A stretch of 64,000 bases of DNA from Ahrensia sp. (lineage in GTDB: Bacteria; Pseudomonadota; Alphaproteobacteria; Rhizobiales; Rhizobiaceae): positions 62,001 to 126,000 of the forward strand of contig JAPPOQ010000012.1 of NCBI GenBank assembly GCA_028817895.1, read 5' to 3'. Below, in pieces: positions 1 to 64,000 of the stretch (the stretch's first letter is position 1; every line of letters starts with the position of its first letter). Both the position numbers and the translations under genes were made by a program. The notes beneath the pieces were generated by a model. The model had not been told where the DNA came from and made no database searches. It saw only the letters and a program-made list of their open reading frames with translations.

Positions 1-740
1 CCCGTAACACCGGGGACGGAGCCTGTGCCCGTATGCTGCCAGAACACCCAAGGGCGGCCCGGATATTTGTATTTTGGTTCGGTGCGCACCGAACGCAGCC
101 AATATTGATAGCCCGGCAGGGAACCGTCGGAGAGGTTGTCGGCGTAAAAGTCCACCGTTGTGTAGATGATCGGCTTTTGCCCGTAATGCCGCTCAATGCG
201 GGTCAACCAGCGTTTCAAGACATTGCGTACCTCGCTTGGCGGAGGACGTCTCTTGCAGGTCGGTGATTTCGGGTTCCACTCAACATCCAGCACCGGCGGC
301 AGGCTTTTGTCGCGCTTGGGTACTGCATCGATATAGTTGGCGGCTTGTGCCTCCGGCGTCGCGCAGAAATAGTAGAAATGATAGGCGGAACGCGGAATGC
401 CGGCGCTGCCAACCTCACGCCACCAACGCCGAAACTCCGGGTCGCGATCATCCATGCCTTCTGTGGCCTTGATGAAAACGAACTCGACGCCCGCCTTCTT
501 TGCCGTGCGCCAGTCGATCAGCTTGTTGTAGCGCGAAATATCGAGCCCATGGATGGGAAAACTGTCCGGCTGGCGGCCTTTGATCGGCACGGGTTTGAAG
601 TCGCGCCACTTCAGGCCGGGCTGCGTTTCACCTGCGGGTTTGATATCGAGCGCAACATCAAGCGAATGGCTGGACGGCCCGCAGGCTGCAAGCAAAGCAA
701 GCGGCAAGCAGGCGGCCAACAGTGTTGTCAGGCGGGGCAT
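1..740 (-). CDS. GH25-family muramidase lipoprotein, 3' end outside window
   Basis: The frame opens with ATG at 738-740 and runs off the window start without a stop, so about 246 codons are visible and the C-terminus is missing. Residues 1-20 form a lipoprotein signal peptide with lipobox L17-A-A-C20, so the mature protein should be lipid-anchored at the envelope. From about residue 63 there is a GH25 (lysozyme, Lyz-like) fold signature: HGLDIS with Asp67, VFIKATEG with Glu94, and LDVEW with the Asp152-x-Glu154 pair expected for catalysis. The family cleaves the MurNAc-GlcNAc bond of peptidoglycan. It is divergent from the signalling operon at 911 and shares with it a 170-base intergenic region holding a CtrA-like box. 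The family call is firm; the cellular role is inferred. Confidence 0.85.
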   Translation of the reverse strand, partial: MPRLTTLLAACLPLALLAACGPSSHSLDVALDIKPAGETQPGLKWRDFKPVPIKGRQPDSFPIHGLDISRYNKLIDWRTAKKAGVEFVFIKATEGMDDRDPEFRRWWREVGSAGIPRSAYHFYYFCATPEAQAANYIDAVPKRDKSLPPVLDVEWNPKSPTCKRRPPPSEVRNVLKRWLTRIERHYGQKPIIYTTVDFYADNLSDGSLPGYQYWLRSVRTEPKYKYPGRPWVFWQHTGTGSVPGVT

Positions 741-789
741 CGCTTCTCATCCATCTGAAAGCGGGGCCATAACGTTGAAGACATTATGG

Positions 790-805
790 TTAATCCGCCA
801 TTAAC
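790..805. promoter_or_regulatory. Perfect CtrA-type binding site (TTAA-N7-TTAAC)
   Basis: TTAA at 790-793, seven bases, then TTAAC at 801-805 match the alphaproteobacterial CtrA consensus exactly. The site lies 50 bases upstream of the GH25 lipoprotein start and about 105 bases upstream of the ABC-like gene, so it could control either. A chance match is possible in a 64 kb window, but its position in a divergent promoter region supports function. TAACGTT also occurs on both sides of it (771-777 and 802-808). Confidence 0.5.
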
Positions 806-910
806 GTTCAACGCGGCAGCGGCTGACATATTGGCTCGGGGGAATCTGTGCAAAAACGCACTTGTCAACACGGCCGCTTGATCTAGGCTCTCGCCACGGC
901 CCCACCGCCC

Positions 911-3718
911 ATGCGAACGGGACCGTGTTTGACGAGCGTTTGGGACATCGATTTGGCCACAACCGACCCCTTTGAAGAAGCCAATCGGCCACTCGACAAA
1001 AAGCTGCTGCGCTATATCTGGCGCAACACAAGAGCCGAGCAGATCTGGATTTTGATGGTCGTGATCGCCTCGATGCCGACCTATTTTCTGGTGCTCGATC
1101 TGCCGGTGCGCATCATCAACGAGCCGATTCAAGGTGTCGGCTTTGAAAGCGCCGATGCGACGTTACAGTTCCTGGATCTGAGCATCTCTCTGCCGGAATT
1201 TCTTGGCGGTGCGACGTGGCAGATTTTCGAGGGCTTCGCGCTGGAAAGATGGCCCTATCTGCTGGCTTTATCCTGCTCGTTTCTGACTTTGATTACCATT
1301 AACGGGCTCTTTAAGTTCTACATCAACACCTATAAGGGGCGACTCGGCGAGCGCATGCTGCGACGCATGCGGTATCAGCTGGTTGACCGGGTGCTGCGCT
1401 TCCCAATCAACCATTTCCGTAGGGTCAAAGGGTCCGAAGTCGCTTCCATGGTGAAGGACGAGGTTGAACCGTTCGGCGAGTTCATCGGGGACGCGTTCGT
1501 TCAACCGGTTTATCTGGGCGGACAGGCCCTGGTCGCTTTCATCTTCATCATGCTTCAAAGTTTCTGGCTTGGCATGATTGCTGTGGGCGTCATCGCGATT
1601 CAGGTGACAGTCATTCCCTATTTGAGGCGGCGCATTCTGGAGCTTGGTCGCCAGAGGCAGATTACGGCAAGATTGCTGTCCGGTCGTATTGGCGAAATTG
1701 TCGACGGCATTGCAGCCGTGCATGTCAACGATACGTCAAACTATGAACGGGCTGAACTGACACATCGTCTCGGCAAGATTTTCTTCATTCGCTACGAGTT
1801 GTATCAGCGAAAATTCTTCATCAAGTTCCTGAACAACTTCCTGGCGCAGGTGACGCCCTTTCTCTTCTATGTGGTGGGCGGCTATTTCGCCATTCGCGGC
1901 ACTTTGAATGTCGGCCAGCTTCTCGGCGTCATCAATGCATACAAGGACCTGCCCGCCCCGATCAACGGACTGGTTCAGTGGGATCAAAAGCGCGTCGATA
2001 TCGAGGTCAAATACGCCCAGATCGTCGAGCAGTTCAATGTGAGCGGCACGATGGACGCGCGGATGCAGGCGCCCACAACCGACAAGATCGACCCTCTCAC
2101 CGGTACGATTGTCGTTTCCAATCTTGGCGTTGTGGATGACACTGCGACCGTGCTGCTCGAAGATGCCGATTTCAGCATGGAGGTCAGTGACATCGTCGCG
2201 GCCATCGGGCCGATCGGCTCGGGTGCCGGAACGCTGGCGAACACGATCGCCGGTCTGCAGGCTCCGACTTCCGGACGGTTGATGATCGCTGACCGCAAAA
2301 TGCAGGATCTTCCCGAGGCGATTCGTGGACGCCGTTTCGCCTTTGCGGGATCGGAATCCTATCTACCGCAATCAAGCCTCTTCGACGCCATCGTGTATGT
2401 GTCGAAGCACGTTCCGCTGGTTCCAGCCGATCCGGACAACCTGCCCGAACCGTTGCATCCGCGGGCTGCGGCCGAGGTGAAAGCCTCCGGCAATTCCACG
2501 CTCGATTATCAGGCCGACTGGGTGGACTATGAGGCCATGGGAATTTCCGGGCCCGACGAGCTTTACAGGAAAATTCACGAGGTTCTCGAAGTCGTCGAAA
2601 TGGACGACGTGGTCTACGCCCTCGCCATGCGACAGAAGCTTGATCCGACCACCTATCCGCAGCTGACGGATAAGCTCATCGACATGCGCAACGCAATGAA
2701 TGATCGCATATCGCAGAGCGAGCTGAACGATTTTGTGTCTGTGTGGGACTGGGATCGCTACAATGAGAACGCCTCCATCGCGGAGAATCTGCTTTTTGGA
2801 ACGCCGGTCGATGAAGACACGCTTCAGACCGACAGGCTGTCTCGCAACGAACACATTCGCGCTGTTTTGCGAGACGAGCAACTGGACCGCGCCATGTTCG
2901 ACATGGGCATGGAACTGGCAGAAACCGCGATTGAGCTGTTCGCCGATCTGTCACCGGACAATCCGTTCTTCGAACAGTTGAACTTCATGACGCCGGAACA
3001 GTTGGAAAGCTATCCGCCAATTCTGCAAAGAGCGCGCGAAAAGGGCTTCGACGGGGCGTCTGATGCCGACAAAGGCATGCTGATCGAATTGCCTTTCGGC
3101 TATATTGAAAAGCGCAACCGGCTGAAGTTGCTGGATGAAAAACTTGAGGAGCGCATTCTCAAGGCGCGACATCGCTTCCACGAAACACTGCCGGACGACA
3201 TGAAAGAAGCCATCAGCATCTATGACGTTGAAAGCTACAATCCGATCAATTCTCTTCAGGACAACATTCTATTCGGAAAGATCGCTTATGGAACGTCCAA
3301 CGCTTCTGAAAAGGTCAACGAACTGATCGGCGAGTTGATGGATGAACTTGGCATTCGTGACGACATCTTCCGCATCGGCCTGGAGTTTGACATCGGTACA
3401 GGCGGCAAGAGACTGTCTGAAAACCAGAGGCAGCGCATTGTTCTTGGGCGTGCACTGTTGAAAGGATGCGATCTACTTATCATCAATCGCGGCCTCAACA
3501 GTCTGGACGGTCGGGCCCAGGCAAAGCTTGTCAAGCGGGTCGTGGAGCGCGCACGGAACACGGAACACAGATTTGGCGTCTTGTGGGTTCTGGCGACGTC
3601 ACGGCTCGCCGAAGAATTCGATCAGGTCCTTGTGTTTGATCGTCAACGACTGGTTGCAAAGGGCACGCCACAGGACCTGGCCCAGTCTAGTGACACATAT
3701 AAATCGATGGTGGCATAA
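911..3718 (+). CDS. ABC-exporter-like membrane protein with degenerate (pseudo-) ATPase domain
   Basis: The 935-residue protein has an N-terminal ABC type-1 exporter membrane domain (about residues 30-370, several hydrophobic helices) and a C-terminal nucleotide-binding-like domain. Every catalytic motif is altered. The Walker A stretch at 433-441 reads GPIGSGAGT, with Ala439 in place of Lys. The signature is LSENQ (835-839) instead of LSGGQ. The Walker B region ends in Asn859-Arg860 instead of Asp-Glu, and the H-loop position reads ATSRL without His. The D-loop SLD (864-866) and a Q-loop-like Gln487 remain. About 300 extra residues lie between Walker A and signature, where the Q-loop/helical segment appears three times (near 487, 618-630, 777-789). 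The usual half-transporter length is near 600. It is first in the operon with cNMP-binding and cyclase genes. I infer a non-transporting sensor or scaffold. No clear ribosome site precedes ATG 911, and TTG 929 is an alternative start. Confidence 0.8.
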   Translation: MRTGPCLTSVWDIDLATTDPFEEANRPLDKKLLRYIWRNTRAEQIWILMVVIASMPTYFLVLDLPVRIINEPIQGVGFESADATLQFLDLSISLPEFLGGATWQIFEGFALERWPYLLALSCSFLTLITINGLFKFYINTYKGRLGERMLRRMRYQLVDRVLRFPINHFRRVKGSEVASMVKDEVEPFGEFIGDAFVQPVYLGGQALVAFIFIMLQSFWLGMIAVGVIAIQVTVIPYLRRRILELGRQRQITARLLSGRIGEIVDGIAAVHVNDTSNYERAELTHRLGKIFFIRYELYQRKFFIKFLNNFLAQVTPFLFYVVGGYFAIRGTLNVGQLLGVINAYKDLPAPINGLVQWDQKRVDIEVKYAQIVEQFNVSGTMDARMQAPTTDKIDPLTGTIVVSNLGVVDDTATVLLEDADFSMEVSDIVAAIGPIGSGAGTLANTIAGLQAPTSGRLMIADRKMQDLPEAIRGRRFAFAGSESYLPQSSLFDAIVYVSKHVPLVPADPDNLPEPLHPRAAAEVKASGNSTLDYQADWVDYEAMGISGPDELYRKIHEVLEVVEMDDVVYALAMRQKLDPTTYPQLTDKLIDMRNAMNDRISQSELNDFVSVWDWDRYNENASIAENLLFGTPVDEDTLQTDRLSRNEHIRAVLRDEQLDRAMFDMGMELAETAIELFADLSPDNPFFEQLNFMTPEQLESYPPILQRAREKGFDGASDADKGMLIELPFGYIEKRNRLKLLDEKLEERILKARHRFHETLPDDMKEAISIYDVESYNPINSLQDNILFGKIAYGTSNASEKVNELIGELMDELGIRDDIFRIGLEFDIGTGGKRLSENQRQRIVLGRALLKGCDLLIINRGLNSLDGRAQAKLVKRVVERARNTEHRFGVLWVLATSRLAEEFDQVLVFDRQRLVAKGTPQDLAQSSDTYKSMVA

Positions 3719-3745
3719 CACTATGAGGCGGCAGGAAGGTGCAGC

Positions 3746-4219
3746 ATGAGTAAACTGAAAGACGAGGTGGAACTGCTGCGTACGATTCCGGTCTTTTCCG
3801 AGTTGCCAGCCAATAAGTTGAAACTGCTCGCCTTTGCCTCCGATCACATGGACTACAAGGATGGCGAAGTCTTGTTTGAGCAGGGTGACGTTGCAGATTC
3901 AGCCTATGTCGTCATCAAGGGCGGCGCAGACGTTTTGGTCACGCCGGAGGGCGAGACACAATCCAACAAAGTTGCCGAACTCGGCCCCAATTCCTTCATC
4001 GGAGACATGGCCATTCTGGCCGACATCACCCGCACGGCAACCATCCGCGCCAATGCCCCACTTTCAACGCTGCGCATCAGAAAGGACCATCTCATCGACA
4101 TGATGCAGGACAGTCCAACTTTCACAATGGCAGTACTGCGAGAGTTGGTGCTGCGACTGAAGAAGACGACATCTGATCTTTCAGATGCACAGGCTGAAGT
4201 CGCGCGGCTGAAAGGGTGA
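3746..4219 (+). CDS. Stand-alone cyclic nucleotide-binding domain protein
   Basis: The 157-residue protein is almost entirely one Crp-type cNMP-binding domain (about residues 12-130) followed by a short heptad-like helix (131-156) that could form a coiled coil. The phosphate-binding cassette is recognisable at 84-98, FIGDMAILADITRTA, with the phosphate-contacting Arg96. Asp87 replaces the Glu that usually binds the ribose 2'-OH, so the affinity or ligand may differ from cAMP. There is no helix-turn-helix, so it is not a transcription factor. AGGAAGG just upstream gives a good ribosome site. It lies 27 bases after the pseudo-ABC gene and its stop overlaps the next gene by four bases. It most likely reads the cyclic nucleotide made by the two downstream cyclases and passes the signal to a partner, perhaps the pseudo-ABC protein. 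Confidence 0.85.
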   Translation: MSKLKDEVELLRTIPVFSELPANKLKLLAFASDHMDYKDGEVLFEQGDVADSAYVVIKGGADVLVTPEGETQSNKVAELGPNSFIGDMAILADITRTATIRANAPLSTLRIRKDHLIDMMQDSPTFTMAVLRELVLRLKKTTSDLSDAQAEVARLKG

Positions 4220-5085
4220 GCGATACAATGGCCGAGCCTTTCACCATAAAGATTTGGGGCGCGCGGGGTACTTTGTCCTCGCTCAGCAGGCGCACAGACA
4301 ATTTTGGTGGCAACACGGCTTGTGTTGAGGTGCGCTGTGGCCGCGACATACTAATTCTTGATGCCGGATCCGGGCTGCAATTGTTGGGGGACGATCTGAT
4401 GCGGCGTCTCAAACACGCCAGCCAGGACGATGCCAAATCACTGCTCAACTTGAATCTGTTCTTCAGCCACTGTCATTACGACCATATTTCCGGCTTCCCG
4501 TTCTTTGCGCCGTTTTTTCATCCGTCCGCGAAAGTTAACGTGTGGTCCGGCCATCTGGAAGGGCCCGACAAGACCCGCAACATGATTGCAGACTATATGC
4601 GTCCGCCCTTCTTCCCTGTTGGGCCCGAGGTGTTCGCTGCTGAGTTGTCACTACGGGACTTTGAACCTGAAGATGTCTTGCGGCCCATTGACGGGATCGA
4701 AATCTCAACTTTGTCGCTCAACCATCATGACGGCTGCGTCGGTTATCGCATCGACTTTGACGAACGCTCCCTCTGCTACATCACCGATACGACGCATATT
4801 GTGGGTGAGCCAGATTTGCGCATACCCGATTTCTGCCGCGACACCGATCTCATGATCTATGACGGCACCTATACGGATGCCGAATTTCCAACCTTTTGGA
4901 ACTTTGGTCATTCGACTTGGGAGGAAGGCGTTCGTCTGGCCAAGCTTGCCAACGCCAAGCGCTACATGATCTTTCACCATCGACCAAGCCGAGACGACAA
5001 GGCCCTCGCAGCCATTGAACGCGACTGCCGCAAGGAGTTTCGCCGCTCATGGGCCGCCCGCGAGGGGCAGGTCATCAAACTTTGA
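4216..5085 (+). CDS. Metallo-beta-lactamase-fold hydrolase, possible cyclic nucleotide phosphodiesterase
   Basis: The 289-residue protein opens with the GxRG...NFGGNTACVEV pattern common to PhnP/RNase Z-like MBL proteins. It carries the metal motif HCHYDH at residues 85-90, a later Asp in ITDTTH and a His in the HH pair near residue 255, so a two-metal site is complete. Related branches hydrolyse phosphodiesters, including cAMP (class II phosphodiesterases) and cyclic phosphates. Given the cyclase neighbours, turnover of the signal is the natural hypothesis, but it is inferred from context only. The GTG at 4216 overlaps the preceding stop (GTGA), which suggests translational coupling. An ATG four codons later (4228) is the alternative start. 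Confidence 0.75.
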   Translation: MSDTMAEPFTIKIWGARGTLSSLSRRTDNFGGNTACVEVRCGRDILILDAGSGLQLLGDDLMRRLKHASQDDAKSLLNLNLFFSHCHYDHISGFPFFAPFFHPSAKVNVWSGHLEGPDKTRNMIADYMRPPFFPVGPEVFAAELSLRDFEPEDVLRPIDGIEISTLSLNHHDGCVGYRIDFDERSLCYITDTTHIVGEPDLRIPDFCRDTDLMIYDGTYTDAEFPTFWNFGHSTWEEGVRLAKLANAKRYMIFHHRPSRDDKALAAIERDCRKEFRRSWAAREGQVIKL

Positions 5086-5150
5086 TGAGCAGTTGAACTT
5101 CGGCTTGGCCATAATCGCGAAAGTCTCAACCCGGCGTAACGGGAAGCACC

Positions 5151-6503
5151 ATGTCCGCCCTGTTTGACCGCCTTTTGAAAAGTTATGAGCAAGTCTGGCC
5201 TCGGCCTGGAAGACACCGTTTGCCCAAGCGCATCACGGACGCCATCAAGCGCAACGATACCGCGAGCGAAGTTCTGGTGAAAATCATCCAGTTTGCGGTG
5301 TTCGCCAGCTGGGGTCTTCTTTATCTCGCAGCACCACAACCAGACCCGGAGACCCAGTCACAGGTCCCCCTCGTCGTTTCAATCTATCTGGTTTTCACGC
5401 TCGTGCTGCTTTGGGCTGCCTTGCGCAAACGCACCGATCCCTGGCTCATCTATCTTTCGATCATCGTGGATATGGCCCTGCTGACCTACCTGATCTGGAG
5501 CTTCCACATTCAGTATGGCCAGCACGCATCCTTCTCACTCAAAAGTGTCGAGGTGCTCAACTATTTCGTACTCATCTCACTTCGAGCTCTGCGGTTCGAA
5601 GCCCGATATGTGATAGCCGCAGGCGTTGCGGCCATGGCCAGTTGGCTGATCCTGATCGTCATCGTTGTCGATGGAGACATCAACTACCCGCAGATAACGC
5701 GCTCCTATGTTGACTATCTGACCGGAAACTATGTCTTGATCGGCGCCGAATTGTCGAAGGTCATTTCAATGCTCATGGTGACGCTCATTCTGGCTGTCGC
5801 TGCAAGACGGGCGCACAGCTTTCTGGTATCGTCGGTTGCGGAAGGATCTGCAGCGTCAGACCTTTCGCGTTTCGTTGCAAATGATGCCGTGCAGCAGATC
5901 CTCGACTCCGAGGATATGATGGAAGCGGGCAGCGGCGTGCGACGCGAAGCCGCAATCCTCAACGTTGACATTCGCGGTTTCACGCGGTTGGCCGCCAGCG
6001 TTAAGCCGCAAGAGGCGATGACACTGCTGGCAGACTATCAGCACCGCATCGTGCCTCTGGTGCACGAACATGGCGGGGCCGTCGACAAGTTCATGGGAGA
6101 CGGCATTATGATCACCTTCGGCGCGGCGCGTGAGGAACCGGACTATGCAGCACGGACCCTGCGCTGCATGGAAGATATCCTGAAAACGGCCCGCAGCTGG
6201 AAAGGCCCCTCCTCCAAGCTCGCCATCAACATGGCAGCAGCTAGCGGACCTGTGATCTTCGGTGCTGTGGGAGATGGTGATCGGCTGGAACTCACCGTGA
6301 TCGGACCGGCCGTCAACCTTTCTGCGAAACTCGAGAAGCATAATAAGGTTCTGCAATCCAAAGCGTTGGTCGAGAAGCAACTATACGAGCTGGCCCTCCG
6401 GCAGGGTTACAAACCGACACGGCATCGCCGCTCACGGCACAAGACACTGGCGACCCGGCTCGACGACACATCGCACGAAATGAATGTGGTGGTACTGGCG
6501 TGA
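5151..6503 (+). CDS. Membrane-anchored class III adenylate/guanylate cyclase
   Basis: The 450-residue protein has about five or six hydrophobic helices between residues 40 and 220 and a class III cyclase homology domain from about 262. The two metal-binding aspartates are present (Asp273 in VDIRGFT, Asp317 in KFMGDG), as is the base-contacting Lys313. Thr382 at the second base-contact position suggests a class IIIb-like enzyme. Asn389 is present, but the transition-state Arg four residues later is Lys393 (NLSAK), a conservative change that could lower or alter activity. GGGAAG before ATG 5151 is a plausible ribosome site. The next cyclase gene starts inside its stop codon (GTGA at 6500). The membrane part resembles no sensor I can name. 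Confidence 0.85.
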   Translation: MSALFDRLLKSYEQVWPRPGRHRLPKRITDAIKRNDTASEVLVKIIQFAVFASWGLLYLAAPQPDPETQSQVPLVVSIYLVFTLVLLWAALRKRTDPWLIYLSIIVDMALLTYLIWSFHIQYGQHASFSLKSVEVLNYFVLISLRALRFEARYVIAAGVAAMASWLILIVIVVDGDINYPQITRSYVDYLTGNYVLIGAELSKVISMLMVTLILAVAARRAHSFLVSSVAEGSAASDLSRFVANDAVQQILDSEDMMEAGSGVRREAAILNVDIRGFTRLAASVKPQEAMTLLADYQHRIVPLVHEHGGAVDKFMGDGIMITFGAAREEPDYAARTLRCMEDILKTARSWKGPSSKLAINMAAASGPVIFGAVGDGDRLELTVIGPAVNLSAKLEKHNKVLQSKALVEKQLYELALRQGYKPTRHRRSRHKTLATRLDDTSHEMNVVVLA

Positions 6504-8230
6504 ACGGCATCGCAAAACTCTTTAACGACCAGCACCTTTCCGCCCTCCGGCTGTATTCTGGCCTTGTGCTGATGGTGTATGTCACGACCCATCTGATCAA
6601 CCATTCGATCGGCCTCATCACACTGGAGGCGATGCAGGCGGCTAATGATGTCGTCAGCCCGCTATGGCGCTTTCTTCCTGTTTCGATCCTGCTCTATGGC
6701 GCATTGATCGTCCATTTCATCGCTGCCTTCTGGAAACTTCTGAAGCGGCGTACAACTCGCATGTCCGCCGTCGAGGCTGTGCAGATCGCCCTTGGTTTTG
6801 CTGTGCCGCTCTTGCTGGCGACGCATGTTATGGGCACGCGCTATGCCAATGCCGTCTATGGTATCAACGACACCTATCTAGCCGTTCTGGTCTCCGCCTT
6901 CATTTTCTCGCCGGTGGTCGCAGTTCTGGACGCACTTGGCCTGTTGGCAGCCTGGGCGCATGGCTGCATCGGGATGCACCAATGGCTGAAACTGAAATCC
7001 TGGTACACCCGCACCGTTTATGAATGGTGCCTCAGCGGCGCGATTTTGCTGCCAACGCTGGCTTTGGGGAGTTTCTTGTTCAACGGACGAGCGATGATCC
7101 CCCTGGCCTCAGATGGTGAGTTTCTGGGTGCCTATTTCGAGTCTCTCGGCGTCACCGATGATGCCGTATTCGCGGCACTTGGTGAGCGAATTGACCAGGT
7201 GCGCTGGGGCTTTCTTGCCACCGTTTTTGCCGGAGTTGCGGGTCGCCTGATCTGGCAATTGAGCGGCAAACGATCATTGTCCGTCGAAGTGAGTTACCAA
7301 AACGGGCCCAAGATCAGGCAGAAGCCAGGTCCGACGCTTCTGGAAATGAGCAAGATGGCGGCCATCCCGCATGCCAGCGTCTGTGGCGGTCGCGGGCGTT
7401 GCTCGACCTGCCGTGTGCACCTGCTCGAAGGAGGCGATACCCTTGAGCCGCCATCGGATTCGGAACGACGTGTTCTGGAGCGCTTCAACGCTGCCGAAAG
7501 CGTGCGGCTGGCCTGTCAGATCAGACCCACCCATGATCTTTCGGTGCTGCGCCTGCTTCCGCCTGACGCCACCATGGAGCGTGCCAGCTCTTCCACTTGG
7601 GCAAGCGGCCAGGAGCGCGTCATCACCGTGATGTTTGCTGATCTTCGCAATTTCACCGGCACGACCGAGCATCGCTTGCCCTTTGACGTGGTCTATCTGG
7701 TTAACCAGTTCTCCCAAGCCATGGGGCAGGCCGTTGAGGCGCGCGGGGGCCGCATCGACAAGTTTTTGGGCGACGGGTTTATGGCACTGTTTGGCGTTGA
7801 GACGACGCCGGAAAAGGGTGCGCTGCAAGCCATCGAAGCCGCCGCAGCGATGCAGGAAGAGCTTGATGCGCTCAACAACACATTGACGGTTGAACTCGAC
7901 CAGCCCTTGCGCATGGGTGTGGGCATACATTGCGGTTCCGTTGTGCTGGGCGATATGGGCTATGGCGAAGCGCGAGGGCTTACTGCCATCGGTGATACCG
8001 TCAACACCGCGAGCCGGCTTGAATCGGCAACGAAAGACCATGGTTGCGCCATATGTGTATCGCAAAAGACAATTGAGATGGCTGGGCTGCGTCCGGATCG
8101 CGCTTCTTTGAAGACGGCGTCTGTGCGCGGCAAAACAGATACCGTGAGCATTGCGGCGATAGAACGGGCCACCGATTTGCTTCAATCAAATCGAAGCGAA
8201 GACGGCCCTCGCGAGGAGATGGCAAAATGA
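6500..8230 (+). CDS. Redox-sensing membrane adenylate cyclase: His-rich (heme?) anchor, 2Fe-2S domain, class III catalytic domain
   Basis: The 576-residue protein has three parts. Residues 15-255 form about six membrane helices resembling the cytochrome b anchor of succinate dehydrogenase, with membrane histidines His31/His35, His72, His109 and His154/His160 that could bind two b-type hemes. Residues about 262-345 form a ferredoxin-like domain with Cys295, Cys301, Cys304 and Cys339 for a 2Fe-2S cluster. Residues about 370-555 are a complete class III cyclase domain: metal Asp381 and Asp425, Lys421, Thr495, Asn502 and Arg506. The anchor resembles that of Sinorhizobium meliloti CyaC, described as a quinone-responsive, redox-regulated cyclase. 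It should convert the quinone/redox state into cAMP. GTG start at 6500 overlaps the previous stop and its own stop overlaps the next start (ATGA). Confidence 0.88.
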   Translation: MNGIAKLFNDQHLSALRLYSGLVLMVYVTTHLINHSIGLITLEAMQAANDVVSPLWRFLPVSILLYGALIVHFIAAFWKLLKRRTTRMSAVEAVQIALGFAVPLLLATHVMGTRYANAVYGINDTYLAVLVSAFIFSPVVAVLDALGLLAAWAHGCIGMHQWLKLKSWYTRTVYEWCLSGAILLPTLALGSFLFNGRAMIPLASDGEFLGAYFESLGVTDDAVFAALGERIDQVRWGFLATVFAGVAGRLIWQLSGKRSLSVEVSYQNGPKIRQKPGPTLLEMSKMAAIPHASVCGGRGRCSTCRVHLLEGGDTLEPPSDSERRVLERFNAAESVRLACQIRPTHDLSVLRLLPPDATMERASSSTWASGQERVITVMFADLRNFTGTTEHRLPFDVVYLVNQFSQAMGQAVEARGGRIDKFLGDGFMALFGVETTPEKGALQAIEAAAAMQEELDALNNTLTVELDQPLRMGVGIHCGSVVLGDMGYGEARGLTAIGDTVNTASRLESATKDHGCAICVSQKTIEMAGLRPDRASLKTASVRGKTDTVSIAAIERATDLLQSNRSEDGPREEMAK

Positions 8231-8940
8231 CACCATGGGCAACAACATCCCTGCTTGGCAGTTGTGCGGCCGCCATTATGGCGCTGGTATTCGTGACCGT
8301 AGAGGCTCAACATGCCCATGCAGGCTGCACCGACTATCCCGGGCCCGGCATTGACTGGTCGAAATGCCGAAAACGCAATGTGATCCTTAGCGATATCGAT
8401 CTGAGCGAGTCCAATCTGGAAAAGACCGATTTTATCGGTTCTGATCTGCGTAACACCAATCTGGCCGGCGCCAATATGGTGAAGGCACGCATTAACAGGG
8501 CCAATCTTTCGGGAGCCAATTTGCGCGGCGCAAATCTCAACCGCGCCGAAGGTACACGTCTGATCATGCGCCAGGCGAATGCGTCTGCGGCCGATCTTGA
8601 GAAGGCGGAAATGTTCCGCAGCGATCTTTCCGGCTCAGATCTTTCCAATGCCAATTTGAGCAAGACGGAACTGAGTCGCGCCAATCTGGCCGGCGCAAAT
8701 CTAAAAGGCGCAATGATGAGCTTTGCCAATCTGGCGCGCGTAACGTTCACCGATGCGGTGTTAGACCGCACAGACTTGGCCAACAGCTGGACGTACCGCG
8801 CCGACTTCGAAGGCGTCGATTTGTCAGCGGTTGCAAATCTTGAACAGCGGCAACTCGATCTTGCCTGCGGTGATGACCAAACGGTTTTGCCGGAAGGGTT
8901 CTCGCGCCCTGCGGCCTGGCCCTGTGCCGATGATGACTGA
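8227..8940 (+). CDS. Exported pentapeptide-repeat protein
   Basis: The 237-residue protein starts with a signal peptide (about residues 1-32) and then has roughly twenty A(D/N)LxX-type pentapeptides from about residue 52 to 200, for example the series SGANLRGANLNRAE. This folds as a right-handed quadrilateral beta helix. The ends of the mature protein carry Cys residues (CTDYPG, WSKC, LACG, WPC) that could form disulfides, in keeping with export. Pentapeptide proteins are usually binding or scaffold modules; no enzyme motif is visible. ATG 8227 overlaps the cyclase stop and the next gene starts inside its 3' end, so it belongs to the signalling operon. Its partner is unknown. Confidence 0.85.
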   Translation: MTPWATTSLLGSCAAAIMALVFVTVEAQHAHAGCTDYPGPGIDWSKCRKRNVILSDIDLSESNLEKTDFIGSDLRNTNLAGANMVKARINRANLSGANLRGANLNRAEGTRLIMRQANASAADLEKAEMFRSDLSGSDLSNANLSKTELSRANLAGANLKGAMMSFANLARVTFTDAVLDRTDLANSWTYRADFEGVDLSAVANLEQRQLDLACGDDQTVLPEGFSRPAAWPCADDD

Positions 8941-9523
8941 CGTTCCCAACGACCACCTTTCCATCGAAAAGCGCTCAGGACTGCCCGAGGAATGGCGGTT
9001 TTTGCTGCTGTCCTATCCCCGCTCGGATTGGCTGAGCCACGCCAGTCTTGGTGAGCATACGAAATTCTGGCTGCAGGTTCATCGCAGCTTCCGAATGATG
9101 GGAGCGCATTTGAACGAACGAACCGATGCCTATGAAAGCGGGATCGTCACAGCAGAGCAGTTTCGCCATACGATGGTGCGTCGGCTGCAGAACTTTCTGG
9201 GCTCCCTCGACCATCATCACCGCATCGAGGATCATGTCTTCTTCCCCAAGTTCATGGAGGCCGAGAAACGTCTGGTGGCAGGTATCGAACTGCTGGAAGC
9301 CGATCACACAGTGATCGACGCGCAGGTTCATGCCATGGTGGATGTCGCAAATGCGCTCTTGAGAAGCCCGGCTTCAGACAAGGACGCCCTGAAACGAAAT
9401 GGAGAGGACTTTGCCATTGCCAGCCGACGCATCGTGAAACTGCTGGACAGGCACCTGGATGATGAAGAAGAGATCGTCATTCCGTTGTTGCTTGATCGCG
9501 GTGAAGAGGAACTCATGACGTGA
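8930..9523 (+). CDS. Hemerythrin HHE domain protein
   Basis: The frame extends upstream, but ATG 8930 (or 8933) at the end of the pentapeptide gene gives about 197 residues and the expected overlap. The sequence shows the helical-bundle pattern of hemerythrin HHE proteins: an early His in LQVHRSF, the cluster [14 protein letters not shown], then [13 protein letters not shown], and near the end [14 protein letters not shown], together giving the His and Glu/Asp ligands of a di-iron site. Such domains bind O2 or NO or sense iron and redox state. It is the last gene of the redox/cNMP module and its stop overlaps the GTG of cmk, so the two are probably co-translated. Confidence 0.85.
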
Positions 9524-10173
9524 CTGCGCCTTTGGTGATTGCGATCGACGGCCCTGCGGCATCCGGCAAGGGCACACTCGCCCGCAGGCTTGCCGAACAC
9601 TTTGATCTTCCACATCTGGATACGGGCCTCACATATCGTGCGGTCGCAAAGGCTTTGCTCGACTCCGGTCAACCTCTGGATCGGGAAGCGTTGGCGGTAG
9701 ATGCCGCGCGTCGTCTTGACCTTGTCGGACTGGATCGTGATCAGCTCTCGCATCATGAAATCGGTGAAGCCGCCTCGAAGGTTGCTGTCATGAGCGCGGT
9801 GCGCAGAACGCTGGTTGATCAGCAACGTCTCTTTGCCAAAAACGGACGGGGCGCGGTTCTGGATGGCCGCGACATCGGAACCGTGGTCTGCCCCGATGCA
9901 ATGGCCAAGCTTTTCATCACCGCCGCACCCAATGAGCGTGCGCGACGGCGCTGGAACGAAATGCAGTTGAAGGGTGAGGTGATCGATTTCGAGGCCGTTT
10001 TGGCCGATATCAAACGCCGCGATAAGCGCGATATGGGACGGGCCGACTCTCCATTGAAGCCGGCACGCGATGCCCACTTGCTCGATACGTCCCAAATGGA
10101 TATAGAGGCAGCGTTTCGCGCGGCCATTTCGCTTGTCGAAAAGGCGCAAAGCGCGGCACATCCTGAAAGCTGA
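9520..10173 (+). CDS. cmk: Cytidylate kinase
   Basis: The 217-residue protein carries the P-loop [11 protein letters not shown] at its N-terminus, the CMP-binding segment [11 protein letters not shown], and the conserved DGRDIGTVV and RARRRWNE segments of cytidylate kinase. It phosphorylates CMP and dCMP to diphosphates in the cytoplasm. The start is GTG at 9520, overlapping the hemerythrin stop by four bases. In most relatives I know, cmk follows aroA. Here it is coupled instead to the signalling operon, which is unusual. rpsA follows after 212 bases, the usual alphaproteobacterial arrangement. Confidence 0.96.
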
Positions 10174-10385
10174 GGGTCCAGCTCAAAAGGCTGGTGCTCT
10201 TTTCTCGTTTGGTTTGAACCATTGCGAGCACTTTCGAGCAAACCGGCCTTCCGCTTCTTTGCACCACCCGCAGCCGCTGGCTGCACCGCCCATCGCCTTG
10301 GGCAAGCGGAAACAGCCGAAACCGAAACACCAACCCGGTGCATATCGCAGTCGCTATGAATGAACCGACTGCGTTTGGAGCCTAA

Positions 10386-12092
10386 ATGTCAGATATGAAC
10401 CCCTCAATGGAGGACTTTGCAGCCCTCCTCGACAAATCCCTTGCCAACAATTCCATACAGGAGGGCACCGTTGTCGAAGGCATCGTCACCGCCATCGAAA
10501 AGGATATGGCGATCATTGATGCAGGCCTGAAAGTTGAAGGCCGCGTCGCACTCAAGGAATTTGGCGCCAGCGCCCGCGATGGCAGCCTGAAAATCGGCGA
10601 TACGGTCGAAGTCTTTCTGGAACGCGTTGAAAACGCCATGGGCGAGGCCGTGCTGTCTCGCGACAAGGCCCGCCGCGAAGAGGCCTGGGTCAAGCTCGAG
10701 AAGAAATTCGAAGCCGAAGAGAAGGTCGAAGGTCAGATCTTCAATCAGGTCAAGGGCGGCTTTACCGTTGATCTCGATGGCGCAACGGCATTCCTGCCGC
10801 GCTCGCAGGTCGACATTCGCCCGATCCGCGATGTCACACCGCTGATGAACACGCCGCAGCCCTTCCAGATTTTGAAGATGGACCGCCGTCGCGGCAATAT
10901 CGTCGTGTCGCGCCGCACCGTGCTGGAAGAGAGCCGCGCCGAACAGCGTTCCGAAATCGTCCAGAACCTTGAAGAAGGTCAGGTCGTGGAAGGTGTCGTC
11001 AAGAATATCACCGATTATGGTGCATTCGTCGATCTTGGCGGCATTGATGGTCTGCTTCACGTCACGGACATGGCTTGGCGCCGCGTCAACCACCCGACTG
11101 AAATTCTCAATATCGGCCAGACGGTGCGCGTACAGATCATCCGTGTGAACCAGGAAACGCACCGCATTTCGCTGGGCATGAAGCAGCTGGAAAGTGATCC
11201 GTGGGATTCCATTGGTGCCAAATATCCGCATGGCACAAAGGTCAATGGCCGTATCACCAACATCACCGATTATGGCGCATTCGTTGAGCTGGAGCCCGGC
11301 ATCGAAGGCCTCATCCACGTCTCTGAAATGTCCTGGACGAAAAAAAATGTGCATCCAGGCAAGATCGTCTCGACATCCGAGGAGGTGGAAGTGGTGGTGC
11401 TGGAGGTTGACCCCAGCAAGCGCCGCATTTCGCTGGGCCTGAAACAGAACCTCTCCAACCCTTGGGATACTTTTGCCGAGCAATATCCGTCCGGCACGGT
11501 TGTCGAGGGCGAGGTCAAGAACAAGACCGAATTCGGTTTGTTCATCGGGCTGGATGGCGATGTCGACGGCATGGTTCACTTGTCCGATCTGGAATGGAGC
11601 CGTTCCGGTGAAGACGCCATTGAGGACTTTGAAAAAGGTCAGATGGTCAAGGCCGTCGTGCTTGATGTCGATGTCGATAAAGAGCGTATCTCGCTTGGCA
11701 TCAAGCAGCTTGATGGTGCTGATCCGATGGATGGCGGCGATGCCGGTGAAATCCGCAAGAACTCGGTCGTCACCGCTGAAGTGTTGAAAGTGACCGATGG
11801 TGGTCTGGAAGTGAAGATTTCCGAGACCGATATCGAAGCCTTCATCCGCCGTGGTGATCTTTCGCGTGACCGCGACGAGCAGCGCCCGGAGCGCTTCTCG
11901 GTTGGCCAGAAGGTCGATGCCCGCGTCACCGTGTTCGACAAGAAAAACCGCAAGGTCAATCTGTCGATCAAAGCGCTGGAGATCGCTGAGGAGAAGGAAG
12001 CCGTCAAACAGTTCGGTTCTTCCGATTCCGGCGCATCGCTCGGCGATATTCTCGGCGCAGCGCTCAAGGATCGCGACGAAAATAGCGACTGA
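10386..12092 (+). CDS. rpsA: 30S ribosomal protein S1
   Basis: The 568-residue protein is built of six S1/OB-fold repeats, visible from recurring phrases such as GVVKNITDYGAFVDLGGIDG, GRITNITDYGAFVELEPGIE and GEVKNKTEFGLFIGLDGDVD. Length and repeat number match alphaproteobacterial S1. It binds mRNA at the 30S platform and promotes initiation on weakly structured or weak-SD messages. GGAG seven bases before ATG 10386 is a good ribosome site. The 212-base leader after cmk may contain its own promoter, but I could not recognise one. A strong terminator follows at 12132-12162. Confidence 0.98.
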   Translation: MSDMNPSMEDFAALLDKSLANNSIQEGTVVEGIVTAIEKDMAIIDAGLKVEGRVALKEFGASARDGSLKIGDTVEVFLERVENAMGEAVLSRDKARREEAWVKLEKKFEAEEKVEGQIFNQVKGGFTVDLDGATAFLPRSQVDIRPIRDVTPLMNTPQPFQILKMDRRRGNIVVSRRTVLEESRAEQRSEIVQNLEEGQVVEGVVKNITDYGAFVDLGGIDGLLHVTDMAWRRVNHPTEILNIGQTVRVQIIRVNQETHRISLGMKQLESDPWDSIGAKYPHGTKVNGRITNITDYGAFVELEPGIEGLIHVSEMSWTKKNVHPGKIVSTSEEVEVVVLEVDPSKRRISLGLKQNLSNPWDTFAEQYPSGTVVEGEVKNKTEFGLFIGLDGDVDGMVHLSDLEWSRSGEDAIEDFEKGQMVKAVVLDVDVDKERISLGIKQLDGADPMDGGDAGEIRKNSVVTAEVLKVTDGGLEVKISETDIEAFIRRGDLSRDRDEQRPERFSVGQKVDARVTVFDKKNRKVNLSIKALEIAEEKEAVKQFGSSDSGASLGDILGAALKDRDENSD

Positions 12093-12131
12093 TCGTCGCT
12101 CACTACGATTTCATGCATCACAATTTCATGG

Positions 12132-12162
12132 AAGGGCTCGCGGGAAATCGCGGGCCCTTTTT
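12132..12162 (+). terminator. Rho-independent terminator of rpsA
   Basis: AAGGGCTCGCG (12132-12142) pairs with CGCGGGCCCTT (12149-12159) around a short GGAAAT loop, with a single T-G wobble, and the descending arm runs into five T residues. It sits about 40 bases after the rpsA stop and before the convergent YdcF-like gene. Confidence 0.88.
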
Positions 12163-12201
12163 GCGTCAGCCCTTGTGTTGCAACCCTTTTCGACAGCGAG
12201 T

Positions 12202-12756
12202 TCAGGAGACCGAAGCACGTCCCTTTTCGAGGGCGGCCTGCAAGCGGTTGGCCATGGTCAAGCGGTACCAGGGCAGAGCCGCCAGTTCGCGAAGCCAGTG
12301 ATAGAGCCTGCGATAGAAGCGGGTCGTCGCGATGTTGTGGTCGGGCGCGCTGCCTGCTACCCGGTAACCCAAATGGCGAAAGCACATGCGCGCGCGCGGA
12401 ATATGGTAGGCGTCGGTCACAACGATGACCTGCTCAATGCCTCTCTTTTCAAGCTCAATCGCACTAAAGGCAACATTCTCAAACGTGCTCGTTGATTGCG
12501 CTTCGAGAACCAGCACATCCCGGCTCACGCCTTCTTCAATGCAGATGTCGGCCATGACATGGGCCTCTTCCGGCGCATGTTTTCCCAACCCTCCGGACAG
12601 CACCACCAACCGCGCTGCGCCCTCCTTGTAAAGACGCGCAGCATGAATCGTTCGCCGCCTCAAAGTGGGGCTTGCCACACCTCCTGACCAGACCGCCGCA
12701 CCAAGCACGACAAGTGCGACGTCAGCACCGCCTGTATCCAGCCGTCCCGTTCTCAA
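12202..12756 (-). CDS. YdcF/SanA/ElyC-like DUF218 protein
   Basis: The 184-residue protein shows the DUF218 pattern: VALVVLGAAVW near the N-terminus, RRRTIHAARLYKEG, LVVLSGG, EAQSTSTFENVAFS, and VVTDAYHIPRARMCF. The family is linked to envelope integrity and cell-wall or antigen metabolism in E. coli (SanA, ElyC); its chemistry is not settled. The hydrophobic start is short and I see no clear signal peptide. ATG 12756 overlaps the stop of the upstream gene (ATGA), so it is the last member of the four-gene minus-strand operon. Confidence 0.8.
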   Translation of the reverse strand: MRTGRLDTGGADVALVVLGAAVWSGGVASPTLRRRTIHAARLYKEGAARLVVLSGGLGKHAPEEAHVMADICIEEGVSRDVLVLEAQSTSTFENVAFSAIELEKRGIEQVIVVTDAYHIPRARMCFRHLGYRVAGSAPDHNIATTRFYRRLYHWLRELAALPWYRLTMANRLQAALEKGRASVS

Positions 12757-14591
12757 CCAGCGCTAGCTCCGGCTCGACAGGCCCATTCCGGCCCGACCTG
12801 TCTTTTCTCGGTGTAGGAGTACACAAAGTAATCCGTGGGTGGGGGCAGTACACCTGCCAGATCTCCATTCGAGCGTCGTGCTTTCCTCACGTGGCCGAGG
12901 AGATTTTTGACCTGCTGACGATCATAGGTGAATTGCAACAATCCGGTCGGTGAGCGCAGACCAAGCTGCAGCCCATAAGCAATTGATCCATTGGCACGAA
13001 CTGTGCGCGGCGGCCTGATTTTACCGACGATCTGCAACAGCGGTTCGTTCGCATTGGCTTCGATGTCGGGTTTGCCGACCAAACCGAGGCTGCCGCCAAT
13101 CGCACGCGCGGACATCATCAGATTTGCATCTTCCAGGCTCGCAGCGATCGCGTTGAGCCTTTCCAGCGCCCTTTCGCGTTGTCCTTGCTTGTCCGGGTGA
13201 AATAGGGCCGACGCGATGAATACGCCTTGTTCGTTTGGACCGGCGGGTTGCCGGTAACGACCGCGCCAAAGGACTGAACCCGCCTGCGTTTCGATCACGC
13301 GCTCTGCGGGATGGCGAAGCGGCGCGTAAAGGCGCTGGAGCGACACAGCATCCCCTGTTGGTTCACCATTGGCGTAGAACACAAGCCGCGCCGTAAGTTG
13401 CTCGCATCCATCCAGACGGTTGGCCAATTGCAGATTCTGGATGCCGAAGCGGATCAGCAATCCATCTTCCGGGTCAATGGGGAAGCGATCGTCTTGCGGC
13501 GGGACTGAGTTGATCCAGATGGGCACGCCATTGTTTGACAATTCCATGGCAACGGCATCGGCTTCCACCTTCAAGGGGCCATCGCTTTCGATCGTAAAAT
13601 CGGTGAATCCGGTATTGGCAGCAATATCGGCGCCAGCGGGATCATAAAGAATGGAAAGCGGTGGCACCGACCAGTGCTCAACGGTCGGCTCATTAGCATA
13701 GGCCGGCGAGACAAAATCAAAGGGAAGCCGGTCGAGCAATCCGCGCTGATCTTCGCATTGGGTCACCGCCCATCCTTCGGGGGCAACGATCTGCGAAGCG
13801 CAATCGCCATCCAGCGGACATTGATACCCGACCCGCGCCTCTCTCGGCACGGCATCGTCCCACTCACGGCGCCTTAGACAAAAGCGGGCAATGGGCGCCG
13901 TGTCGGTACGAATGGCGTCAAACCGGATCGGGCGCAACGCGCCGTTGATGATATCGCCGGGGCCAAGAAACAGGCCATGCTCGATCATTCCGGACGGATC
14001 GGCCTCTACCTGCCCCGGTCTGCTTTCGCCCAGCTGCAATTCGGCGCGTCTTTGAGAATAGACCTTGCGCTGGTCCTGATCCAAGGACCTTTCGATGCGC
14101 AGCTTCGTCACGTCACCAAAATCCCAGCGCGCCAGAATTCCGTCGGAGATGACCCGCATCTCGTCGATGTTTTCGCGCATCGCGCGCTTCAGCGCGGTGT
14201 TGAGTTTCTTGGCAAACGTCGCGCCATCGGCCGGAAATCCGACATTCAGATCGCTGTTATGCTCAAGGACGTCGTGATCGCCCTCGTTGAAGCGGAACTC
14301 TACATAGGGGGAGCCTTCATACTCACTCCCCTCAACATGGATGAGCAGTTCATTTTCCGCTGCCGCATCTGAAAAGGACCACACATGCCGCAATCTTTTG
14401 AAAAAGTAAGGCAGAAACTTCTCGCGTATCTCTTGCTTGAGTGCGTCCTGACCACCGGGAAAATCATCAATAAACTCATAGTCTTCAAATGACACAGTTA
14501 TTGAGAGCGGCAGCGTGCGCGCTTGCGCAGGCTTTTGCAGCGCTAAGGTAGCGATTGCCAATGCAAAAATTAGGGTCACCCAAGCTTTCAT
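12753..14591 (-). CDS. Exported protein of unknown function
   Basis: The 612-residue protein has a clean signal peptide (about residues 1-24, cut after AQA) and no further membrane helix, so it is probably periplasmic or surface-exposed. I do not recognise a domain. The body is acidic with many beta-strand-like stretches, several Cys (for example CLRRREW, YQCPLDGDC, CEDQ, DGCEQL) that could form disulfides, and a C-terminal part that reads like a beta-sandwich. It overlaps the genes on both sides by four bases, so it should act with the membrane protein encoded just upstream. Function unknown. Confidence 0.75.
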   Translation of the reverse strand: MKAWVTLIFALAIATLALQKPAQARTLPLSITVSFEDYEFIDDFPGGQDALKQEIREKFLPYFFKRLRHVWSFSDAAAENELLIHVEGSEYEGSPYVEFRFNEGDHDVLEHNSDLNVGFPADGATFAKKLNTALKRAMRENIDEMRVISDGILARWDFGDVTKLRIERSLDQDQRKVYSQRRAELQLGESRPGQVEADPSGMIEHGLFLGPGDIINGALRPIRFDAIRTDTAPIARFCLRRREWDDAVPREARVGYQCPLDGDCASQIVAPEGWAVTQCEDQRGLLDRLPFDFVSPAYANEPTVEHWSVPPLSILYDPAGADIAANTGFTDFTIESDGPLKVEADAVAMELSNNGVPIWINSVPPQDDRFPIDPEDGLLIRFGIQNLQLANRLDGCEQLTARLVFYANGEPTGDAVSLQRLYAPLRHPAERVIETQAGSVLWRGRYRQPAGPNEQGVFIASALFHPDKQGQRERALERLNAIAASLEDANLMMSARAIGGSLGLVGKPDIEANANEPLLQIVGKIRPPRTVRANGSIAYGLQLGLRSPTGLLQFTYDRQQVKNLLGHVRKARRSNGDLAGVLPPPTDYFVYSYTEKRQVGPEWACRAGASAG

Positions 14592-15640
14592 GAACCGTCC
14601 GCTCGCACAGTGACTTCACGAGGAAATTGCTCATCTTCCCCGACAGCGATTTCCAGCTGGGCAACGATATCGCCATTGCCCGTTGTAATTGTGACCTTCA
14701 GCCGATCATTTGGCAACAGCCGAACCGGGACCGTGGCCGGATCAGCGCAGTCCGGACGACGTGCGACCCCGGCGGCAAGCAATGTCATGGCCTGTTCCGC
14801 GTTGCGCAGGCTGGAAAGTGCTCGCTCCTGTTGCCAGCTTTCACGGATGGAGCCGGGAACAGAAAGAGACCCGCCACCGCCTCCAATCCAGACCGGTTCC
14901 CCGAACCAAGGGGACGGTTCGCGGCATGTACCGTTTCCGCTTCCATCGAAAGAAGAATGCTCGACAGACAGCAATGGACGTCGCCTTCTCAGCATGGACA
15001 TCAATGCAGCATCGGCCCGCAACAACACAACGGGTTCCTGCCAGGCATCACCCGGCAATGTGATGGCTGGCCAGTTGAATACGGGCAATGAAGAGCGGAA
15101 CTGCGGTAAACCGTTCGCCTTGATTTCAAGACTGTCTGGCCCGCCAAAGAATGGCCGTTTGAGAGCACTCGATGCAGTTTGCCCGGGTAACAAGCGAAGT
15201 GACGTCCACGGCCCTTTTGGTCCATCATCCTCTGCAAAACGATATTGCAGTGATATCGCTTGGGCGGAACCCACATTCGTAAAGCGCAGCGGCTTGAACA
15301 CGCCAAAGCCAATCACGGCGATGGCAATGAGGCACACCACATAGAGCTTGGCCGTAACTCGGGATTGAAAAAGAAGGCGGTCAAAATAGGCGCGATAGGC
15401 CTGTTGGCGCTCATCGCTCATGAGCCCACGCATTGCGGGCACAACGACGAGCACACCGCTCAGGCCGATGACACTGCCAAATACTGGGAAGTAATCGGTG
15501 TAGAGATAGACCCACAGTGAAACGCCGACGAGTATCGCCAGCAGAAGCGGCACATGACTGCTCAGCTTCGAATCCAGTTGATCCGCTTCGTCACTCTGCT
15601 TTGCGTCCTTCAGATCACCGGGCTTTTCGCTATCGGACAT
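14588..15640 (-). CDS. Membrane protein of unknown function
   Basis: The 350-residue protein has a charged cytoplasmic N-terminus (residues 1-28), two hydrophobic helices close together (about 30-67, VPLLLAILVGVSLWVYLY and FGSVIGLSGVLVVVPAM) and a third near 98-115, followed by a large soluble domain of some 230 residues that should face the periplasm. The domain includes a GGGGG turn and ends in beta-rich sequence. No enzyme motif is visible. Stop and start overlaps join it to the exported protein downstream, and 12 bases separate it from the upstream gene. It may anchor a complex formed by this operon. Confidence 0.75.
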   Translation of the reverse strand: MSDSEKPGDLKDAKQSDEADQLDSKLSSHVPLLLAILVGVSLWVYLYTDYFPVFGSVIGLSGVLVVVPAMRGLMSDERQQAYRAYFDRLLFQSRVTAKLYVVCLIAIAVIGFGVFKPLRFTNVGSAQAISLQYRFAEDDGPKGPWTSLRLLPGQTASSALKRPFFGGPDSLEIKANGLPQFRSSLPVFNWPAITLPGDAWQEPVVLLRADAALMSMLRRRRPLLSVEHSSFDGSGNGTCREPSPWFGEPVWIGGGGGSLSVPGSIRESWQQERALSSLRNAEQAMTLLAAGVARRPDCADPATVPVRLLPNDRLKVTITTGNGDIVAQLEIAVGEDEQFPREVTVRADGS

Positions 15641-15652
15641 GGTCGGGTATGC

Positions 15653-16915
15653 TCACGCGCCAGTGCGCACCCTGATCGAGAAAAGATTAAGCAGACGTCC
15701 GTTTGCGCTGATATCGGTGTTGATGGCGATGTAGGCGTTCTCACCCTCGTTGAGCGGCGCATCATTGATGAGAACATCGAAAATGTAGGACTCGGGCGTG
15801 GGCTTTGACTGGAAGCGCTTGCGACCGCATTGGCCAAGCCCGGCAAACTCGCAATAGAGCGCGAACTGCTGGTCTTGCTGATCCTCAGATGACAGAACCA
15901 CTTCGAATGTTGCCGCTTTGCCGCGCAGACTTTCCATCAAACCCGCTGGTACACGAATTTTCACCGTGCTGTTTTCCGATCGGGCAGACGCCAGTCTTGC
16001 AACCTGACGACCGCGAATCGCTACCAACTCAGCGCGCCCGCCATTGCCTGTGTCGATATTTTCGGCATCGGCATCCGGTTCAAACACGGTCACCCACCCA
16101 TCCTGCCCGTCAGGCACGAAGCTGCCCGCCTCAATACGGGCGGGCGGGTTGTCGACAGCGCCGCCGAGCTGCGACTTCAACAAAGCGGGGCCGAAGTTGA
16201 AGGCCCACCAGACGGTCGTGCCAATACCAGCCAAAATGATGACCCAAAGCAAAAGACGCGCAAAAGGCTTGCGTTCACGCAGTGCCGGACCATCATAGTC
16301 GCCGGCGATATCCTGGGCAGGATCATCGCCCTCGACATCCCGGCTAGCCGGCGCCGCCGTGACGGACGGTGCCGTTGAGAGAAGCGATTCTGCGGCATCA
16401 TCATCAACAGATACCGAGGGAGCTGCGACCGCCGGCGGATCACTTTTAAGCCGAGGCATTGGCGGTGGACCAGCCGAGCCCAACTCGCCACTTGCAAGCG
16501 GGTCATCAGCGCGCGCATCTTCAGCATCCGGCGCATCCGATAGCGATTGCTGAGGGTCTCGCCAGGGCGGCGTCTGGGTCTCAGATGGAGGGAGCGGAGC
16601 TACCGGCTCGATTGATGGGGTGGGCTTTATCGGAGGCAACTCCTCCGCTTGGGGCAAATGATCGCTGGTATGGGTGTTGGCGCTCTCTGCGGCCAGATAA
16701 TCCGCTTCGATACGCTCAATCGCACGTTCGAGCCGGTCACGTTGCCCTTGCGCACCCGCCTCGTCGAGCGTTGCATTCTGGGCGATCATTCGGTCGAGCG
16801 CCGTTCTTGACGACTGGTAAATGGTCGCACGGCCTTCCGTCGTCAGCCCACTTCGCTTTGCCAGTGTCGAGCGGATCAGGTCTTCAAAGCCTGCCACCAT
16901 GCTCTCCCGAACCAA
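15653..16915 (-). CDS. Single-pass membrane protein with proline-rich cytoplasmic region, unknown function
   Basis: The 420-residue protein has a helical N-terminal part (about residues 1-75, with coiled-coil-like RLERAIERIEADYLAAES), then about 120 residues of Pro/Ala/Asp-rich low-complexity sequence, one membrane helix near 225-245 (LLLWVIILAGIGTTVWWAF), and a C-terminal periplasmic beta-sandwich-like domain of about 170 residues. The architecture suggests a bridge from cytoplasm to periplasm. I do not recognise the family. It is the first gene of the minus-strand operon and its promoter would lie in the 191-base region shared with the divergent gene at 17107. Confidence 0.75.
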   Translation of the reverse strand: MVRESMVAGFEDLIRSTLAKRSGLTTEGRATIYQSSRTALDRMIAQNATLDEAGAQGQRDRLERAIERIEADYLAAESANTHTSDHLPQAEELPPIKPTPSIEPVAPLPPSETQTPPWRDPQQSLSDAPDAEDARADDPLASGELGSAGPPPMPRLKSDPPAVAAPSVSVDDDAAESLLSTAPSVTAAPASRDVEGDDPAQDIAGDYDGPALRERKPFARLLLWVIILAGIGTTVWWAFNFGPALLKSQLGGAVDNPPARIEAGSFVPDGQDGWVTVFEPDADAENIDTGNGGRAELVAIRGRQVARLASARSENSTVKIRVPAGLMESLRGKAATFEVVLSSEDQQDQQFALYCEFAGLGQCGRKRFQSKPTPESYIFDVLINDAPLNEGENAYIAINTDISANGRLLNLFSIRVRTGA

Positions 16916-17106
16916 CTGTCTCCCATTGACCTTTTAGCCACGCCAAGGGCCATTGCAAATGCGGGGCGCGCTTTTTCGACAAGTTGCGGCCCAGATGAAA
17001 ACATCGGCGATTGACGTAATGGTAAGAAAAACTACTGTGCCGCCCAAAGTGACGATGCGATGCGTCGATTGCTCAATTTTCCTTAACAGATCTGCGAAAG
17101 ACTGCC

Positions 17107-18063
17107 ATGGCCCTTCCTCCCATCCTGAAAAGCGGGCTTCGTCTGCCCGCAATCGCCGCCCCGCTGTTCATTATCTCCCATCCGCCATTGGTGTTGGAGC
17201 AGTGCAAGGCAGGCGTGGTCGGATCGTTTCCGGCGCTCAATGCGCGACCGGCGGAACAGCTTGATGATTGGCTGGCGCAGATCACCGAAGAATTCGCCGC
17301 GCATAATGCCAAGAATCCGGATCACCCCGCAGCCCCTTTTGCCGTCAACCAGATCGTTCACAAATCCAATGACCGTCTGGAGCACGACCTGGAGATGTGC
17401 GTGAAGTACAAGGTGCCTATTGTGATCACGTCCCTAGGCGCCCGACCGGAAGTTAACGAAGCCGTCCATTCCTATGGCGGCATCGTGCTGCATGACATCA
17501 TCAACAACTTCTTTGCGCGAAAGGCCATTGAAAAGGGGGCTGATGGTCTGATCGCCGTGGCCGCAGGTGCCGGTGGACATGCCGGAACGCTTTCGCCCTT
17601 GGCGCTAATTCAGGAGATTCGCGAATGGTTTGACGGTCCGCTGCTGTTATCAGGCGCCATCGCGACAGGGGATGCGGTGCTGGCAGTTGAAGCGATGGGC
17701 GCCGACATGGGATATATCGGCTCCGCCTTCATCGCGACGAAAGAGGCACGTGCCGTCGATGGGTACAAGCGCATGATCGCCGAGTCCAATGCCGACGATA
17801 TCGTCTATTCCAACCTGTTTACCGGTGTGCATGGCAACTATTTGAAAGGCTCTATCGTGAATGCCGGCATGGACCCGGACAACCTGCCCGTATCCGACCC
17901 AAGCAAAATGAATTTTGGCGGCGAAAAATCGAAAGCCTGGAAGGATATCTGGGGCGCCGGACAGGGCGTTGGCAAGGTCAAGGATGTGGTAAGCGCTGCC
18001 GAATTGGTCGACCGGCTGGTGAGCGAATATCACGCCGCACGCAAACGACTGTCGCTTGGCTGA
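17107..18063 (+). CDS. Nitronate monooxygenase family flavoprotein
   Basis: The 318-residue protein is a TIM-barrel of the 2-nitropropane dioxygenase/nitronate monooxygenase family: LRLPAIAAPLFIIS at the N-terminus, VVGSFPALN, the FMN-binding GADGLIAVAAGAGGHAG, LLSGAIATGDAVLAVEAMGADMGYIGSAF near the C-terminal half. It would oxidise alkyl nitronates (for example propionate 3-nitronate) to aldehyde and nitrite using O2 and FMN. It stands alone, divergent from the unknown envelope operon, and is followed by the SitABCD promoter region, with no obvious link to either. Exact substrate is not deducible. Confidence 0.88.
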   Translation: MALPPILKSGLRLPAIAAPLFIISHPPLVLEQCKAGVVGSFPALNARPAEQLDDWLAQITEEFAAHNAKNPDHPAAPFAVNQIVHKSNDRLEHDLEMCVKYKVPIVITSLGARPEVNEAVHSYGGIVLHDIINNFFARKAIEKGADGLIAVAAGAGGHAGTLSPLALIQEIREWFDGPLLLSGAIATGDAVLAVEAMGADMGYIGSAFIATKEARAVDGYKRMIAESNADDIVYSNLFTGVHGNYLKGSIVNAGMDPDNLPVSDPSKMNFGGEKSKAWKDIWGAGQGVGKVKDVVSAAELVDRLVSEYHAARKRLSLG

Positions 18064-18209
18064 TTCTCGCGACTGCGTGCAGCTTTGCCCAAGACATCCG
18101 GCTTTTTGCTGCGCTCGCTCTGACTGAACCAATCAGCCGCTCGCGCATTGATAAGCGCAAGAGTCTCTTGCTCCGCGTTTTCCAGTTGCAACTCATTCGC
18201 AATCGCAGT

Positions 18210-18234
18210 ATTGTTGCGAATAATTCGCAACAAT
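18210..18234. promoter_or_regulatory. 25-bp perfect palindrome, likely Fur/Mur-type operator of sitABCD
   Basis: ATTGTTGCGAAT (18210-18221) and its exact reverse complement (18223-18234) flank a single central A, so all 24 paired positions match. It lies about 60 bases upstream of the metal-binding protein gene. An AT-centred, TGC...GCA-type dyad of this size fits the manganese-responsive Fur homologue Mur of rhizobia, which is known to repress sit genes; this match is from memory of the consensus. An imperfect related half, TTGCAACTCATTCGCAA, lies just upstream (18186-18202). Confidence 0.7.
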
Positions 18235-18292
18235 GTTCAAGAGACGCTGTGCACACATTGAGCAAGAAAGACGGTAGACGTTGGAGCCGGTG

Positions 18293-19198
18293 ATGAAGTT
18301 TATTCGACACGGGGTTGCTGTTCTATTCAGCCTGATCCTCAGTGCCATGCTGAGCCCTGGTGCGGGCCAGGCCGCTGACAAGTTCAAAGCGGTGACCACC
18401 TTCACCGTCATAGCAGACATGGCGCGCAATGTTGCCGGAGATGCCGCAATCGTTGAATCGATCACAAAGCCGGGCGCCGAAATTCACGGCTATCAGCCGA
18501 CACCAGGTGACATCCTGCGCGCGCAAGACGCTGATCTAATCTTTTGGAACGGCATGAATTTGGAACTGTGGTTCGAACAGTTCTTCCGAAATCTATCCGA
18601 TGTCCCAAGCGTAACGGTCAGCGATGGCGTTGAACCGATGAGCATCTCCGAAGGGCCTTATGCCGGAAAACCCAATCCGCATGCCTGGATGGCGCTCGAT
18701 TCCGCCATGATCTATGTCGACAACATCCGTGATGGCTTCGTCAAGCACGATCCGGACAATGCCGAAGTCTACAAGGCGAATGGGGAGCGTTACAAGGATG
18801 AAATCCGCGCTGCGATTGCGCCTCTTCGCGAACAGGTTCTCGCCATTGACAAAGCGAAGAGATGGCTGGTCTCCAGCGAAGGCGCCTTCACCTATCTGGC
18901 CCGCGATTTCGGTCTGAAGGAGCTCTATCTGTGGCCAATTAATGCAGACGCTCAGGGAACACCACAGCAGGTGCGACGGGTCATCGACACCGTTCGCGAA
19001 AACGGCATCAGCGTCGTCTTTTCTGAAAGCACTGTATCGGCAGATCCGGCCCAGCAGGTCGCACGCGAAACTGGTGCCCGCTATGGCGGTGTGCTCTATG
19101 TCGATTCACTGAGCGAAGCCGATGGCCCCGTGCCGACCTATCTCGATCTGCTACGTGTGACGTCGCAAACCATTGCCGAAGGACTGACCGCGCAGTGA
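18293..19198 (+). CDS. sitA: Manganese/iron ABC transporter substrate-binding protein
   Basis: I use ATG 18293 rather than the ATG at 18281 because GGAG precedes it and it begins a proper signal peptide (about 29 residues, cut near GQAADKF). The 301-residue protein is a cluster 9 (TroA/PsaA) metal-binding protein. The expected ligand set is visible: His65 in IHGYQPTPGD, His130 in NPHAW, Glu196 in SSEGAF and Asp271 in YVDS. The His-His-Glu-Asp set points to Mn2+/Fe2+ rather than Zn2+. The His-rich loop typical of zinc binders is absent. It acts in the periplasm with SitB, SitC and SitD encoded next. Confidence 0.93.
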   Translation: MKFIRHGVAVLFSLILSAMLSPGAGQAADKFKAVTTFTVIADMARNVAGDAAIVESITKPGAEIHGYQPTPGDILRAQDADLIFWNGMNLELWFEQFFRNLSDVPSVTVSDGVEPMSISEGPYAGKPNPHAWMALDSAMIYVDNIRDGFVKHDPDNAEVYKANGERYKDEIRAAIAPLREQVLAIDKAKRWLVSSEGAFTYLARDFGLKELYLWPINADAQGTPQQVRRVIDTVRENGISVVFSESTVSADPAQQVARETGARYGGVLYVDSLSEADGPVPTYLDLLRVTSQTIAEGLTAQ

Positions 19199-20082
19199 AA
19201 CCCTTGCCATCCGCGCCGCAGACCGCAGCGGCGGGGATTGAGGTTGATTCAATAGCAGTCACCTACCGCAACGGCCATACAGCATTGCGCGATGCCAGTT
19301 TTTCCATTCCAGCCGGAACGATAGCCGCGCTTGTGGGCGTCAACGGGTCGGGCAAATCCACCATGTTCAAGGCGATCATGGGCTTCGTGCCGACCGCCAA
19401 AGGGAGCGTGCACATTCTGGGCGAAAACGTCTCGACGGCCCTGAAGCGAAATCTAATCGCCTACGTTCCGCAGGCAGAGGAGGTGGATTGGAGCTTCCCG
19501 GTGCTGGTGGAGGATGTCGTCATGATGGGCCGCTACGGCCATATGGGCGTGTTGCGCATCGCACGGCAGCGGGACCGCGATGCTGTCACCTCCGCGCTTG
19601 ACCGCGTCGGGATGACCAAGTTCCGCAAACGGCAGATTGGAGAACTGTCGGGCGGTCAAAAGAAGCGCGTCTTTCTTGCCCGTGCTTTGGCGCAGGATGC
19701 GCAGGTGGTGCTACTTGATGAGCCTTTCACCGGTGTTGATGTGAAAACCGAGGAGGCAATCATCGCTCTTTTGCGAGAAATGAGCGGCGAGGGCCGCGTG
19801 ATGCTGGTCGCCACGCACAATCTGGGCAGCGTGCCGGAATTCTGCGATCGCACGATTCTCGTCAACGGCACGGTGCTCGATTATGGACTCACACAGGATG
19901 TGTTTACGCAGGACAATCTTGAACGCACCTTTGGCGGGGTGCTGCGCCATTTCGTTCTGGGCGGCACCGATTTGCATCACGACGATGATGATACGCGTCA
20001 GGTCACTGTGATCTCGGATGATGAGCGCCCCTTCGTGGTCTATGACCACAAGGACGATGACAGCGACGGAAAAGGCTCGTGA
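19195..20082 (+). CDS. sitB: Manganese/iron ABC transporter ATP-binding protein
   Basis: The 295-residue ATPase has intact Walker A (GVNGSGKST), signature (LSGGQKKR), Walker B (VVLLDEPFTGVD) and H-loop (ATHN). The start is GTG at 19195, overlapping the sitA stop. Beyond the normal end of the domain (about residue 255) there is an acidic, His-containing tail with HHDDDDD, then about 25 residues rich in Asp. This tail could bind metal in the cytoplasm and feed back on transport; that is inference. It powers import through SitC and SitD. Confidence 0.94.
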   Translation: MKPLPSAPQTAAAGIEVDSIAVTYRNGHTALRDASFSIPAGTIAALVGVNGSGKSTMFKAIMGFVPTAKGSVHILGENVSTALKRNLIAYVPQAEEVDWSFPVLVEDVVMMGRYGHMGVLRIARQRDRDAVTSALDRVGMTKFRKRQIGELSGGQKKRVFLARALAQDAQVVLLDEPFTGVDVKTEEAIIALLREMSGEGRVMLVATHNLGSVPEFCDRTILVNGTVLDYGLTQDVFTQDNLERTFGGVLRHFVLGGTDLHHDDDDTRQVTVISDDERPFVVYDHKDDDSDGKGS

Positions 20083-20957
20083 CGGAGGTTCTCTCCCAGC
20101 CCTTTGCCTATGGCTACATGGTCAACGCCATGTGGGTGAGCGCCCTTGTCGGGGCGGTTTGCGCGTTTCTGTCCGTCTTCCTGATGCTCAAGGGCTGGTC
20201 ACTGATTGGCGATGCACTGAGCCATTCCATCGTTCCAGGCGTTGCAGGCGCCTATATGCTTGGCCTTCCCTTCGCGATGGGGGCGTTTCTTTCAGGCGGG
20301 CTGGCCGCCGGGACCATGCTGTTTCTCAATCAGCGCACCGGATTAAAACAGGATGCGATCATTGGACTGATCTTCACATCCTTTTTCGGGCTCGGCCTCT
20401 TCATGGTGTCGCTATCACCTACATCGGTGGACATAAAGACCATCACTTTGGGCAACATTCTGGCGATCACACCTGCCGACACACTGCAACTGGTCATCAT
20501 CGCACTGGTGTCGATGGTGTTGCTGCTGGTCATCTGGAAAGACCTGATGATCACCTTCTTTGACGAAAGCCATGCCCGCTCAATCGGCTTGCGCACCGGC
20601 CTGCTCAAAGTGGTGTTCTTCACCCTGCTTTCCGCATGCACGGTGGCCGCCTTGAAAACGGTCGGGGCGTTTCTGGTGATCGCCATGGTGGTGACGCCCG
20701 GCGCCACGGCCTATTTGCTCGCTGACCGCTTTCCCAGGCTGCTGATGATCAGCGTCGCCATCGGGTCGCTCACAGGGTTTTTTGGCGCCTATGTCAGCTT
20801 CTACCTCGATGGGGCGACGGGTGGCGTGATTGTATGCCTTCAAACCCTGCTCTTTCTGGCAGCCTTCTTTTTCGCACCCAAGCACGGCATGCTTGCTGCG
20901 AGGCGTCAGGCTGCCCTAGCGGTTGAGCGACAAACCCAAGCGGAGCCGAGCGCATGA
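20079..20957 (+). CDS. sitC: Manganese/iron ABC transporter permease
   Basis: The 292-residue membrane protein of the ZnuB/SitC (ABC-3) permease family has about eight or nine hydrophobic helices and the characteristic segments FLMLKGWSLIGDALSHSIVPGVA near the N-terminus and TVAALKTVGAFLVIAMVVTPGATAY in the second half, where the ATPase coupling helix lies. The start is GTG at 20079, overlapping sitB by four bases. It forms the inner-membrane channel with SitD. Confidence 0.93.
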   Translation: MTEVLSQPFAYGYMVNAMWVSALVGAVCAFLSVFLMLKGWSLIGDALSHSIVPGVAGAYMLGLPFAMGAFLSGGLAAGTMLFLNQRTGLKQDAIIGLIFTSFFGLGLFMVSLSPTSVDIKTITLGNILAITPADTLQLVIIALVSMVLLLVIWKDLMITFFDESHARSIGLRTGLLKVVFFTLLSACTVAALKTVGAFLVIAMVVTPGATAYLLADRFPRLLMISVAIGSLTGFFGAYVSFYLDGATGGVIVCLQTLLFLAAFFFAPKHGMLAARRQAALAVERQTQAEPSA

Positions 20958-21790
20958 GCATGATGGAAACGCTCATGCTGCCCTTTCGCTTCGCCTTTAT
21001 GGTGGATGCGATGATCATCTCGCTCATCATCGCCGTGCCGGCAGCCTTGCTGTCCTGCTTTCTGGTACTGAAAGGCTGGTCCTTGATGGGCGATGCCGTG
21101 GCCCATGCCGTGCTGCCGGGTGTCGTGATCGCCTATATCATCAACATACCGCTGGTGATCGGCGCGTTTGTCGCCGGTATGGTCTGCGCCTTGCTGACTG
21201 GGTTTCTTGAGGAAAACAGCCGGGTAAAGCGCGACACCGTTATGGGTGTCGTCTTTTCAGGCATGTTTGGCTTTGGGATCGTCCTTTACACCAAGATCCA
21301 GTCGACCGTTCATCTCGACCACATTCTGTTTGGCAACATGCTTGGCGTCGGCTCGACCGACATTCTCGTCACGGGTTGCATCGCATGCATCGTCACCCTG
21401 GTCATTGTCACCAAATGGCGTGATCTGATGCTTCACACCTTCGATCCCGCCCAGGCAAAGACAGCTGGCCTGCCCGTCAGGGCGATCCATTATGGTTTGC
21501 TGATTTTGTTGTCGCTGACGATTGTCGCCGCCCTCAAAGCGGTGGGAATCATTCTGACGATCGCCTTCCTGATTGCGCCGGGTGCAACCGCTTTTCTTAC
21601 AACGCGGCGATTTGAAACCATGATGCTGATGGCAACACTCATATCGGTTTCAGCAAGTCTTATGGGTGTCTATGCGAGTTTCTTCATCGACAGCGCGCCT
21701 GCCCCGACAATCGTGCTGATCATGACGGCCTTGTTCGTTGTGGCCTTTGTCTGGTCAAATCGAGTTGCTGCCAAAGCCAGCGCAGAATGA
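20954..21790 (+). CDS. sitD: Manganese/iron ABC transporter permease
   Basis: The 278-residue protein is a paralogue of SitC, with the matching segments FLVLKGWSLMGDAVAHAVLPGVV and TIVAALKAVGIILTIAFLIAPGATAF and a similar helix number. ATG 20954 overlaps the sitC stop. SitC and SitD should form the heterodimeric pore of the importer. The operon ends here and meets the convergent DUF899 gene after only eight bases, with no recognisable terminator. Confidence 0.93.
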   Translation: MSMMETLMLPFRFAFMVDAMIISLIIAVPAALLSCFLVLKGWSLMGDAVAHAVLPGVVIAYIINIPLVIGAFVAGMVCALLTGFLEENSRVKRDTVMGVVFSGMFGFGIVLYTKIQSTVHLDHILFGNMLGVGSTDILVTGCIACIVTLVIVTKWRDLMLHTFDPAQAKTAGLPVRAIHYGLLILLSLTIVAALKAVGIILTIAFLIAPGATAFLTTRRFETMMLMATLISVSASLMGVYASFFIDSAPAPTIVLIMTALFVVAFVWSNRVAAKASAE

Positions 21791-21798
21791 CTGCGCAA

Positions 21799-22503
21799 TC
21801 AGCCAGCATATTCGTCGTGGCGCTTCACCCATTCCATCGCAAAGGCAAGACCTTCCTCGTCTCGGCCTTTGGGCAAGAGATCAAGATAATGATAGATCGC
21901 CATGATGTTATCGAGGCCGCGAGAATAGGATGAGTAGGTATGATAAACTTGGCCGTCTCCATCCGTTGCGAACACACTGACTCCAGGCATCTCGTCTGAA
22001 AAGGGTTCGATGTCACGATAGTTGTAGCGCGTTTTTCCCCGGTCGCGATCATTCTGCGAGACCGTTACATGAAAGTCGGTGCCGAACCGTGGCCCAATGC
22101 TGGACACCCAGTCGAAGCTCCAACCCATGCGATCGCGATATTTGAGGAGCGTGTCGAGCGGCGCGTTGGACACCGTCACGAAAGCCGCGTCACGAGCCGC
22201 CAAATGTGGACTTAGACCATCATAGCCGTCGGCATTGAGTGAGCAGCTTTTGCAACCCTCATTCCAATCTGTTCCGAACATGAAGTGATAAACGATAAGC
22301 TGGCTTTTGCCGCAAAACAATTCAGCGAGGCTCTTTTCGCCGTCCACCGTGTCGAAACGATAATCCGTGTCGATGCGCAGCCAGGGCATCTGCCTCCTCT
22401 TTGCGCTCAACGCATCGCGCTGTTGCATGAACTGTTTCTCTTCTTTCAAAAGCTCCATGCGGGCTATCAGCCAGTCTTCGCGAGACACAATTGGAGTTGG
22501 CAT
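21799..22503 (-). CDS. DUF899 family thioredoxin-like protein
   Basis: The 234-residue protein matches DUF899: the opening REDWLIARMELLKEEKQFMQQRDAL, the segment LAELFCGKSQLIVYHFMFG, a Cys-x2-Cys in CKSCSLNAD at about residue 90, and the C-terminal YHTYSSYSRGLDNIMAIYHYLDLLPKG. The fold is thioredoxin-like and the Cys pair may be redox-active. No reaction is established for the family that I know of. It ends the five-gene minus-strand operon headed by arsR. Confidence 0.85.
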   Translation of the reverse strand: MPTPIVSREDWLIARMELLKEEKQFMQQRDALSAKRRQMPWLRIDTDYRFDTVDGEKSLAELFCGKSQLIVYHFMFGTDWNEGCKSCSLNADGYDGLSPHLAARDAAFVTVSNAPLDTLLKYRDRMGWSFDWVSSIGPRFGTDFHVTVSQNDRDRGKTRYNYRDIEPFSDEMPGVSVFATDGDGQVYHTYSSYSRGLDNIMAIYHYLDLLPKGRDEEGLAFAMEWVKRHDEYAG

Positions 22504-22519
22504 TGTGAGCCTCCTTCTC

Positions 22520-23170
22520 TCAAACAGGTTTGTTCAACCAGCGAACAACCGGCAGCAGGGTTTCAAAAGTCTTTGCACATCGGGCTGGCGCGTCTGCGCC
22601 AAGTGCCATCGACGTGTCTGGCAAATCGATCCAGACGGATAGTCCCTTGCGGCGCAGCAAATCTTCATGTGGATGATCGGAGGACCATGGCTTGGGGACA
22701 CGCTTCAGAGACGGTTCTGCGACCCTTGCTCCATTGGCGCGAAGGCCATTCAGGATCGTCAGGAGGTCCGCACCATCATCATCGGCGACGCGCTCACGCC
22801 AGCTATCGAGCCGGTCCTTCGGAAACTCGAAGACGCCGGCTCCCAGAACAAGCTTTTGTGTGTCGAGGCCAAAGAACCACATCGGCGCAACGCCGCCGCC
22901 TTCTTCGGGAGACAGCGCGATGTGAATGTGAGTGTTGTAAGGCGTCTTGTCCTTTGAAAACCTCACATCGCGGTTGATGCGGAAAATCTTCGCCTTGTGC
23001 GGCGTGTCGGTGAGATGCGCGACTTCGTCGGCCAGCGCCGCACTCACATCCGCAGCAGGTGCCTTGACGCTGGTTTCATAGCGCTTCTTGTTGGCATGGA
23101 ACCAATCGCGGGAGTTGTTGGAGCTCAGATCGCGCAGAAAGGCCACGGTGTCTTCGCTGAAAGGTATCAT
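22520..23170 (-). CDS. DUF2461 (TIGR02453) family protein
   Basis: The 216-residue protein carries the DUF2461 hallmarks: FLRDLSSNNSRDWFHANKKRYE at the N-terminus, IFRINRDVRFSKDKTPYNTH in the middle, and LVLGAGVFEFPKDRLDSWRERV. The family is widespread and of unknown function. ATG 23170 overlaps the stop of the TfoX-like gene upstream (ATGA), so translation is probably coupled. It shares the arsR-led operon. Confidence 0.88.
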   Translation of the reverse strand: MIPFSEDTVAFLRDLSSNNSRDWFHANKKRYETSVKAPAADVSAALADEVAHLTDTPHKAKIFRINRDVRFSKDKTPYNTHIHIALSPEEGGGVAPMWFFGLDTQKLVLGAGVFEFPKDRLDSWRERVADDDGADLLTILNGLRANGARVAEPSLKRVPKPWSSDHPHEDLLRRKGLSVWIDLPDTSMALGADAPARCAKTFETLLPVVRWLNKPV

Positions 23171-23508
23171 TTGGGTGGCAACTCCGCATTGAACTCCAAT
23201 GCCAGCGACAACCAGCGCTTCAGCAGATCATCACTGCATTCATCGGCATCGACATGAAAAAACCCGTTCATTGGTCGCTTGCCCATGACCACCCGCTGTC
23301 CGCCCGGCAGATCATCTCCCTTCGCGACATTGTCTTTACCGATGCGAAACATGAAACGGCGCTGCCCTGCCTTCGCGCGGCTGGCCCCACCCAGCATATT
23401 GCCGTCGAGCATGAAGCATGTTCCGCCCATCATGCGCTTTTCAGCAATGCCCTCCATGCCGCCCAAAGCGTCACGAAACCGCGCGGTCGTTTCTTCGTCG
23501 AATGCCAT
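23167..23508 (-). CDS. TfoX/Sxy N-terminal domain protein
   Basis: The 113-residue protein consists of a TfoX N-terminal-like domain: the KRMMGGTCFMLDGNMLGG segment, RFMFRIGKDN and the GFFHVDADECSDD end are typical. It lacks the C-terminal domain of the competence regulator Sxy of gammaproteobacteria, so a role in competence should not be assumed. Single-domain versions are common in alphaproteobacteria next to AHSA1 and ArsR genes, as here. Confidence 0.85.
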   Translation of the reverse strand: MAFDEETTARFRDALGGMEGIAEKRMMGGTCFMLDGNMLGGASRAKAGQRRFMFRIGKDNVAKGDDLPGGQRVVMGKRPMNGFFHVDADECSDDLLKRWLSLALEFNAELPPK

Positions 23509-23520
23509 GTCTCCGCCTGT

Positions 23521-23958
23521 TCAGGTCGTCTCGTCCATCCGCTCAAGCTTGCGCAGAGACGATTCCCAGCCGCTGGTGTGGCGGGCAGCTTCCTCGTCAT
23601 CTGGCAGGCCGGAATGCGTCAGAGTGAAGGTGCAGCCCCCGTCCGGATTCGAAGCGACGTCAAAACGCACTCTGCTTTCATGTCCCCTGCGGTCCTGATC
23701 ATCATGCCAACCCCAAGTGAAATTCACGGAGCGGGGTGGATCGACAGACAGCACCTCGCCGCTCACCTTGAACCTGTCCCCATCCGCGTTGACCATGGTT
23801 GAGGTCCACGGACCAGGACTGGTGAAATCCATGTCGCGTTCGGGAACGGTCAGCCCTTCCGGCCCCCACCATTTCAGCACATGTTCGGTTTGGGTGACGA
23901 ATGCGAACACCTTGTCAGCATCTGCCTTGAAATGGCGAACAATCTCCAAATCGCTCAT
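23521..23958 (-). CDS. SRPBCC/AHSA1-type START-like domain protein
   Basis: The ATG at 23958 is chosen because it overlaps the arsR stop and has AGGAG upstream; the longer frame to 24039 would run into arsR. This gives 145 residues with the AHSA1 pattern: VFAFVTQTEHVLKWWGPEGLTVP near the start, VNFTWGWHDD in the middle, and CTFTLTHSGL...HTSGWESSLRKLE at the end. The fold has a hydrophobic ligand cavity. The ArsR-SRPBCC pair is a recurring two-gene unit in bacteria, in which the regulator controls its neighbour; the ligand is unknown. Confidence 0.88.
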   Translation of the reverse strand: MSDLEIVRHFKADADKVFAFVTQTEHVLKWWGPEGLTVPERDMDFTSPGPWTSTMVNADGDRFKVSGEVLSVDPPRSVNFTWGWHDDQDRRGHESRVRFDVASNPDGGCTFTLTHSGLPDDEEAARHTSGWESSLRKLERMDETT

Positions 23959-24281
23959 CGCTTTTCTCCTGCGTTGTCCAGCGCGGCCTGGAGTCGGTCG
24001 AGGCTTCCCTCCCAGAAGGCGCGATGGCTCGTCGTCCAATTGCTGATCGCGGCCACCGCCTCCGGTCTCGCCGAATAGATGCGCCGTTGTTTGTCGATGC
24101 GTTGATCGACAATCCCCACCTCACGAAGCACCTTGAGATGCCGGGATACAGCAGGAGCCGAGATTGCCACCGTCTTCTGCAAGTCACCAGCACTCAATTC
24201 GCCCTCACGAAGCAAGCGATTGACGATGGCAAAACGGGTTGCATCGCCCAAGGCGGCAAAAGTGGCTGGAAGATCGGGCAT
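23955..24281 (-). CDS. ArsR-family transcriptional repressor
   Basis: The 108-residue protein is a minimal winged helix-turn-helix of the ArsR type: FAALGDATRFAIVNRLLREGELSAGDLQ, then the recognition helix AISAPAVSRHLKVLREVGIV and the wing IDKQRRIYSARPE. It lacks the Cys-Val-Cys metal motif, so it probably does not sense arsenic. It leads the operon to 21799 and an AT-rich inverted repeat lies directly upstream of its ATG, consistent with autorepression. Confidence 0.92.
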   Translation of the reverse strand: MPDLPATFAALGDATRFAIVNRLLREGELSAGDLQKTVAISAPAVSRHLKVLREVGIVDQRIDKQRRIYSARPEAVAAISNWTTSHRAFWEGSLDRLQAALDNAGEKR

Positions 24282-24287
24282 GGCACA

Positions 24288-24325
24288 TATTTCGTAATAA
24301 TGTTAAATAACAAAATCACGAAATA
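24288..24325. promoter_or_regulatory. Inverted repeat upstream of arsR, likely its own operator
   Basis: TATTTCGT (24288-24295) is inverted as ACGAAATA (24318-24325), and the spacer contains a second dyad TGTTA-AA-TAACA (24301-24312). The block begins seven bases upstream of the arsR ATG and is strikingly AT-rich. Nested dyads of this size at the promoter are the usual ArsR-family operator layout. Confidence 0.65.
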
Positions 24326-24347
24326 AAACACCTGTCAACGGTTGGGC

Positions 24348-25202
24348 TCAGCCGCGCTCGCCTTCCGCCGGATAGACGCCCAGGATACGCTTCTCCGCAG
24401 AGAAAAACTCCATCTCCTCCAGCGCGAATTTGACGTTCTGCTGCTCGGGGTGCCCCTCAATATCCGCATAGAACAAAGTGGCGGTGAAGGTTCCCAACTG
24501 GTAGCTTTCCAGCTTGGTCATGTTGACACCATTGGTGGCGAAACCGCCCATCACCTTGTAGAGCGCTGCTGGCACATTGCGCACGCGAAACACGAAAGTG
24601 GTTACGGCCGGCCCGTCTTCGACGTCTGGAATTTCCGGCTCGCGAGACAGAACGATGAAGCGGGTCGTATTGTGCTCGGCGTCTTCCGCGTGCTCCACCA
24701 ATATGTCGAGATCGTAGAGCAAGGCGGCCAAGCGCGGAGCCAGAGCCGCGACATTGCGCTCACTCATGTCGCCCACCATGCGCGCAGCGCCCGCCGTGTC
24801 GGCTGCCACGATGCCCGTCCAGCCATTTTTCCTGATGATGTCACGGCATTGCGGCAGGCCGTGAATATGACTGTAGACCGTATCGATCTCCTGCAATGAC
24901 GTTCCACGCTTGGCCATCAGGTGAAAATGGATCGGCAGAAAATATTCGCGAATGATATGTAAACCGGAATTGGGCAGCAGTTGATGGATATCCGCGACCC
25001 TTCCGGCCAACGTGTTCTCAATCGGGATCATCGCCAGATCGGCATCGCCTTGTTTCAACACGTCGAAAGCATCGTCGAATGTCGCACAGGGCATGGGTGT
25101 CATGTTGGGATAGACATTGCGGCATGCCGTGTCTGAGTTCGCTCCCGGTTCCCCCTGAAATGCAATCGTGCCCGTGCGCATGTCCTGTTTGGTGTTGGTC
25201 AT
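24348..25202 (-). CDS. pheA: Prephenate dehydratase with ACT domain
   Basis: The ATG at 25202 gives a 284-residue protein starting MTNTKQDMRTGTIAFQGEPGANS, the usual N-terminus; the longer frame overlaps kdsB. The catalytic domain shows GEPGANSDTA, PIENTLAGRV and the conserved NTTRFIVLSRE. An ACT domain begins near residue 195 with the regulatory segment ATNGVNMTKLESYQ, where phenylalanine binds. It converts prephenate to phenylpyruvate in phenylalanine synthesis. There is no chorismate mutase domain, as expected in this group. It lies ten bases behind kdsB in the same direction. Confidence 0.95.
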   Translation of the reverse strand: MTNTKQDMRTGTIAFQGEPGANSDTACRNVYPNMTPMPCATFDDAFDVLKQGDADLAMIPIENTLAGRVADIHQLLPNSGLHIIREYFLPIHFHLMAKRGTSLQEIDTVYSHIHGLPQCRDIIRKNGWTGIVAADTAGAARMVGDMSERNVAALAPRLAALLYDLDILVEHAEDAEHNTTRFIVLSREPEIPDVEDGPAVTTFVFRVRNVPAALYKVMGGFATNGVNMTKLESYQLGTFTATLFYADIEGHPEQQNVKFALEEMEFFSAEKRILGVYPAEGERG

Positions 25203-25212
25203 GATGCGAGCC

Positions 25213-25962
25213 TCACTGACTGGACTGCTGGAACAAGATGCGCCGGGCGCGGTCGAGATCGTCGCTGGTATCCACCCCGAGCGGCACGGTTTCGACGATC
25301 GCTGCATCTATGCGCATGCGATCTTCAAGCGCCCGCAATTGTTCCAGCTTCTCGCGCTGCTCGAGCGGTGAAGGCGGCAATGAGACAAAACGCTTAAGTG
25401 CACTGCGTCGCCAAGCATAAAGGCCGATGTGATGATAGAGCGGCCCCTCGCCCCAGGGTGCAGTTGCCCGGGTGAAATACAAGGCGCGCAGCACGTTGGG
25501 GCCCGCGGATGTACCAACGAGCTTTACCACATTGGGATTGTCGCGCTCGCTGTCTTCTTTGATGACCGTTGCAAGGGTCGCCAGCCTCACTTCCGGGTTC
25601 TTCAAAGGCGTGAGGCTGGCACGAATAACGGCAGGATCAATCGTTGGCAGATCGCCTTGCACATTGACGATGGTTTCGATGACACCTTCCGGATCTACGG
25701 CGTCGAGCGCCTCGCAAATGCGGTCCGAGCCCGATGCGTGGTCGCCGCGCGTCATAACGGCAGTACCACCGTAATCGTCGATGGCCGTAGCAATCTCCGC
25801 TGAATCGGTTGCCACCACGACTTCACCGACATCAGCTTCAAGTGCGCGATTCATAACGTGAGCGATCATTGGCAGACCTGCGATATCTGCCAGAGGCTTG
25901 TTTGGCAGACGTGTTGATGCCATCCGCGCCGGAATCATTACGATGGTTCTTGCGGCGCTCAT
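25213..25962 (-). CDS. kdsB: 3-deoxy-manno-octulosonate cytidylyltransferase
   Basis: I use ATG 25962, giving 249 residues beginning [33 protein letters not shown], the standard nucleotidyltransferase start; the longer frame reaches into the promoter of the divergent cytochrome gene. Other signs are [30 protein letters not shown] and [10 protein letters not shown]. The enzyme activates KDO as CMP-KDO for lipopolysaccharide. The cytochrome c-kdsB-pheA arrangement is typical of rhizobial and brucella relatives. Confidence 0.96.
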
Positions 25963-26149
25963 TGGCCTGTCTCTCCGCGAAAGTGGGCCCCTGCAGACGC
26001 GCCCAAAAGTCTCATGGAATGGCGCATTACAGATGTTGCAACGTGAGGGCAAACCTCCTAGTTTCCGCGCGAATTTCCGGGACACCGCCTTTTACCTTAA
26101 CACATGCGTGTGGAAAGCGGCCCGACCCAGCAAAATGGAGCAAACACTC

Positions 26150-26821
26150 ATGGGTTTTGAGTGGAACAAAATTTTTGGTGCCTTGTTGGGCGCAGCTTTC
26201 GTCGTCCTGGGCGTGAACTTTCTGTCCGACAGCATTTACAGCATGCACAAACCCGCGCAGGAGGGCTTTGCGCTGGAAGGCGGTGAGGTGGAAGTCGCCG
26301 CAGTTGCTCCGAAGGAAGAGGTTATCGAACCGGTCGGCCTGATGCTGGCCAAGATGGAAATCTCCGAAGGCGAAAAAGTCGCCCGCAAATGCGTGGCCTG
26401 CCATGCGTTTGAACAGGGCGGCGCCAACAAAGTTGGTCCGGCACTTTGGGGCATCGTCAACAGGCCGATCGCCGGTGTCGACGGCTTTGGCTATTCCGGC
26501 GCGCTTACCGCTTATGCCGCCGATGGCAAAGTGTGGGACTACGATGAATTGAACGGATTTCTGTACCGGCCAAAAGCCTGGGTGAGCGGCACGTCAATGG
26601 GCTTTGCGGGTTTGAAAGATGTTGGTGAGCGCGCGGCTATTATCGCCTATATGCGGTCGCTGGCCGACACGATGGCACCTCTGCCAGAGGCTGAGAATGC
26701 CGCCGCTGGAGGAGACGACACCGCGGATACCGCCGTGCAGGATGCAACCGTCGCAACACCCGCTCCGGGAAGCGGCGAGGCAAACACGCAGGCTGAAGGC
26801 GAGTCGACCGATTCGAATTGA
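26150..26821 (+). CDS. cycM: Membrane-anchored cytochrome c (CycM-like)
   Basis: ATG 26150 is chosen because GGAG lies nine bases upstream and the N-terminus MGFEWNKIFGALLGAAFVVLG is an uncleaved signal anchor as in Bradyrhizobium CycM; ATG 26135 is possible. The 223-residue protein has heme attachment Cys81-Val-Ala-Cys84-His85 and an axial Met in GTSMGFAGL, making a class I cytochrome c domain of about 110 residues. It ends with a 50-residue Ala/Thr/Glu-rich tail that looks disordered. It should carry electrons between the bc1 complex and an aa3-type oxidase at the periplasmic face. Confidence 0.9.
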   Translation: MGFEWNKIFGALLGAAFVVLGVNFLSDSIYSMHKPAQEGFALEGGEVEVAAVAPKEEVIEPVGLMLAKMEISEGEKVARKCVACHAFEQGGANKVGPALWGIVNRPIAGVDGFGYSGALTAYAADGKVWDYDELNGFLYRPKAWVSGTSMGFAGLKDVGERAAIIAYMRSLADTMAPLPEAENAAAGGDDTADTAVQDATVATPAPGSGEANTQAEGESTDSN

Positions 26822-26853
26822 ATCGGTTCGTCCCACGTTCTAAAGCGCAGCCG

Positions 26854-27792
26854 ATGAGGCCGGCCTCATCGGCTGCAATCCGGCTGGCCATGATGATCTT
26901 GCTGGCAGCCGCAGTGGCTTTCTGCAGCTCTGTCTCAGCTCGCGAGCTGATTGAGAGCCGCGAATCGACCTACAACAACATCTATGTTCACAAGGACGGG
27001 CCAATCTACGCCATGTCCTTTGGCCACAATAGGCGCTTCTACACAGAGACCATATATGATTCGCGCGATGAACTGGTTCTACCGGTTGTCTATACGCGCT
27101 TCATGACGGCTGGGCTGGCCTATCTGGGGAAGCCCGCGTCATCGCTTTTGGAAATCGGGTTCGGCGGCGGTCGGACAGCCTGGTACCTGCACAAGCACTT
27201 TCCCGATCTCGACATCACATCAGTTGAGTTGGACCCGGAAGTTCTGGAACTGGCGATCAAATATTTCGGCGTCAGCAACCAGGAAAACTTCGACGTTCAG
27301 GTCGCCGACGGACGCCGCTACATGCAGCGGCAGACCGATCGCCGATGGGACATCATCATGGTGGACGCCTATCGCGGCCCCTTTGTGCCGTTCCATCTGC
27401 TCACCACCGAGTTCTACGCCCTCGCCAAGCGCCGGCTCAGCGATGGCGGAGTGCTGGTGCAGAATGTCGAACCCACAACCATGGTGTTCGAGGCGGCCTT
27501 GAAGACTGTTGGTTCGGTTTTTGCCAATGTCGATCTCTATCCGGCCCAAGGCAATGTGGTCATGGTGGCCTATGACGGGCCGTCCCTGCCGCGAGACATC
27601 CTGCTGCAACGCGCTGAAGCGGTGACCAAATCGGCGGATTTGCGTTACCCGCTGCAAGACATGTTGGCAGAGCGCCGCATCGTAAACCGCCTGCCCGAAA
27701 CACCGGCGCTCACAGACGATTTTGCGCCGGTGGAAAGCCTACTCGCCATTGAGCGGCACAATCGCAAGCTTGACGACTATGCCAAGCCCTGA
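26854..27792 (+). CDS. Exported spermidine synthase-like methyltransferase-fold protein
   Basis: ATG 26854 gives 312 residues starting with a signal peptide or anchor (MRPASSAAIRLAMMILLAAAV); a TTG at 26818 overlapping the cytochrome stop is an alternative. The body has the Rossmann fold of polyamine aminopropyltransferases: SLLEIGFGGGRTAWYLHKHFP, ITSVELDPEVLELAIKYFG, DGRRYM and IIMVDAYRGPFVPFHL. The GGGDG motif of true spermidine synthases reads GGGRT here, so the substrate-binding Asp is missing and polyamine synthesis is doubtful. It overlaps by 14 bases a gene for a membrane module usually fused to such domains, so the two products probably work together at the membrane. Confidence 0.8.
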   Translation: MRPASSAAIRLAMMILLAAAVAFCSSVSARELIESRESTYNNIYVHKDGPIYAMSFGHNRRFYTETIYDSRDELVLPVVYTRFMTAGLAYLGKPASSLLEIGFGGGRTAWYLHKHFPDLDITSVELDPEVLELAIKYFGVSNQENFDVQVADGRRYMQRQTDRRWDIIMVDAYRGPFVPFHLLTTEFYALAKRRLSDGGVLVQNVEPTTMVFEAALKTVGSVFANVDLYPAQGNVVMVAYDGPSLPRDILLQRAEAVTKSADLRYPLQDMLAERRIVNRLPETPALTDDFAPVESLLAIERHNRKLDDYAKP

Positions 27793-29332
27793 TCCTCAAC
27801 CGTCAGCCGGCGTCCACCCTTCCGGGGTTGCGCTGCTGGTCTTCCTGTTCACCACAGGGTTCGTTCTGATGGGCTTTGAGATGCTCGGCTCGCGCTATCT
27901 CAACCCCTGGTTTGGCGGAGGGATCACGACCTGGGCGAGCCTCATCTCGGTGGTCCTGCTCGCCATGATGGTGGGCTATATGGGCGGCGGCACGATTGCC
28001 GACCGATCGTCAGGACTGGCGCCCATGGCCATTGCCATTCTGGCGGCTGGGTTGAACATGCTGGCCGTGGCCATTTTCGCAGATGCCTGGATGGAATCCA
28101 TTCTCGGTTTGGTTGGTGATGGCTTTTGGGGTGTGCTCACCGGCTCCATGATCCTGTGCTTTCTGCCGGTCATGTGCCTGGCCGGGTTGTCTCCCTATGT
28201 GGTGAAAATGCTGCTGCGCGAAGTCAGTCATGGCGGGCGCATTACGGGGCTTGTTTATTCCGTCTCGACCGCGGGAAACATAGTTGGAACACTGGCGACG
28301 ACCTTCTGGCTGATCCCAACGCTGGGGACACGCTCGATCACCCGAATTTTTGCAGCGATCCTCATAGTTCTGGCCTTCGGCCTTTTGGCGCAATCCTGGC
28401 GACGCGGGCGGGCGATGGCAGCATCAATTGCTTTGGCAGCCGTCGTTACCGCCAACCAAATTGGGGACGCGCGGGCGACGACGCAGTCCTTCCCAGCCTC
28501 CTATCCGGAGGGCCCGCTCTGGATCGGGGATACCTTGTTCTATGCGGAGATGACGGCCGATCGCGTTTCACGAATAGAAGCAGGCACGCGAACGACCTTT
28601 TGGAGCGAGCCAGGGTGCGGTCCAACCGCCATCACCGAATATGGTGAGGACGCATTTGCAATTGCCTGCCATCTGGCGGCGAAGGTGGCAATCGTGAGCC
28701 GGTCCGGTGAAACAACCAATTCCATCACCCACGGGGTTGATGGTCGTGCGCTGCGCAATCCAAACGACATCAATTCGCAGGGTGGCGGCCCGGTTTTCTT
28801 CTCCGATCCGGGCCCATTTGATGCATCTGCACCAGCGTCAGGGCGCGTGTATCGGCTGGACGGCGCGGGCACTGCCCATCTTGTCCATGAGGGGCTGAAA
28901 TATCCCAACGGGGTCGCCTTCGATGCCTCGCAAAGCCTGCTTCATGTCAGTGAGCACCTCGCGCAACGGGTCTGGAGCCTTCAACTGAACCAACGGTCGG
29001 AGGTGACCGCCAGCCGCATTTCTATGGACGGCGCGATCCGTTTCCCGCCCGGCATGGTGCCAACGCCCTATGTCGGACCGGATGGTTTGAGGCTGGATGC
29101 GGACGGCTCGCTCTACATTGCCATCTACGGATCAGGCTTCGTGTTTCATTTGAAACCGAACGGCGAATATCGGCACATCCGCGTACCCATGCCTTTCGTC
29201 ACGAGCATAGCCCTTGGGCAGGACCGCATCGCAATCACCGGCGCGAACACGAACACGACCCGCCCTTATCTCGGCCACGTTCTGGTGGTGGATCGAGAGA
29301 CGTTTGAGACGTCAGATATGATCAAACCGTAG
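27779..29332 (+). CDS. Spermidine synthase-type membrane module fused to SMP-30/gluconolactonase propeller
   Basis: The ATG at 27779 starts a 517-residue protein. Residues about 15-210 hold six or seven membrane helices with the pattern of the membrane half of fused spermidine synthases (GFVLMGFEMLGSRYLNPWFGGG, MMVGYMGGGTIADR). After a further helix near 213-228, residues 240-517 read as an SMP-30/gluconolactonase/strictosidine-synthase-like six-bladed propeller: EGPLWIGDTLFYAEM with metal-ligand Glu244, YPNGVAFD, and GPDGLRLDADGSLYIAIYG. I do not know this fusion. The propeller may be a periplasmic lactonase or esterase. It overlaps the preceding synthase-like gene. Confidence 0.8.
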   Translation: MPSPDPQPSAGVHPSGVALLVFLFTTGFVLMGFEMLGSRYLNPWFGGGITTWASLISVVLLAMMVGYMGGGTIADRSSGLAPMAIAILAAGLNMLAVAIFADAWMESILGLVGDGFWGVLTGSMILCFLPVMCLAGLSPYVVKMLLREVSHGGRITGLVYSVSTAGNIVGTLATTFWLIPTLGTRSITRIFAAILIVLAFGLLAQSWRRGRAMAASIALAAVVTANQIGDARATTQSFPASYPEGPLWIGDTLFYAEMTADRVSRIEAGTRTTFWSEPGCGPTAITEYGEDAFAIACHLAAKVAIVSRSGETTNSITHGVDGRALRNPNDINSQGGGPVFFSDPGPFDASAPASGRVYRLDGAGTAHLVHEGLKYPNGVAFDASQSLLHVSEHLAQRVWSLQLNQRSEVTASRISMDGAIRFPPGMVPTPYVGPDGLRLDADGSLYIAIYGSGFVFHLKPNGEYRHIRVPMPFVTSIALGQDRIAITGANTNTTRPYLGHVLVVDRETFETSDMIKP

Positions 29333-29362
29333 AGCCTGCCCGGACACTCCAATAGCTCGGTT

Positions 29363-30463
29363 TCAGTCTCTTAATCCCAGCCGATTGGGGCCGAACTGAT
29401 CGCGGACGCGAGCCATAACGTCGATATCCATCTGCAAAAGGATATGGATGATATCGATGGGCACCCAATTTTCGCGAATCTTGCCTTCGTGATGATTGTA
29501 GAAATCCATCACGCGCATCTGGATCTCGCGACCAGTGGGGCCTGAGCCGAACAATTCGGCATGGCCGACATGCTGCGCGATGACGCTTGGCCAACCGCCC
29601 GTAACGGAAAAATGCCCGTCACCGATGCGGATGTAGTGTCCGGCCCCTTTGACATGATCCAGCTGCGCGCCGCCCTTGCGGCCCGGCCAGATCAACCGAA
29701 ACGGCAATTGGTGAAAGTCGACAAAACCGGCAAGACCGCGATTGGTGCCGATCCCCGCCGGCCCGTACCACATCATTTTGTCATGCCAGTGCTCCCGCTG
29801 CGGCATGTCGATGAGGCCCTGACGACCCTGCATCTTATGGTCGTTGTAGTCCGCAAGCGTTTTGTGCATGGCGAGCGTTTGCTGAATTGACGCTTTACCC
29901 TCTTGCGGGTCCTGCTCATCAAAAACCAAGCCATCGCCGGTGATCGGCCCCGGCCACATGCATTCCGTGCCCCAACTCGGGGCGAGCGGCCAGTATCCAG
30001 CTTGGCGGATGACATCCAGCACGTCCCACAGACAGCTGGAACGGATAATGCGGCCATCCTTGATCTCATGTACCTCGCCATAGCGAACAAACACCGGCTG
30101 ACCCGTTGGCGGGATACCAAGCCATTCCTTTTTGAACGTCCCGAGATAGTGCCCGAGCATCGCGACCTGCTGGGCACCGCGAAAACCGCCGCCGACGATC
30201 ATCGTATCACGCCGCTCCAGGTCAGGGAACGCGGTTAAAAGCGGCTCCCATGCGGCTTCAGCGATGGCCTGGGGCCCAACCATCTCATTGATCGGATGTG
30301 AGCCACGCCACACCGCATCCGGCGCATAGTGATCGGCGAGGATTTCGCTCACATTCTGCGTGGAAGCGCCCGCGATAGCCTCCATCGCGTCGTGAACGAG
30401 CCGTTTATTGTTCAAATTGAGGGGCTGGTCGAGCTGTTCAAAGCCGGAAGCGGAAAAGGACAT
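29363..30463 (-). CDS. SnoaL/NTF2-like protein with two domains
   Basis: The start at ATG 30463 (GTG 30505 is possible) gives 366 residues. Two SnoaL-like (NTF2 fold, polyketide cyclase-type) units can be seen: the first around FPDLERRDTMIVGGGFRGAQ and FVRYGEVHEIKDGRIIRSSCLWDVLDVI, the second around HWHDKMMWYGPAGIGTNRG and RVMDFYNHHEGKIRENWVPIDIIHILLQM. It is a clear paralogue of the protein encoded at 34925. It points away from the importer genes and shares their upstream region of 151 bases, so one divergent promoter region could serve both. The substrate is unknown; an isomerase, cyclase or hydrolase role on the imported compound is likely. Confidence 0.85.
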   Translation of the reverse strand: MSFSASGFEQLDQPLNLNNKRLVHDAMEAIAGASTQNVSEILADHYAPDAVWRGSHPINEMVGPQAIAEAAWEPLLTAFPDLERRDTMIVGGGFRGAQQVAMLGHYLGTFKKEWLGIPPTGQPVFVRYGEVHEIKDGRIIRSSCLWDVLDVIRQAGYWPLAPSWGTECMWPGPITGDGLVFDEQDPQEGKASIQQTLAMHKTLADYNDHKMQGRQGLIDMPQREHWHDKMMWYGPAGIGTNRGLAGFVDFHQLPFRLIWPGRKGGAQLDHVKGAGHYIRIGDGHFSVTGGWPSVIAQHVGHAELFGSGPTGREIQMRVMDFYNHHEGKIRENWVPIDIIHILLQMDIDVMARVRDQFGPNRLGLRD

Positions 30464-30614
30464 AAATGCAAGCACACAATGATCAGGTGCGACCCTTTTG
30501 GTCACGACTTGCGTCTGCGGTCAATTGGTGATTGTTTTGAAGAAAGCCACTTTTCGGGCGGTCGCATAATCGGGCCTACCGCGGCTTTCACTACATTTAA
30601 TCGGGAGATCACTC

Positions 30615-31868
30615 ATGAAGTTCATCACCAAGTCGGCGCTTGCTGCCGCGATGATGTTGGCCGGTTCGCAACTGGCCTATGCAGACGGACACGCGAAGTG
30701 CGGCATTGAAAGCGGTCGCGTCAGCGTTGTCGGCAACGAATTTCCGGCCATTCAAACCGTTGGAGCAGGCGCTCAGGAATGCGCCTCTGACAGCGTTGAG
30801 GTGAAAACCAACCTCACGGCCGATCACCAGAAGATCAACGTTGCGGGCATGACCGCCAACCCGGCTGAATACACGACGGCAATCGTCGCTAATTCATCCA
30901 TCGTTGCTCTGATCAATGAGGATGTGATCCGCCCGCTTGATGATCTGGTGGCAAAGCATGGTGGCGATCTCAACAAAAACCAGCTCATCACGATCGATGG
31001 CAAGGTTATGGCCGTTGCCTTCATGGCGAATGCGCAGCACCTGGTTTATCGCGAGGACGTTCTCAAAGAGGCAGGAATCGAGCCGCCCAAGACATATGAA
31101 GAGATGCTCGCTGGTGCCAAGATCATCCGCGAAAAGGGCATTCTGCAGAACCCGCTTGGCGGCGCCTACAAGGCTGGTTGGAACCTCGCTCAGGAATTCA
31201 ACAACATGTATATCGGCTTTGGTGGGGAATTCTTCAAACCTGGCACAGCCGAGGTCTCCATCAACAATGAGGCCGGTGTAAAGGCGCTGGAAATGATGAA
31301 GGCGTTGTCGGAATACATGAACCCCGACTATCTCACGCATGATTCTAATGCGACATCCGCCGAGTGGAAAGCCGGTAACGTCGCCATGATGAATATGTGG
31401 GGCTCCCGCGTTGGTCCGCTTCGTGAAACCGAAGGCTCTTCGCAGCAGGTCGTGGACAACACCAAAATCGCCGGTCCAATGACCGTTGGTGGCGGTTCCA
31501 TTCCGGCAACCACGCTGTGGTGGGATGGCTGGACGGTAGCCAAGAACATCTCGGATGAAGATGCAGAAGCAACCTTCTTGGCCATGAAGAATGGCATCGA
31601 TCCGAAGATGCTCAATGACGAGACCATGACACAGGCCGTCTGGTTGATCGAAGGCTACCAGCCGACCCCCGCCGCAATCGGCGTTTTTGCAACGGTGGAA
31701 GCACAGGCGAAGCCTTATCCGATGAAGCCATTCCAGGGCCTTCTGCATACGGCGCTTGGGGCTGAAATCCCCGACTTCATGACGGGCAAGGAGTCTGCAG
31801 AGAAGACGCTGGCCGACATTGAAGCTGCCTATAACGCAGCTGCCAAAGAGAAAGGCTTCCTGCAGTAA
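30615..31868 (+). CDS. ABC transporter family 1 (carbohydrate-type) substrate-binding protein
   Basis: The 417-residue protein has a signal peptide (about residues 1-23, cut after AYA) and the fold signs of family 1 extracellular solute-binding proteins: ITIDGKVMAVAFMANAQHLVYREDVLKEAGIEPPKTYEEML, the crossover region WKAGNVAMMNMWGSR, and TLWWDGWTVAKNISDEDAE. Early Cys residues (Cys29 and Cys52) could form a disulfide in the periplasm. GGGAG precedes ATG 30615. It should deliver a sugar or related compound to the permeases encoded next; ligand unknown. Confidence 0.9.
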   Translation: MKFITKSALAAAMMLAGSQLAYADGHAKCGIESGRVSVVGNEFPAIQTVGAGAQECASDSVEVKTNLTADHQKINVAGMTANPAEYTTAIVANSSIVALINEDVIRPLDDLVAKHGGDLNKNQLITIDGKVMAVAFMANAQHLVYREDVLKEAGIEPPKTYEEMLAGAKIIREKGILQNPLGGAYKAGWNLAQEFNNMYIGFGGEFFKPGTAEVSINNEAGVKALEMMKALSEYMNPDYLTHDSNATSAEWKAGNVAMMNMWGSRVGPLRETEGSSQQVVDNTKIAGPMTVGGGSIPATTLWWDGWTVAKNISDEDAEATFLAMKNGIDPKMLNDETMTQAVWLIEGYQPTPAAIGVFATVEAQAKPYPMKPFQGLLHTALGAEIPDFMTGKESAEKTLADIEAAYNAAAKEKGFLQ

Positions 31869-31882
31869 GCCAAAACACACAG

Positions 31883-31916
31883 TTCGGCGGCGGATTGGGA
31901 ACCGCCGCCGAATTTT
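31883..31916 (+). other. Stable stem-loop between binding protein and permease genes
   Basis: TTCGGCGGCGG (31883-31893) pairs perfectly with CCGCCGCCGAA (31902-31912) around an eight-base loop, followed by TTTT. It looks like an intrinsic terminator, but lies inside an operon just behind the binding-protein gene. Such hairpins commonly cut read-through and protect the 3' end of the upstream message, giving excess binding protein over permease. Confidence 0.75.
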
Positions 31917-31941
31917 CTCAAGAGGGGCAAGCGAGGGGCTC

Positions 31942-32967
31942 TTGAAGCACAAGACGTTTTTCTGGTTTTTCCTGCCGACAGCACTGGCGATGCTGGTGTT
32001 TATCGCAGCGCCTATCCTTTCGATCCTCATGCAATCGGTTTTTCTGCCGCATGAGCAGGTCGTCATTGAGGTGGAAAGCTGCGGCCCTTTCGGTTGCTCC
32101 ACCACCACGTCCGTTGATCAGGAAGCGACAGCCAAACTCTGGGAAGAAGCGCCGCTGGGTCGCTTTGCCGGAATGCAGGTCTATTTCGACCGGGGTCATC
32201 TGGCCGTTGCGGAGGTTGGTGAGGCCTGGAGCACGACCCAAAGCTGGGGCGAATTTTTCGGTACACTGGGAAATCTGCCGCTTTATCGAGCCTTGGCCTT
32301 CACGCTCACCTACACCTTCGTATCCACCCCACTGCTCATCATTTTGGGTTTTGCCATCGCCGTTGCGGTGAACAATCTCGGCCCGTGGCTGAAAGGCCCG
32401 GTCATCTTCTTTTCGCTGCTTCCCTTTGTGGTCACGCAGTTGATCGGGTCCTTGATCCTGTTCTGGATGGTGGATGCGCGAGGGGTGATCGGCACTTTCA
32501 TTCAATGGATCGCCGACGATCCCGATCTTTCGCTTAAGGCCTCAACACCGCTGACCTGGATCATGCTGATCGTCTATGGTGTGTGGAACTCGGCGCCCTT
32601 CGCCTTTGTCGTATTCTATGCCGGACTGCAAACCCTGCCTCAGGATACGCTTGAATCAGCCATGGTGGACGGCGCCACCCGCTGGCAACGTATTCGCTAT
32701 GTCGTGATCCCGCATATCATGCCGCTCGTTACTTTCGTGCTGCTGATCCAATTGATGGACAATTTCCGGGTGTTCGAGCCCATCATTGGCTTCAGCGCGG
32801 AGGCTCATGCAACCTCGCTCTCTTGGATCATCTTCAACGATCTGGGTGGGGAAACGCGACAGCTCTCATCTGCGGCAGCCAATTCCGTGCTCACGATCAT
32901 CGGTGTTTCAATACTGCTCGCACCCGTGCTGGTGCGAACCTGGCGCGAATCGAAGGCGAAAACGTAA
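31942..32967 (+). CDS. ABC transporter permease (MalF-type)
   Basis: I use TTG 31942, preceded by AGAGGGG and GAGGGG, giving 341 residues that begin LKHKTFFWFFLPTALAMLVF, the usual first helix; a longer frame from 31819 would overlap the binding-protein gene and the hairpin. Six membrane helices are likely, with an unusually long periplasmic loop of about 75 residues between the first and second that contains a Cys pair (CGPFGC). The EAA coupling motif appears as ESAMVDGATRWQRIRYVVIPHI. It pairs with the permease encoded three bases downstream. Confidence 0.88.
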   Translation: MKHKTFFWFFLPTALAMLVFIAAPILSILMQSVFLPHEQVVIEVESCGPFGCSTTTSVDQEATAKLWEEAPLGRFAGMQVYFDRGHLAVAEVGEAWSTTQSWGEFFGTLGNLPLYRALAFTLTYTFVSTPLLIILGFAIAVAVNNLGPWLKGPVIFFSLLPFVVTQLIGSLILFWMVDARGVIGTFIQWIADDPDLSLKASTPLTWIMLIVYGVWNSAPFAFVVFYAGLQTLPQDTLESAMVDGATRWQRIRYVVIPHIMPLVTFVLLIQLMDNFRVFEPIIGFSAEAHATSLSWIIFNDLGGETRQLSSAAANSVLTIIGVSILLAPVLVRTWRESKAKT

Positions 32968-32970
32968 CAC

Positions 32971-33855
32971 ATGGCTTCATCGGTTGTAGAAAACAGATCA
33001 TTTGGACTGCGGCTGGGATCGGCGCTCTTCGTGATCGTTTGGCTGCTGATTGCCGCCTTCCCGTTTTTTTGGACGCTTTGGGGGTCGTTCAAGGTTGAAC
33101 TGGATTTCTTTTCCATTTTGGACTGGACGGACGCTCTGACCGGGCCTCGTACTGAGCAGGTTTATGGCTCGACCTTCACGTCCACAGCTTATGAGGGCGC
33201 GTGGATTCAGGAGGAATTCTGGCGGTCGGTTATCAATACGTCGCTGGTCTGCTTCTTCGTTGTGTGCACATCGCTTACGATCGGGACGCTGGGCGGTTAT
33301 GCCCTGTCACGTTCGGGCTTTCGATACACATTCTGGCTGCTGATTGCGGCGCTGATCTTCCGCGCCGTGCCGCCCATGACGCTGGTTGCAGGCTATCTGT
33401 TGCCCTTCTTTGAGTTGAACATGTGGGGGCACCTTCCGACCGCAGTTATCGTGCTGGTGGCGATCAATCAGCCCTTCACTTTGTGGATGCTGCATTCCTT
33501 CTTCGAGAAGATCCCGAAGGATCTTGATGAATCGGCCAAAGTCGATGGCTGCACGCAGTTCCAGGCCTTTCGTCATGTGATCATTCCCGTGATGTGGCCG
33601 GGCGTGATCACCACAGGGTTGTTCTCGTTCCTGCTGGCTTATAACGACTTTGCGGTGACTGCGATGGTGCTCTCAAAGGAGAACCAGACCATGATTCCAA
33701 AGATCGCAAGCTTCCTCGGCACGACACAGACCGAGGGCAATGTGATGTTCGCTGTCGCCGCATCAGTCTCGGCGGTTATCCCGCTGTTCATTCTCGTCAT
33801 GTTCTTCCAACGCCAGATCGTCAGCGGGCTGACGGCGGGCGCGGTCAAAGGGTAA
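32971..33855 (+). CDS. ABC transporter permease (MalG-type)
   Basis: The 294-residue protein has six hydrophobic helices and the EAA motif DESAKVDGCTQFQAFRHVIIPVMWPG before the last helices. A loop of about 55 residues follows the first helix. It belongs to the carbohydrate ABC-2 permease group and forms the channel with the MalF-type partner. Spacing to both neighbours is a few bases, so these are one transcription unit. Confidence 0.9.
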   Translation: MASSVVENRSFGLRLGSALFVIVWLLIAAFPFFWTLWGSFKVELDFFSILDWTDALTGPRTEQVYGSTFTSTAYEGAWIQEEFWRSVINTSLVCFFVVCTSLTIGTLGGYALSRSGFRYTFWLLIAALIFRAVPPMTLVAGYLLPFFELNMWGHLPTAVIVLVAINQPFTLWMLHSFFEKIPKDLDESAKVDGCTQFQAFRHVIIPVMWPGVITTGLFSFLLAYNDFAVTAMVLSKENQTMIPKIASFLGTTQTEGNVMFAVAASVSAVIPLFILVMFFQRQIVSGLTAGAVKG

Positions 33856-33865
33856 GGGAGCCACC

Positions 33866-34918
33866 ATGGCTGGCATTACACTCAAAAACGTCACAAAGCG
33901 CTGGGGTGATTTCGTCGGCGTGGATGATTTTTCGCTTGATATTCCCGATTCTGAATTTCTGGTGCTGCTCGGCCCATCCGGCTGCGGGAAAACCACCACA
34001 ATGCGGATGATCGCCGGTCTTGAAACGCCCACCAATGGTGACATTCATATTGGTGACCAGCGCGTGAACGATTTGGAGCCAAAGGATCGAGACGTCGCAA
34101 TGGTGTTTCAGTCTTACGGTCTCTATCCGAACATGACGGTTCGAGAGAACATTCGCTTTCCTCTGAAGGTTCGAAAGGTCGATGCCTCCAAACATGATGA
34201 GATGGTGGATCGCGCAGCCGCCATGGTGGAACTGGGTGACTTCATGCATCGCCGCCCCGCGGAATTGTCCGGTGGTCAGAGACAACGCGTGGCTTTAGCG
34301 CGGGCTATCGTGCGCAAACCCACAGTCTTTTTGATGGATGAGCCGCTTTCAAACCTTGATGCAAAGCTGCGCGTATCCACCAGAGCGCAGATCAAAAACC
34401 TGCACAGCCAACTCAAGACCACCACAATTTATGTGACGCATGACCAGATTGAGGCCATGACACTGGCCGACCGCGTGGTCATCATGGAGAAGGGCGTGGT
34501 CCAACAGGTCGGCACACCCGTAGAGATTTACGACAAGCCGCAAAACACCTTCGTTGCCGGCTTTATCGGTTCGCCTGCGATGAACCTGATGGAAGGAACG
34601 CTTGAAAAGGGCACATTCACCGGTACGAATGTTACGATACGCGGATTGAAGAGCAAGCATACCGGGCCTGTCATACTGGGCTTTCGGGCCGAGGATGCGA
34701 CCGTTTCCAAGAAGAAGGCGCAGATCAACGCGCCTGTCTACTCAATGGAAATTTTAGGCGAGGCCACAATGGTCACCATGCGGGCTGGCGGCGGCCTCGT
34801 TGCTGTGAAAGCGGAGAAGGATTTTCGGGCCGAGATTGACGATCAGGGCTCAATTTCCGTACCAGCGAGCATTTGCCATCTGTTTGAAAAGTCGAGCGGC
34901 CAGCGCATCGACACGTAA
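33866..34918 (+). CDS. ABC transporter ATP-binding protein (UgpC/MsmK type)
   Basis: The 350-residue ATPase has Walker A GPSGCGKTT, Q-loop VFQSYGLYPNMT, signature LSGGQRQR, Walker B FLMDEPLSNLDAKLR and H-loop VTHDQ. A C-terminal TOBE-type domain starts near residue 240 (FIGSPAMNLMEG) as in MalK/UgpC, which can host regulatory contacts. GGGAG lies before the ATG. It completes the importer. Confidence 0.93.
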   Translation: MAGITLKNVTKRWGDFVGVDDFSLDIPDSEFLVLLGPSGCGKTTTMRMIAGLETPTNGDIHIGDQRVNDLEPKDRDVAMVFQSYGLYPNMTVRENIRFPLKVRKVDASKHDEMVDRAAAMVELGDFMHRRPAELSGGQRQRVALARAIVRKPTVFLMDEPLSNLDAKLRVSTRAQIKNLHSQLKTTTIYVTHDQIEAMTLADRVVIMEKGVVQQVGTPVEIYDKPQNTFVAGFIGSPAMNLMEGTLEKGTFTGTNVTIRGLKSKHTGPVILGFRAEDATVSKKKAQINAPVYSMEILGEATMVTMRAGGGLVAVKAEKDFRAEIDDQGSISVPASICHLFEKSSGQRIDT

Positions 34919-34924
34919 TTGCGC

Positions 34925-35917
34925 ATGTCGAACGCCAACCGCTCCGCCTATCGCCGCTTTCTCGAAGCGCTGGCGCATCCGGCAGAGGATGGCTTTGCGA
35001 ATGGCGCAAACGCTTTGTTTGCACCCGATGCTCGCATCAATCTTGTGCATCCGTTCAATGAGATTGATGGCCCGTCCGATTATGTCGAGCGGTTCCTGAA
35101 GCCGCTGAATGAGAGCTTCGCGGGCCTCTATCGGCGCGACTACATTTGCATGGCTGGACGCTACAACGATGGTGAGTGGATTTCATCAACGGGTTACTGG
35201 TGCGGCAGGTTTGTGAAAGACTGGCTTGGAATTCGCGGCAGCAACGCTTTGGCCTGGTTGCGCGTTGGCGAGTTTCATCGCTTCGAGGCGGGAAAGGTCG
35301 TGGAAAGCCATATTTTCCTCGATATTCCCGAACTGATGATCGCCTGCGGCCAATGGCCGGACATCGCCTCCCCGGCTTCGGAGGTCGGCTATACTGGTAT
35401 GCTGCCCGGCCCGGCCACGCAGGACGGTTTGCTCTGGGAGGACGGCGACGTGCAAGAGAGCGCCAAATCGTTCAAAATGGTCGTTGATATGTTGCTGCGA
35501 TTGGCCACTGCAGACGAAGCATGGCGGCCCTATTGGCACGACAACATGATGTGGTATGGGCCGGCCGCCTTTGGCAGCTTCGTAGGAATCGAGAGTTTTC
35601 GCTCCTTTCAGGTACCCTTTGAAGGCTGTTTTTCACACTGGAAGGGTGGCGCGGCACCGGACAGCGAAACCAGTCATTTCACCCGATTTGGCGACGGACT
35701 GTATGTGTGTTCAGGCGGATGGCCATCGCTCAATGCGCATCAGATCAAGCCGTTTCTGAGCCAGCCTGCAACGGACAAGGTGCTGTATATGCGGGTGTGC
35801 GACTGGTGGCGGCGCGAGGGTGACCTGCTGGTGGAGAACTGGGTGTTCGTCGACATCCCGCATGTCCTGCTTCAGATGGGCTACGATCTTTTCGCGCGGA
35901 TCGCAGAAACCGAGTAG
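34925..35917 (+). CDS. SnoaL/NTF2-like protein with two domains
   Basis: The ATG at 34925 (or TTG 34919, directly after the ATPase stop) gives 330 residues. Two NTF2-like units are visible, the second containing YWHDNMMWYGPAAFGSFVGIES, FGDGLYVCSGGWPSLNAH and LVENWVFVDIPHVLLQMGYDLFARI. These lines match the 29363 protein closely, so the two are paralogues with probably related substrates. The position between the importer and the GMC oxidoreductase strongly suggests a catabolic step on the imported compound. Catalytic residues cannot be assigned by eye; the His and Trp in WHDNMMWYGP are candidates. Confidence 0.85.
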   Translation: MSNANRSAYRRFLEALAHPAEDGFANGANALFAPDARINLVHPFNEIDGPSDYVERFLKPLNESFAGLYRRDYICMAGRYNDGEWISSTGYWCGRFVKDWLGIRGSNALAWLRVGEFHRFEAGKVVESHIFLDIPELMIACGQWPDIASPASEVGYTGMLPGPATQDGLLWEDGDVQESAKSFKMVVDMLLRLATADEAWRPYWHDNMMWYGPAAFGSFVGIESFRSFQVPFEGCFSHWKGGAAPDSETSHFTRFGDGLYVCSGGWPSLNAHQIKPFLSQPATDKVLYMRVCDWWRREGDLLVENWVFVDIPHVLLQMGYDLFARIAETE

Positions 35918-35922
35918 CGTCC

Positions 35923-37458
35923 ATGATCAGCTCTTATGATTTCATCATCATCGGCGCTGGTTCAGCCGGTTGCGCCGCGGCGCATCAATTGGCGCAGGCC
36001 AATGTCGGGACAATCGCGGTTTTGGAAGCCGGGCTCACCAACAAAGTGCCGCAGGTGAAGATCCCGTTTCTGCTGGCGTGGACGCGCGGCAGCAAGCGCG
36101 ACTGGAAGTTCCAGTCCAAACCGCAAAGCGAACTTGGCGGCCGATCCATCGGCGTGACACGTGGCAAGATGGTGGGCGGATCCAGCTCGATCAACTCCAT
36201 GGTCTGGTTTCGCGGACGCCGCGACGATTTCGACAAATGGGGTGTTGCGGGCTGGGGCTGGCCCGATGTCGAACCCGCCTTCGAGGCTGTTGAAGGCCTG
36301 ATCGATCCGCGCCCTTTCCCTTTCCCGCACGCGCTATCATCCGCCTATGCACTTGCATTGGGCGACAATGGATATGCGCCGCCGACACCGGAGCGCGAGA
36401 GCGCCGGCATCTTCCACGTCAATCTTCATGACGGAGCGCGCTGGTCGGCTGCCGACGCCTTTCTGGAACCGGCACGAAAGAGCGGACGGGTAGACCTGCT
36501 CACCAAGGCCAGTGTTGAACGAATTGTGTTTGAAGATGGCTCAGCCAAGCGCGTGGTGCTGGTTGAGGGAGGCGAGATCGAAGCCCGTCGCGGCATTTTG
36601 CTTTCGGCTGGGTCCATCGGCTCCCCGGCAATTGCGATGCGCTCCGGTATTGGCCCGGCACACCACCTTAAAAATCTGGGTATTGAGGTCGTGTCTGATC
36701 AGCCGGGTGTTGGCGACAATCTGCATGATCACCCGGCTGTCGGGCTGCACTATGCCGGTTCAGGATATGGGCTGGAATGGGCACAGGTGCCGCACTGGGC
36801 AGTATCGCCGTTCAACTGGTTCTTGCGTCGCAAGGGGCGGCTCGTCTGCAACATCGTTGAGGCTGGTGCCTTTTTCCGTGCCAATCCGGTTGGGCCGGAC
36901 GGCGATGATCGACCGGATTGCCAGTCGCATTTCATACCGGTCATGATGGGCTACAAGGGCACACTTCTGGCATGGGGCGCGGGGTACAGCGCGGATGTGA
37001 ACATCTGCCGACCTCATTCGCGTGGTTCGTTGACACTTGCATCTGCTGACCCGCAGCAGGCGCCAGTTATTGATCTTGCCTTGCTGCGCGACGAAAGAGA
37101 CGTCTCCACGCTGGTCAATGGCGTCAAGCGGCTGCGGGAGGTCGTAGCCCGTGCGCCCTTTGGAGATCTGCGCGGCGTGGAGGAATATCCCGGCGACCGC
37201 GTGCAGAGCGACGCGGAAATCGAGCAGTTTGTTCGAGACCGTTGCGCGACGTCCTATCACCCGGTCGGCACCTTGAGAATGGGCGACGGCGATGCACCCG
37301 TCTCTCCCGATCTGCGACTTCGCGGAGTGAACAGGCTTTGGGTGGCCGATGCATCCATCATGCCGGCCGTCACAACCGCCAACACCAATGCACCCTCCAT
37401 GATGATCGGGCATCCTGCTGGGCAATTCATCGCCCGAGCGGTCAAAGGAGCAGTCTGA
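35923..37458 (+). CDS. GMC-family FAD-dependent alcohol dehydrogenase/oxidase
   Basis: The 511-residue protein has the N-terminal ADP-binding motif DFIIIGAGSAGCAAAHQLAQ followed by LEAG, the GMC signature region GGRSIGVTRGKMVGGSSSINSM, and the C-terminal catalytic pair: His in SYHPVGTLRMG and Asn in TTANTNAPSMMIG. Length is normal for choline dehydrogenase-like enzymes. It would oxidise a primary or secondary alcohol of the imported substrate, passing electrons to the respiratory chain or O2. Neighbours overlap or lie within six bases, so it belongs to the importer operon. Confidence 0.92.
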   Translation: MISSYDFIIIGAGSAGCAAAHQLAQANVGTIAVLEAGLTNKVPQVKIPFLLAWTRGSKRDWKFQSKPQSELGGRSIGVTRGKMVGGSSSINSMVWFRGRRDDFDKWGVAGWGWPDVEPAFEAVEGLIDPRPFPFPHALSSAYALALGDNGYAPPTPERESAGIFHVNLHDGARWSAADAFLEPARKSGRVDLLTKASVERIVFEDGSAKRVVLVEGGEIEARRGILLSAGSIGSPAIAMRSGIGPAHHLKNLGIEVVSDQPGVGDNLHDHPAVGLHYAGSGYGLEWAQVPHWAVSPFNWFLRRKGRLVCNIVEAGAFFRANPVGPDGDDRPDCQSHFIPVMMGYKGTLLAWGAGYSADVNICRPHSRGSLTLASADPQQAPVIDLALLRDERDVSTLVNGVKRLREVVARAPFGDLRGVEEYPGDRVQSDAEIEQFVRDRCATSYHPVGTLRMGDGDAPVSPDLRLRGVNRLWVADASIMPAVTTANTNAPSMMIGHPAGQFIARAVKGAV

Positions 37459-37460
37459 AC

Positions 37461-38591
37461 ATGCCAGATTTCGACGCGGAGGCCTTTCGTCGCGATATTC
37501 ACGCAAATCCGGAGTTGGCGAGTGAGGTTCCCCGCACAGCCAAACGTGTCGCCGACACGCTGGAGGCTGCCGGGCTGGATGTTACCCGCAATGTCGGTGG
37601 GCATGGGGTGGTGGCGAGCGTAGGAGAAGGCGCTGCGGACCATGCCGTCCTGCTGCGGGCCGACATGGATGCGTTGCCTATCACGGAAAAAACCGGAGTG
37701 GCGCATGAATCGACCATCGCGGGACGGCACCATGGTTGCGGACATGATGGCCACACGACAATGCTGGTTGCCGCTGGACTTCGGCTCGCCGCCAACCCAC
37801 CAATGCGGCGCGTTCATTTGATGTTTCAGCCAGACGAGGAAAATGGTCGCGGCGCAAAGGCGATGATTGATGACGGATTGCTGGAGCGGTTTCCCGTCTC
37901 CAGTGCTTTTGGACTGCATGTCATGCCAGGCATGGCGCATGGCACATTGGCAACAGCTTCTGGCCCGTTCTGCGCCTTTGAAGAAAATTTCGAAATCACG
38001 CTGCGGGGTCACGGCGGTCATGCCTCCATGCCGGACCGGCTGGCTGATCCATTGGTTGCCGGCGCAGAATTGGTGAGCGCACTTCAAACTGTCGTGTCAC
38101 GCAACTGTGACCCGCGCGACCATGCCGTGCTTTCGGTGACAAATTTCGAAACCGACGGTGCCCGCAATGTTGTGCCGTCCACGGTGCGTATCACCGGGGA
38201 CTGCCGTGGGTTTGAAGGCAGAGTGGCGGATGTGATCAAAAAGTCGATGAAACGGATCGCGACTGGCATCGCCACCGCGCACGGGATTGAAGTGGATGTC
38301 CGAATCTCTCGTTCATTCTCGCCGCTCAACAATAATAGCGAGGCTGTTGCCCAAGCCGCATTTGCGGCCAAAGAGGCCGGGCTTTTTATCGAGGTGGACA
38401 CCCCGCGTTGTGGCTTTTCGGAAGACTTTGCTGCCATTCTTGAGCGCGTGCCCGGTGCCTTCGTGCTGATTGGTCAGGGCGGTGAGGGGCGCCACGGCCG
38501 CCCTTTGCATGATCCCGGGTTTGAATTTGACGACACTCTGATCCCCAAAGGTGCCGCTTTCTGGGAGGCTTTGGCGCGGAGCGGCATTTGA
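37461..38591 (+). CDS. M20-family amidohydrolase
   Basis: The start is ATG 37461, two bases after the GMC stop; the longer frame lies within that gene. The 376-residue enzyme shows the di-metal pattern of M20D amidohydrolases (hippurate/IAA-amino acid hydrolase type): RADMDALPI, HGCGHDGHTTML, FQPDEENGRGAKAMIDDG, GLHVMPG, and SEDFA near the C-terminus. A lid domain with RGHGGHASMPDRLADP is present. It would cleave an amide bond in a small N-acyl compound. This suggests the imported substrate, or a product of the upstream steps, carries an amide. Confidence 0.92.
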   Translation: MPDFDAEAFRRDIHANPELASEVPRTAKRVADTLEAAGLDVTRNVGGHGVVASVGEGAADHAVLLRADMDALPITEKTGVAHESTIAGRHHGCGHDGHTTMLVAAGLRLAANPPMRRVHLMFQPDEENGRGAKAMIDDGLLERFPVSSAFGLHVMPGMAHGTLATASGPFCAFEENFEITLRGHGGHASMPDRLADPLVAGAELVSALQTVVSRNCDPRDHAVLSVTNFETDGARNVVPSTVRITGDCRGFEGRVADVIKKSMKRIATGIATAHGIEVDVRISRSFSPLNNNSEAVAQAAFAAKEAGLFIEVDTPRCGFSEDFAAILERVPGAFVLIGQGGEGRHGRPLHDPGFEFDDTLIPKGAAFWEALARSGI

Positions 38592-38607
38592 GTTAGCCGA
38601 GAACCGT

Positions 38608-39078
38608 TCAGATATCACGATTGTCGTCCAGAAGGATGCGAATGGTTTCCAGCTCGGGAAGAATTTCGGCCAGGCGCTCGGTATCGATCATGGTGGACAG
38701 TCGAGCCATGGATGGGCCAAGGCTCGCAATCGCCTGATGCACGAAGTCAACACCCAGTCGCGTGATCGTTACCACCTTACTGCGCCGGTCTGTGCGGTGC
38801 GGCCGGAGCACGATGAGGCCACGTTCATGCAGCACATTGACGGTATGCGTCATGGTGCCCTTGGTCACCTGAAAGGCCGATGCAAGCTGTAGCGGCGTTT
38901 CGCCATTCGGGCGGCGTGAGAGATGGTTGAGCACGCCAAAATGCGAAACATGCAGGCCATCCGGCAGCCTTCGGTTCAACATGGTCGAGGACAATTGCTG
39001 GATGATCCCGATCTCGTTGAAGAAACTGAAGATCAGGGCGCGTTCATCCGCTGAAATGTCGTCTCCGCCGCTCATCAA
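38608..39078 (-). CDS. MarR-family transcriptional regulator
   Basis: The 156-residue protein has the MarR winged helix: LHVSHFGVLNHLSRRPNGETPLQLASAFQ, recognition helix KGTMTHTVNVLHERGLI, and wing RPHRTDRRSKVVTITRLG. Flanking helices should form the dimer interface. ATG 39078 overlaps the nitroreductase stop, so it is the second gene of that unit. It probably binds the palindromes at 40244-40269 and controls the nitroreductase gene, and perhaps the divergent SnoaL gene at 40344. Confidence 0.92.
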   Translation of the reverse strand: MMSGGDDISADERALIFSFFNEIGIIQQLSSTMLNRRLPDGLHVSHFGVLNHLSRRPNGETPLQLASAFQVTKGTMTHTVNVLHERGLIVLRPHRTDRRSKVVTITRLGVDFVHQAIASLGPSMARLSTMIDTERLAEILPELETIRILLDDNRDI

Positions 39079-40214
39079 CTCTCCACGATCTTGGCCTCCA
39101 GCGGCCAGCGTGGCGAGGCAGGAACCGGTTCATGATAGCCCAGCCTTGCCAGCATTTGAACGGTACCACCCTGAGGCGCCAGCATTTCATGCACCCGATT
39201 GTAGAACGGCTCCATCTCCGCATATTCCTGCAAGGCTTGGCTGGTCGGTTGCACCGAGATGCCCTCACCCGTTGCAGCAAGGTGGACACGAACCCAATCT
39301 CGCCCGGCCTTAATCTGATCAAGTCGTGTGTTCGCTGGGCTGACCAGCCAGACGAATCCCATGGAGGTCGCCATTTGGCTCATGATGATCTTGCGCCCTT
39401 CCTCGAACCCGGTGCTGCCGGGTTCCAAAGAGCCCTCACGCGTCAGCAGGCCCGTCGCCGACAGCGCCTCGATCATGGGGCCACTCAGATCGATGCCGTC
39501 AGGATTGGCGTCGATTTCCGCCGCTCCGATGCGAAACACATCTACACTTTCCTTGTGTGTTCTCGGCGTCTCCATTTCGACGGTGGAGGCTTGCGTGGTC
39601 AAATTGCGCAATGCTGCAATCTGATCCTGCTCGCTGGTCGCATCGGTCTTCACATCGCGTGCCGCCGCAACGATGGTGTTGAGCTTCGTACGCTCTACAG
39701 TGCGGCTTGTGTCGTAAGGCTCCTTGACGGATCGTCTGTCCATCACGTGCACAAAGAGCGGGTCCGGCTGGACACTCTTGTCCGCAACGAAACGGGCAAT
39801 GGCAACCGGTTTTTCGCCGAGTGATTGCGCGTCTTCGCCTTGCGGGAATAATTCCAGACCGACCCTGTATCCGTCCTGCGCTGCCGCCATCACCATGAGT
39901 TCCAGAAAGCAACCAAGACCTATTGTGATCTGTCGATTGTGTGGGTCTGTATGGGGGAGCATCTTGGCCGGATCGACCGACAAAATGACCGTGCCCGGCT
40001 GAGAAAGGTCGACGAGCCAGGGCTGCATATTGTGCGGATTGGGTGCCAGAATCGCATAGGACAATGCCTTGCGACGCGGCTCTGCATAGGCAGTCCCGGC
40101 CCTGGCCCATGGCTCAAATGCGGTCTGTGGCGATTGCCCGAGTCTATAGGCCCCGGCACCGGCAGCAAGGATGACCCCACCACCCAGAATGGTCAGAAAT
40201 TTGCGACGGTTCAT
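39075..40214 (-). CDS. Exported nitroreductase-family protein
   Basis: ATG 40214 gives 379 residues and places NRRKFLT at the very start, a Tat-like twin-arginine signal followed by a hydrophobic stretch (GGGVILAAGAGAY). The rest has nitroreductase-family traits: SYAILAPNPHNMQPWLVDL, ITIGLGCFLELMVMAA and RRSVKEPYDTSRTVE. FMN loading before export would fit the Tat route. It is larger than common cytoplasmic nitroreductases (about 200 residues) and belongs to a group of long exported homologues of unknown substrate. It is transcribed with marR from the palindromic promoter region. Confidence 0.85.
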   Translation of the reverse strand: MNRRKFLTILGGGVILAAGAGAYRLGQSPQTAFEPWARAGTAYAEPRRKALSYAILAPNPHNMQPWLVDLSQPGTVILSVDPAKMLPHTDPHNRQITIGLGCFLELMVMAAAQDGYRVGLELFPQGEDAQSLGEKPVAIARFVADKSVQPDPLFVHVMDRRSVKEPYDTSRTVERTKLNTIVAAARDVKTDATSEQDQIAALRNLTTQASTVEMETPRTHKESVDVFRIGAAEIDANPDGIDLSGPMIEALSATGLLTREGSLEPGSTGFEEGRKIIMSQMATSMGFVWLVSPANTRLDQIKAGRDWVRVHLAATGEGISVQPTSQALQEYAEMEPFYNRVHEMLAPQGGTVQMLARLGYHEPVPASPRWPLEAKIVES

Positions 40215-40243
40215 GGCACATCCATCCAGATTGTTGTTTAATG

Positions 40244-40269
40244 TCAAACTATATAGTTTGATATCAAAC
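40244..40269. promoter_or_regulatory. Two overlapping palindromes, likely MarR operator
   Basis: An 18-bp perfect palindrome with arms TCAAACTAT/ATAGTTTGA (40244-40261) overlaps a 14-bp perfect palindrome GTTTGATATCAAAC (40256-40269). They share the half-site GTTTGA, so three half-sites are arranged head to tail. The block lies 30 bases upstream of the nitroreductase ATG and about 75 bases upstream of the divergent SnoaL gene, and can control both. Confidence 0.75.
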
Positions 40270-40343
40270 CTATGTCAAATCCGCTTTTGAAACCGAACAA
40301 AAACGGCTAGAGCCGACATTCCAACAACTCGGCATGCGCAATC

Positions 40344-40865
40344 ATGAAACCTGCCCGCTACGGTCGCGAAATCCTGACCGCCGACAATGATCTCACCAAG
40401 ACTGACGAGACGTTGAGCGTCGTCAAAAACATGGAAAAGGCGCTTGGCGAGAATGCGGACAATATGGCCGACTATTTCCACGATGATTTTCGCTGGATGG
40501 GAAATCGAGGCTGCGGCACCAAGGAAGATCTAAAGGCGTTCCGCGAGAACTGGCAATTGCCGATCCGCGCCGCTTTCACCGACAGGCAATACTACTCGCA
40601 AGTCTGGATCACGCAGGGCGAATGGGCCTCCTGCTTCGGCCATATTGAGGGCACGCATAGCGGCACATTTATGGGTATCGAAGCGACGGGTAAGCGCGTC
40701 ACAATACCTTATACCGATTTCTGGCATGTGAAGGATGGAAAGATCGCTGACAATTGGGTGTCAGTGGATTTTGCCCATGTGTTGCACCAACTGGGCCGCG
40801 ACGTTTTTGACGGGAATGGCTGGGAAGCCTTCGATGAGGGACGGCTTGTTCCGCCCAAGCCCTGA
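40344..40865 (+). CDS. SnoaL/NTF2-like single-domain protein
   Basis: The 173-residue protein is one NTF2-like unit: MADYFHDDFRWMGNRGCGTKEDLKAF, SGTFMGIEATGKRVTIPYTDFWHVKDGKIADNWVSVDFAHVLHQLG. The end resembles the second domain of the two-domain proteins at 29363 and 34925 (DNWVSVDFAHVLHQLGRDVF against ENWVFVDIPHVLLQMGYDLF). The phrase ATGKRVTIPYTDFWHVKDGKI is typical of ester-cyclase-like SnoaL enzymes. It is divergent from the nitroreductase-marR pair and 75 bases before the next SnoaL gene. Confidence 0.88.
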   Translation: MKPARYGREILTADNDLTKTDETLSVVKNMEKALGENADNMADYFHDDFRWMGNRGCGTKEDLKAFRENWQLPIRAAFTDRQYYSQVWITQGEWASCFGHIEGTHSGTFMGIEATGKRVTIPYTDFWHVKDGKIADNWVSVDFAHVLHQLGRDVFDGNGWEAFDEGRLVPPKP

Positions 40866-40940
40866 GCTAAAACGCCAGCAAAATTTCGACCTCGGTGCGC
40901 AAGCATGGCCGCGCAGCCAATTGAAAAAGAAGGACCCGTC

Positions 40941-41951
40941 ATGAGTGACTCAATGGAAGGATTTTCACAGCGTTGGAAGGACTTTCCCGACTACATCATC
41001 GGTATCACGCGCGAAATCTGGGAAGGTCGTGGCGTCGGGACACTCAACCACTATTATTCGGAAGATATTCCGGTGCGTTCGCCGATGGGCGTGCAGCGCG
41101 GAAATGTCGAGGTCATGGCCTCCACTATGGCCACAATCAACGAGTTTCCAGATCGCAAACTGTTTGCCGATGACGTCATTTGGTCCGATGATCCACAATA
41201 TGGTTTGTTGTCATCGCATCGGCTGATCACCACCGGCACACATCTTCGCGATGGCTCTTTTGGTAAGGCGACAGGCAAACGCTTCACCGTGCGGGTGATC
41301 GCTGATTGCGCCGCGAAGAATGACACGATTTATGACGAATGGCTGATCCGGGATTATGGCGGCATTGTTCGCCAGTTGGGCATGGACCCGCGCGAATACA
41401 CAGCCGCATTAATTGAGCGTGAGGGCGGAGCCGAGAACTGCGCAAAGCCCTTCACACCCGACATGGATGTCGATGGAGGCTATCGATCCAGGGGCAACGA
41501 CAATGAATGGGGCGCCCGCTACGCCGACACAGTGTCTCGGCTCATGGCGAATGACTTTAACGTCATCAATGAGCACTATGACCGGGCGGTGATTGGCGAA
41601 TATGCCGGCGGCGTCAGCGGGCTTTCATGGGCGGCAACGGATACGTTCTGGCTCGGCTTGCGCTCGTCCTTTCCCAATGCGGAGTTTCAAATTCACCATC
41701 AGATTGGCATGGATGGTGACATGCTCCCACCTCGCGCGGCGTTGCGATGGTCACTGGACGGAAAGCATGAAGGATGGGGCACGTTCGGCCATCCGACTGG
41801 CGCGCATGTTCATGTCATGGGCATGTGCCATGCCGAATATGGACCATTCGTCAACGAGGACGGGCCACGCGACGCCACAATCCGCCGCGAATGTGCGCTT
41901 TACGACGAAGTCGCCATCTGGAAACAGATCCTCATGCAAACGGTTGGCTGA
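40941..41951 (+). CDS. SnoaL/NTF2-like protein with two domains
   Basis: ATG 40941 is preferred because GAAGGA precedes it; a longer frame starts at 40905. It gives 336 residues with two NTF2-like units, the first around LNHYYSEDIPVRSPMGVQRG and YDEWLIRDYGGIVRQLG, the second around NEHYDRAVIGEYAGG, FWLGLRSSFPNAEFQIHHQIG and GHPTGAHVHVMGMCHAEYG. It is more distant from the other SnoaL members of the locus. The function is unknown, presumably linked to the preceding gene. Confidence 0.85.
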   Translation: MSDSMEGFSQRWKDFPDYIIGITREIWEGRGVGTLNHYYSEDIPVRSPMGVQRGNVEVMASTMATINEFPDRKLFADDVIWSDDPQYGLLSSHRLITTGTHLRDGSFGKATGKRFTVRVIADCAAKNDTIYDEWLIRDYGGIVRQLGMDPREYTAALIEREGGAENCAKPFTPDMDVDGGYRSRGNDNEWGARYADTVSRLMANDFNVINEHYDRAVIGEYAGGVSGLSWAATDTFWLGLRSSFPNAEFQIHHQIGMDGDMLPPRAALRWSLDGKHEGWGTFGHPTGAHVHVMGMCHAEYGPFVNEDGPRDATIRRECALYDEVAIWKQILMQTVG

Positions 41952-42063
41952 CGACACACGATCGAACGGCGGCCCATCCACTGTGTATCATTCGTCACAG
42001 TCGCGATGCGTCGACGCGGCTAGTGTGTAAAGCACCAGAAAGGCAGTTGGAGGGTTCAATCTC

Positions 42064-42384
42064 ATGAAAAAGCTTTTGACATATTGCACCATATTCGCAG
42101 CACTCGGCTTCACCACACCGACGGCAATCGCCGCTGATTCCTGCGGCTACTTCGCATTTGCCGGCGCCTACAGCACGTTCAACAGAGCCGACCGACAGGC
42201 CTCGCGGGTTGGCGGAGCGGCCTGGGGGCTCGACAGTTCCAACAGCCCCAATGCGGGCAAAGGGCTGTGGGTTGTCGCCAAGGGGCCGGGATCGAGGACG
42301 CAAGCCAACAATTGGCGTCGCCAGTATCGCAATAAAGGCGTCAAAGGCGCCTATGTTGCAAAGCGCTGCTTCTACGGCGAGTGA
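42064..42384 (+). CDS. Small exported protein, SPOR-like
   Basis: The 106-residue protein has a signal peptide (residues 1-23, cut after IAA) and a mature part of about 82 residues with two Cys (DSCGYF and KRCFYG) that can form a disulfide joining its ends. The pattern YFAFAGAYSTFNRADRQASRVGG and GSRTQANNWRRQYRNKGVKGAYVAKRC is reminiscent of SPOR-type repeats, which bind denuded peptidoglycan, but the match is weak. GGAGG lies upstream of the ATG. It stands alone between the SnoaL pair and the MetE-like gene. Confidence 0.75.
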   Translation: MKKLLTYCTIFAALGFTTPTAIAADSCGYFAFAGAYSTFNRADRQASRVGGAAWGLDSSNSPNAGKGLWVVAKGPGSRTQANNWRRQYRNKGVKGAYVAKRCFYGE

Positions 42385-42426
42385 TCGCAACAAAAAGGCA
42401 GATCTCGGTGTGACTTTTCTTGTTTG

Positions 42427-42450
42427 GTCACCTGTCTTAAGACGGGTGAC
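42427..42450 (+). promoter_or_regulatory. Dyad upstream of MetE-like gene
   Basis: GTCACCTGTCTT (42427-42438) is followed directly by AAGACGGGTGAC (42439-42450), its reverse complement except for one T-G pair. It ends just before the ribosome site GGAGGGG (42459-42465). It may be an operator or a leader hairpin that limits translation. There is no T-run, so a terminator for the small gene upstream is unlikely, and it does not resemble the SAM-II riboswitch consensus. Confidence 0.5.
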
Positions 42451-42472
42451 TGAACTTGGAGGGGAGCCCGCA

Positions 42473-43597
42473 ATGGCCAAAATTCTTACATCGCACACCG
42501 GCTCGCTGCCGCGCACTCAAAAGGTTGTCGATTTCATATTCGCGCGGGAGAAGGAACAGCCCTACGATCAGGCTGAGTTCGATGCTGCAATGAAGGAGGC
42601 GGTTGACGAGACCGTGCGTCGACAGGTCGAAGTGGGTGTCGATGTGGTTTCCGACGGCGAGACGTCCAAGATTTCGTACGCCACCTATGTGAAAGATCGC
42701 TATACGGGCTTTTCCGGAGACAGCGAGCGCAACGCACCAGCCGATCTCAAACTTTTTCCCACATTCCTGAAACGTCTGGCCGATAGCGGCGGCACCCCGA
42801 CTTACGCTCGTCCGCAATGTACGGGGGAGGTGAAGTCCAAAGGACAGGACGAACTCAACAAGGACATCGCCAATCTGAAGGCAGCCATGAAAAAACATGG
42901 CGCGCAGCGGGCCTTCATGAACGCCGCCTCCCCGGGCGTTATCTCACTGTTCTTGCAGAACAAGCACTACCCCACACGCGAGGCCTATCTGGCGGCATTG
43001 GCTGACGCGATGCGGGAAGAGTATGAAACCATTGTCGCCGCAGGCATCGAGTTGCAACTCGACTGTCCCGATCTGGCCCTGTCACGGCACATGCTGTTCA
43101 ACGATCTGTCAGATGAGGAGTTTCTCAAAATCGCGCACTCGCATGTCGAAGCGCTCAATCACGCTTTGGAAAATGTGCCGCAGGATATGGTGCGCATCCA
43201 CATTTGCTGGGGCAACTATGAGGGGCCTCATGTCTGCGACATCTCCATGGACAAGGTCTTTTCGCTCTTCATGCAGACCAAAGCACGCACCTTGCTGTTT
43301 GAGACGTCAAATCCCAGACACGCTCATGAGTGGACGGTGTTTCGCGATCGGAAGTCGGAAATCCCGGACGACAAGATCCTGATGCCGGGGGTAGTCGATA
43401 CAACGACCAACTTCGTTGAACATCCGCAAGTGGTTGCGCAAAGGCTTGAGCGCTTCACCAGTATTGTCGGTGCAGACCGCGTGATTGCCGGGTCGGATTG
43501 TGGCTTTGGTACATTTGCCGGCTACGGTGCCGTCGATCCCGAGATCGCCTATGCCAAACTCTCCTCGCTCAGCGAAGGCGCAGCGCTGGCTTCCTGA
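42473..43597 (+). CDS. Cobalamin-independent methionine synthase-like (MetE C-terminal domain) methyltransferase
   Basis: ATG 42473 with GGAGGGG upstream gives 374 residues; the frame continues upstream through the small exported gene but without support. The protein corresponds only to the catalytic barrel of MetE. Zn-ligand candidates are present: His and Cys in RIHICWGNYEG, Glu in LLFETSNPRH, and Cys in GSDCGFGTF. The N-terminal opening SHTGSLPR is typical. Full MetE is about 750 residues, so this is the short form seen in many bacteria that methylates homocysteine or another thiol from an unknown methyl donor. True methionine synthase activity is uncertain. Confidence 0.85.
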   Translation: MAKILTSHTGSLPRTQKVVDFIFAREKEQPYDQAEFDAAMKEAVDETVRRQVEVGVDVVSDGETSKISYATYVKDRYTGFSGDSERNAPADLKLFPTFLKRLADSGGTPTYARPQCTGEVKSKGQDELNKDIANLKAAMKKHGAQRAFMNAASPGVISLFLQNKHYPTREAYLAALADAMREEYETIVAAGIELQLDCPDLALSRHMLFNDLSDEEFLKIAHSHVEALNHALENVPQDMVRIHICWGNYEGPHVCDISMDKVFSLFMQTKARTLLFETSNPRHAHEWTVFRDRKSEIPDDKILMPGVVDTTTNFVEHPQVVAQRLERFTSIVGADRVIAGSDCGFGTFAGYGAVDPEIAYAKLSSLSEGAALAS

Positions 43598-43617
43598 TAC
43601 TTGATACTGCGTCGCGT

Positions 43618-44340
43618 TCAGATCAGCTCCTCGCGGATGGCGATCGCCACCGCATGGGCGAGGGTTTTGGCGCGCAATCTGGTTTTCGCCACCTGCATCA
43701 CAGCGGCCGTTGCCTGTTCCGTCAGGTCAATCATGGTGGCAATCGCCATAACGTCAAAGCCGCGGGAGTACATGTCCAGACAGATAGCTTCGCGGTCGCT
43801 CAGCGGTGTCTCGTCGCTGTTGCGCTTGATGCGGATGGCCTCCAGCACCTCACACAATTTTACGACAGCCGATTGCAGGCAAACGACAACACTGGGATGC
43901 ACAACCTGGCTCGGCCCTACAAACATCCCAAATGCCTTGCCGGAACTTGCGAACCGAACCGGGCAGACCGTCATCACACCCACATGGGCCGGAGCGTGAC
44001 CGTAGGCGGACAAGTCATCGACTGTGACAGCACTGTTTGAGCGAAGCGCATGACTAAGCAGATGAGCGTCAGCCGCGCACATGGCCTGGTCGAGAAAGGC
44101 GGAAACGCGATGGCTGAGCGGACGATGGCTTGCAGCCTCGACTGACCCTGCGAGTGCGCAAAGTGCGCCGTCAAAGCGGTAATGGTTGAACCCGATCAGG
44201 CCACAAAGTTCGGCCAGCAATCGATTGGCGTCTGAATGGGATGTGACTGCCCCAGCCCGCGCGAAGAACCGCGTCCAGTCCAATTTTTCCATCGCAAGTT
44301 CGGACCGGATGAAGGCGGCAGCGCCGCCTGCCAGACTCAC
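43618..44340 (-). CDS. LuxR-type regulator with autoinducer-binding-like N-terminus
   Basis: The 240-residue protein (GTG 44340, overlapping the upstream stop; ATG 44292 is possible) has an N-terminal domain of about 165 residues with the size and spacing of LuxR autoinducer-binding domains, and a C-terminal GerE-like helix-turn-helix: LSDREAICLDMYSRGFDVMAIATMIDLTEQATAAVMQVAKTRLRA. The recognition helix lacks the usual T-V-x-x-H pattern and reads EQATAAVMQVAKTRL, so it is divergent. The gene is coupled to a large GNAT acyltransferase gene upstream. Confidence 0.8.
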   Translation of the reverse strand: MSLAGGAAAFIRSELAMEKLDWTRFFARAGAVTSHSDANRLLAELCGLIGFNHYRFDGALCALAGSVEAASHRPLSHRVSAFLDQAMCAADAHLLSHALRSNSAVTVDDLSAYGHAPAHVGVMTVCPVRFASSGKAFGMFVGPSQVVHPSVVVCLQSAVVKLCEVLEAIRIKRNSDETPLSDREAICLDMYSRGFDVMAIATMIDLTEQATAAVMQVAKTRLRAKTLAHAVAIAIREELI

Positions 44341-45509
44341 CCTCTTTCGAGAATTCCGGGCGTTGCCCAGTCACCTTCCGGCCGGTTGAGGATAAGCGGC
44401 CCGCTTTCAGGAGTTAGAACATCATTTGCAGGATCAAGTATTAGGTCACCTTCCAGATATTCGCGACTGGAAAATCCGAACGTTGCTTCTTTTGTCCGCG
44501 GCACAAATCCGTGTCGCATCCACAGGCGCCGAACACGCGGTTCACAATGGCCGTAAATGTGTCTGTAGCCCTTCTTGCGGCAAAGACTGATCGCGGATCG
44601 GATGAGGTTTTCGGCAAGACGCGTGCGCCGAAATCGCTGCAGAACGGCGAGCCGTTCTATTTTTGCGAAGGAAGCGAAATAGCGAATGCGAATGCAACCA
44701 GCCGCCTCTCCATCCACAGTGCCGAGCATGTGCGTGCAGGAAAAGTCGTTGCCGTCGAACTCCTCATCATAGGGGCAATCGTGTTCCGCCATATAGGTGG
44801 CAGCACGCACGGCAACGATCTTGTGAAACTCTTCGAAAGAATGCACCACCGAAACGTTGCAATCAGGTGTTGACGACAGATTACTGCGGATCAGCTCGGC
44901 ATCATTGGCGGTGACCGGCTTGCGCTGATACTCCATCAGATCAGGATGCTCGAGACCATTCCAGCTGGGGTTTGGCGTGAACCCGACCGTCTTGAAGAAT
45001 GCGGCAGCCTGGGGCGTCGCAGGGCGGCAATAAATCGGGGCCTGAATGTTCTTGGGCGAAGAAAACCGCTCTATCAGCAGGCTGATACCGCCGGCCGTGC
45101 GTGCATCAAGCACCATGCACCAGCTGTAAATCGCCGACGGAACTTCATGCTGCTGCGCGACATATTTCAGATCCGGCGCGACCGTGTCGAGCGTTCCATC
45201 GAATAGCGCATCATGACCGGCCTTATTCAGCGGCAATTGCGCCATCACCCCGGTTGGATTTCCGTCCCTGTTTCCTTTGCGGGTGACCACAAAGATGCTG
45301 TCGGGATTGTGCTCATAAACGCTCAGGACAACATCGGTATCGGCCAGCCCTTCAATCTTTTCCCGCGCTGTTCCGATCAACATCTCAATTTGAGCATGAC
45401 TCGGGTTGTGAATTGTCAAGCCGCGACCCATGCGGGTATAGTCCATGTAATCGAGCGTGCGGGCGGTCGGTTGCGTTGAACCGGATTCTCTCAGGGCTGC
45501 CTGCGCCAT
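44337..45509 (-). CDS. Large GNAT acyltransferase coupled to LuxR regulator
   Basis: ATG 45509 with AAAGGA upstream gives 390 residues. Residues 1-195 form an N-terminal domain that itself reads as a degenerate GNAT-like fold. Residues 215-365 form a clear GNAT domain: VRAATYMAEHDCPYDEEFDGNDF (from 234), GCIRIRYFASFAKIERLAVL, then the acyl-CoA loop QRFRRTRLAENLIRSA (291-306). The first segment and its EEFDGNDF acid patch recall the entrance of LuxI-type synthases, which share the GNAT fold. Together with the coupled LuxR-like gene this suggests a small-molecule signal, but a simple N-acetyltransferase is equally possible. Confidence 0.82.
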   Translation of the reverse strand: MAQAALRESGSTQPTARTLDYMDYTRMGRGLTIHNPSHAQIEMLIGTAREKIEGLADTDVVLSVYEHNPDSIFVVTRKGNRDGNPTGVMAQLPLNKAGHDALFDGTLDTVAPDLKYVAQQHEVPSAIYSWCMVLDARTAGGISLLIERFSSPKNIQAPIYCRPATPQAAAFFKTVGFTPNPSWNGLEHPDLMEYQRKPVTANDAELIRSNLSSTPDCNVSVVHSFEEFHKIVAVRAATYMAEHDCPYDEEFDGNDFSCTHMLGTVDGEAAGCIRIRYFASFAKIERLAVLQRFRRTRLAENLIRSAISLCRKKGYRHIYGHCEPRVRRLWMRHGFVPRTKEATFGFSSREYLEGDLILDPANDVLTPESGPLILNRPEGDWATPGILERG

Positions 45510-45521
45510 CCATGCATTCCT

Positions 45522-45544
45522 TTCGCAACAAATCGGATTGCGAA
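45522..45544. promoter_or_regulatory. Inverted repeat in GNAT/LysR divergent region
   Basis: TTCGCAA (45522-45528) and TTGCGAA (45538-45544) are separated by nine bases, 13 bases upstream of the GNAT start. The ten-base word TTCGCAACAA also occurs in the sit palindrome at 18224-18233, perhaps by chance. It is a possible LysR or LuxR site. Confidence 0.5.
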
Positions 45545-45571
45545 TAACATAGTCTGATCGGAGACAAAACG

Positions 45572-46594
45572 GTGGGTAAGACTTCGAAACAGACTGTTCC
45601 AGTAATGGAACAGTCATTACTAAGTATAGACTGGAACGATATTCGAATTTTTAATGCGGCAGCGCGTTCGAGCAGCTTTCGAAAGGCAAGCGCATCTACT
45701 GGAATGTCTGTAAATTCCATTCGACGCCGAATTGAGTCTTTGGAACAACAATTGGGAAGTCCGCTTTTCCTTCGAGACGCCACTGGTATCAACCTGACGG
45801 CAGAAGGCATTGAACTGCTCAAGGCCAGCGCCAAGATGGTGGAAGCGTCTTACGATATTTCACGTGTCGTTCGCTCCAAGAGCAAAGAACATCTTGGCAC
45901 GGTTAAGATTGGCGTAACGGAAGGTCTTGGCACATTCTGGCTTGTGCCGCGGCTGGTTGAGTTTCAGCGCAGCAATTCCGCGATCTCGCTCGATCTCAAA
46001 TGCACCATGTCGCCGGCCGACACGCGCGCTCTGGAAGCCGATGTCGCCGTGCAGCTCAGCCGACCCGAAGACAATGACGCAATTGTGATGCGAGTCGGTT
46101 TTCTGCATTTGCAGCTCTTTGCCTCGCATGACTACATCCGGCAGCATGGCGAACCGGAGTCTTTGCAGGATCTGGTGAATTTCAAATTTGTCGAACAGGT
46201 CTCTCCACAAGTCTCGTCCGATTTGATGAGTCAGCTCATTCCCAACGCACCGGAAGATTTCGTTGCCGTGCGCACCAATACGAGCAGTGCCCACGCCTAC
46301 GCCATTAGCCGGGGCGCGGGGATCGGCGTGCTTCCCACCTATGCGAGAGCGGTGACAAAACGGGTGGTGCCGGTATTGCGCGATCTCCATTTGACGCGCG
46401 AAATCTACATCACCTATCCGCGTGAGGTGCGAAACCAACCAAGAGTCTCTGCCGCGATCAAATGGTTGAAAGCGTCTTTCGATCCTGAACTCTATCCCTG
46501 GTTTGACGAGAAGTTCATTGCCCCCGATCAGTTCGAACAGCGGTTCCGGTCCGGCAATGTGGTTCATCTGTTTGAAGGGTTTCAGGACGAATAG
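45572..46594 (+). CDS. LysR-family transcriptional regulator
   Basis: The 340-residue frame starts at GTG 45572; ATG 45605 is an alternative giving 329 residues (MEQSLLSIDWNDIRIF). The N-terminal helix-turn-helix is typical: NDIRIFNAAARSSSFRKASASTGMSVNSIRRRIESLEQQLGSPLFLRD. An effector-binding domain follows from about residue 105 (GTVKIGVTEGLGTFWLVPRLVEFQ, and ISRGAGIGVLPTYA). It is divergent from the GNAT-LuxR pair, the classic LysR arrangement, and may control them. A perfect dyad at 45593-45614 overlaps its alternative start codon. Confidence 0.9.
   Translation: MGKTSKQTVPVMEQSLLSIDWNDIRIFNAAARSSSFRKASASTGMSVNSIRRRIESLEQQLGSPLFLRDATGINLTAEGIELLKASAKMVEASYDISRVVRSKSKEHLGTVKIGVTEGLGTFWLVPRLVEFQRSNSAISLDLKCTMSPADTRALEADVAVQLSRPEDNDAIVMRVGFLHLQLFASHDYIRQHGEPESLQDLVNFKFVEQVSPQVSSDLMSQLIPNAPEDFVAVRTNTSSAHAYAISRGAGIGVLPTYARAVTKRVVPVLRDLHLTREIYITYPREVRNQPRVSAAIKWLKASFDPELYPWFDEKFIAPDQFEQRFRSGNVVHLFEGFQDE
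45593..45614. promoter_or_regulatory. 9-4-9 perfect inverted repeat at the start of the LysR gene
   Basis: ACTGTTCCA (45593-45601) and TGGAACAGT (45606-45614) flank GTAA. The second arm covers the alternative ATG at 45605. If translation begins there, the dyad is an ideal autoregulatory operator; if at GTG 45572 it is coding. Confidence 0.55.
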
Positions 46595-46645
46595 CCGAAA
46601 CCACGCAAGGGACAATTTCAAGTCCTGGACCAGAGTTTCTTGGCC

Positions 46646-47410
46646 ATGATGTCACGCGCAACCATGGCCCTGCTGGAAGAGCTAAGCGATGTTGCGCGCC
46701 GAGCCGGCGATGCCATTGCGGAGATTTATCGCGCATCGCCGCAAGCCGACACCAAGGCAGACGGGTCACCCGTCACGCTGGCCGACCAGCGCGCAGAGGC
46801 CGTCATTTTGGAAAATTTGGCTGAGATAGCACCGGACATCATCGTGATCTCCGAGGAAAACAGTGCGAGCCATTCCCTTGATGCGCCGGAGCGATATTTT
46901 CTGGTCGATCCGCTTGACGGTACGCGTGAGTTTCTGAAGCGCGACGGACTTGGCGCCTTCACGGTCAACATCGCCCTCATTGAACATGCCGTTCCTGTGC
47001 TGGGCGTTGTTCATGCCCCTCTGCTCAACCGTCTGTTTTGCGGCCTTCGTGGCGCAGAGGGTTCGATAGCTTTCGAAAATGGCACGCAGATCAAGGCACG
47101 TGCCGCGATTGAGGGCTGTGCCGTGGCCCTGGCAAGCATCTCGCATCCAGATCAGGGCACCGCAGCCTGGCTGGAAAGCAACCCGCATGCCAGCATTCGC
47201 ACGATCGGGTCATCCTTGAAATTCGGCCTGCTCGCTGCCGGAGAAGCCGACACTTATCCGCGCTTCGGGCCAACCATGGAATGGGACACGGCCGCAGGCG
47301 ACGCCGTTTTGCGCGCCGCAGGTGGCCGCATGGAAACCCCGGATGGCGCACCATTTCTTTACGGCAAGCCGGGGTTCCGCAACACGCCCTTCATCGCACG
47401 GGGAAAGTGA
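46646..47410 (+). CDS. cysQ: 3'(2'),5'-bisphosphate nucleotidase
   Basis: The 254-residue protein (ATG 46646 or 46649) belongs to the inositol-monophosphatase superfamily and fits CysQ: GSPVTLADQRAE near residue 40, ISEEN with metal-binding Glu, the DPLDGTREF motif, and a C-terminal MEWDTAAGDAVLRAAGG metal site. It removes the 3' phosphate of PAP from sulfate assimilation. No sulfur genes are nearby. It lies about 50 bases behind the LysR gene on the same strand. Confidence 0.93.
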   Translation: MMSRATMALLEELSDVARRAGDAIAEIYRASPQADTKADGSPVTLADQRAEAVILENLAEIAPDIIVISEENSASHSLDAPERYFLVDPLDGTREFLKRDGLGAFTVNIALIEHAVPVLGVVHAPLLNRLFCGLRGAEGSIAFENGTQIKARAAIEGCAVALASISHPDQGTAAWLESNPHASIRTIGSSLKFGLLAAGEADTYPRFGPTMEWDTAAGDAVLRAAGGRMETPDGAPFLYGKPGFRNTPFIARGK

Positions 47411-47431
47411 AACGCCCGAGATGTCCGCGAT

Positions 47432-48280
47432 TCACTTGTCCCGCTTCACCTTCTGCTTTTGTTTGCCCAGCCCGTCGATCCAGACCTCCATCACATCGCC
47501 CTCTTTGAGGAATTTCGGCTTGGGCTTGATGCCAAGACCGACACCTGGAGGTGTGCCTGTCATGATGACGTCGCCGGGGTACAGCGTGAACAGCGACGAA
47601 AGATGCTCGATAATCTGTGCCACGGTGAAGATCATGGTCGAGGTATTGCCGGTTTGCATGCGCTTGCCATTGACGTCGAGCGTCATGTCGAGCGCCTGCG
47701 GGTCCTTCACCTCATCGCGCGTCACCAACCATGGTCCGAGCGGGCCGAATGTGTCGCAGCTTTTGCCCTTGGTCCATTGCCCGGTCAGCTTGGCCTGAAA
47801 ATCGCGTTCCGACACATCATTGGCGACGCAATATCCCCCGACGTAACGCAGGGCGTCTTTTTCGGCGACATATTTGGCCTTGCGCCCGATCACCACGCCC
47901 AGTTCGACCTCCCAATCCGTGCTCTTGGAATGCCGCGGCATGGAGACCGTGTCATTGGGACCGGTGATCGCCGACACGGCCTTCATGAACAAAATGGGAT
48001 GCTCGGGGTTTGATGCACCCGTCTCGGCGGCATGGTCGGAATAGTTCAGCCCGATACACATGACCTTGCCGATGCTGCCCACACAGGGGCCGAAACGCTG
48101 ACGCCCCTCAACCTTTTTGAGCCGTTTGACGTCGAGTTCACGCAGCATCTTGAGCGACTTGTCAGACAAGAACTCGCCGGAAACGTCTCCAATCTTGCGT
48201 GACAGATCACGCAGATTGCCGTCATCGTCGATCAGTCCGGGCTTTTCTTCCCCCGCCTTGCCGTAGCGCACCAGTTTCAT
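47432..48280 (-). CDS. Fumarylacetoacetate hydrolase family protein
   Basis: The 282-residue protein has the FAH-fold pattern: KVMCIGLNYSDHAAETG, PILFMKAVSAITGPNDTV, the metal ligands in DWEVELGVVIG and CVANDVSERDFQ, and the MIFTVAQIIEHLSSLFTLYPGDVIMTGTPPGVG end. Family members cleave or decarboxylate beta-keto or ureido acids; short alphaproteobacterial forms are often annotated as ureidoglycolate lyase or 2-hydroxyhepta-2,4-diene-1,7-dioate isomerase. The exact substrate cannot be told. It follows the ABC ATPase gene on the same strand after about 60 bases. Confidence 0.92.
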   Translation of the reverse strand: MKLVRYGKAGEEKPGLIDDDGNLRDLSRKIGDVSGEFLSDKSLKMLRELDVKRLKKVEGRQRFGPCVGSIGKVMCIGLNYSDHAAETGASNPEHPILFMKAVSAITGPNDTVSMPRHSKSTDWEVELGVVIGRKAKYVAEKDALRYVGGYCVANDVSERDFQAKLTGQWTKGKSCDTFGPLGPWLVTRDEVKDPQALDMTLDVNGKRMQTGNTSTMIFTVAQIIEHLSSLFTLYPGDVIMTGTPPGVGLGIKPKPKFLKEGDVMEVWIDGLGKQKQKVKRDK

Positions 48281-48342
48281 TGTAGCCCATCCTCCTTGAG
48301 ACCATCATCCGCGCCAAGGTGAACAGGAGTGATGTGCCCCGG

Positions 48343-49878
48343 TCAAGCGGCCTGCCCGGAAGTTGCATTATCGATACCGGCCATCAACAGACCAAGTTCG
48401 TTTTCGCCGGTTTGCGGGCTGCGTTCACCGGCGATACGCCCGTCAAACATCACGATGATGCGGTCGGAAAGCGAACGCACTTCATCGAGTTCCACCGAAA
48501 CAAGCAGAACCGCCTTACCGGCATCGCGCATCTCAATGATGCGTTTGTGGATGAACTCAATCGCGCCGACGTCAACACCGCGTGTGGGCTGACCAACCAG
48601 CAGCACGTTCGGGTCCCGTTCCATTTCGCGTGCAAGCACGATTTTTTGCTGGTTGCCGCCAGAAAAATTTGCCGTCTTCAGCCGCGCATTGGGTGGGCGG
48701 ATGTCGAACTTTTCGATCTTTTCTTCGGCATCTTCACGCATGGCTGCAATATTGAGAAGGAGACCGGAGAGGAAGCGCTCATCAGCGTGGTAACCAAGGA
48801 TCGCATTTTCATTCTCCTCGAACGGGAGGACCAAACCTTCATGGTGTCGGTCTTCGGGAACATGCGCCAATCGCATGTCACGAAGATGCGCCGGATCGGC
48901 CTGTAATGTCTGCCCATGCAGCTTGATCGAGCCGGAATGGATTGGCCGCATGCCCGCCAATGCCTGCAAGAGTTCCGATTGCCCGTTTCCGGCAACACCG
49001 GCGATTCCCACAATCTCTCCTGCACGCAGATCGAAGGAAACACCTTTGACCATATCGACGCCCCGGCCATCGCGGACAACTAGGTCACGCACTTCCATGA
49101 GCGTCTCGCCCGGAGAAGCGGGCTGCTTTTCAACCTGCAAGAGAACGCGACGTCCCACCATGAGTTCGGCAAGTTCTTCCGGGCTGGTCTGCGCGGTCTG
49201 ACGCGTAGCGACCATTTCGCCGCGCCGCATAACCGACACTTCATCGGTGATCGCCATGATTTCCCGCAGCTTATGGGTGATAAGCAGGACGGTTTTGCCC
49301 TGAGCTTTCAGTTGCTCCAATATGCGGAAAAGATGGTCGGCCTCTGCCGGAGTCAACACACCAGTCGGTTCGTCGAGAATGAGCACATCCGCGCCGCGAT
49401 AGAGTGCTTTGAGAATTTCCACCCGCTGTTGAAGGCCGACCGGCAAGTCCTCGATCAGCGCATCGGGATCGACCTTAAGCCCATATTCCTCCTCCAGCCT
49501 TAGCAACTCGGCACGCGCGCGCCGCATGGCGGAATTGAGAATATTGCCACCTTCCGCCCCCAGAATGATGTTCTCCAAAACCGTGAAATTGTCCACGAGC
49601 ATGAAATGCTGATGCACCATGCCGATACCCAGTTCGATCGCGGTCTGGCTGTCGGGGATGGTGACCGTCTGCCCCTTCATGGAGATGGAACCGCTATCGG
49701 CCTGATAGAAACCGTACAGGATCGACATCAAGGTCGACTTGCCCGCTCCGTTCTCGCCGATAATGCCGTGAATGGAGCCCGGCCTGATAGCAAGATCGAT
49801 ATCCTTGTTGGCGTGAACAGGGCCGAAGGACTTGTTGATGCCCTTCAGTTCAATGGCGGGGGCGCTGTCTGCCTGCAT
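48343..49878 (-). CDS. Orphan sugar/nucleoside ABC importer ATPase with two NBDs
   Basis: The 511-residue protein has two nucleotide-binding domains. The first has a complete Walker A (GENGAGKST), Walker B ([13 protein letters not shown]) and H-loop (LLITHKL), but its signature is altered. The second has the weakened GNGQSEL P-loop and SGGNQQK signature typical of RbsA/BmpB-type double ATPases. The type pairs with BMP-type nucleoside binding proteins and two permeases, but none are next to it: an unrelated FAA-type hydrolase lies downstream and an unknown gene lies divergently upstream. Its partners must be elsewhere or lost. Confidence 0.9.
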
Positions 49879-50014
49879 GACAACTAAGGCTCCGACGAAA
49901 CTGATCGTGAGACCCTATTCCATTCCAGCTAAACAGCCAATTTTCTTTCTGTGTGATGGAGAACCGATTGGGTGAGTTCTATCCGAAAGGCATGCCACAG
50001 TAGCTGTGAATTGA

Positions 50015-50055
50015 TCCTTATAAGGACTTGTAAGATAAAAAATTCCCCTTATAAG
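50015..50055. promoter_or_regulatory. Repeated CTTATAAG palindromes before the unknown gene
   Basis: TCCTTATAAGGA (50015-50026) is a perfect 12-bp palindrome, and CTTATAAG recurs at 50048-50055. They are spaced about three helical turns apart in an AT-rich stretch 30-70 bases before ATG 50085, which suggests a regulator-binding region, though it could also be promoter-like sequence. Confidence 0.45.
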
Positions 50056-50084
50056 AAAATTCTAACCCGAGAAAGGAACATCAA

Positions 50085-50663
50085 ATGGCACAGCTCAACG
50101 TCATCAAGGCGGATCGCCTCAATGAAATCCTTCAGTCCACCAGCGGTTACCCCAATCTTTGGTGTTCTTTGGACAAAGCTGGTCAATTTTTGATTGGCGC
50201 AAATCCCGCCAAACCCGATATGAAAATTGACTTCGGGAGGGAACGGGTTGTCAGTGGTTCTCCGAAGCATACCCCAAACGGATCAGTTTCAGTGATTGTG
50301 GCACCGCCAGAGACCGATACTGGTCGAACAACAGGGGCACATTGGATACGGCTCAATGGTGAACAGCATAACTTCAAAAGCCAGAGACAGCTTCTGAGAC
50401 ATACGGTCTTGTACTTCGCTGCCAGAGACGAAGCGTTTCTTGAACGCCTGTCTCTGGAGAAAACGCCATCGCGTAGGTTGGTTGCCAGAAACAAGTATGA
50501 TTTGTTCAAGAACAAGAAACTGACCGACAAACACTCAGAGCCGCTTACCAATGGATGGTGGTTAAACACCAACAACAGTGGAGACCAATGCAAATCATGG
50601 ATACGAGTGATCGCGCGCATATCCGGCCATTCATGGGCAGACAAGATTGAATTGAGTTGGTGA
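50085..50663 (+). CDS. Protein of unknown function, AT-richer than neighbours
   Basis: The 192-residue protein follows a good ribosome site (GAAAGGA). I recognise no family. It is basic, has no signal peptide or membrane helix, and contains Trp-rich stretches (GWWLNTNNSGDQCKSWIRV) and KYDLFKNKKLTDKH. The codon choice and lower GC around it differ from flanking genes, which suggests recent acquisition. The slyX gene starts five bases after its stop, but this may be incidental. A role in DNA or RNA binding is possible but unsupported. Confidence 0.65.
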   Translation: MAQLNVIKADRLNEILQSTSGYPNLWCSLDKAGQFLIGANPAKPDMKIDFGRERVVSGSPKHTPNGSVSVIVAPPETDTGRTTGAHWIRLNGEQHNFKSQRQLLRHTVLYFAARDEAFLERLSLEKTPSRRLVARNKYDLFKNKKLTDKHSEPLTNGWWLNTNNSGDQCKSWIRVIARISGHSWADKIELSW

Positions 50664-50667
50664 AATA

Positions 50668-50889
50668 ATGCCCCCATCAGAAGTGCCCAATGATGAGCGC
50701 ATTCAGGCGCTTGAGGAGCTATGTGCTCATCAGGCTCATGAGATCGACACATTGTCTGATCTCGTGCGCGTTCAGGGCAATGAAATCGAACTGCTCAAAA
50801 AGGCCATGCTGCGTTTTCGCGACCGGCTCACGGAGGTCGAAGAAGCCGGTGGCAGTCCGCATGAGAACACCAAACCCCCGCATTATTGA
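50668..50889 (+). CDS. slyX: SlyX-like coiled-coil protein
   Basis: The 73-residue protein fits SlyX: IQALEELCAHQAHEIDTLSDLVRVQGNEIELLKKAMLRFRDRLTEVEE forms one long helix, and the end PHENTKPPHY has the conserved Pro-Pro-His-Tyr. The function of SlyX is not established. The small GNAT gene follows after nine bases. Confidence 0.88.
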   Translation: MPPSEVPNDERIQALEELCAHQAHEIDTLSDLVRVQGNEIELLKKAMLRFRDRLTEVEEAGGSPHENTKPPHY

Positions 50890-50898
50890 GACAGCATC

Positions 50899-51180
50899 AT
50901 GAAGATCGTGCTGGAAGAAACCGACAGTAGTGGCCGTTACGTGACCGAGGTTGAGGGACACACGGTAGAGCTGACATTTTCCAAACTCGGCGCATCGAGC
51001 ATCATCATTGACCATACGGGAGTTCCAGACGCCCTGCGTGGCAAGAAAGTTGGCGAGGCGCTGGTGCTGCATGCCGTGGAGAAGGCGCGCGAGATGGGAA
51101 AAACCATCATTCCGCTTTGTCCCTTCGCAGCATCGCAGTTCCGAAAGCACCCCGAATGGCGCGACGTTTTGAAAGACTGA
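50899..51180 (+). CDS. Small GNAT N-acetyltransferase (YjdJ-like)
   Basis: The 93-residue protein is the minimal GNAT of the Gcn5-related type (DUF-like YjdJ family): MKIVLEETDSSGRYVTEVEG, then IIIDHTGVPDALRGKKVGEALVLHAVEKAREMGKTIIPLCPFAASQFRKHPEW. The RGKKVGEAL turn binds acetyl-CoA and the Cys in LCPFA is conserved in the group. The substrate is unknown. It lies between slyX and the pirin gene on one strand. Confidence 0.9.
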   Translation: MKIVLEETDSSGRYVTEVEGHTVELTFSKLGASSIIIDHTGVPDALRGKKVGEALVLHAVEKAREMGKTIIPLCPFAASQFRKHPEWRDVLKD

Positions 51181-51184
51181 TCCG

Positions 51185-52117
51185 ATGAGCTGGAATCCTG
51201 CCCTTGAACCGGACTGCCCGGACGCGACGACTGCGGATGCCATCGAAACAATGATCGTGCCACGCGCGCGCGACATCGGAGAATTCGAAGTGCGGCGGGC
51301 CCTTCCCTCTTCGAAACGGCAGATGGTCGGGCCGTTCATCTTCTTCGATCAGATGGGACCGGTCGAATTCCTCACCGGACATGGCATCGATGTGCGGCCC
51401 CATCCGCATATCGGGCTGGCCACGGTGACCTATCTCTACAAAGGCGAATTTCAGCATCGTGACTCACTCGGCACCGACCAGATGATCTATCCCGGTGCGG
51501 TCAACTGGATGATTGCGGGCAATGGCGTGACGCATTCAGAACGCACCAGCGCCGAAACGCGCAAGAACCCTTCGAGCCTGGCAGGGATTCAAACCTGGGT
51601 CGCGTTGCCGGATGAGGCGGAGGAAGTTGATGCCGCATTTGAACATCACGCAAAGGACACGCTGCCGCTGCTCAAAGATACGGGCAAACAGGTGCGGCTC
51701 ATTCTTGGTCACGCCTGGGGTGAGCGCGCTCCGGTGAAAACCTTCAACGACATGTTCTATGCTGATGCATTGCTGCAAGCCGGTGCTGCGATACCCTTGC
51801 CCGATGATCACGAGGATCGCGGGCTGTATGTCATCGAAGGCACTATCTTCGTTGCCGGGCAGACTTTTGAGTCGGGTCGTATGATGGTTTTCCGCCCCGG
51901 CGATCCGATCACGATCACTGCGGGAGAAGACGGTGCCCGACTCATGCTCTTGGGCGGCGAGACACTGAACGGCCCACGCCATATCTGGTGGAACTTCGTC
52001 GCCTCATCGAAGGAGAAGATCGAAGCGGCAAAACAGGCCTGGATCGAGGGGGACTGGAACCATGGCCGCTTCAAACTGCCGCCCGGAGATGATCAGGAGT
52101 TTATCCCGATCACGTGA
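51185..52117 (+). CDS. Pirin-family protein
   Basis: The 310-residue bicupin carries the pirin N-terminal pattern FIFFDQMGPVEF, then RPHPHIGLATVTYLYKGEFQHRDSLG with the His ligands of the metal site, NWMIAGNGVTHSERT, and the C-terminal GRMMVFRPGDPITITAGEDGARLMLLGGETLNGPRHIWWNFVAS. Pirins bind iron and some act as quercetin 2,3-dioxygenase or redox sensors. No substrate is evident from the context. It converges with the MttB-like gene after about 30 bases. Confidence 0.93.
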   Translation: MSWNPALEPDCPDATTADAIETMIVPRARDIGEFEVRRALPSSKRQMVGPFIFFDQMGPVEFLTGHGIDVRPHPHIGLATVTYLYKGEFQHRDSLGTDQMIYPGAVNWMIAGNGVTHSERTSAETRKNPSSLAGIQTWVALPDEAEEVDAAFEHHAKDTLPLLKDTGKQVRLILGHAWGERAPVKTFNDMFYADALLQAGAAIPLPDDHEDRGLYVIEGTIFVAGQTFESGRMMVFRPGDPITITAGEDGARLMLLGGETLNGPRHIWWNFVASSKEKIEAAKQAWIEGDWNHGRFKLPPGDDQEFIPIT

Positions 52118-52150
52118 ACTGATGATCATCGAGGATTGGTGTTGGACCGT

Positions 52151-53698
52151 TCAACTTTCCGGCGGCGCCCCGCCTTCCGCCGTGCGTTTCTCGATGAAGG
52201 CATTGAGCGCCTCCAATCGATCCTCATCGACATTCGGGCGATTGTCCGCTGCTACAATGGCTTCCCAAACATCGGTGGCGCGGGTTGACGCATCGCGTGC
52301 ACCGCGCTCGGTCCATGTGCCGAAATTCGCATAGTCATGCACCACCGGTTCGTAGAACTCAGTGTCATAGCGCGCCATGGTTTGCGTGGTGGCGAAGAAA
52401 TGCCCGCTCGGAGCAACTTCCTGCAAGGCATCAAAGCCGATTTCCGCGGTTCCCGCCTTGTTGCCCGCGCAAAGCTCTGCAACCATGTTGAGCACTTCGG
52501 CATCGGTGACTAGCTTCTCATAGGAAACCGTCAACCCGCCTTCGAGCCAACCGGCTGAATGGATGATCACACTTGCCCCGGCAAGCAGGCAGCCCCAGAG
52601 GCCGAGCTGGTTTTCATTGGCGGCCTGTACATCGTTCAGATTGGACGCGGAACCGGCTGCGCTGCGCCACGGCAATCCCAGAAAACGCGCCAGCTGACCG
52701 GCGGCAAGCGAAGCCTGAAAATGCGATGGCGTTCCGAAAGCGGGAGCGCCGGATTTCATGTCCACGTTCGACGTGAATGTGCCGTAGCAAACCGGTGCGC
52801 CAGGATTGGCAAGCTGCGTCAAGGTGATGGCCGCGAGGCATTCAGCGTGACTGAGGGTAATCGCACCGGCAACGGTGATCGGCGCCATGGCCCCCATCAG
52901 CGTGAAAGGTGTCACGATTGAGAGCTGCTTGTATCTTGCAAAATCGATCAGCCCCTGCGCCATCGGAATGTCGAGCGTACGCGGGCTGTTGGTGTTGACG
53001 ATCGTATAGCAATGGGGGTTCGCCGCCATCTCTTCGTCTGACAATCCGCGAAACAGCTGCAACATCTCGAAACAATCCATCACCTGAGGCGTTCCGCGCG
53101 AAAAAAAGAAGGGGAACTTGTCGGTCAGGCTGAACTGCGCGTGAGTGGTGAAATAGTGACGCACATTCGTGGCGATATCCTGTGGCTCCACAAGTGGCGA
53201 GATCATCTGGAAAACGTCGAAGTGCTGTGTGAGTTGCGAGAACTCGCGAAAATCGCGGCCTGAACCGGGGCGTCGACCACGCCTTAAATCCGTTGCGTGG
53301 GGAGCGCCGGCGCCCGGCTGAAAGGTCAGGCTCCCAAGCTCCATAACAAAGTCACGATGCGCTGCGCCACCTTTGCACACAAAAGACTTGGGTGCGGTTG
53401 CGAGCGCTGCTTTCACCATGTCGCGACCGATGAAGACCATCTCACTGTCTTCGTCAACGCGTGCACCGCCCTTGGCGTAGAGCGTGCACGCTTCCGGTAG
53501 CAGGACGCGCATGCCAAGCTCCTCCAGCATGCGCAAAGCGGTTTCATGCATGTTCTGGATTTCGTCATCCGAGAACACGCTCATGAGCGGAAAGGGATTG
53601 TGCAGGGTCCGGTAATTGGTTTCGCGCTTGGACACAGACGCCGCGTCGCGATCGCGGCTGCGTCGTCTGCGTCGCCCTGCCTCGCGTGGCGCGGCCAT
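52151..53698 (-). CDS. MttB-family (trimethylamine/glycine betaine-type) methyltransferase
   Basis: The 515-residue protein has the MttB fold signs: FSDDEIQNMHETALRMLEELGMRVL, the segment VCYGTFTSNVDMKSGAPAFGTPSHF, and SHAECLAAITLTQLANPG. The reading frame has no internal UAG, so it is a non-pyrrolysine type, a group that includes glycine betaine methyltransferases and other quaternary amine enzymes. An Arg-rich N-terminus (REAGRRRRRSRDRD) is unusual. No corrinoid-binding partner or MtbA-like protein is encoded nearby. The dimethylglycine dehydrogenase-like gene upstream suggests demethylation of betaine or a similar compound. Confidence 0.88.
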   Translation of the reverse strand: MAAPREAGRRRRRSRDRDAASVSKRETNYRTLHNPFPLMSVFSDDEIQNMHETALRMLEELGMRVLLPEACTLYAKGGARVDEDSEMVFIGRDMVKAALATAPKSFVCKGGAAHRDFVMELGSLTFQPGAGAPHATDLRRGRRPGSGRDFREFSQLTQHFDVFQMISPLVEPQDIATNVRHYFTTHAQFSLTDKFPFFFSRGTPQVMDCFEMLQLFRGLSDEEMAANPHCYTIVNTNSPRTLDIPMAQGLIDFARYKQLSIVTPFTLMGAMAPITVAGAITLSHAECLAAITLTQLANPGAPVCYGTFTSNVDMKSGAPAFGTPSHFQASLAAGQLARFLGLPWRSAAGSASNLNDVQAANENQLGLWGCLLAGASVIIHSAGWLEGGLTVSYEKLVTDAEVLNMVAELCAGNKAGTAEIGFDALQEVAPSGHFFATTQTMARYDTEFYEPVVHDYANFGTWTERGARDASTRATDVWEAIVAADNRPNVDEDRLEALNAFIEKRTAEGGAPPES

Positions 53699-53703
53699 TT
53701 GGA

Positions 53704-56112
53704 TCAGCCTCGCATTGCAGAGCCAGACGGATCGTAAGGCGAGGCTGCGATCACGCTGGCCTTGCGCTTAACCCCCACAATGTGAACGGCAAGGTCTGTT
53801 CCCTCATCGCACAAATCGCTGTTGACCATGGCCATGGCCAGAGATTTGCCGGTTATGTGACCAAAGCCGCCAGAGGTGACGAAGCCAACAAGTTCGTCGC
53901 GGTGCCAAACCGGCTCATAACCGCTGGCATCAGCATCGCCGGACTCAACCTCCAATGTCACCACACGCTGCGCCGGCCCATTGCCGTCACGCTCGGAGAT
54001 CGCTGCCTCGCGGCCAACGAAGTCGCCCTTATCCCAGGCGATCCAACGGTCCATCCCGGTTTGCCCCGCGGTGTAGCCCTGCGTGAACTCGGCATTCCAG
54101 ATGCCAAAGCTCTTCTCAAGACGTAGGGACAGCATCGCGTTGAAACCATATTCGCGCATGCCGAACTCGGCGCCCGCCTCAAGCAGAATCTTGCGCAGCG
54201 CAATGTGCTCGGCGGCCGAACAGTGGATTTCATAGCCCAGTTCACCCGTCACCGAGATCCGGCCGACCTTAGCGCGAATGAGACCGATATCGAATGTCCC
54301 ACAGCCCATGAAGGGCAGGTCGCCAACAGGGCTATCGCTGGCCCTTTCAATAACCTTACGGCTGTTCGGACCCGACAGAGAAAAGCCGACGGTTGCGTCT
54401 GAAATGTCCTTCACAACGACATCGCCATCCATGTGATCCTGGAACCAGCGCATGTGCCACTCACGTAAATAATAGGACCCCATGATCCACCACGAGCCGT
54501 CACCCCAGTTGAAGATCGTCAGATCACCTTTGAGGCGCCCGTCCGGTGCCAACATTGGGGCCAACCGTGCACGACCGGCAGATGGCAGTTTGGAGGCCAT
54601 GATGCGGTCAAGCCAAGCTTCCGCGCCTTCTCCCGTCACCTCAAATCGTGAGAAGCCGGAAATATCGAGCAGGCCGACATTTTCGCGCACCAGCTTGCAT
54701 TCCTCAGCCACGATGTCGAAAGCGTTGGAACGCTTGAGCGTCGGCTCTTCCACAAAATCTTCGGAAGGAGCGAAGTAAAGCGGCACTTCCAGACCCCAGC
54801 TTGCGCCCCAACGGCAACCGGCGGCCGTCATGTCGGAATAGGCCGGTGACATCTTCAGCGGACGACCAGCCGGCAATTGCTCATTGGGATAAGTCATCAC
54901 GAAGCGGCGGGTGTAGAACTGCCCGGTCGTTTCCTTGATGAATTGGCGGTTCTCGGCAAACGGACCGAAGCGTGCGATGTCCATGCCGAAGACATCCGCT
55001 TCCGGTTCGCCATGGATCATCCATTCGGCCAGCGACTTGCCAACGCCGCCGCCTTGCAAAAACCCGGCCATGACACCGCAAGCGCACCAATAGCCCGGTT
55101 TGCCACGCACCGGTCCGACCAGCGGATTTCCGTCAGGCGCAAAGGTGAAGGCGCCATTGACCCAGGTCTTCACACCAACATTCTGAAGTGCCGGGTAGCG
55201 TTCAAACCCCAGAATCAGTTCCTTTTCGATGCGGTCAGGATCTTCCTGCTGCAATTCGAAGCCGTAATCCCAGGGTGCGCCATCAACCATCCAGTGCTGG
55301 TGATCGACTTCATAAATGCCCAGCAGAATGCCCTTCTGGTCCTGGCGCATATAGGTGAAGCCTTCCAGATCGACGGTCATGGGGACTTCAAAATCGATTT
55401 CCTCCAGTTCAGGGATCGTGTCGGAAATCAGATAATGGTGGTTGAGCGGCGAGACCGGCAATTCGATTCCCGCCATACGACCAACCTGCTTGGCCCACAG
55501 ACCCGCAGCATTGACCACATGTTGGGCGTGAACGGAGCCTTTTTCAGTGACCACTTCCCAGCCATCGTCTTTTTGATGAAGCTCCAGCACGCGATTGTGT
55601 TCAATGACTTCGGCACCATGTTTCTTCGCCGCACCGGCATAGGCATGCACCGTACCGGTTGTGTCGATATAGCCTTCGCGGTCCGCCCACATGCCGCCCA
55701 GAATGCCGTCCGTCGACATGATGGGGCAGAGTTCACCCGCTTCTTTCGGAGTGACGAGACGGCAGTCATGAATGCCGATGGACTGGAATGTGCGATAGGC
55801 TGATTGCAGCCATTCCCAGCGATCAGGCGTTCCGGCAAGCGTCAGGCCACCGGTCATGTGGAGACCGATGTTCTGGCCCGATTCCTCTTCGATTTCGCTG
55901 AGGAGATCGATTGTATAGGCCTGAAGCGCTGCGATATTGGGATCGGCATTCAATGCGTGAATACCGCCCGCCGCATGCCAGCTTGAACCGGCGGTGAGGA
56001 TCGAACGCTCGATCAGGCACACATCTTTCCAGCCGAACTTCGCTAGATGATACAAGACCGACGCTCCAACCACGCCGCCGCCGATCACCACCACACGATA
56101 ATGCGATTTCAT
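53704..56112 (-). CDS. Dimethylglycine/sarcosine dehydrogenase-like FAD enzyme
   Basis: ATG 56112 with GGGAG upstream gives 802 residues. Domains in order: FAD-dependent oxidoreductase (VVVIGGGVVGASVLYHLAKFG, then SSWHAAGG, where the His should hold FAD covalently), an FAO middle domain, and C-terminal GcvT-like domains that bind tetrahydrofolate (YGFNAMLSLRLEKSFGIWNAEFT near residue 690, EPVWHRDELVGFVTSGGFGH at the end). The enzyme would oxidatively remove a methyl group and pass formaldehyde to folate. It lies five bases upstream of the MttB-like gene in the same operon. Substrate choice among N-methyl glycines is inferred. Confidence 0.92.
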   Translation of the reverse strand: MKSHYRVVVIGGGVVGASVLYHLAKFGWKDVCLIERSILTAGSSWHAAGGIHALNADPNIAALQAYTIDLLSEIEEESGQNIGLHMTGGLTLAGTPDRWEWLQSAYRTFQSIGIHDCRLVTPKEAGELCPIMSTDGILGGMWADREGYIDTTGTVHAYAGAAKKHGAEVIEHNRVLELHQKDDGWEVVTEKGSVHAQHVVNAAGLWAKQVGRMAGIELPVSPLNHHYLISDTIPELEEIDFEVPMTVDLEGFTYMRQDQKGILLGIYEVDHQHWMVDGAPWDYGFELQQEDPDRIEKELILGFERYPALQNVGVKTWVNGAFTFAPDGNPLVGPVRGKPGYWCACGVMAGFLQGGGVGKSLAEWMIHGEPEADVFGMDIARFGPFAENRQFIKETTGQFYTRRFVMTYPNEQLPAGRPLKMSPAYSDMTAAGCRWGASWGLEVPLYFAPSEDFVEEPTLKRSNAFDIVAEECKLVRENVGLLDISGFSRFEVTGEGAEAWLDRIMASKLPSAGRARLAPMLAPDGRLKGDLTIFNWGDGSWWIMGSYYLREWHMRWFQDHMDGDVVVKDISDATVGFSLSGPNSRKVIERASDSPVGDLPFMGCGTFDIGLIRAKVGRISVTGELGYEIHCSAAEHIALRKILLEAGAEFGMREYGFNAMLSLRLEKSFGIWNAEFTQGYTAGQTGMDRWIAWDKGDFVGREAAISERDGNGPAQRVVTLEVESGDADASGYEPVWHRDELVGFVTSGGFGHITGKSLAMAMVNSDLCDEGTDLAVHIVGVKRKASVIAASPYDPSGSAMRG

Positions 56113-56247
56113 GAGAGTCTCCCACAGTTCTCGATCCGGGCAAGTGGCCCTGGATAGTCCTGATTTCCCACTGTTTTGCCGTTGCCTGTCACAGGCGTCC
56201 ACAACTTGTGCGGCGTGGTCTGACGCCTTTTTCAAAATGCGTTGATG

Positions 56248-57180
56248 TTAGACCGCTCTGGCTGGGCTGTTCAGAAGCGCCTCGACCTCGCTCAACGTTG
56301 GCATGGAGGGTGCTGTTCCAGCCCGCGTCACAGATAAACCCGCAGTCGCACAGCCAAGTCGCACAGCCTTGACCGGGTTCATGCCCCGCGCCAAACCAGT
56401 TGCAAATCCGCCATTGAAGGCATCGCCCGCACCTGTGGTTTCGACCACCGGCCCGGCTCTGAAGGGCATGACGTGATGCGAAACACCACCCGAGCGCAGC
56501 AGCGCTCCCTTTTCGCCAAGTGTGATCACTGCCGCTCCAGCACCCCGCGCAATCAACGCATCGGCGGCCTTTTCAGCATCCTCCACCGTTTCGACCGACA
56601 GACCCGTCAACTCCCTCGCTTCGGTTTCATTGGGCGTGACGTAGTCGCAAAGAGCAATCAGCGCGTCGTCAAGCTCGGCAGCCGGAGCGGGATTGAGGAT
56701 CGTCGTCACCCCCGCATCACGGGCAATCTGTAGGCCTCGACGGGCAGCTTCGATGGGCTGTTCCAGCTGCGTCATGAACACGGTGGAGCCCTCAATCAAA
56801 TCGGCCTTCTGATCGATCATCGCAGCATCGATATCATTGGCCGCGCCGGGGCAGACGATAATCGCATTATCACCGCTGGCTTCTTCTATGAAGACATAGG
56901 CCGCACCTGTGTAGCCGTCGGCATCGCGCAGTGTCGCGTCTGTAACGCCCGCATCGGCCCATATTTTGCTCGCCATGTCGGCAAAAGCGTCCACACCAAG
57001 CCGCGATATGAAGCTGACATCGGCACCCAACCGTCCGGCGGCAACCGCCTGATTGGACCCCTTGCCACCGGGGCCAAGCGCGAAGGAATTGCCAAGGATC
57101 GTCTCACCCATGCGCGGCGCACGGTCCGCCCTATAGGCGGTGTCTGCAACGAATATGCCAAGTATGGTGACCGCAGCCAT
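56248..57180 (-). CDS. rbsK: Ribokinase
   Basis: The 310-residue PfkB-family kinase shows the GPGGKGSNQAVAAGRLGADV N-terminal motif and the GAGDAFNGGFATGLA anion-hole/catalytic motif with the base Asp. It phosphorylates ribose at O5. It lies three bases behind an RbsD/FucU gene. No ribose transporter is next to it, though the orphan ABC ATPase at 48343 is a conceivable partner. Confidence 0.92.
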   Translation of the reverse strand: MAAVTILGIFVADTAYRADRAPRMGETILGNSFALGPGGKGSNQAVAAGRLGADVSFISRLGVDAFADMASKIWADAGVTDATLRDADGYTGAAYVFIEEASGDNAIIVCPGAANDIDAAMIDQKADLIEGSTVFMTQLEQPIEAARRGLQIARDAGVTTILNPAPAAELDDALIALCDYVTPNETEARELTGLSVETVEDAEKAADALIARGAGAAVITLGEKGALLRSGGVSHHVMPFRAGPVVETTGAGDAFNGGFATGLARGMNPVKAVRLGCATAGLSVTRAGTAPSMPTLSEVEALLNSPARAV

Positions 57181-57183
57181 GGG

Positions 57184-57636
57184 TCAGGTTTCGCCCGGCG
57201 GGATAACGCCCTTGCGAAAAGCAAAGCAGCCATAGAAACGCCGCTCATGGGTCTGAATCACCGCATAGGCCTGTTTGGCGCGTTTGTAGAAATCAAAACG
57301 TTCCACCGGCAAAAGCGGCAGCGATTCGCCGAAAGAAGCGTCCACCTTCGCCTGAACTTCTTCCATCACCGGCAATATGGTCGTTGGTTCACCAACTACC
57401 TCCATACGTGCGGCGGCATCATCGACAAATGTGTCGATGGGAAAGACCGACAGCACGGCCTCAACCACTTCCGGCGCCGAACGGTCAATGCGCAAAATCG
57501 TGCCATGCGTTGTCTGCCTAGCGATGGAATCGCTGGGGAAATTCGTGTCTGCAACGATCAAGTCATCGCCATGGCCCATGGCGCGCAACACCCCCAGCAC
57601 CTCGGCATTGAGTAGCGGGTTTATTCCCTTCAGCAT
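57184..57636 (-). CDS. RbsD/FucU-family sugar mutarotase
   Basis: ATG 57636 with GGAGG upstream gives 150 residues; the longer frame to 57705 lacks support. Typical segments are GINPLLNAEVLGVLRAMGHGDDLIVADTNFP and the C-terminal QTHERRFYGCFAFRKGVI. The length fits the FucU side of the family. It interconverts pyranose and furanose or anomers of ribose or fucose to supply ribokinase, with which it forms a two-gene unit. Confidence 0.92.
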   Translation of the reverse strand: MLKGINPLLNAEVLGVLRAMGHGDDLIVADTNFPSDSIARQTTHGTILRIDRSAPEVVEAVLSVFPIDTFVDDAAARMEVVGEPTTILPVMEEVQAKVDASFGESLPLLPVERFDFYKRAKQAYAVIQTHERRFYGCFAFRKGVIPPGET

Positions 57637-57764
57637 GTTGGCCTCCCTGCTGACCCTTCCCATTTGAGCGACCATGACTGTGCCGGGTGGAGCCAGATGT
57701 TGCAACCGCTCCGGTTTGGCCGAGACGACTTTCGCAGCCGACCGATTTGCGGCATAGCGGCGCG

Positions 57765-58940
57765 ATGCTGCACGATTTTCAACCTCAGACCGTGTTCATT
57801 GGCGCATTGGCGGCCTTTGTTGGCTTCGCTTCTTCCTTTGCCGTCGTGCTTGCCGGGTTGAAGGGTGTTGGCGCAAACGAGGCTGAGGCCGCATCCGGCC
57901 TCATGGCCGCCGCGATCGCCATGGGCAGTTGTGGGATCGTGCTCGCGCTGAAGACGCGTATGCCAGTCAGCGTGGCCTGGTCCACCCCCGGCGCGGCCTT
58001 GCTTGCAACGGGAAGCGCGGTCGAAAGCGGCTTCTCCGCTGCGGTAGGTGCCTTTATCGTCTGCGCCCTGCTCATCATCGTGGCAGGCATCTCGAGACCC
58101 TTCGGGCGCGCCATAGCCGCGATACCTGCCTCACTCGCAAATGCGATGCTGGCCGGCATTTTGCTTTCGCTTTGCCTGGCACCCTTTCAGGCCATCGCCT
58201 TTGACCCGATTCTCGGCCTGCCGATTCTTCTGGCCTGGATCATCGGTTCGCGCATCAACCGCTTTGCGGGAGTGCCCTTTGCGCTCCTGGCATTTGTGGC
58301 GGTGGTCACTCTGGGTGTCCCATTTCCTGATGGATGGCAAGACCGGCTGGCCGATGCGGTTGTGCCGCAGCCGGTTTTCATTGTCCCAACCATCTCGGTC
58401 GACGCGCTATTGGGCATTGCGCTGCCGCTTTTCGTGGTCACGATGGCATCGCAAAATATACCCGGCATCGCCGTGCTGCGCGCCAACAAGTTTGAGACGC
58501 CATCGGGACCGCTTCTTGCAACGACCGGCCTGTTTTCGCTGATCTTTGCACCCTTCGGCAGTCACGCGGTCAATCTTGCGGCAATCACGGCGGCCATGAT
58601 ATCCGGAGAGGAAGCGGGGCAACGGCGCGAAAGTCGATACACCGCCGCGATTGTGTGCGGCGCGCTGTACATCCTTTTCGGCCTGTCCGCTGGAGTGACG
58701 ACAGCCTTTGTTTCGTTGGCACCGGGCATACTCATCGCCGCCGTTGCCGGGCTGGCCCTGTTTGCCTCTTTTTCCAGCGCGGCCATGGCCGCTTTCACCA
58801 ACGAGCGAGACCGACCCGCGGCGGCCGTGACCTTTCTGGCGAGCGCCTCGGGCATGAGCCTGTTTGGCGTTTCGGGCGCTTTTTGGGGTTTGCTTGCAGG
58901 AGGGTTGATGCTGGCATTGCTGCCGCGTCGGACAGGCTGA
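57765..58940 (+). CDS. BenE-family permease (benzoate/H+ symporter-like)
   Basis: ATG 57765 gives 391 residues; the upstream part of the frame is not conserved-looking. About eleven or twelve hydrophobic helices fill the protein, with BenE-type segments MPVSVAWSTPGAALLATG, AIPASLANAMLAGILLSLCLAPFQA and TMASQNIPGIAVLRANKFETP. The family imports aromatic acids such as benzoate. No aromatic degradation genes are visible in this window. It converges on recR with no gap. Confidence 0.9.
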   Translation: MLHDFQPQTVFIGALAAFVGFASSFAVVLAGLKGVGANEAEAASGLMAAAIAMGSCGIVLALKTRMPVSVAWSTPGAALLATGSAVESGFSAAVGAFIVCALLIIVAGISRPFGRAIAAIPASLANAMLAGILLSLCLAPFQAIAFDPILGLPILLAWIIGSRINRFAGVPFALLAFVAVVTLGVPFPDGWQDRLADAVVPQPVFIVPTISVDALLGIALPLFVVTMASQNIPGIAVLRANKFETPSGPLLATTGLFSLIFAPFGSHAVNLAAITAAMISGEEAGQRRESRYTAAIVCGALYILFGLSAGVTTAFVSLAPGILIAAVAGLALFASFSSAAMAAFTNERDRPAAAVTFLASASGMSLFGVSGAFWGLLAGGLMLALLPRRTG

Positions 58941-59543
58941 TCAGAACTTCGTGCGCGCTCGCATCGCAGCGCTGAGCGTGCCTTCATCAAGATAATCAAG
59001 TTCGCCACCAACAGGCACACCATGCGCCAGTCTTGAAACAGAAACCGCACTGCCGGAAAGCTGTTCGGTAATGTAATGCGCCGTGGTCTGCCCCTCTACA
59101 GTCGCGTTGACGGCGAGAATGAGCTCTTTGACCGACCCGCCCGCTACTCGGTTCACAAGCTGGGCGATGCTCAGATCGTCCGGCCCAATCCCGTCAAGCG
59201 GGGAAAGCGTGCCACCGAGCACGTGATAGACTGCATTTGTCGTGGCCGCCCGTTCCAGCGCCCACAGGTCCGACACGTCTTCCACCACGATAATGGTCTC
59301 CCGATCACGGCGTGGGTCTGCACAGATCGCGCAGGGGTTGGCAGTATCGATATTGCCGCAGATCTCGCATTCGCCAACAGCTTCCACGGCATTTGCAATG
59401 GCATCGGCGAGCGGCACCATCAGGACACCCTTCTTCTTGATCAAATGCAAAGCCGCGCGCCGGGCCGATCTCGGGCCGAGACCTGGAAGTCTTGCAAGCA
59501 GTTGGATAAGCCGCTCGATCTCACTGCCTTGTGTTGGGCTCAC
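58941..59543 (-). CDS. recR: Recombination mediator RecR
   Basis: The 200-residue protein has the helix-hairpin-helix [16 protein letters not shown], the zinc-finger [22 protein letters not shown], and the Toprim domain beginning [14 protein letters not shown], followed by [19 protein letters not shown]. With RecF and RecO it loads RecA onto gapped DNA. The start is GTG 59543, overlapping the CorC-like gene. In many relatives recR follows dnaX and ybaB; here it is placed behind the ybeY-corC block. Confidence 0.96.
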
Positions 59544-60667
59544 GCGGCGTTGGCGGCCTTTACCGCTGTTGCCTTGCGGCGCTTTTCGCGTTGGCTGATC
59601 TGAACCACCTGCACCCGTCTGATACGCCGCGGATCAGCCTCCAAAACGCGGAATTCATAGCCCGGAATGCCGGTGACCACTTCACCGCGCACCGGAATAT
59701 GTCCGGCCAGGGCGAAGACAAGACCACCCAGCGTATCCATATCTTCTGCAACCTCACCGGGATCAAAGCCATTGCCGATCGTTTCAGTCAACCGATCAAG
59801 CTCTGTACGCGCATCGACCTCCCACACGCCAATGCCCGTTTCAACGATGCCCTCGTCGGCTTCGTCATCATCATGCTCGTCCTCAATTTCACCGACGACT
59901 TCCTCCACGATGTCTTCGAGCGAAACCAGACCGTCCGTGCCACCATATTCATCAATCACCAGTGCCATTTGGGTGCGTGTGGCCTGCATGCGCGCCATCA
60001 GGTGCGAGGCCAGCATGGAGGGCGGAACAAACAGCACCTTGCGAATGACCTTGAGGCGCTTCAGCGGTATTGAGAGATCGACCTTGGACAGGTCCAACAC
60101 CTTACGACCCTTGCTTTTGGCGCGGCTGCCCTTACCGGATATTTTGGTGATGTGCAGCAACAGGTCCTTGATGAGCACCATGCCCCGCGGATCGTCCAAT
60201 GTGTCGTCATAAACCGGCAAACGCGAATGCCCGGTTTCCTCAAAGAGTTGCAGAACTTCGCCGAGCGGCGTGTCAAAATCGACAGCGTGAATCTCTGCTC
60301 GCGCCACCATGACATCATCGACGCGCAACTCGCGCAGTCGCAAGATGTTTTGCAGCATGGCGCGTTCTTCGGGGGTAAAGACATCGCTCGCCTCACCCTC
60401 TCCGGCCAATGCTTCATGCAGATCGTCGCGCAAAGTGGAGCCGGAACGCAGACCCAGCCGGATCAGAAAGCGGCTGAACCAACTTTCCGAATCAGAGGGT
60501 TGTTCGAGCACGATGAGTTCCCGACCGGGCTCACGCCTGTCGTCTCCGCTGGCTGAGGAGCTGTTGGTTGAGGACGGACTGTCCCCGGTTGCGTCAGCCT
60601 GCGCAGCCTCTTCTGGCGCACGCACTGATTCCGTGGGCTGGGAAACCTGATCGTTCATCTTGGCCAT
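59540..60667 (-). CDS. CBS-domain CorC/HlyC-like protein
   Basis: The 375-residue protein has a Ser/Glu-rich N-terminal part of about 60 residues, two CBS domains from about residue 110 to 260 ([41 protein letters not shown]), and a C-terminal CorC_HlyC transporter-associated domain ([33 protein letters not shown], ending near [28 protein letters not shown]). It lacks a membrane domain, as in CorC, and probably regulates Mg2+ or Co2+ efflux. In related genomes the next gene is lnt; here recR follows directly. Confidence 0.92.
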
Positions 60668-60670
60668 AAT

Positions 60671-61141
60671 TTAATGCGCAGCATGGGGATCGGCAATGCC
60701 GAGTTCGGCACAGATCTCGGTTTCCAACCGTTCCATTGCAAGCGCCTCTGCTTCGACAAGATGATCATGGCCATTGAGATGAAGAAAGCCGTGAATAATG
60801 AGATGGGTGAGATGTGCTTCAAACGACTTGCCCTGTTCGCGTGCCTCGCGCGCGATGGTCTCGCTGGCCAGAACAATATCGCCAAGCAGCGGTGAGAACG
60901 GGCCATCGGCATCATTTGCGGCAAAGGTCAGCACATTGGTCGGTTTGTCGCGCTCCCGCCATTGACGGTTGAGCGAGCGCATTTGCGCATCATCGGCGAA
61001 GACCACACTGACTTCAGCATCCGTTGGCAATTCAAGCCTAGCGCCGGCGATAGACGCCTCAATGGCGCGCTGCGCCAACTCTTCAACCGCGCACTCATCT
61101 GGCCAGTCACCCGCAACAAAGCTGCAATCCACGATCATCAT
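60671..61141 (-). CDS. ybeY: Endoribonuclease YbeY
   Basis: The start is ATG 61141 or 61138, giving about 156 residues; the longer frame is in the phoH gene. The signature HGFLHLNGHDH gives the three His of the zinc site, preceded by RPTNVLTF-like KPTNVLTFAAND and the GDIVLASETI region. YbeY acts in 16S rRNA 3'-end maturation and ribosome quality control. It lies between phoH and the CorC-like gene, the conserved rhizobial order. Confidence 0.95.
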   Translation of the reverse strand: MMIVDCSFVAGDWPDECAVEELAQRAIEASIAGARLELPTDAEVSVVFADDAQMRSLNRQWRERDKPTNVLTFAANDADGPFSPLLGDIVLASETIAREAREQGKSFEAHLTHLIIHGFLHLNGHDHLVEAEALAMERLETEICAELGIADPHAAH

Positions 61142-61166
61142 GGGAGGTTGATCATGCGGACAAAAG

Positions 61167-62306
61167 TCAGCGCAGACCGAGCTTCGCCGCTGCCGCCTTG
61201 TCATAAGCGTCAACAATGCGACCAACCAACTTGTGGCGAACGACGTCAGCGGCGTCGAAAGTGACGGCCACCACGCCGTCAACCGGCGTCAGAATATCCA
61301 GCGCCTCAACAAGACCGGATGTCTGCCCCGGCGGCAAATCGATCTGGCTCGGATCGCCCGTCACGATCATCTTCGACCCTTCACCCAGTCGCGTGAGAAA
61401 CATCTTCATCTGCATCGATGTCGTGTTTTGCGCCTCATCCAGAATGATGGCCGAATGCGCCAATGTGCGACCGCGCATAAAGGCCAGCGGCGCGATCTCG
61501 ATGACACCGGATTGCAGGGCACGCTCAACCTTGTCGCCGGGCATCATGTCGTAGAGCGCATCGTAAAGCGGGCGCAGATAGGGATCGACCTTTTCCTTCA
61601 TGTCACCGGGCAGAAATCCCAGCCGCTCGCCCGCTTCGACAGCCGGGCGGGACAAGATGATGCGATCCACGGCACCGCGCTCCAGCAAAGAGGCAGCAAA
61701 GGCGACGGCGAGGTAAGTTTTGCCCGTTCCGGCAGGGCCTGAACCGAAAACCAATTCAGCACGGTCCATCGCGCGGATATAGGCGTCCTGCGTCGGCGTG
61801 CGCGCATGAATGGTTTTGCGCGCGGTCGAAATCGACGCGAGAGCCAGCTTGCCCTTTTTGACGGGTTTGGGTGTCGTGACCTGGGCATCAGCGGAAACCG
61901 CTTGTCTGATTGCACCTTCAACATCGCCCGGCGCGATGTCTTCGCCGCCTTCTATTCGCGAATACAACGCGTCCAACACTTGGCGGGCCTGTTCCGTCGC
62001 AACCGATGAGCCGCGCAGGTCAACCTCATTGCCCCGTGCGACGGCTTCAACGTTCAAGTCGCGCTCTACAATAGCTAGATGCTCATCATATTGGCCAAAC
62101 AGCGTCTGCGCACGGTGATTGTTATCGAAAACGATTGCCACATGAACCATATCGGACGCCCCGGTTTCCGCTGGCTTTGTGCGAGCTGCGCGTCGATTTC
62201 CAGCGGCCGCCGACTTCGGCGCCTTACTTCCCGAAGGCTCGGTTATGAAATCAGGCAAGGCCTCGGAGGGCACGTCAGGGGCTTTGCCATTGCGTGTTAA
62301 ACTCAA
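61167..62306 (-). CDS. phoH: PhoH-family ATPase
   Basis: The TTG at 62306 with AAAGGA eight bases upstream gives 379 residues, the usual length. The P-loop GSGPAGTGKT is at residues 188-197, with EAGERLGFLPGDMKEKVDPYLRPLYDAL and the Walker B region SAIILDEAQNTTSMQMKMFLTRLGEGSKMIVTGDPSQIDLP. An N-terminal KH-like part precedes the ATPase. It is thought to act in RNA metabolism with YbeY, encoded directly behind it. Confidence 0.94.
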   Translation of the reverse strand: MSLTRNGKAPDVPSEALPDFITEPSGSKAPKSAAAGNRRAARTKPAETGASDMVHVAIVFDNNHRAQTLFGQYDEHLAIVERDLNVEAVARGNEVDLRGSSVATEQARQVLDALYSRIEGGEDIAPGDVEGAIRQAVSADAQVTTPKPVKKGKLALASISTARKTIHARTPTQDAYIRAMDRAELVFGSGPAGTGKTYLAVAFAASLLERGAVDRIILSRPAVEAGERLGFLPGDMKEKVDPYLRPLYDALYDMMPGDKVERALQSGVIEIAPLAFMRGRTLAHSAIILDEAQNTTSMQMKMFLTRLGEGSKMIVTGDPSQIDLPPGQTSGLVEALDILTPVDGVVAVTFDAADVVRHKLVGRIVDAYDKAAAAKLGLR

Positions 62307-62319
62307 GCGTGCCGTCCTT

Positions 62320-63687
<1,368 letters not shown>

Positions 63688-63725
63688 GGCGGCCTTTTAT
63701 CGCCGCTGCATGCGTGAGTCGAGAA

Positions 63726-64000
63726 TCATCGCAGCATTTCGCGCAATGCCGCGGCTGCTTCGGAAGCAATTATTTTGCGGTTCGACTGTTCAGATAATTC
63801 GATTGAAGCGCCGATATGGACGGTGACGTCAAGCGCACCGGTGGCGACAACATTGATGAGGCTCTCCTCCAGGCCGATTTCTCCCGGCCAGGCGATATGA
63901 GGTCGCTCCGCACGACCGATGCTCAAGCCGTGCAATTGGCTGTAATCAATGGCGCAGGGCTGGACGACCGCACCTCCCACTTGCGCGCGAATGATAGCGC
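63726..64000 (-). CDS. plsC: 1-acyl-glycerol-3-phosphate acyltransferase, C-terminal end only
   Basis: The frame is open from the window edge to a stop at 63726, so only the last 91 residues are visible. They fit the C-terminal part of PlsC-type acyltransferases: VVQPCAIDYSQLHG, AWPGEIGLEESLINVVATGALDVTVHIG, and the closing region with NRKIIASEAAAALREML. The HX4D motif would lie outside the window. Location upstream of miaB agrees with rhizobial order. Confidence 0.8.
   Translation of the reverse strand, partial: AIIRAQVGGAVVQPCAIDYSQLHGLSIGRAERPHIAWPGEIGLEESLINVVATGALDVTVHIGASIELSEQSNRKIIASEAAAALREMLR

Follow-up and report, generated by a model that had tools for sequence, protein, structure and literature searches.

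The locus at 911-9523 of the window (the stretch of 64,000 nucleotides that was analyzed) holds seven co-directed open reading frames around an ABC-like protein with a degenerate ATPase, here called ABCpsi. The other products include a cyclic-nucleotide (cNMP) receptor and a hydrolase of metallo-beta-lactamase (MBL) fold.

Gene products of the locus

An ORF check returned the content and order of genes described in the original prediction, and Pfam agreed with the seven products named there (two class III cyclases, a cNMP-binding protein, a hydrolase, a pentapeptide-repeat protein, a hemerythrin and the ABC-like protein; Table 1). The four overlapping junctions already reported were located at cNMP/MBL, AC1/AC2, AC2/PPR and PPR/HHE, and hemerythrin/cmk was found as a fifth. 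cmk gave zero matches in the tblastn maps of 118 loci and is probably outside the system. The hemerythrin scored 51.1 bits with PF01814, above the gathering score of 25.3. The pentapeptide-repeat protein is probably exported, judged by eye from a signal-like N-terminus. A promoter scan gave 3 matches, not above shuffles (4.6); terminator-like sites numbered 16 versus 10.1 in shuffles and were not used further.

Table 1. Features of the locus in window coordinates
Feature	Position	Strand	Remarks
ABCpsi	911..3718	+	935 aa; exporter-type transmembrane domain and ATPase-dead NBD; PF00664 and partial PF00005
Degenerate Walker A of ABCpsi	2207..2233	+	GPIGSGAGT, Lys lost
Q-loop-to-helical unit, first copy (GSESYLPQSSLFDAIVYVSKH)	2336..2416	+	hhalign vs third copy: probability 86.6, E 4.5e-6
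Q-loop-to-helical unit, second copy (YNENASIAENLLFGT)	2735..2803	+	Within insert; hhalign vs third copy: probability 97.2, E 3.6e-11
Q-loop-to-helical unit, third copy (YNPINSLQDNILFGK)	3212..3283	+	Ahead of signature region; hhalign
Altered ABC signature of ABCpsi	3413..3427	+	LSENQ in place of LSGGQ
Degenerate Walker B of ABCpsi	3473..3490	+	LLIINR, without Asp/Glu
cNMP-binding protein	3746..4219	+	157 aa; PF00027, E 4.7e-18
Phosphate-binding cassette of cNMP protein	3998..4051	+	Gly86, Arg96, Ala98 invariant (alignment of 19)
MBL-fold hydrolase	4216..5085	+	PF12706; candidate atypical class-II cNMP phosphodiesterase
Metal-binding motif of MBL	4468..4485	+	HCHYDH; H85, H87, D89, H90 invariant in 15
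AC1, membrane class III cyclase	5151..6503	+	PF00211
AC2, CyaC-type cyclase	6500..8230	+	His-rich membrane anchor with 2Fe-2S and class III cyclase; PF00111 and PF00211
Pentapeptide-repeat protein (PPR)	8227..8940	+	PF00805
Hemerythrin HHE domain protein (HHE)	8933..9523	+	ATG 8930 or 8933; PF01814
cmk (CMP kinase)	9520..10173	+	Start overlaps hemerythrin stop

The predicted absence of ATPase residues from the ABC-like protein was borne out: at the positions which we take to be Walker A, the signature, Walker B and the H-loop, the Walker A Lys and Walker B Asp and Glu are missing and no His lies at or adjoining the H-loop column. In a profile alignment of 136 distinct family members, the Walker A Lys was kept in 8, the Walker B Asp in 13 and the Walker B Glu in 8. 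A His stood at the H-loop column in 3/136, the column being uncertain by one because three further members, among 20 listed, carry His one column earlier. In one genus, three proteins (L186-L188) combine an altered signature motif with intact Lys, Asp and Glu; the Walker A Lys and the Walker B Glu are also retained in L173, L120, L174 and L177. As read from this alignment, loss of ATPase residues is general in the family, not universal; with both of these residues present in seven members, part of the family may use ATP.

The transmembrane fold is that of an exporter by PF00664 and by Foldseek of the AlphaFold model (best matches TmrAB/MsbA/PCAT1, E 5e-16), and the majority of invariant positions fall in this part. 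ABCpsi shares the transmembrane fold and NBD scaffold of Type IV ABC exporters (MsbA, TmrAB, PCAT1) but differs from them in its lost ATPase residues, in an NBD insert of about 260-300 residues with repeated helical units, and in its near-constant cNMP partner.

The class III catalytic set of AC2 is complete, with D381, D425, N502 and R506, whose catalytic roles are presumed, invariant in 12 sequences. C295, C301, C304 and C339 of its 2Fe-2S ferredoxin domain (PF00111, E 3.9e-7) and the membrane residues H31, H35, H72, H109 and H154 (di-haem B type) were also invariant in 12, and the membrane His recurred when motifs were listed for the window and 33 relatives, a set that includes duplicates. 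These His and the four Cys are as expected for S. meliloti CyaC (SMc01818; PMC10463352), in agreement with the redox inputs originally suggested; AC2 resembles CyaC in these residues and in the architecture of the chain (His-rich membrane anchor, 2Fe-2S domain, class III cyclase). CyaC-like haem binding and quinone-dependent activity are proposed for AC2. AC1 has Lys393 at the position expected for the transition-state Arg, and Lys, or Asn (L027, L044), was present in all 22 rows covering the motif, window included; without this Arg, AC1 may be weak as a cyclase. For a third cyclase-like family, AC3, catalytic-motif regular expressions came back mostly empty or off-target.

The MBL hydrolase has the PF12706 fold and HxHxDH-type motif of atypical class-II cNMP phosphodiesterases, and shares PF12706, RNase Z relatedness and this motif type with Rv1339 (PMC9293780). 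It differs from cyclic-nucleotide phosphodiesterases in its score on the NCBIfam model NF041851 (22.2 bits, cut-off 400). The claim that synthesis, degradation and reception occur together stands for the cyclases and receptor, with the hydrolase as a candidate degrading enzyme.

Partners of ABCpsi

Locus maps were made with tblastn, each label being the best match at no less than 45 bits, so the OppDF label also takes in unrelated ATPases; an ORF-cluster step was used solely for picking representatives and family members. In the maps, ABCpsi and cNMP genes were same-strand neighbours in 116/118 loci, with matches 18-329 nt apart in the 113 unfused loci. Single-frame fusions of the two occurred in seven loci (L050, L137 (Ruegeria), L138 (Azospirillum), L182, L184, L185, L186), the fused Azospirillum protein carrying PF00664, PF00005 (below cut-off) and PF00027. 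Adjacency and fusions together strongly support the ABC protein as the partner of the cNMP receptor, in which Pfam detected no DNA-binding domain.

The order ABCpsi-cNMP-MBL-AC1-PPR was kept in 11/11 sister-genus loci long enough to judge; G007 and G010, which both end inside cNMP, were outside the count. AC2 held the same place in 10/11 (upstream on the other strand in L029) and the hemerythrin was present in 4/11; of the loci without it, the L051 stretch stops 297 bases past PPR. Gene content and order in the sister loci are far beyond chance.

The proposal that all seven genes form one system did not survive the genome-neighbourhood check that the original prediction had named as its refutation. 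Across 80 genome-contig loci with ABCpsi, cNMP was linked in every one, MBL in 35, AC2 in 24 and AC1 in 11, leaving the MBL and cyclases as frequent, not constant, partners. The pentapeptide gene was linked in 3 and the hemerythrin in 2, all records of the window's genus; over the 118 mapped loci, too, the pentapeptide gene neighboured ABCpsi in that genus only, and a hemerythrin gene next to ABCpsi was seen only there. The seven-gene set as a natural unit is ruled out by these counts. A CyaC (AC2) dedicated to the ABCpsi system is likewise ruled out, since 28 of the 371 phylum genomes that lack full-length ABCpsi carry AC2 (four of the 28 matching its C-terminal half only).

Glycosyltransferase and importer genes

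Outside the window's genus, ABCpsi-cNMP is often beside four glycosyltransferases (GTs) and an Opp-type importer. Among 69 genome-contig loci of at least 20 kb, GT genes were present in 57, SBP5/OppB/OppC in 50, a cyclase in 34 and MBL in 31. GT genes were physically linked to ABCpsi in 80/118 loci; in 35/118, including those of the window's genus, the covered stretch had no GT and no Opp gene. L060 and L106 combine GTs, Opp, ABCpsi, cNMP, AC2, AC1, MBL and UGDH in a single locus. In many Rhizobium ABCpsi-cNMP-GT-Opp loci, no cyclase and no MBL gene lies within 10 kb. In the window's genome the GT and SBP5 genes are on contig C13 and the operon on C46; the co-occurring GT and Opp genes were outside the view of the original prediction.

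Co-occurrence was tabulated as both/ABCpsi only/partner only/neither, with p-values that overstate independence because the genomes are related. GT4a and full-length ABCpsi gave 27/0/0/371 in 398 phylum genomes (p 1.7e-42). Five partial ABCpsi matches were left out of this 27/27 count: four (G088, G202, G210, G329) matched ABCpsi positions 527-894 at the threshold used and, weakly, a second region at ~360-474, and G183 matched the transmembrane part only. With these counted, the table became 27/5/0/366 (p 3.4e-37). In 61 relatives the values were 32/1/0/28 for SBP5 (the Opp binding protein), 32/1/1/27 for GT28, 30/3/1/27 for AC2 and 28/5/1/27 for MBL; one genome per other genus (46 genera) gave 19/0/0/27 for SBP5 (p 2.4e-13). 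A 0.9 Mb genome, G014, was without ABCpsi, GT28, SBP5, AC2 and MBL, which was read as loss. Linkage of GT and Opp genes to ABCpsi is strong; gating of ABCpsi and the identity of the glycan are inferred.

Proposed role and alternatives

Seen directly are the gene content and motifs, the missing ATPase residues, the pairing and fusion of ABCpsi with cNMP, and the co-occurrence with GT and Opp genes. We give roughly even chances to a reading in which an envelope-glycan system is conserved in alphaproteobacteria and the operon is the half that provides its cyclic-nucleotide control, with ABCpsi-cNMP as its cNMP-gated non-ATPase membrane element. cAMP would be produced close to the membrane by AC2 (CyaC-type, quinone/redox input) and AC1, and removed by the MBL hydrolase. 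The small cNMP protein would bind the nucleotide, putatively cAMP, and attach to ABCpsi as a separable regulatory domain; in other lineages this domain is fused to the ABCpsi C-terminus. ABCpsi, of exporter fold, without ATPase and presumably a homodimer, would be switched by the cNMP protein and would not be a pump; it may permit or organise assembly or passage of a glycan made by GT28a-GT4a-GT28b-GT4b, and the Opp-type importer would serve the same glycan pathway.

Regulation of the Opp-type importer by ABCpsi-cNMP, for oligopeptide or glycopeptide uptake with the GTs using or modifying the import, is unlikely. Among the relatives, no partner tracks ABCpsi more closely than SBP5, and many loci have OppB/OppC immediately upstream of the GTs. 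L116, L117 and L123 show Opp and no GT in the covered stretch, and in L042 and L138 the Opp genes are nearer than the GTs. However, a GT is nearer ABCpsi than any SBP5/OppB/OppC in 56 of the 58 loci holding both, 22 loci hold GTs only, and we know of no exporter-fold protein that contacts an Opp importer. ABCpsi could also be a real flippase or transporter, drawing energy from another ATPase or a gradient, with the cNMP protein as a simple on-switch. The kept exporter fold, the invariant transmembrane positions, the near-complete Walker motifs of some members and the lack of a Wzx- or Wza-like protein among 20 annotated neighbour-family representatives fit this idea, but the loss of Lys, Glu and His in most members makes it distinctly unlikely, and no exporter-type partner NBD turned up in the annotation of the neighbour families.

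Very unlikely is a self-contained redox-to-cAMP unit with an output unrelated to glycan, the co-occurrence reflecting shared ancestry and plasmid-borne inheritance. The operon of the window's genus is unlinked from the GT and Opp genes and has accessory redox genes, and plasmids often carry ABCpsi (matches in 325 plasmid records). Against this stand the all-or-none spread of SBP5 over the 46 other genera, the GT4a table for the phylum, the GT linkage in the mapped loci and the joint loss in G014.

The envelope-glycan reading has a counterpart in c-di-GMP/PilZ-controlled polysaccharide synthases (cellulose, alginate, Pel), glycan machines of the membrane that respond directly to a second messenger as a switch. 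The proposed logic is the same; messenger, receptor domain and membrane element all differ. TIGR03896 cNMP-domain proteins, which we take, beyond what the model name says, to be linked to bacteriocin-type export, also combine a cNMP-binding domain with an exporter, but in a different gene context. Both window matches to such models were below cut-off (cNMP protein to TIGR03896, a weak 38 bits, cut-off 161; ABCpsi to the NHLM exporter, the NCBIfam model on which it scored highest, 131 bits against 853). S. meliloti CyaC is described, in the part of the source available, with the regulators CycR and Clr and not with an ABC-like protein (PMC10463352). An S. meliloti paper returned by the literature searches matched in a single passage, on capsular polysaccharide genes. 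Literature searches found no description of a system with this gene content and no phenotype for the ABCpsi system, which suggests that cAMP control of a surface glycan by ABCpsi-cNMP and glycan genes has not been described before.

We tentatively consider, as possible yet doubtful, a new class in which an ABC exporter has turned into a cyclic-nucleotide-gated, ATP-independent gate or scaffold. Served by cyclases and a phosphodiesterase of its own, it would drive an envelope glycan not described before. The cyclases counted here are the redox-sensing CyaC, AC1, DUF3095 and other cyclase-like genes, and the glycan would be conserved in Hyphomicrobiales and further alphaproteobacteria. For the 28 adenylate cyclases of S. 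meliloti, the individual outputs are called unclear (PMC10463352). A dedicated cNMP receptor without a DNA-binding domain, tied to a membrane protein and a fixed GT set, offers a concrete, testable target for part of such signalling, and the genera bearing ABCpsi include well-studied symbionts. If the reading is true, an ABC exporter would have lost its ATPase, kept its fold and gained a regulatory domain.

Operon layout and the degenerate ABC protein

The genome containing the window spans 3.5 Mb in 46 contigs, with the operon on contig C46. An ORF check bore out the seven codirectional genes at 911-9523 and their four overlapping junctions, and Pfam recovered all domains named in the original prediction. 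The genes encode an ABC-exporter-like protein (ABCpsi), a small cyclic-nucleotide-binding protein (cNMP), a metallo-beta-lactamase-fold hydrolase (MBL), two class III cyclases (AC1 and the CyaC-type AC2), a pentapeptide protein and a hemerythrin. For hemerythrin the start codon is at 8930 or 8933 rather than at 8831, the mechanical ORF start. Downstream of the seven genes a fifth overlap runs from the hemerythrin stop into cmk, after which rpsA comes next; cmk was matched in 0 of 118 mapped loci, so this junction looks specific to the window genome. A DUF218 domain gene lying further along is unrelated to the operon.

The window ABCpsi consists of an exporter-type transmembrane domain and a nucleotide-binding domain (NBD) with no Lys in Walker A, no Asp or Glu in Walker B and no His in the H-loop. 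Among 136 distinct family members, each covering at least 700 model positions, the Walker A Lys was present in 8, the Walker B Asp in 13 and Glu in 8, and His at the aligned H-loop column in 3 (one column earlier in 3 more); the D-loop Asp and the signature Gln were each retained in 123. In a midpoint-rooted tree of the first 380 model positions, in which several deep nodes are weakly supported, Lys-bearing members sit in three places, a pattern consistent with an ATPase ancestor and loss of activity in the larger lineage. ABCpsi proteins from one genus (L186, L187 and L188; genomes G419, G415 and G305) carry Walker A Lys-Ser, Walker B Asp-Glu and an altered signature motif, and are useful for dating the loss of ATPase activity.

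Profile comparison suggests three versions of a unit around ENxxFG in the NBD: copies 2 and 3 matched with a probability of 97.2 (E 3.6e-11) and copies 1 and 3 with 86.6 (E 4.5e-6), and copies 1 and 2 matched over 22 columns only, outside the unit. An AlphaFold model from 30 sequences (mean pLDDT 84.1, pTM 0.76) resembled the type IV exporters TmrAB, MsbA, TM287/288, PCAT1 and HlyB in Foldseek (E down to 5e-16); rmsd against half-transporters was large (14-19 Å), and the domain arrangement in the model is therefore not to be trusted.

A Sulfitobacter plasmid (L139) encodes a homologue comprising the transmembrane part without an NBD, adjoining copper-protein and cytochrome c genes, and other Rhodobacterales plasmids gave similar partial matches. 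Open frames of 863-1016 aa at L189, L190 and L191 (G088, G210, G202), matching mainly the C-terminal pseudo-NBD part, possibly represent a sister family; their genomes are without GT4a at the threshold used.

The conserved neighbourhood

Scanning a genome contig collection for ABCpsi gave 499 confirmed loci, of which the best 80, going by record title largely Hyphomicrobiales with one Plasticicumulans, were used. The proposed linkage of all seven families elsewhere held in part. In these best 80, cNMP was a neighbour in 80, MBL in 35, AC2 in 24 and AC1 in 11; the pentapeptide gene was a neighbour in only 3 and the hemerythrin gene in only 2. The other neighbours were glycosyltransferases GT4a (57) and GT28 (56), the Opp binding protein SBP5 (52), a further cyclase-like family AC3 (17) and DUF3095 (17); OppDF, in 65, is unspecific because the family is large. 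The order recurring in tblastn maps was OppDF-SBP5-OppB-OppC-GT28-GT4a-GT28-ABCpsi-cNMP, surrounded by MBL, cyclases, GT4b, UDP-glucose dehydrogenase, DUF3095 and a gene resembling deacetylases, whose PF01522 match (E 0.0034) does not reach the cut-off. None of the glycosyltransferases reached an NCBIfam cut-off; their best match was EpsE-like, for GT4a. In S. meliloti 2011 the locus (L135) lies on pSymB.

The 118 mapped loci are not independent, since some public records duplicate contigs of other genomes and many are Rhizobium. Glycosyltransferases and SBP5/OppB/OppC both occurred in 58 (glycosyltransferases nearer ABCpsi in 56), glycosyltransferases only in 22, Opp only in 3 and neither in 35. 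In 116 the two genes ABCpsi and cNMP shared a strand, with cNMP following; the exceptions were a copy split by its contig (L045) and the transmembrane-only L139. The gap between matches was 18-329 nt in 113 unfused loci. Both were fused in a single open frame, cNMP domain C-terminal, in seven loci, three of them among the 118 and four outside that set, all within one tree group of nine (support 0.905, one weak node inside); for the remaining two, L187 and L188, the available sequence stops before any cNMP domain position. Arg96, Gly86 and Ala98 of the cNMP cassette were invariant in 19 aligned proteins.

In the window's genome, glycosyltransferase and SBP5 genes sit on another contig, C13, and in five of six sister genomes (L153-L156, L160) the glycosyltransferases have Opp genes no more than about 5 kb away (outside the stretch examined in the sixth, L161); the window operon is thus the separated signalling half of a larger system.

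Positions of features in the window and related loci
Feature	Position	Remark
AC1	window 5151-6503	
cmk	window 9520-10173	
DUF218 domain protein	window 12202-12756	minus strand
GT4b-GT28-GT4a-GT28	C13:65649-70405	window's genome, G000
UDP-glucose-dehydrogenase gene	C13, adjoining GT genes	27% identity to probe; Pfam
SBP5	C13:35128-36882	window's genome, G000
PAS-GGDEF-EAL protein (c-di-GMP turnover)	L150:16871-19270	divergent to UDP-glucose dehydrogenase and GT genes, window's genome
DUF3095 (PF11294)	L056:8747-9883	12 other copies
DUF3095, window genome copy	G000:C26:202-1317 (L152)	
Transmembrane-only ABCpsi homologue	L139:8788-10098	Sulfitobacter plasmid

Co-occurrence across genomes

Because all 61 relatives give some ABC match, presence of ABCpsi was set at 447.8 bits or more (next best match 88.9 bits), giving 33 positive genomes. 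GT28 (E 1e-8 or better) agreed in 32 present and 27 absent, the mismatches being G005 (77% complete; ABCpsi without GT28) and G045 (84% complete; the reverse). SBP5 (E 1e-80) was present in 32 ABCpsi genomes, absent from G005, with none extra. AC2 (E 1e-40) was absent from ABCpsi genomes G038, G040 and G049 and extra in G045; MBL (E 1e-25) was absent from G007, G033, G038, G050 and G054 and extra in G048. Counts for DUF3095 (both/ABCpsi only/partner only/neither) were 25/8/2/26. With one genome per other genus (n = 46), the same counts were 19/0/0/27 for SBP5, 19/0/1/26 for GT28, 16/3/1/26 for AC2, 15/4/1/26 for MBL and 16/3/2/25 for DUF3095. Across 398 genomes drawn from the phylum, the window's own included, full-length ABCpsi and GT4a (matches at E 1e-100 or better) occurred in the identical 27; AC2 was found in 20 of these 27 and 28 of the other 371. 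Thresholds were set by the analyst, the GT4a count takes in strong GT4 matches only, and kinship among genomes inflates the co-occurrence p-values. The pattern is close to all-or-none.

Nucleotide turnover and proposed role

AC2 carries the invariant His and Cys and the catalytic residues that a CyaC-type enzyme should have. S. meliloti CyaC is described as a quinone-responsive enzyme that binds two haem B, contains a 2Fe-2S cluster and produces cAMP (PMC10463352). AC1 retains both metal Asp and the Asn; its transition-state Arg is replaced by Lys in all family members covering the motif (Asn in two sister genomes), so AC1 may be a weak cyclase or a partner subunit. The metal ligands of MBL are intact and its family, PF12706, is the one given for atypical class-II cNMP phosphodiesterases in PMC9293780; its profile also matches RNase Z and YhfI (6kns, E 2.3e-8), and its activity may instead be RNase-Z-like or other. 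DUF3095 retains ADxxxST- and FGGDGA-like motifs, and its predicted fold (pLDDT 88.7) approximates human soluble adenylyl cyclase (best Foldseek E 1.8e-4, TM 0.42, rmsd 9.5); it is possibly a single-chain nucleotide cyclase that has gone unrecognised.

The near-constant unit is ABCpsi, cNMP, glycosyltransferases and the Opp binding protein, with MBL and CyaC as common members and the others optional. A search of open-licence papers brought up no account of a system of this kind. Pfam shows no DNA-binding domain in the cNMP protein, which makes a transcriptional role unlikely, and ABCpsi and cNMP probably form one receptor-effector. cAMP is favoured as the ligand because CyaC makes it; cGMP may be an alternative. 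A functional link of the pair to the glycosyltransferase and Opp genes is highly probable. The simplest mechanism using all parts is that cNMP would control a membrane step in assembly of a putative glycan, and gating of such a step is proposed tentatively.
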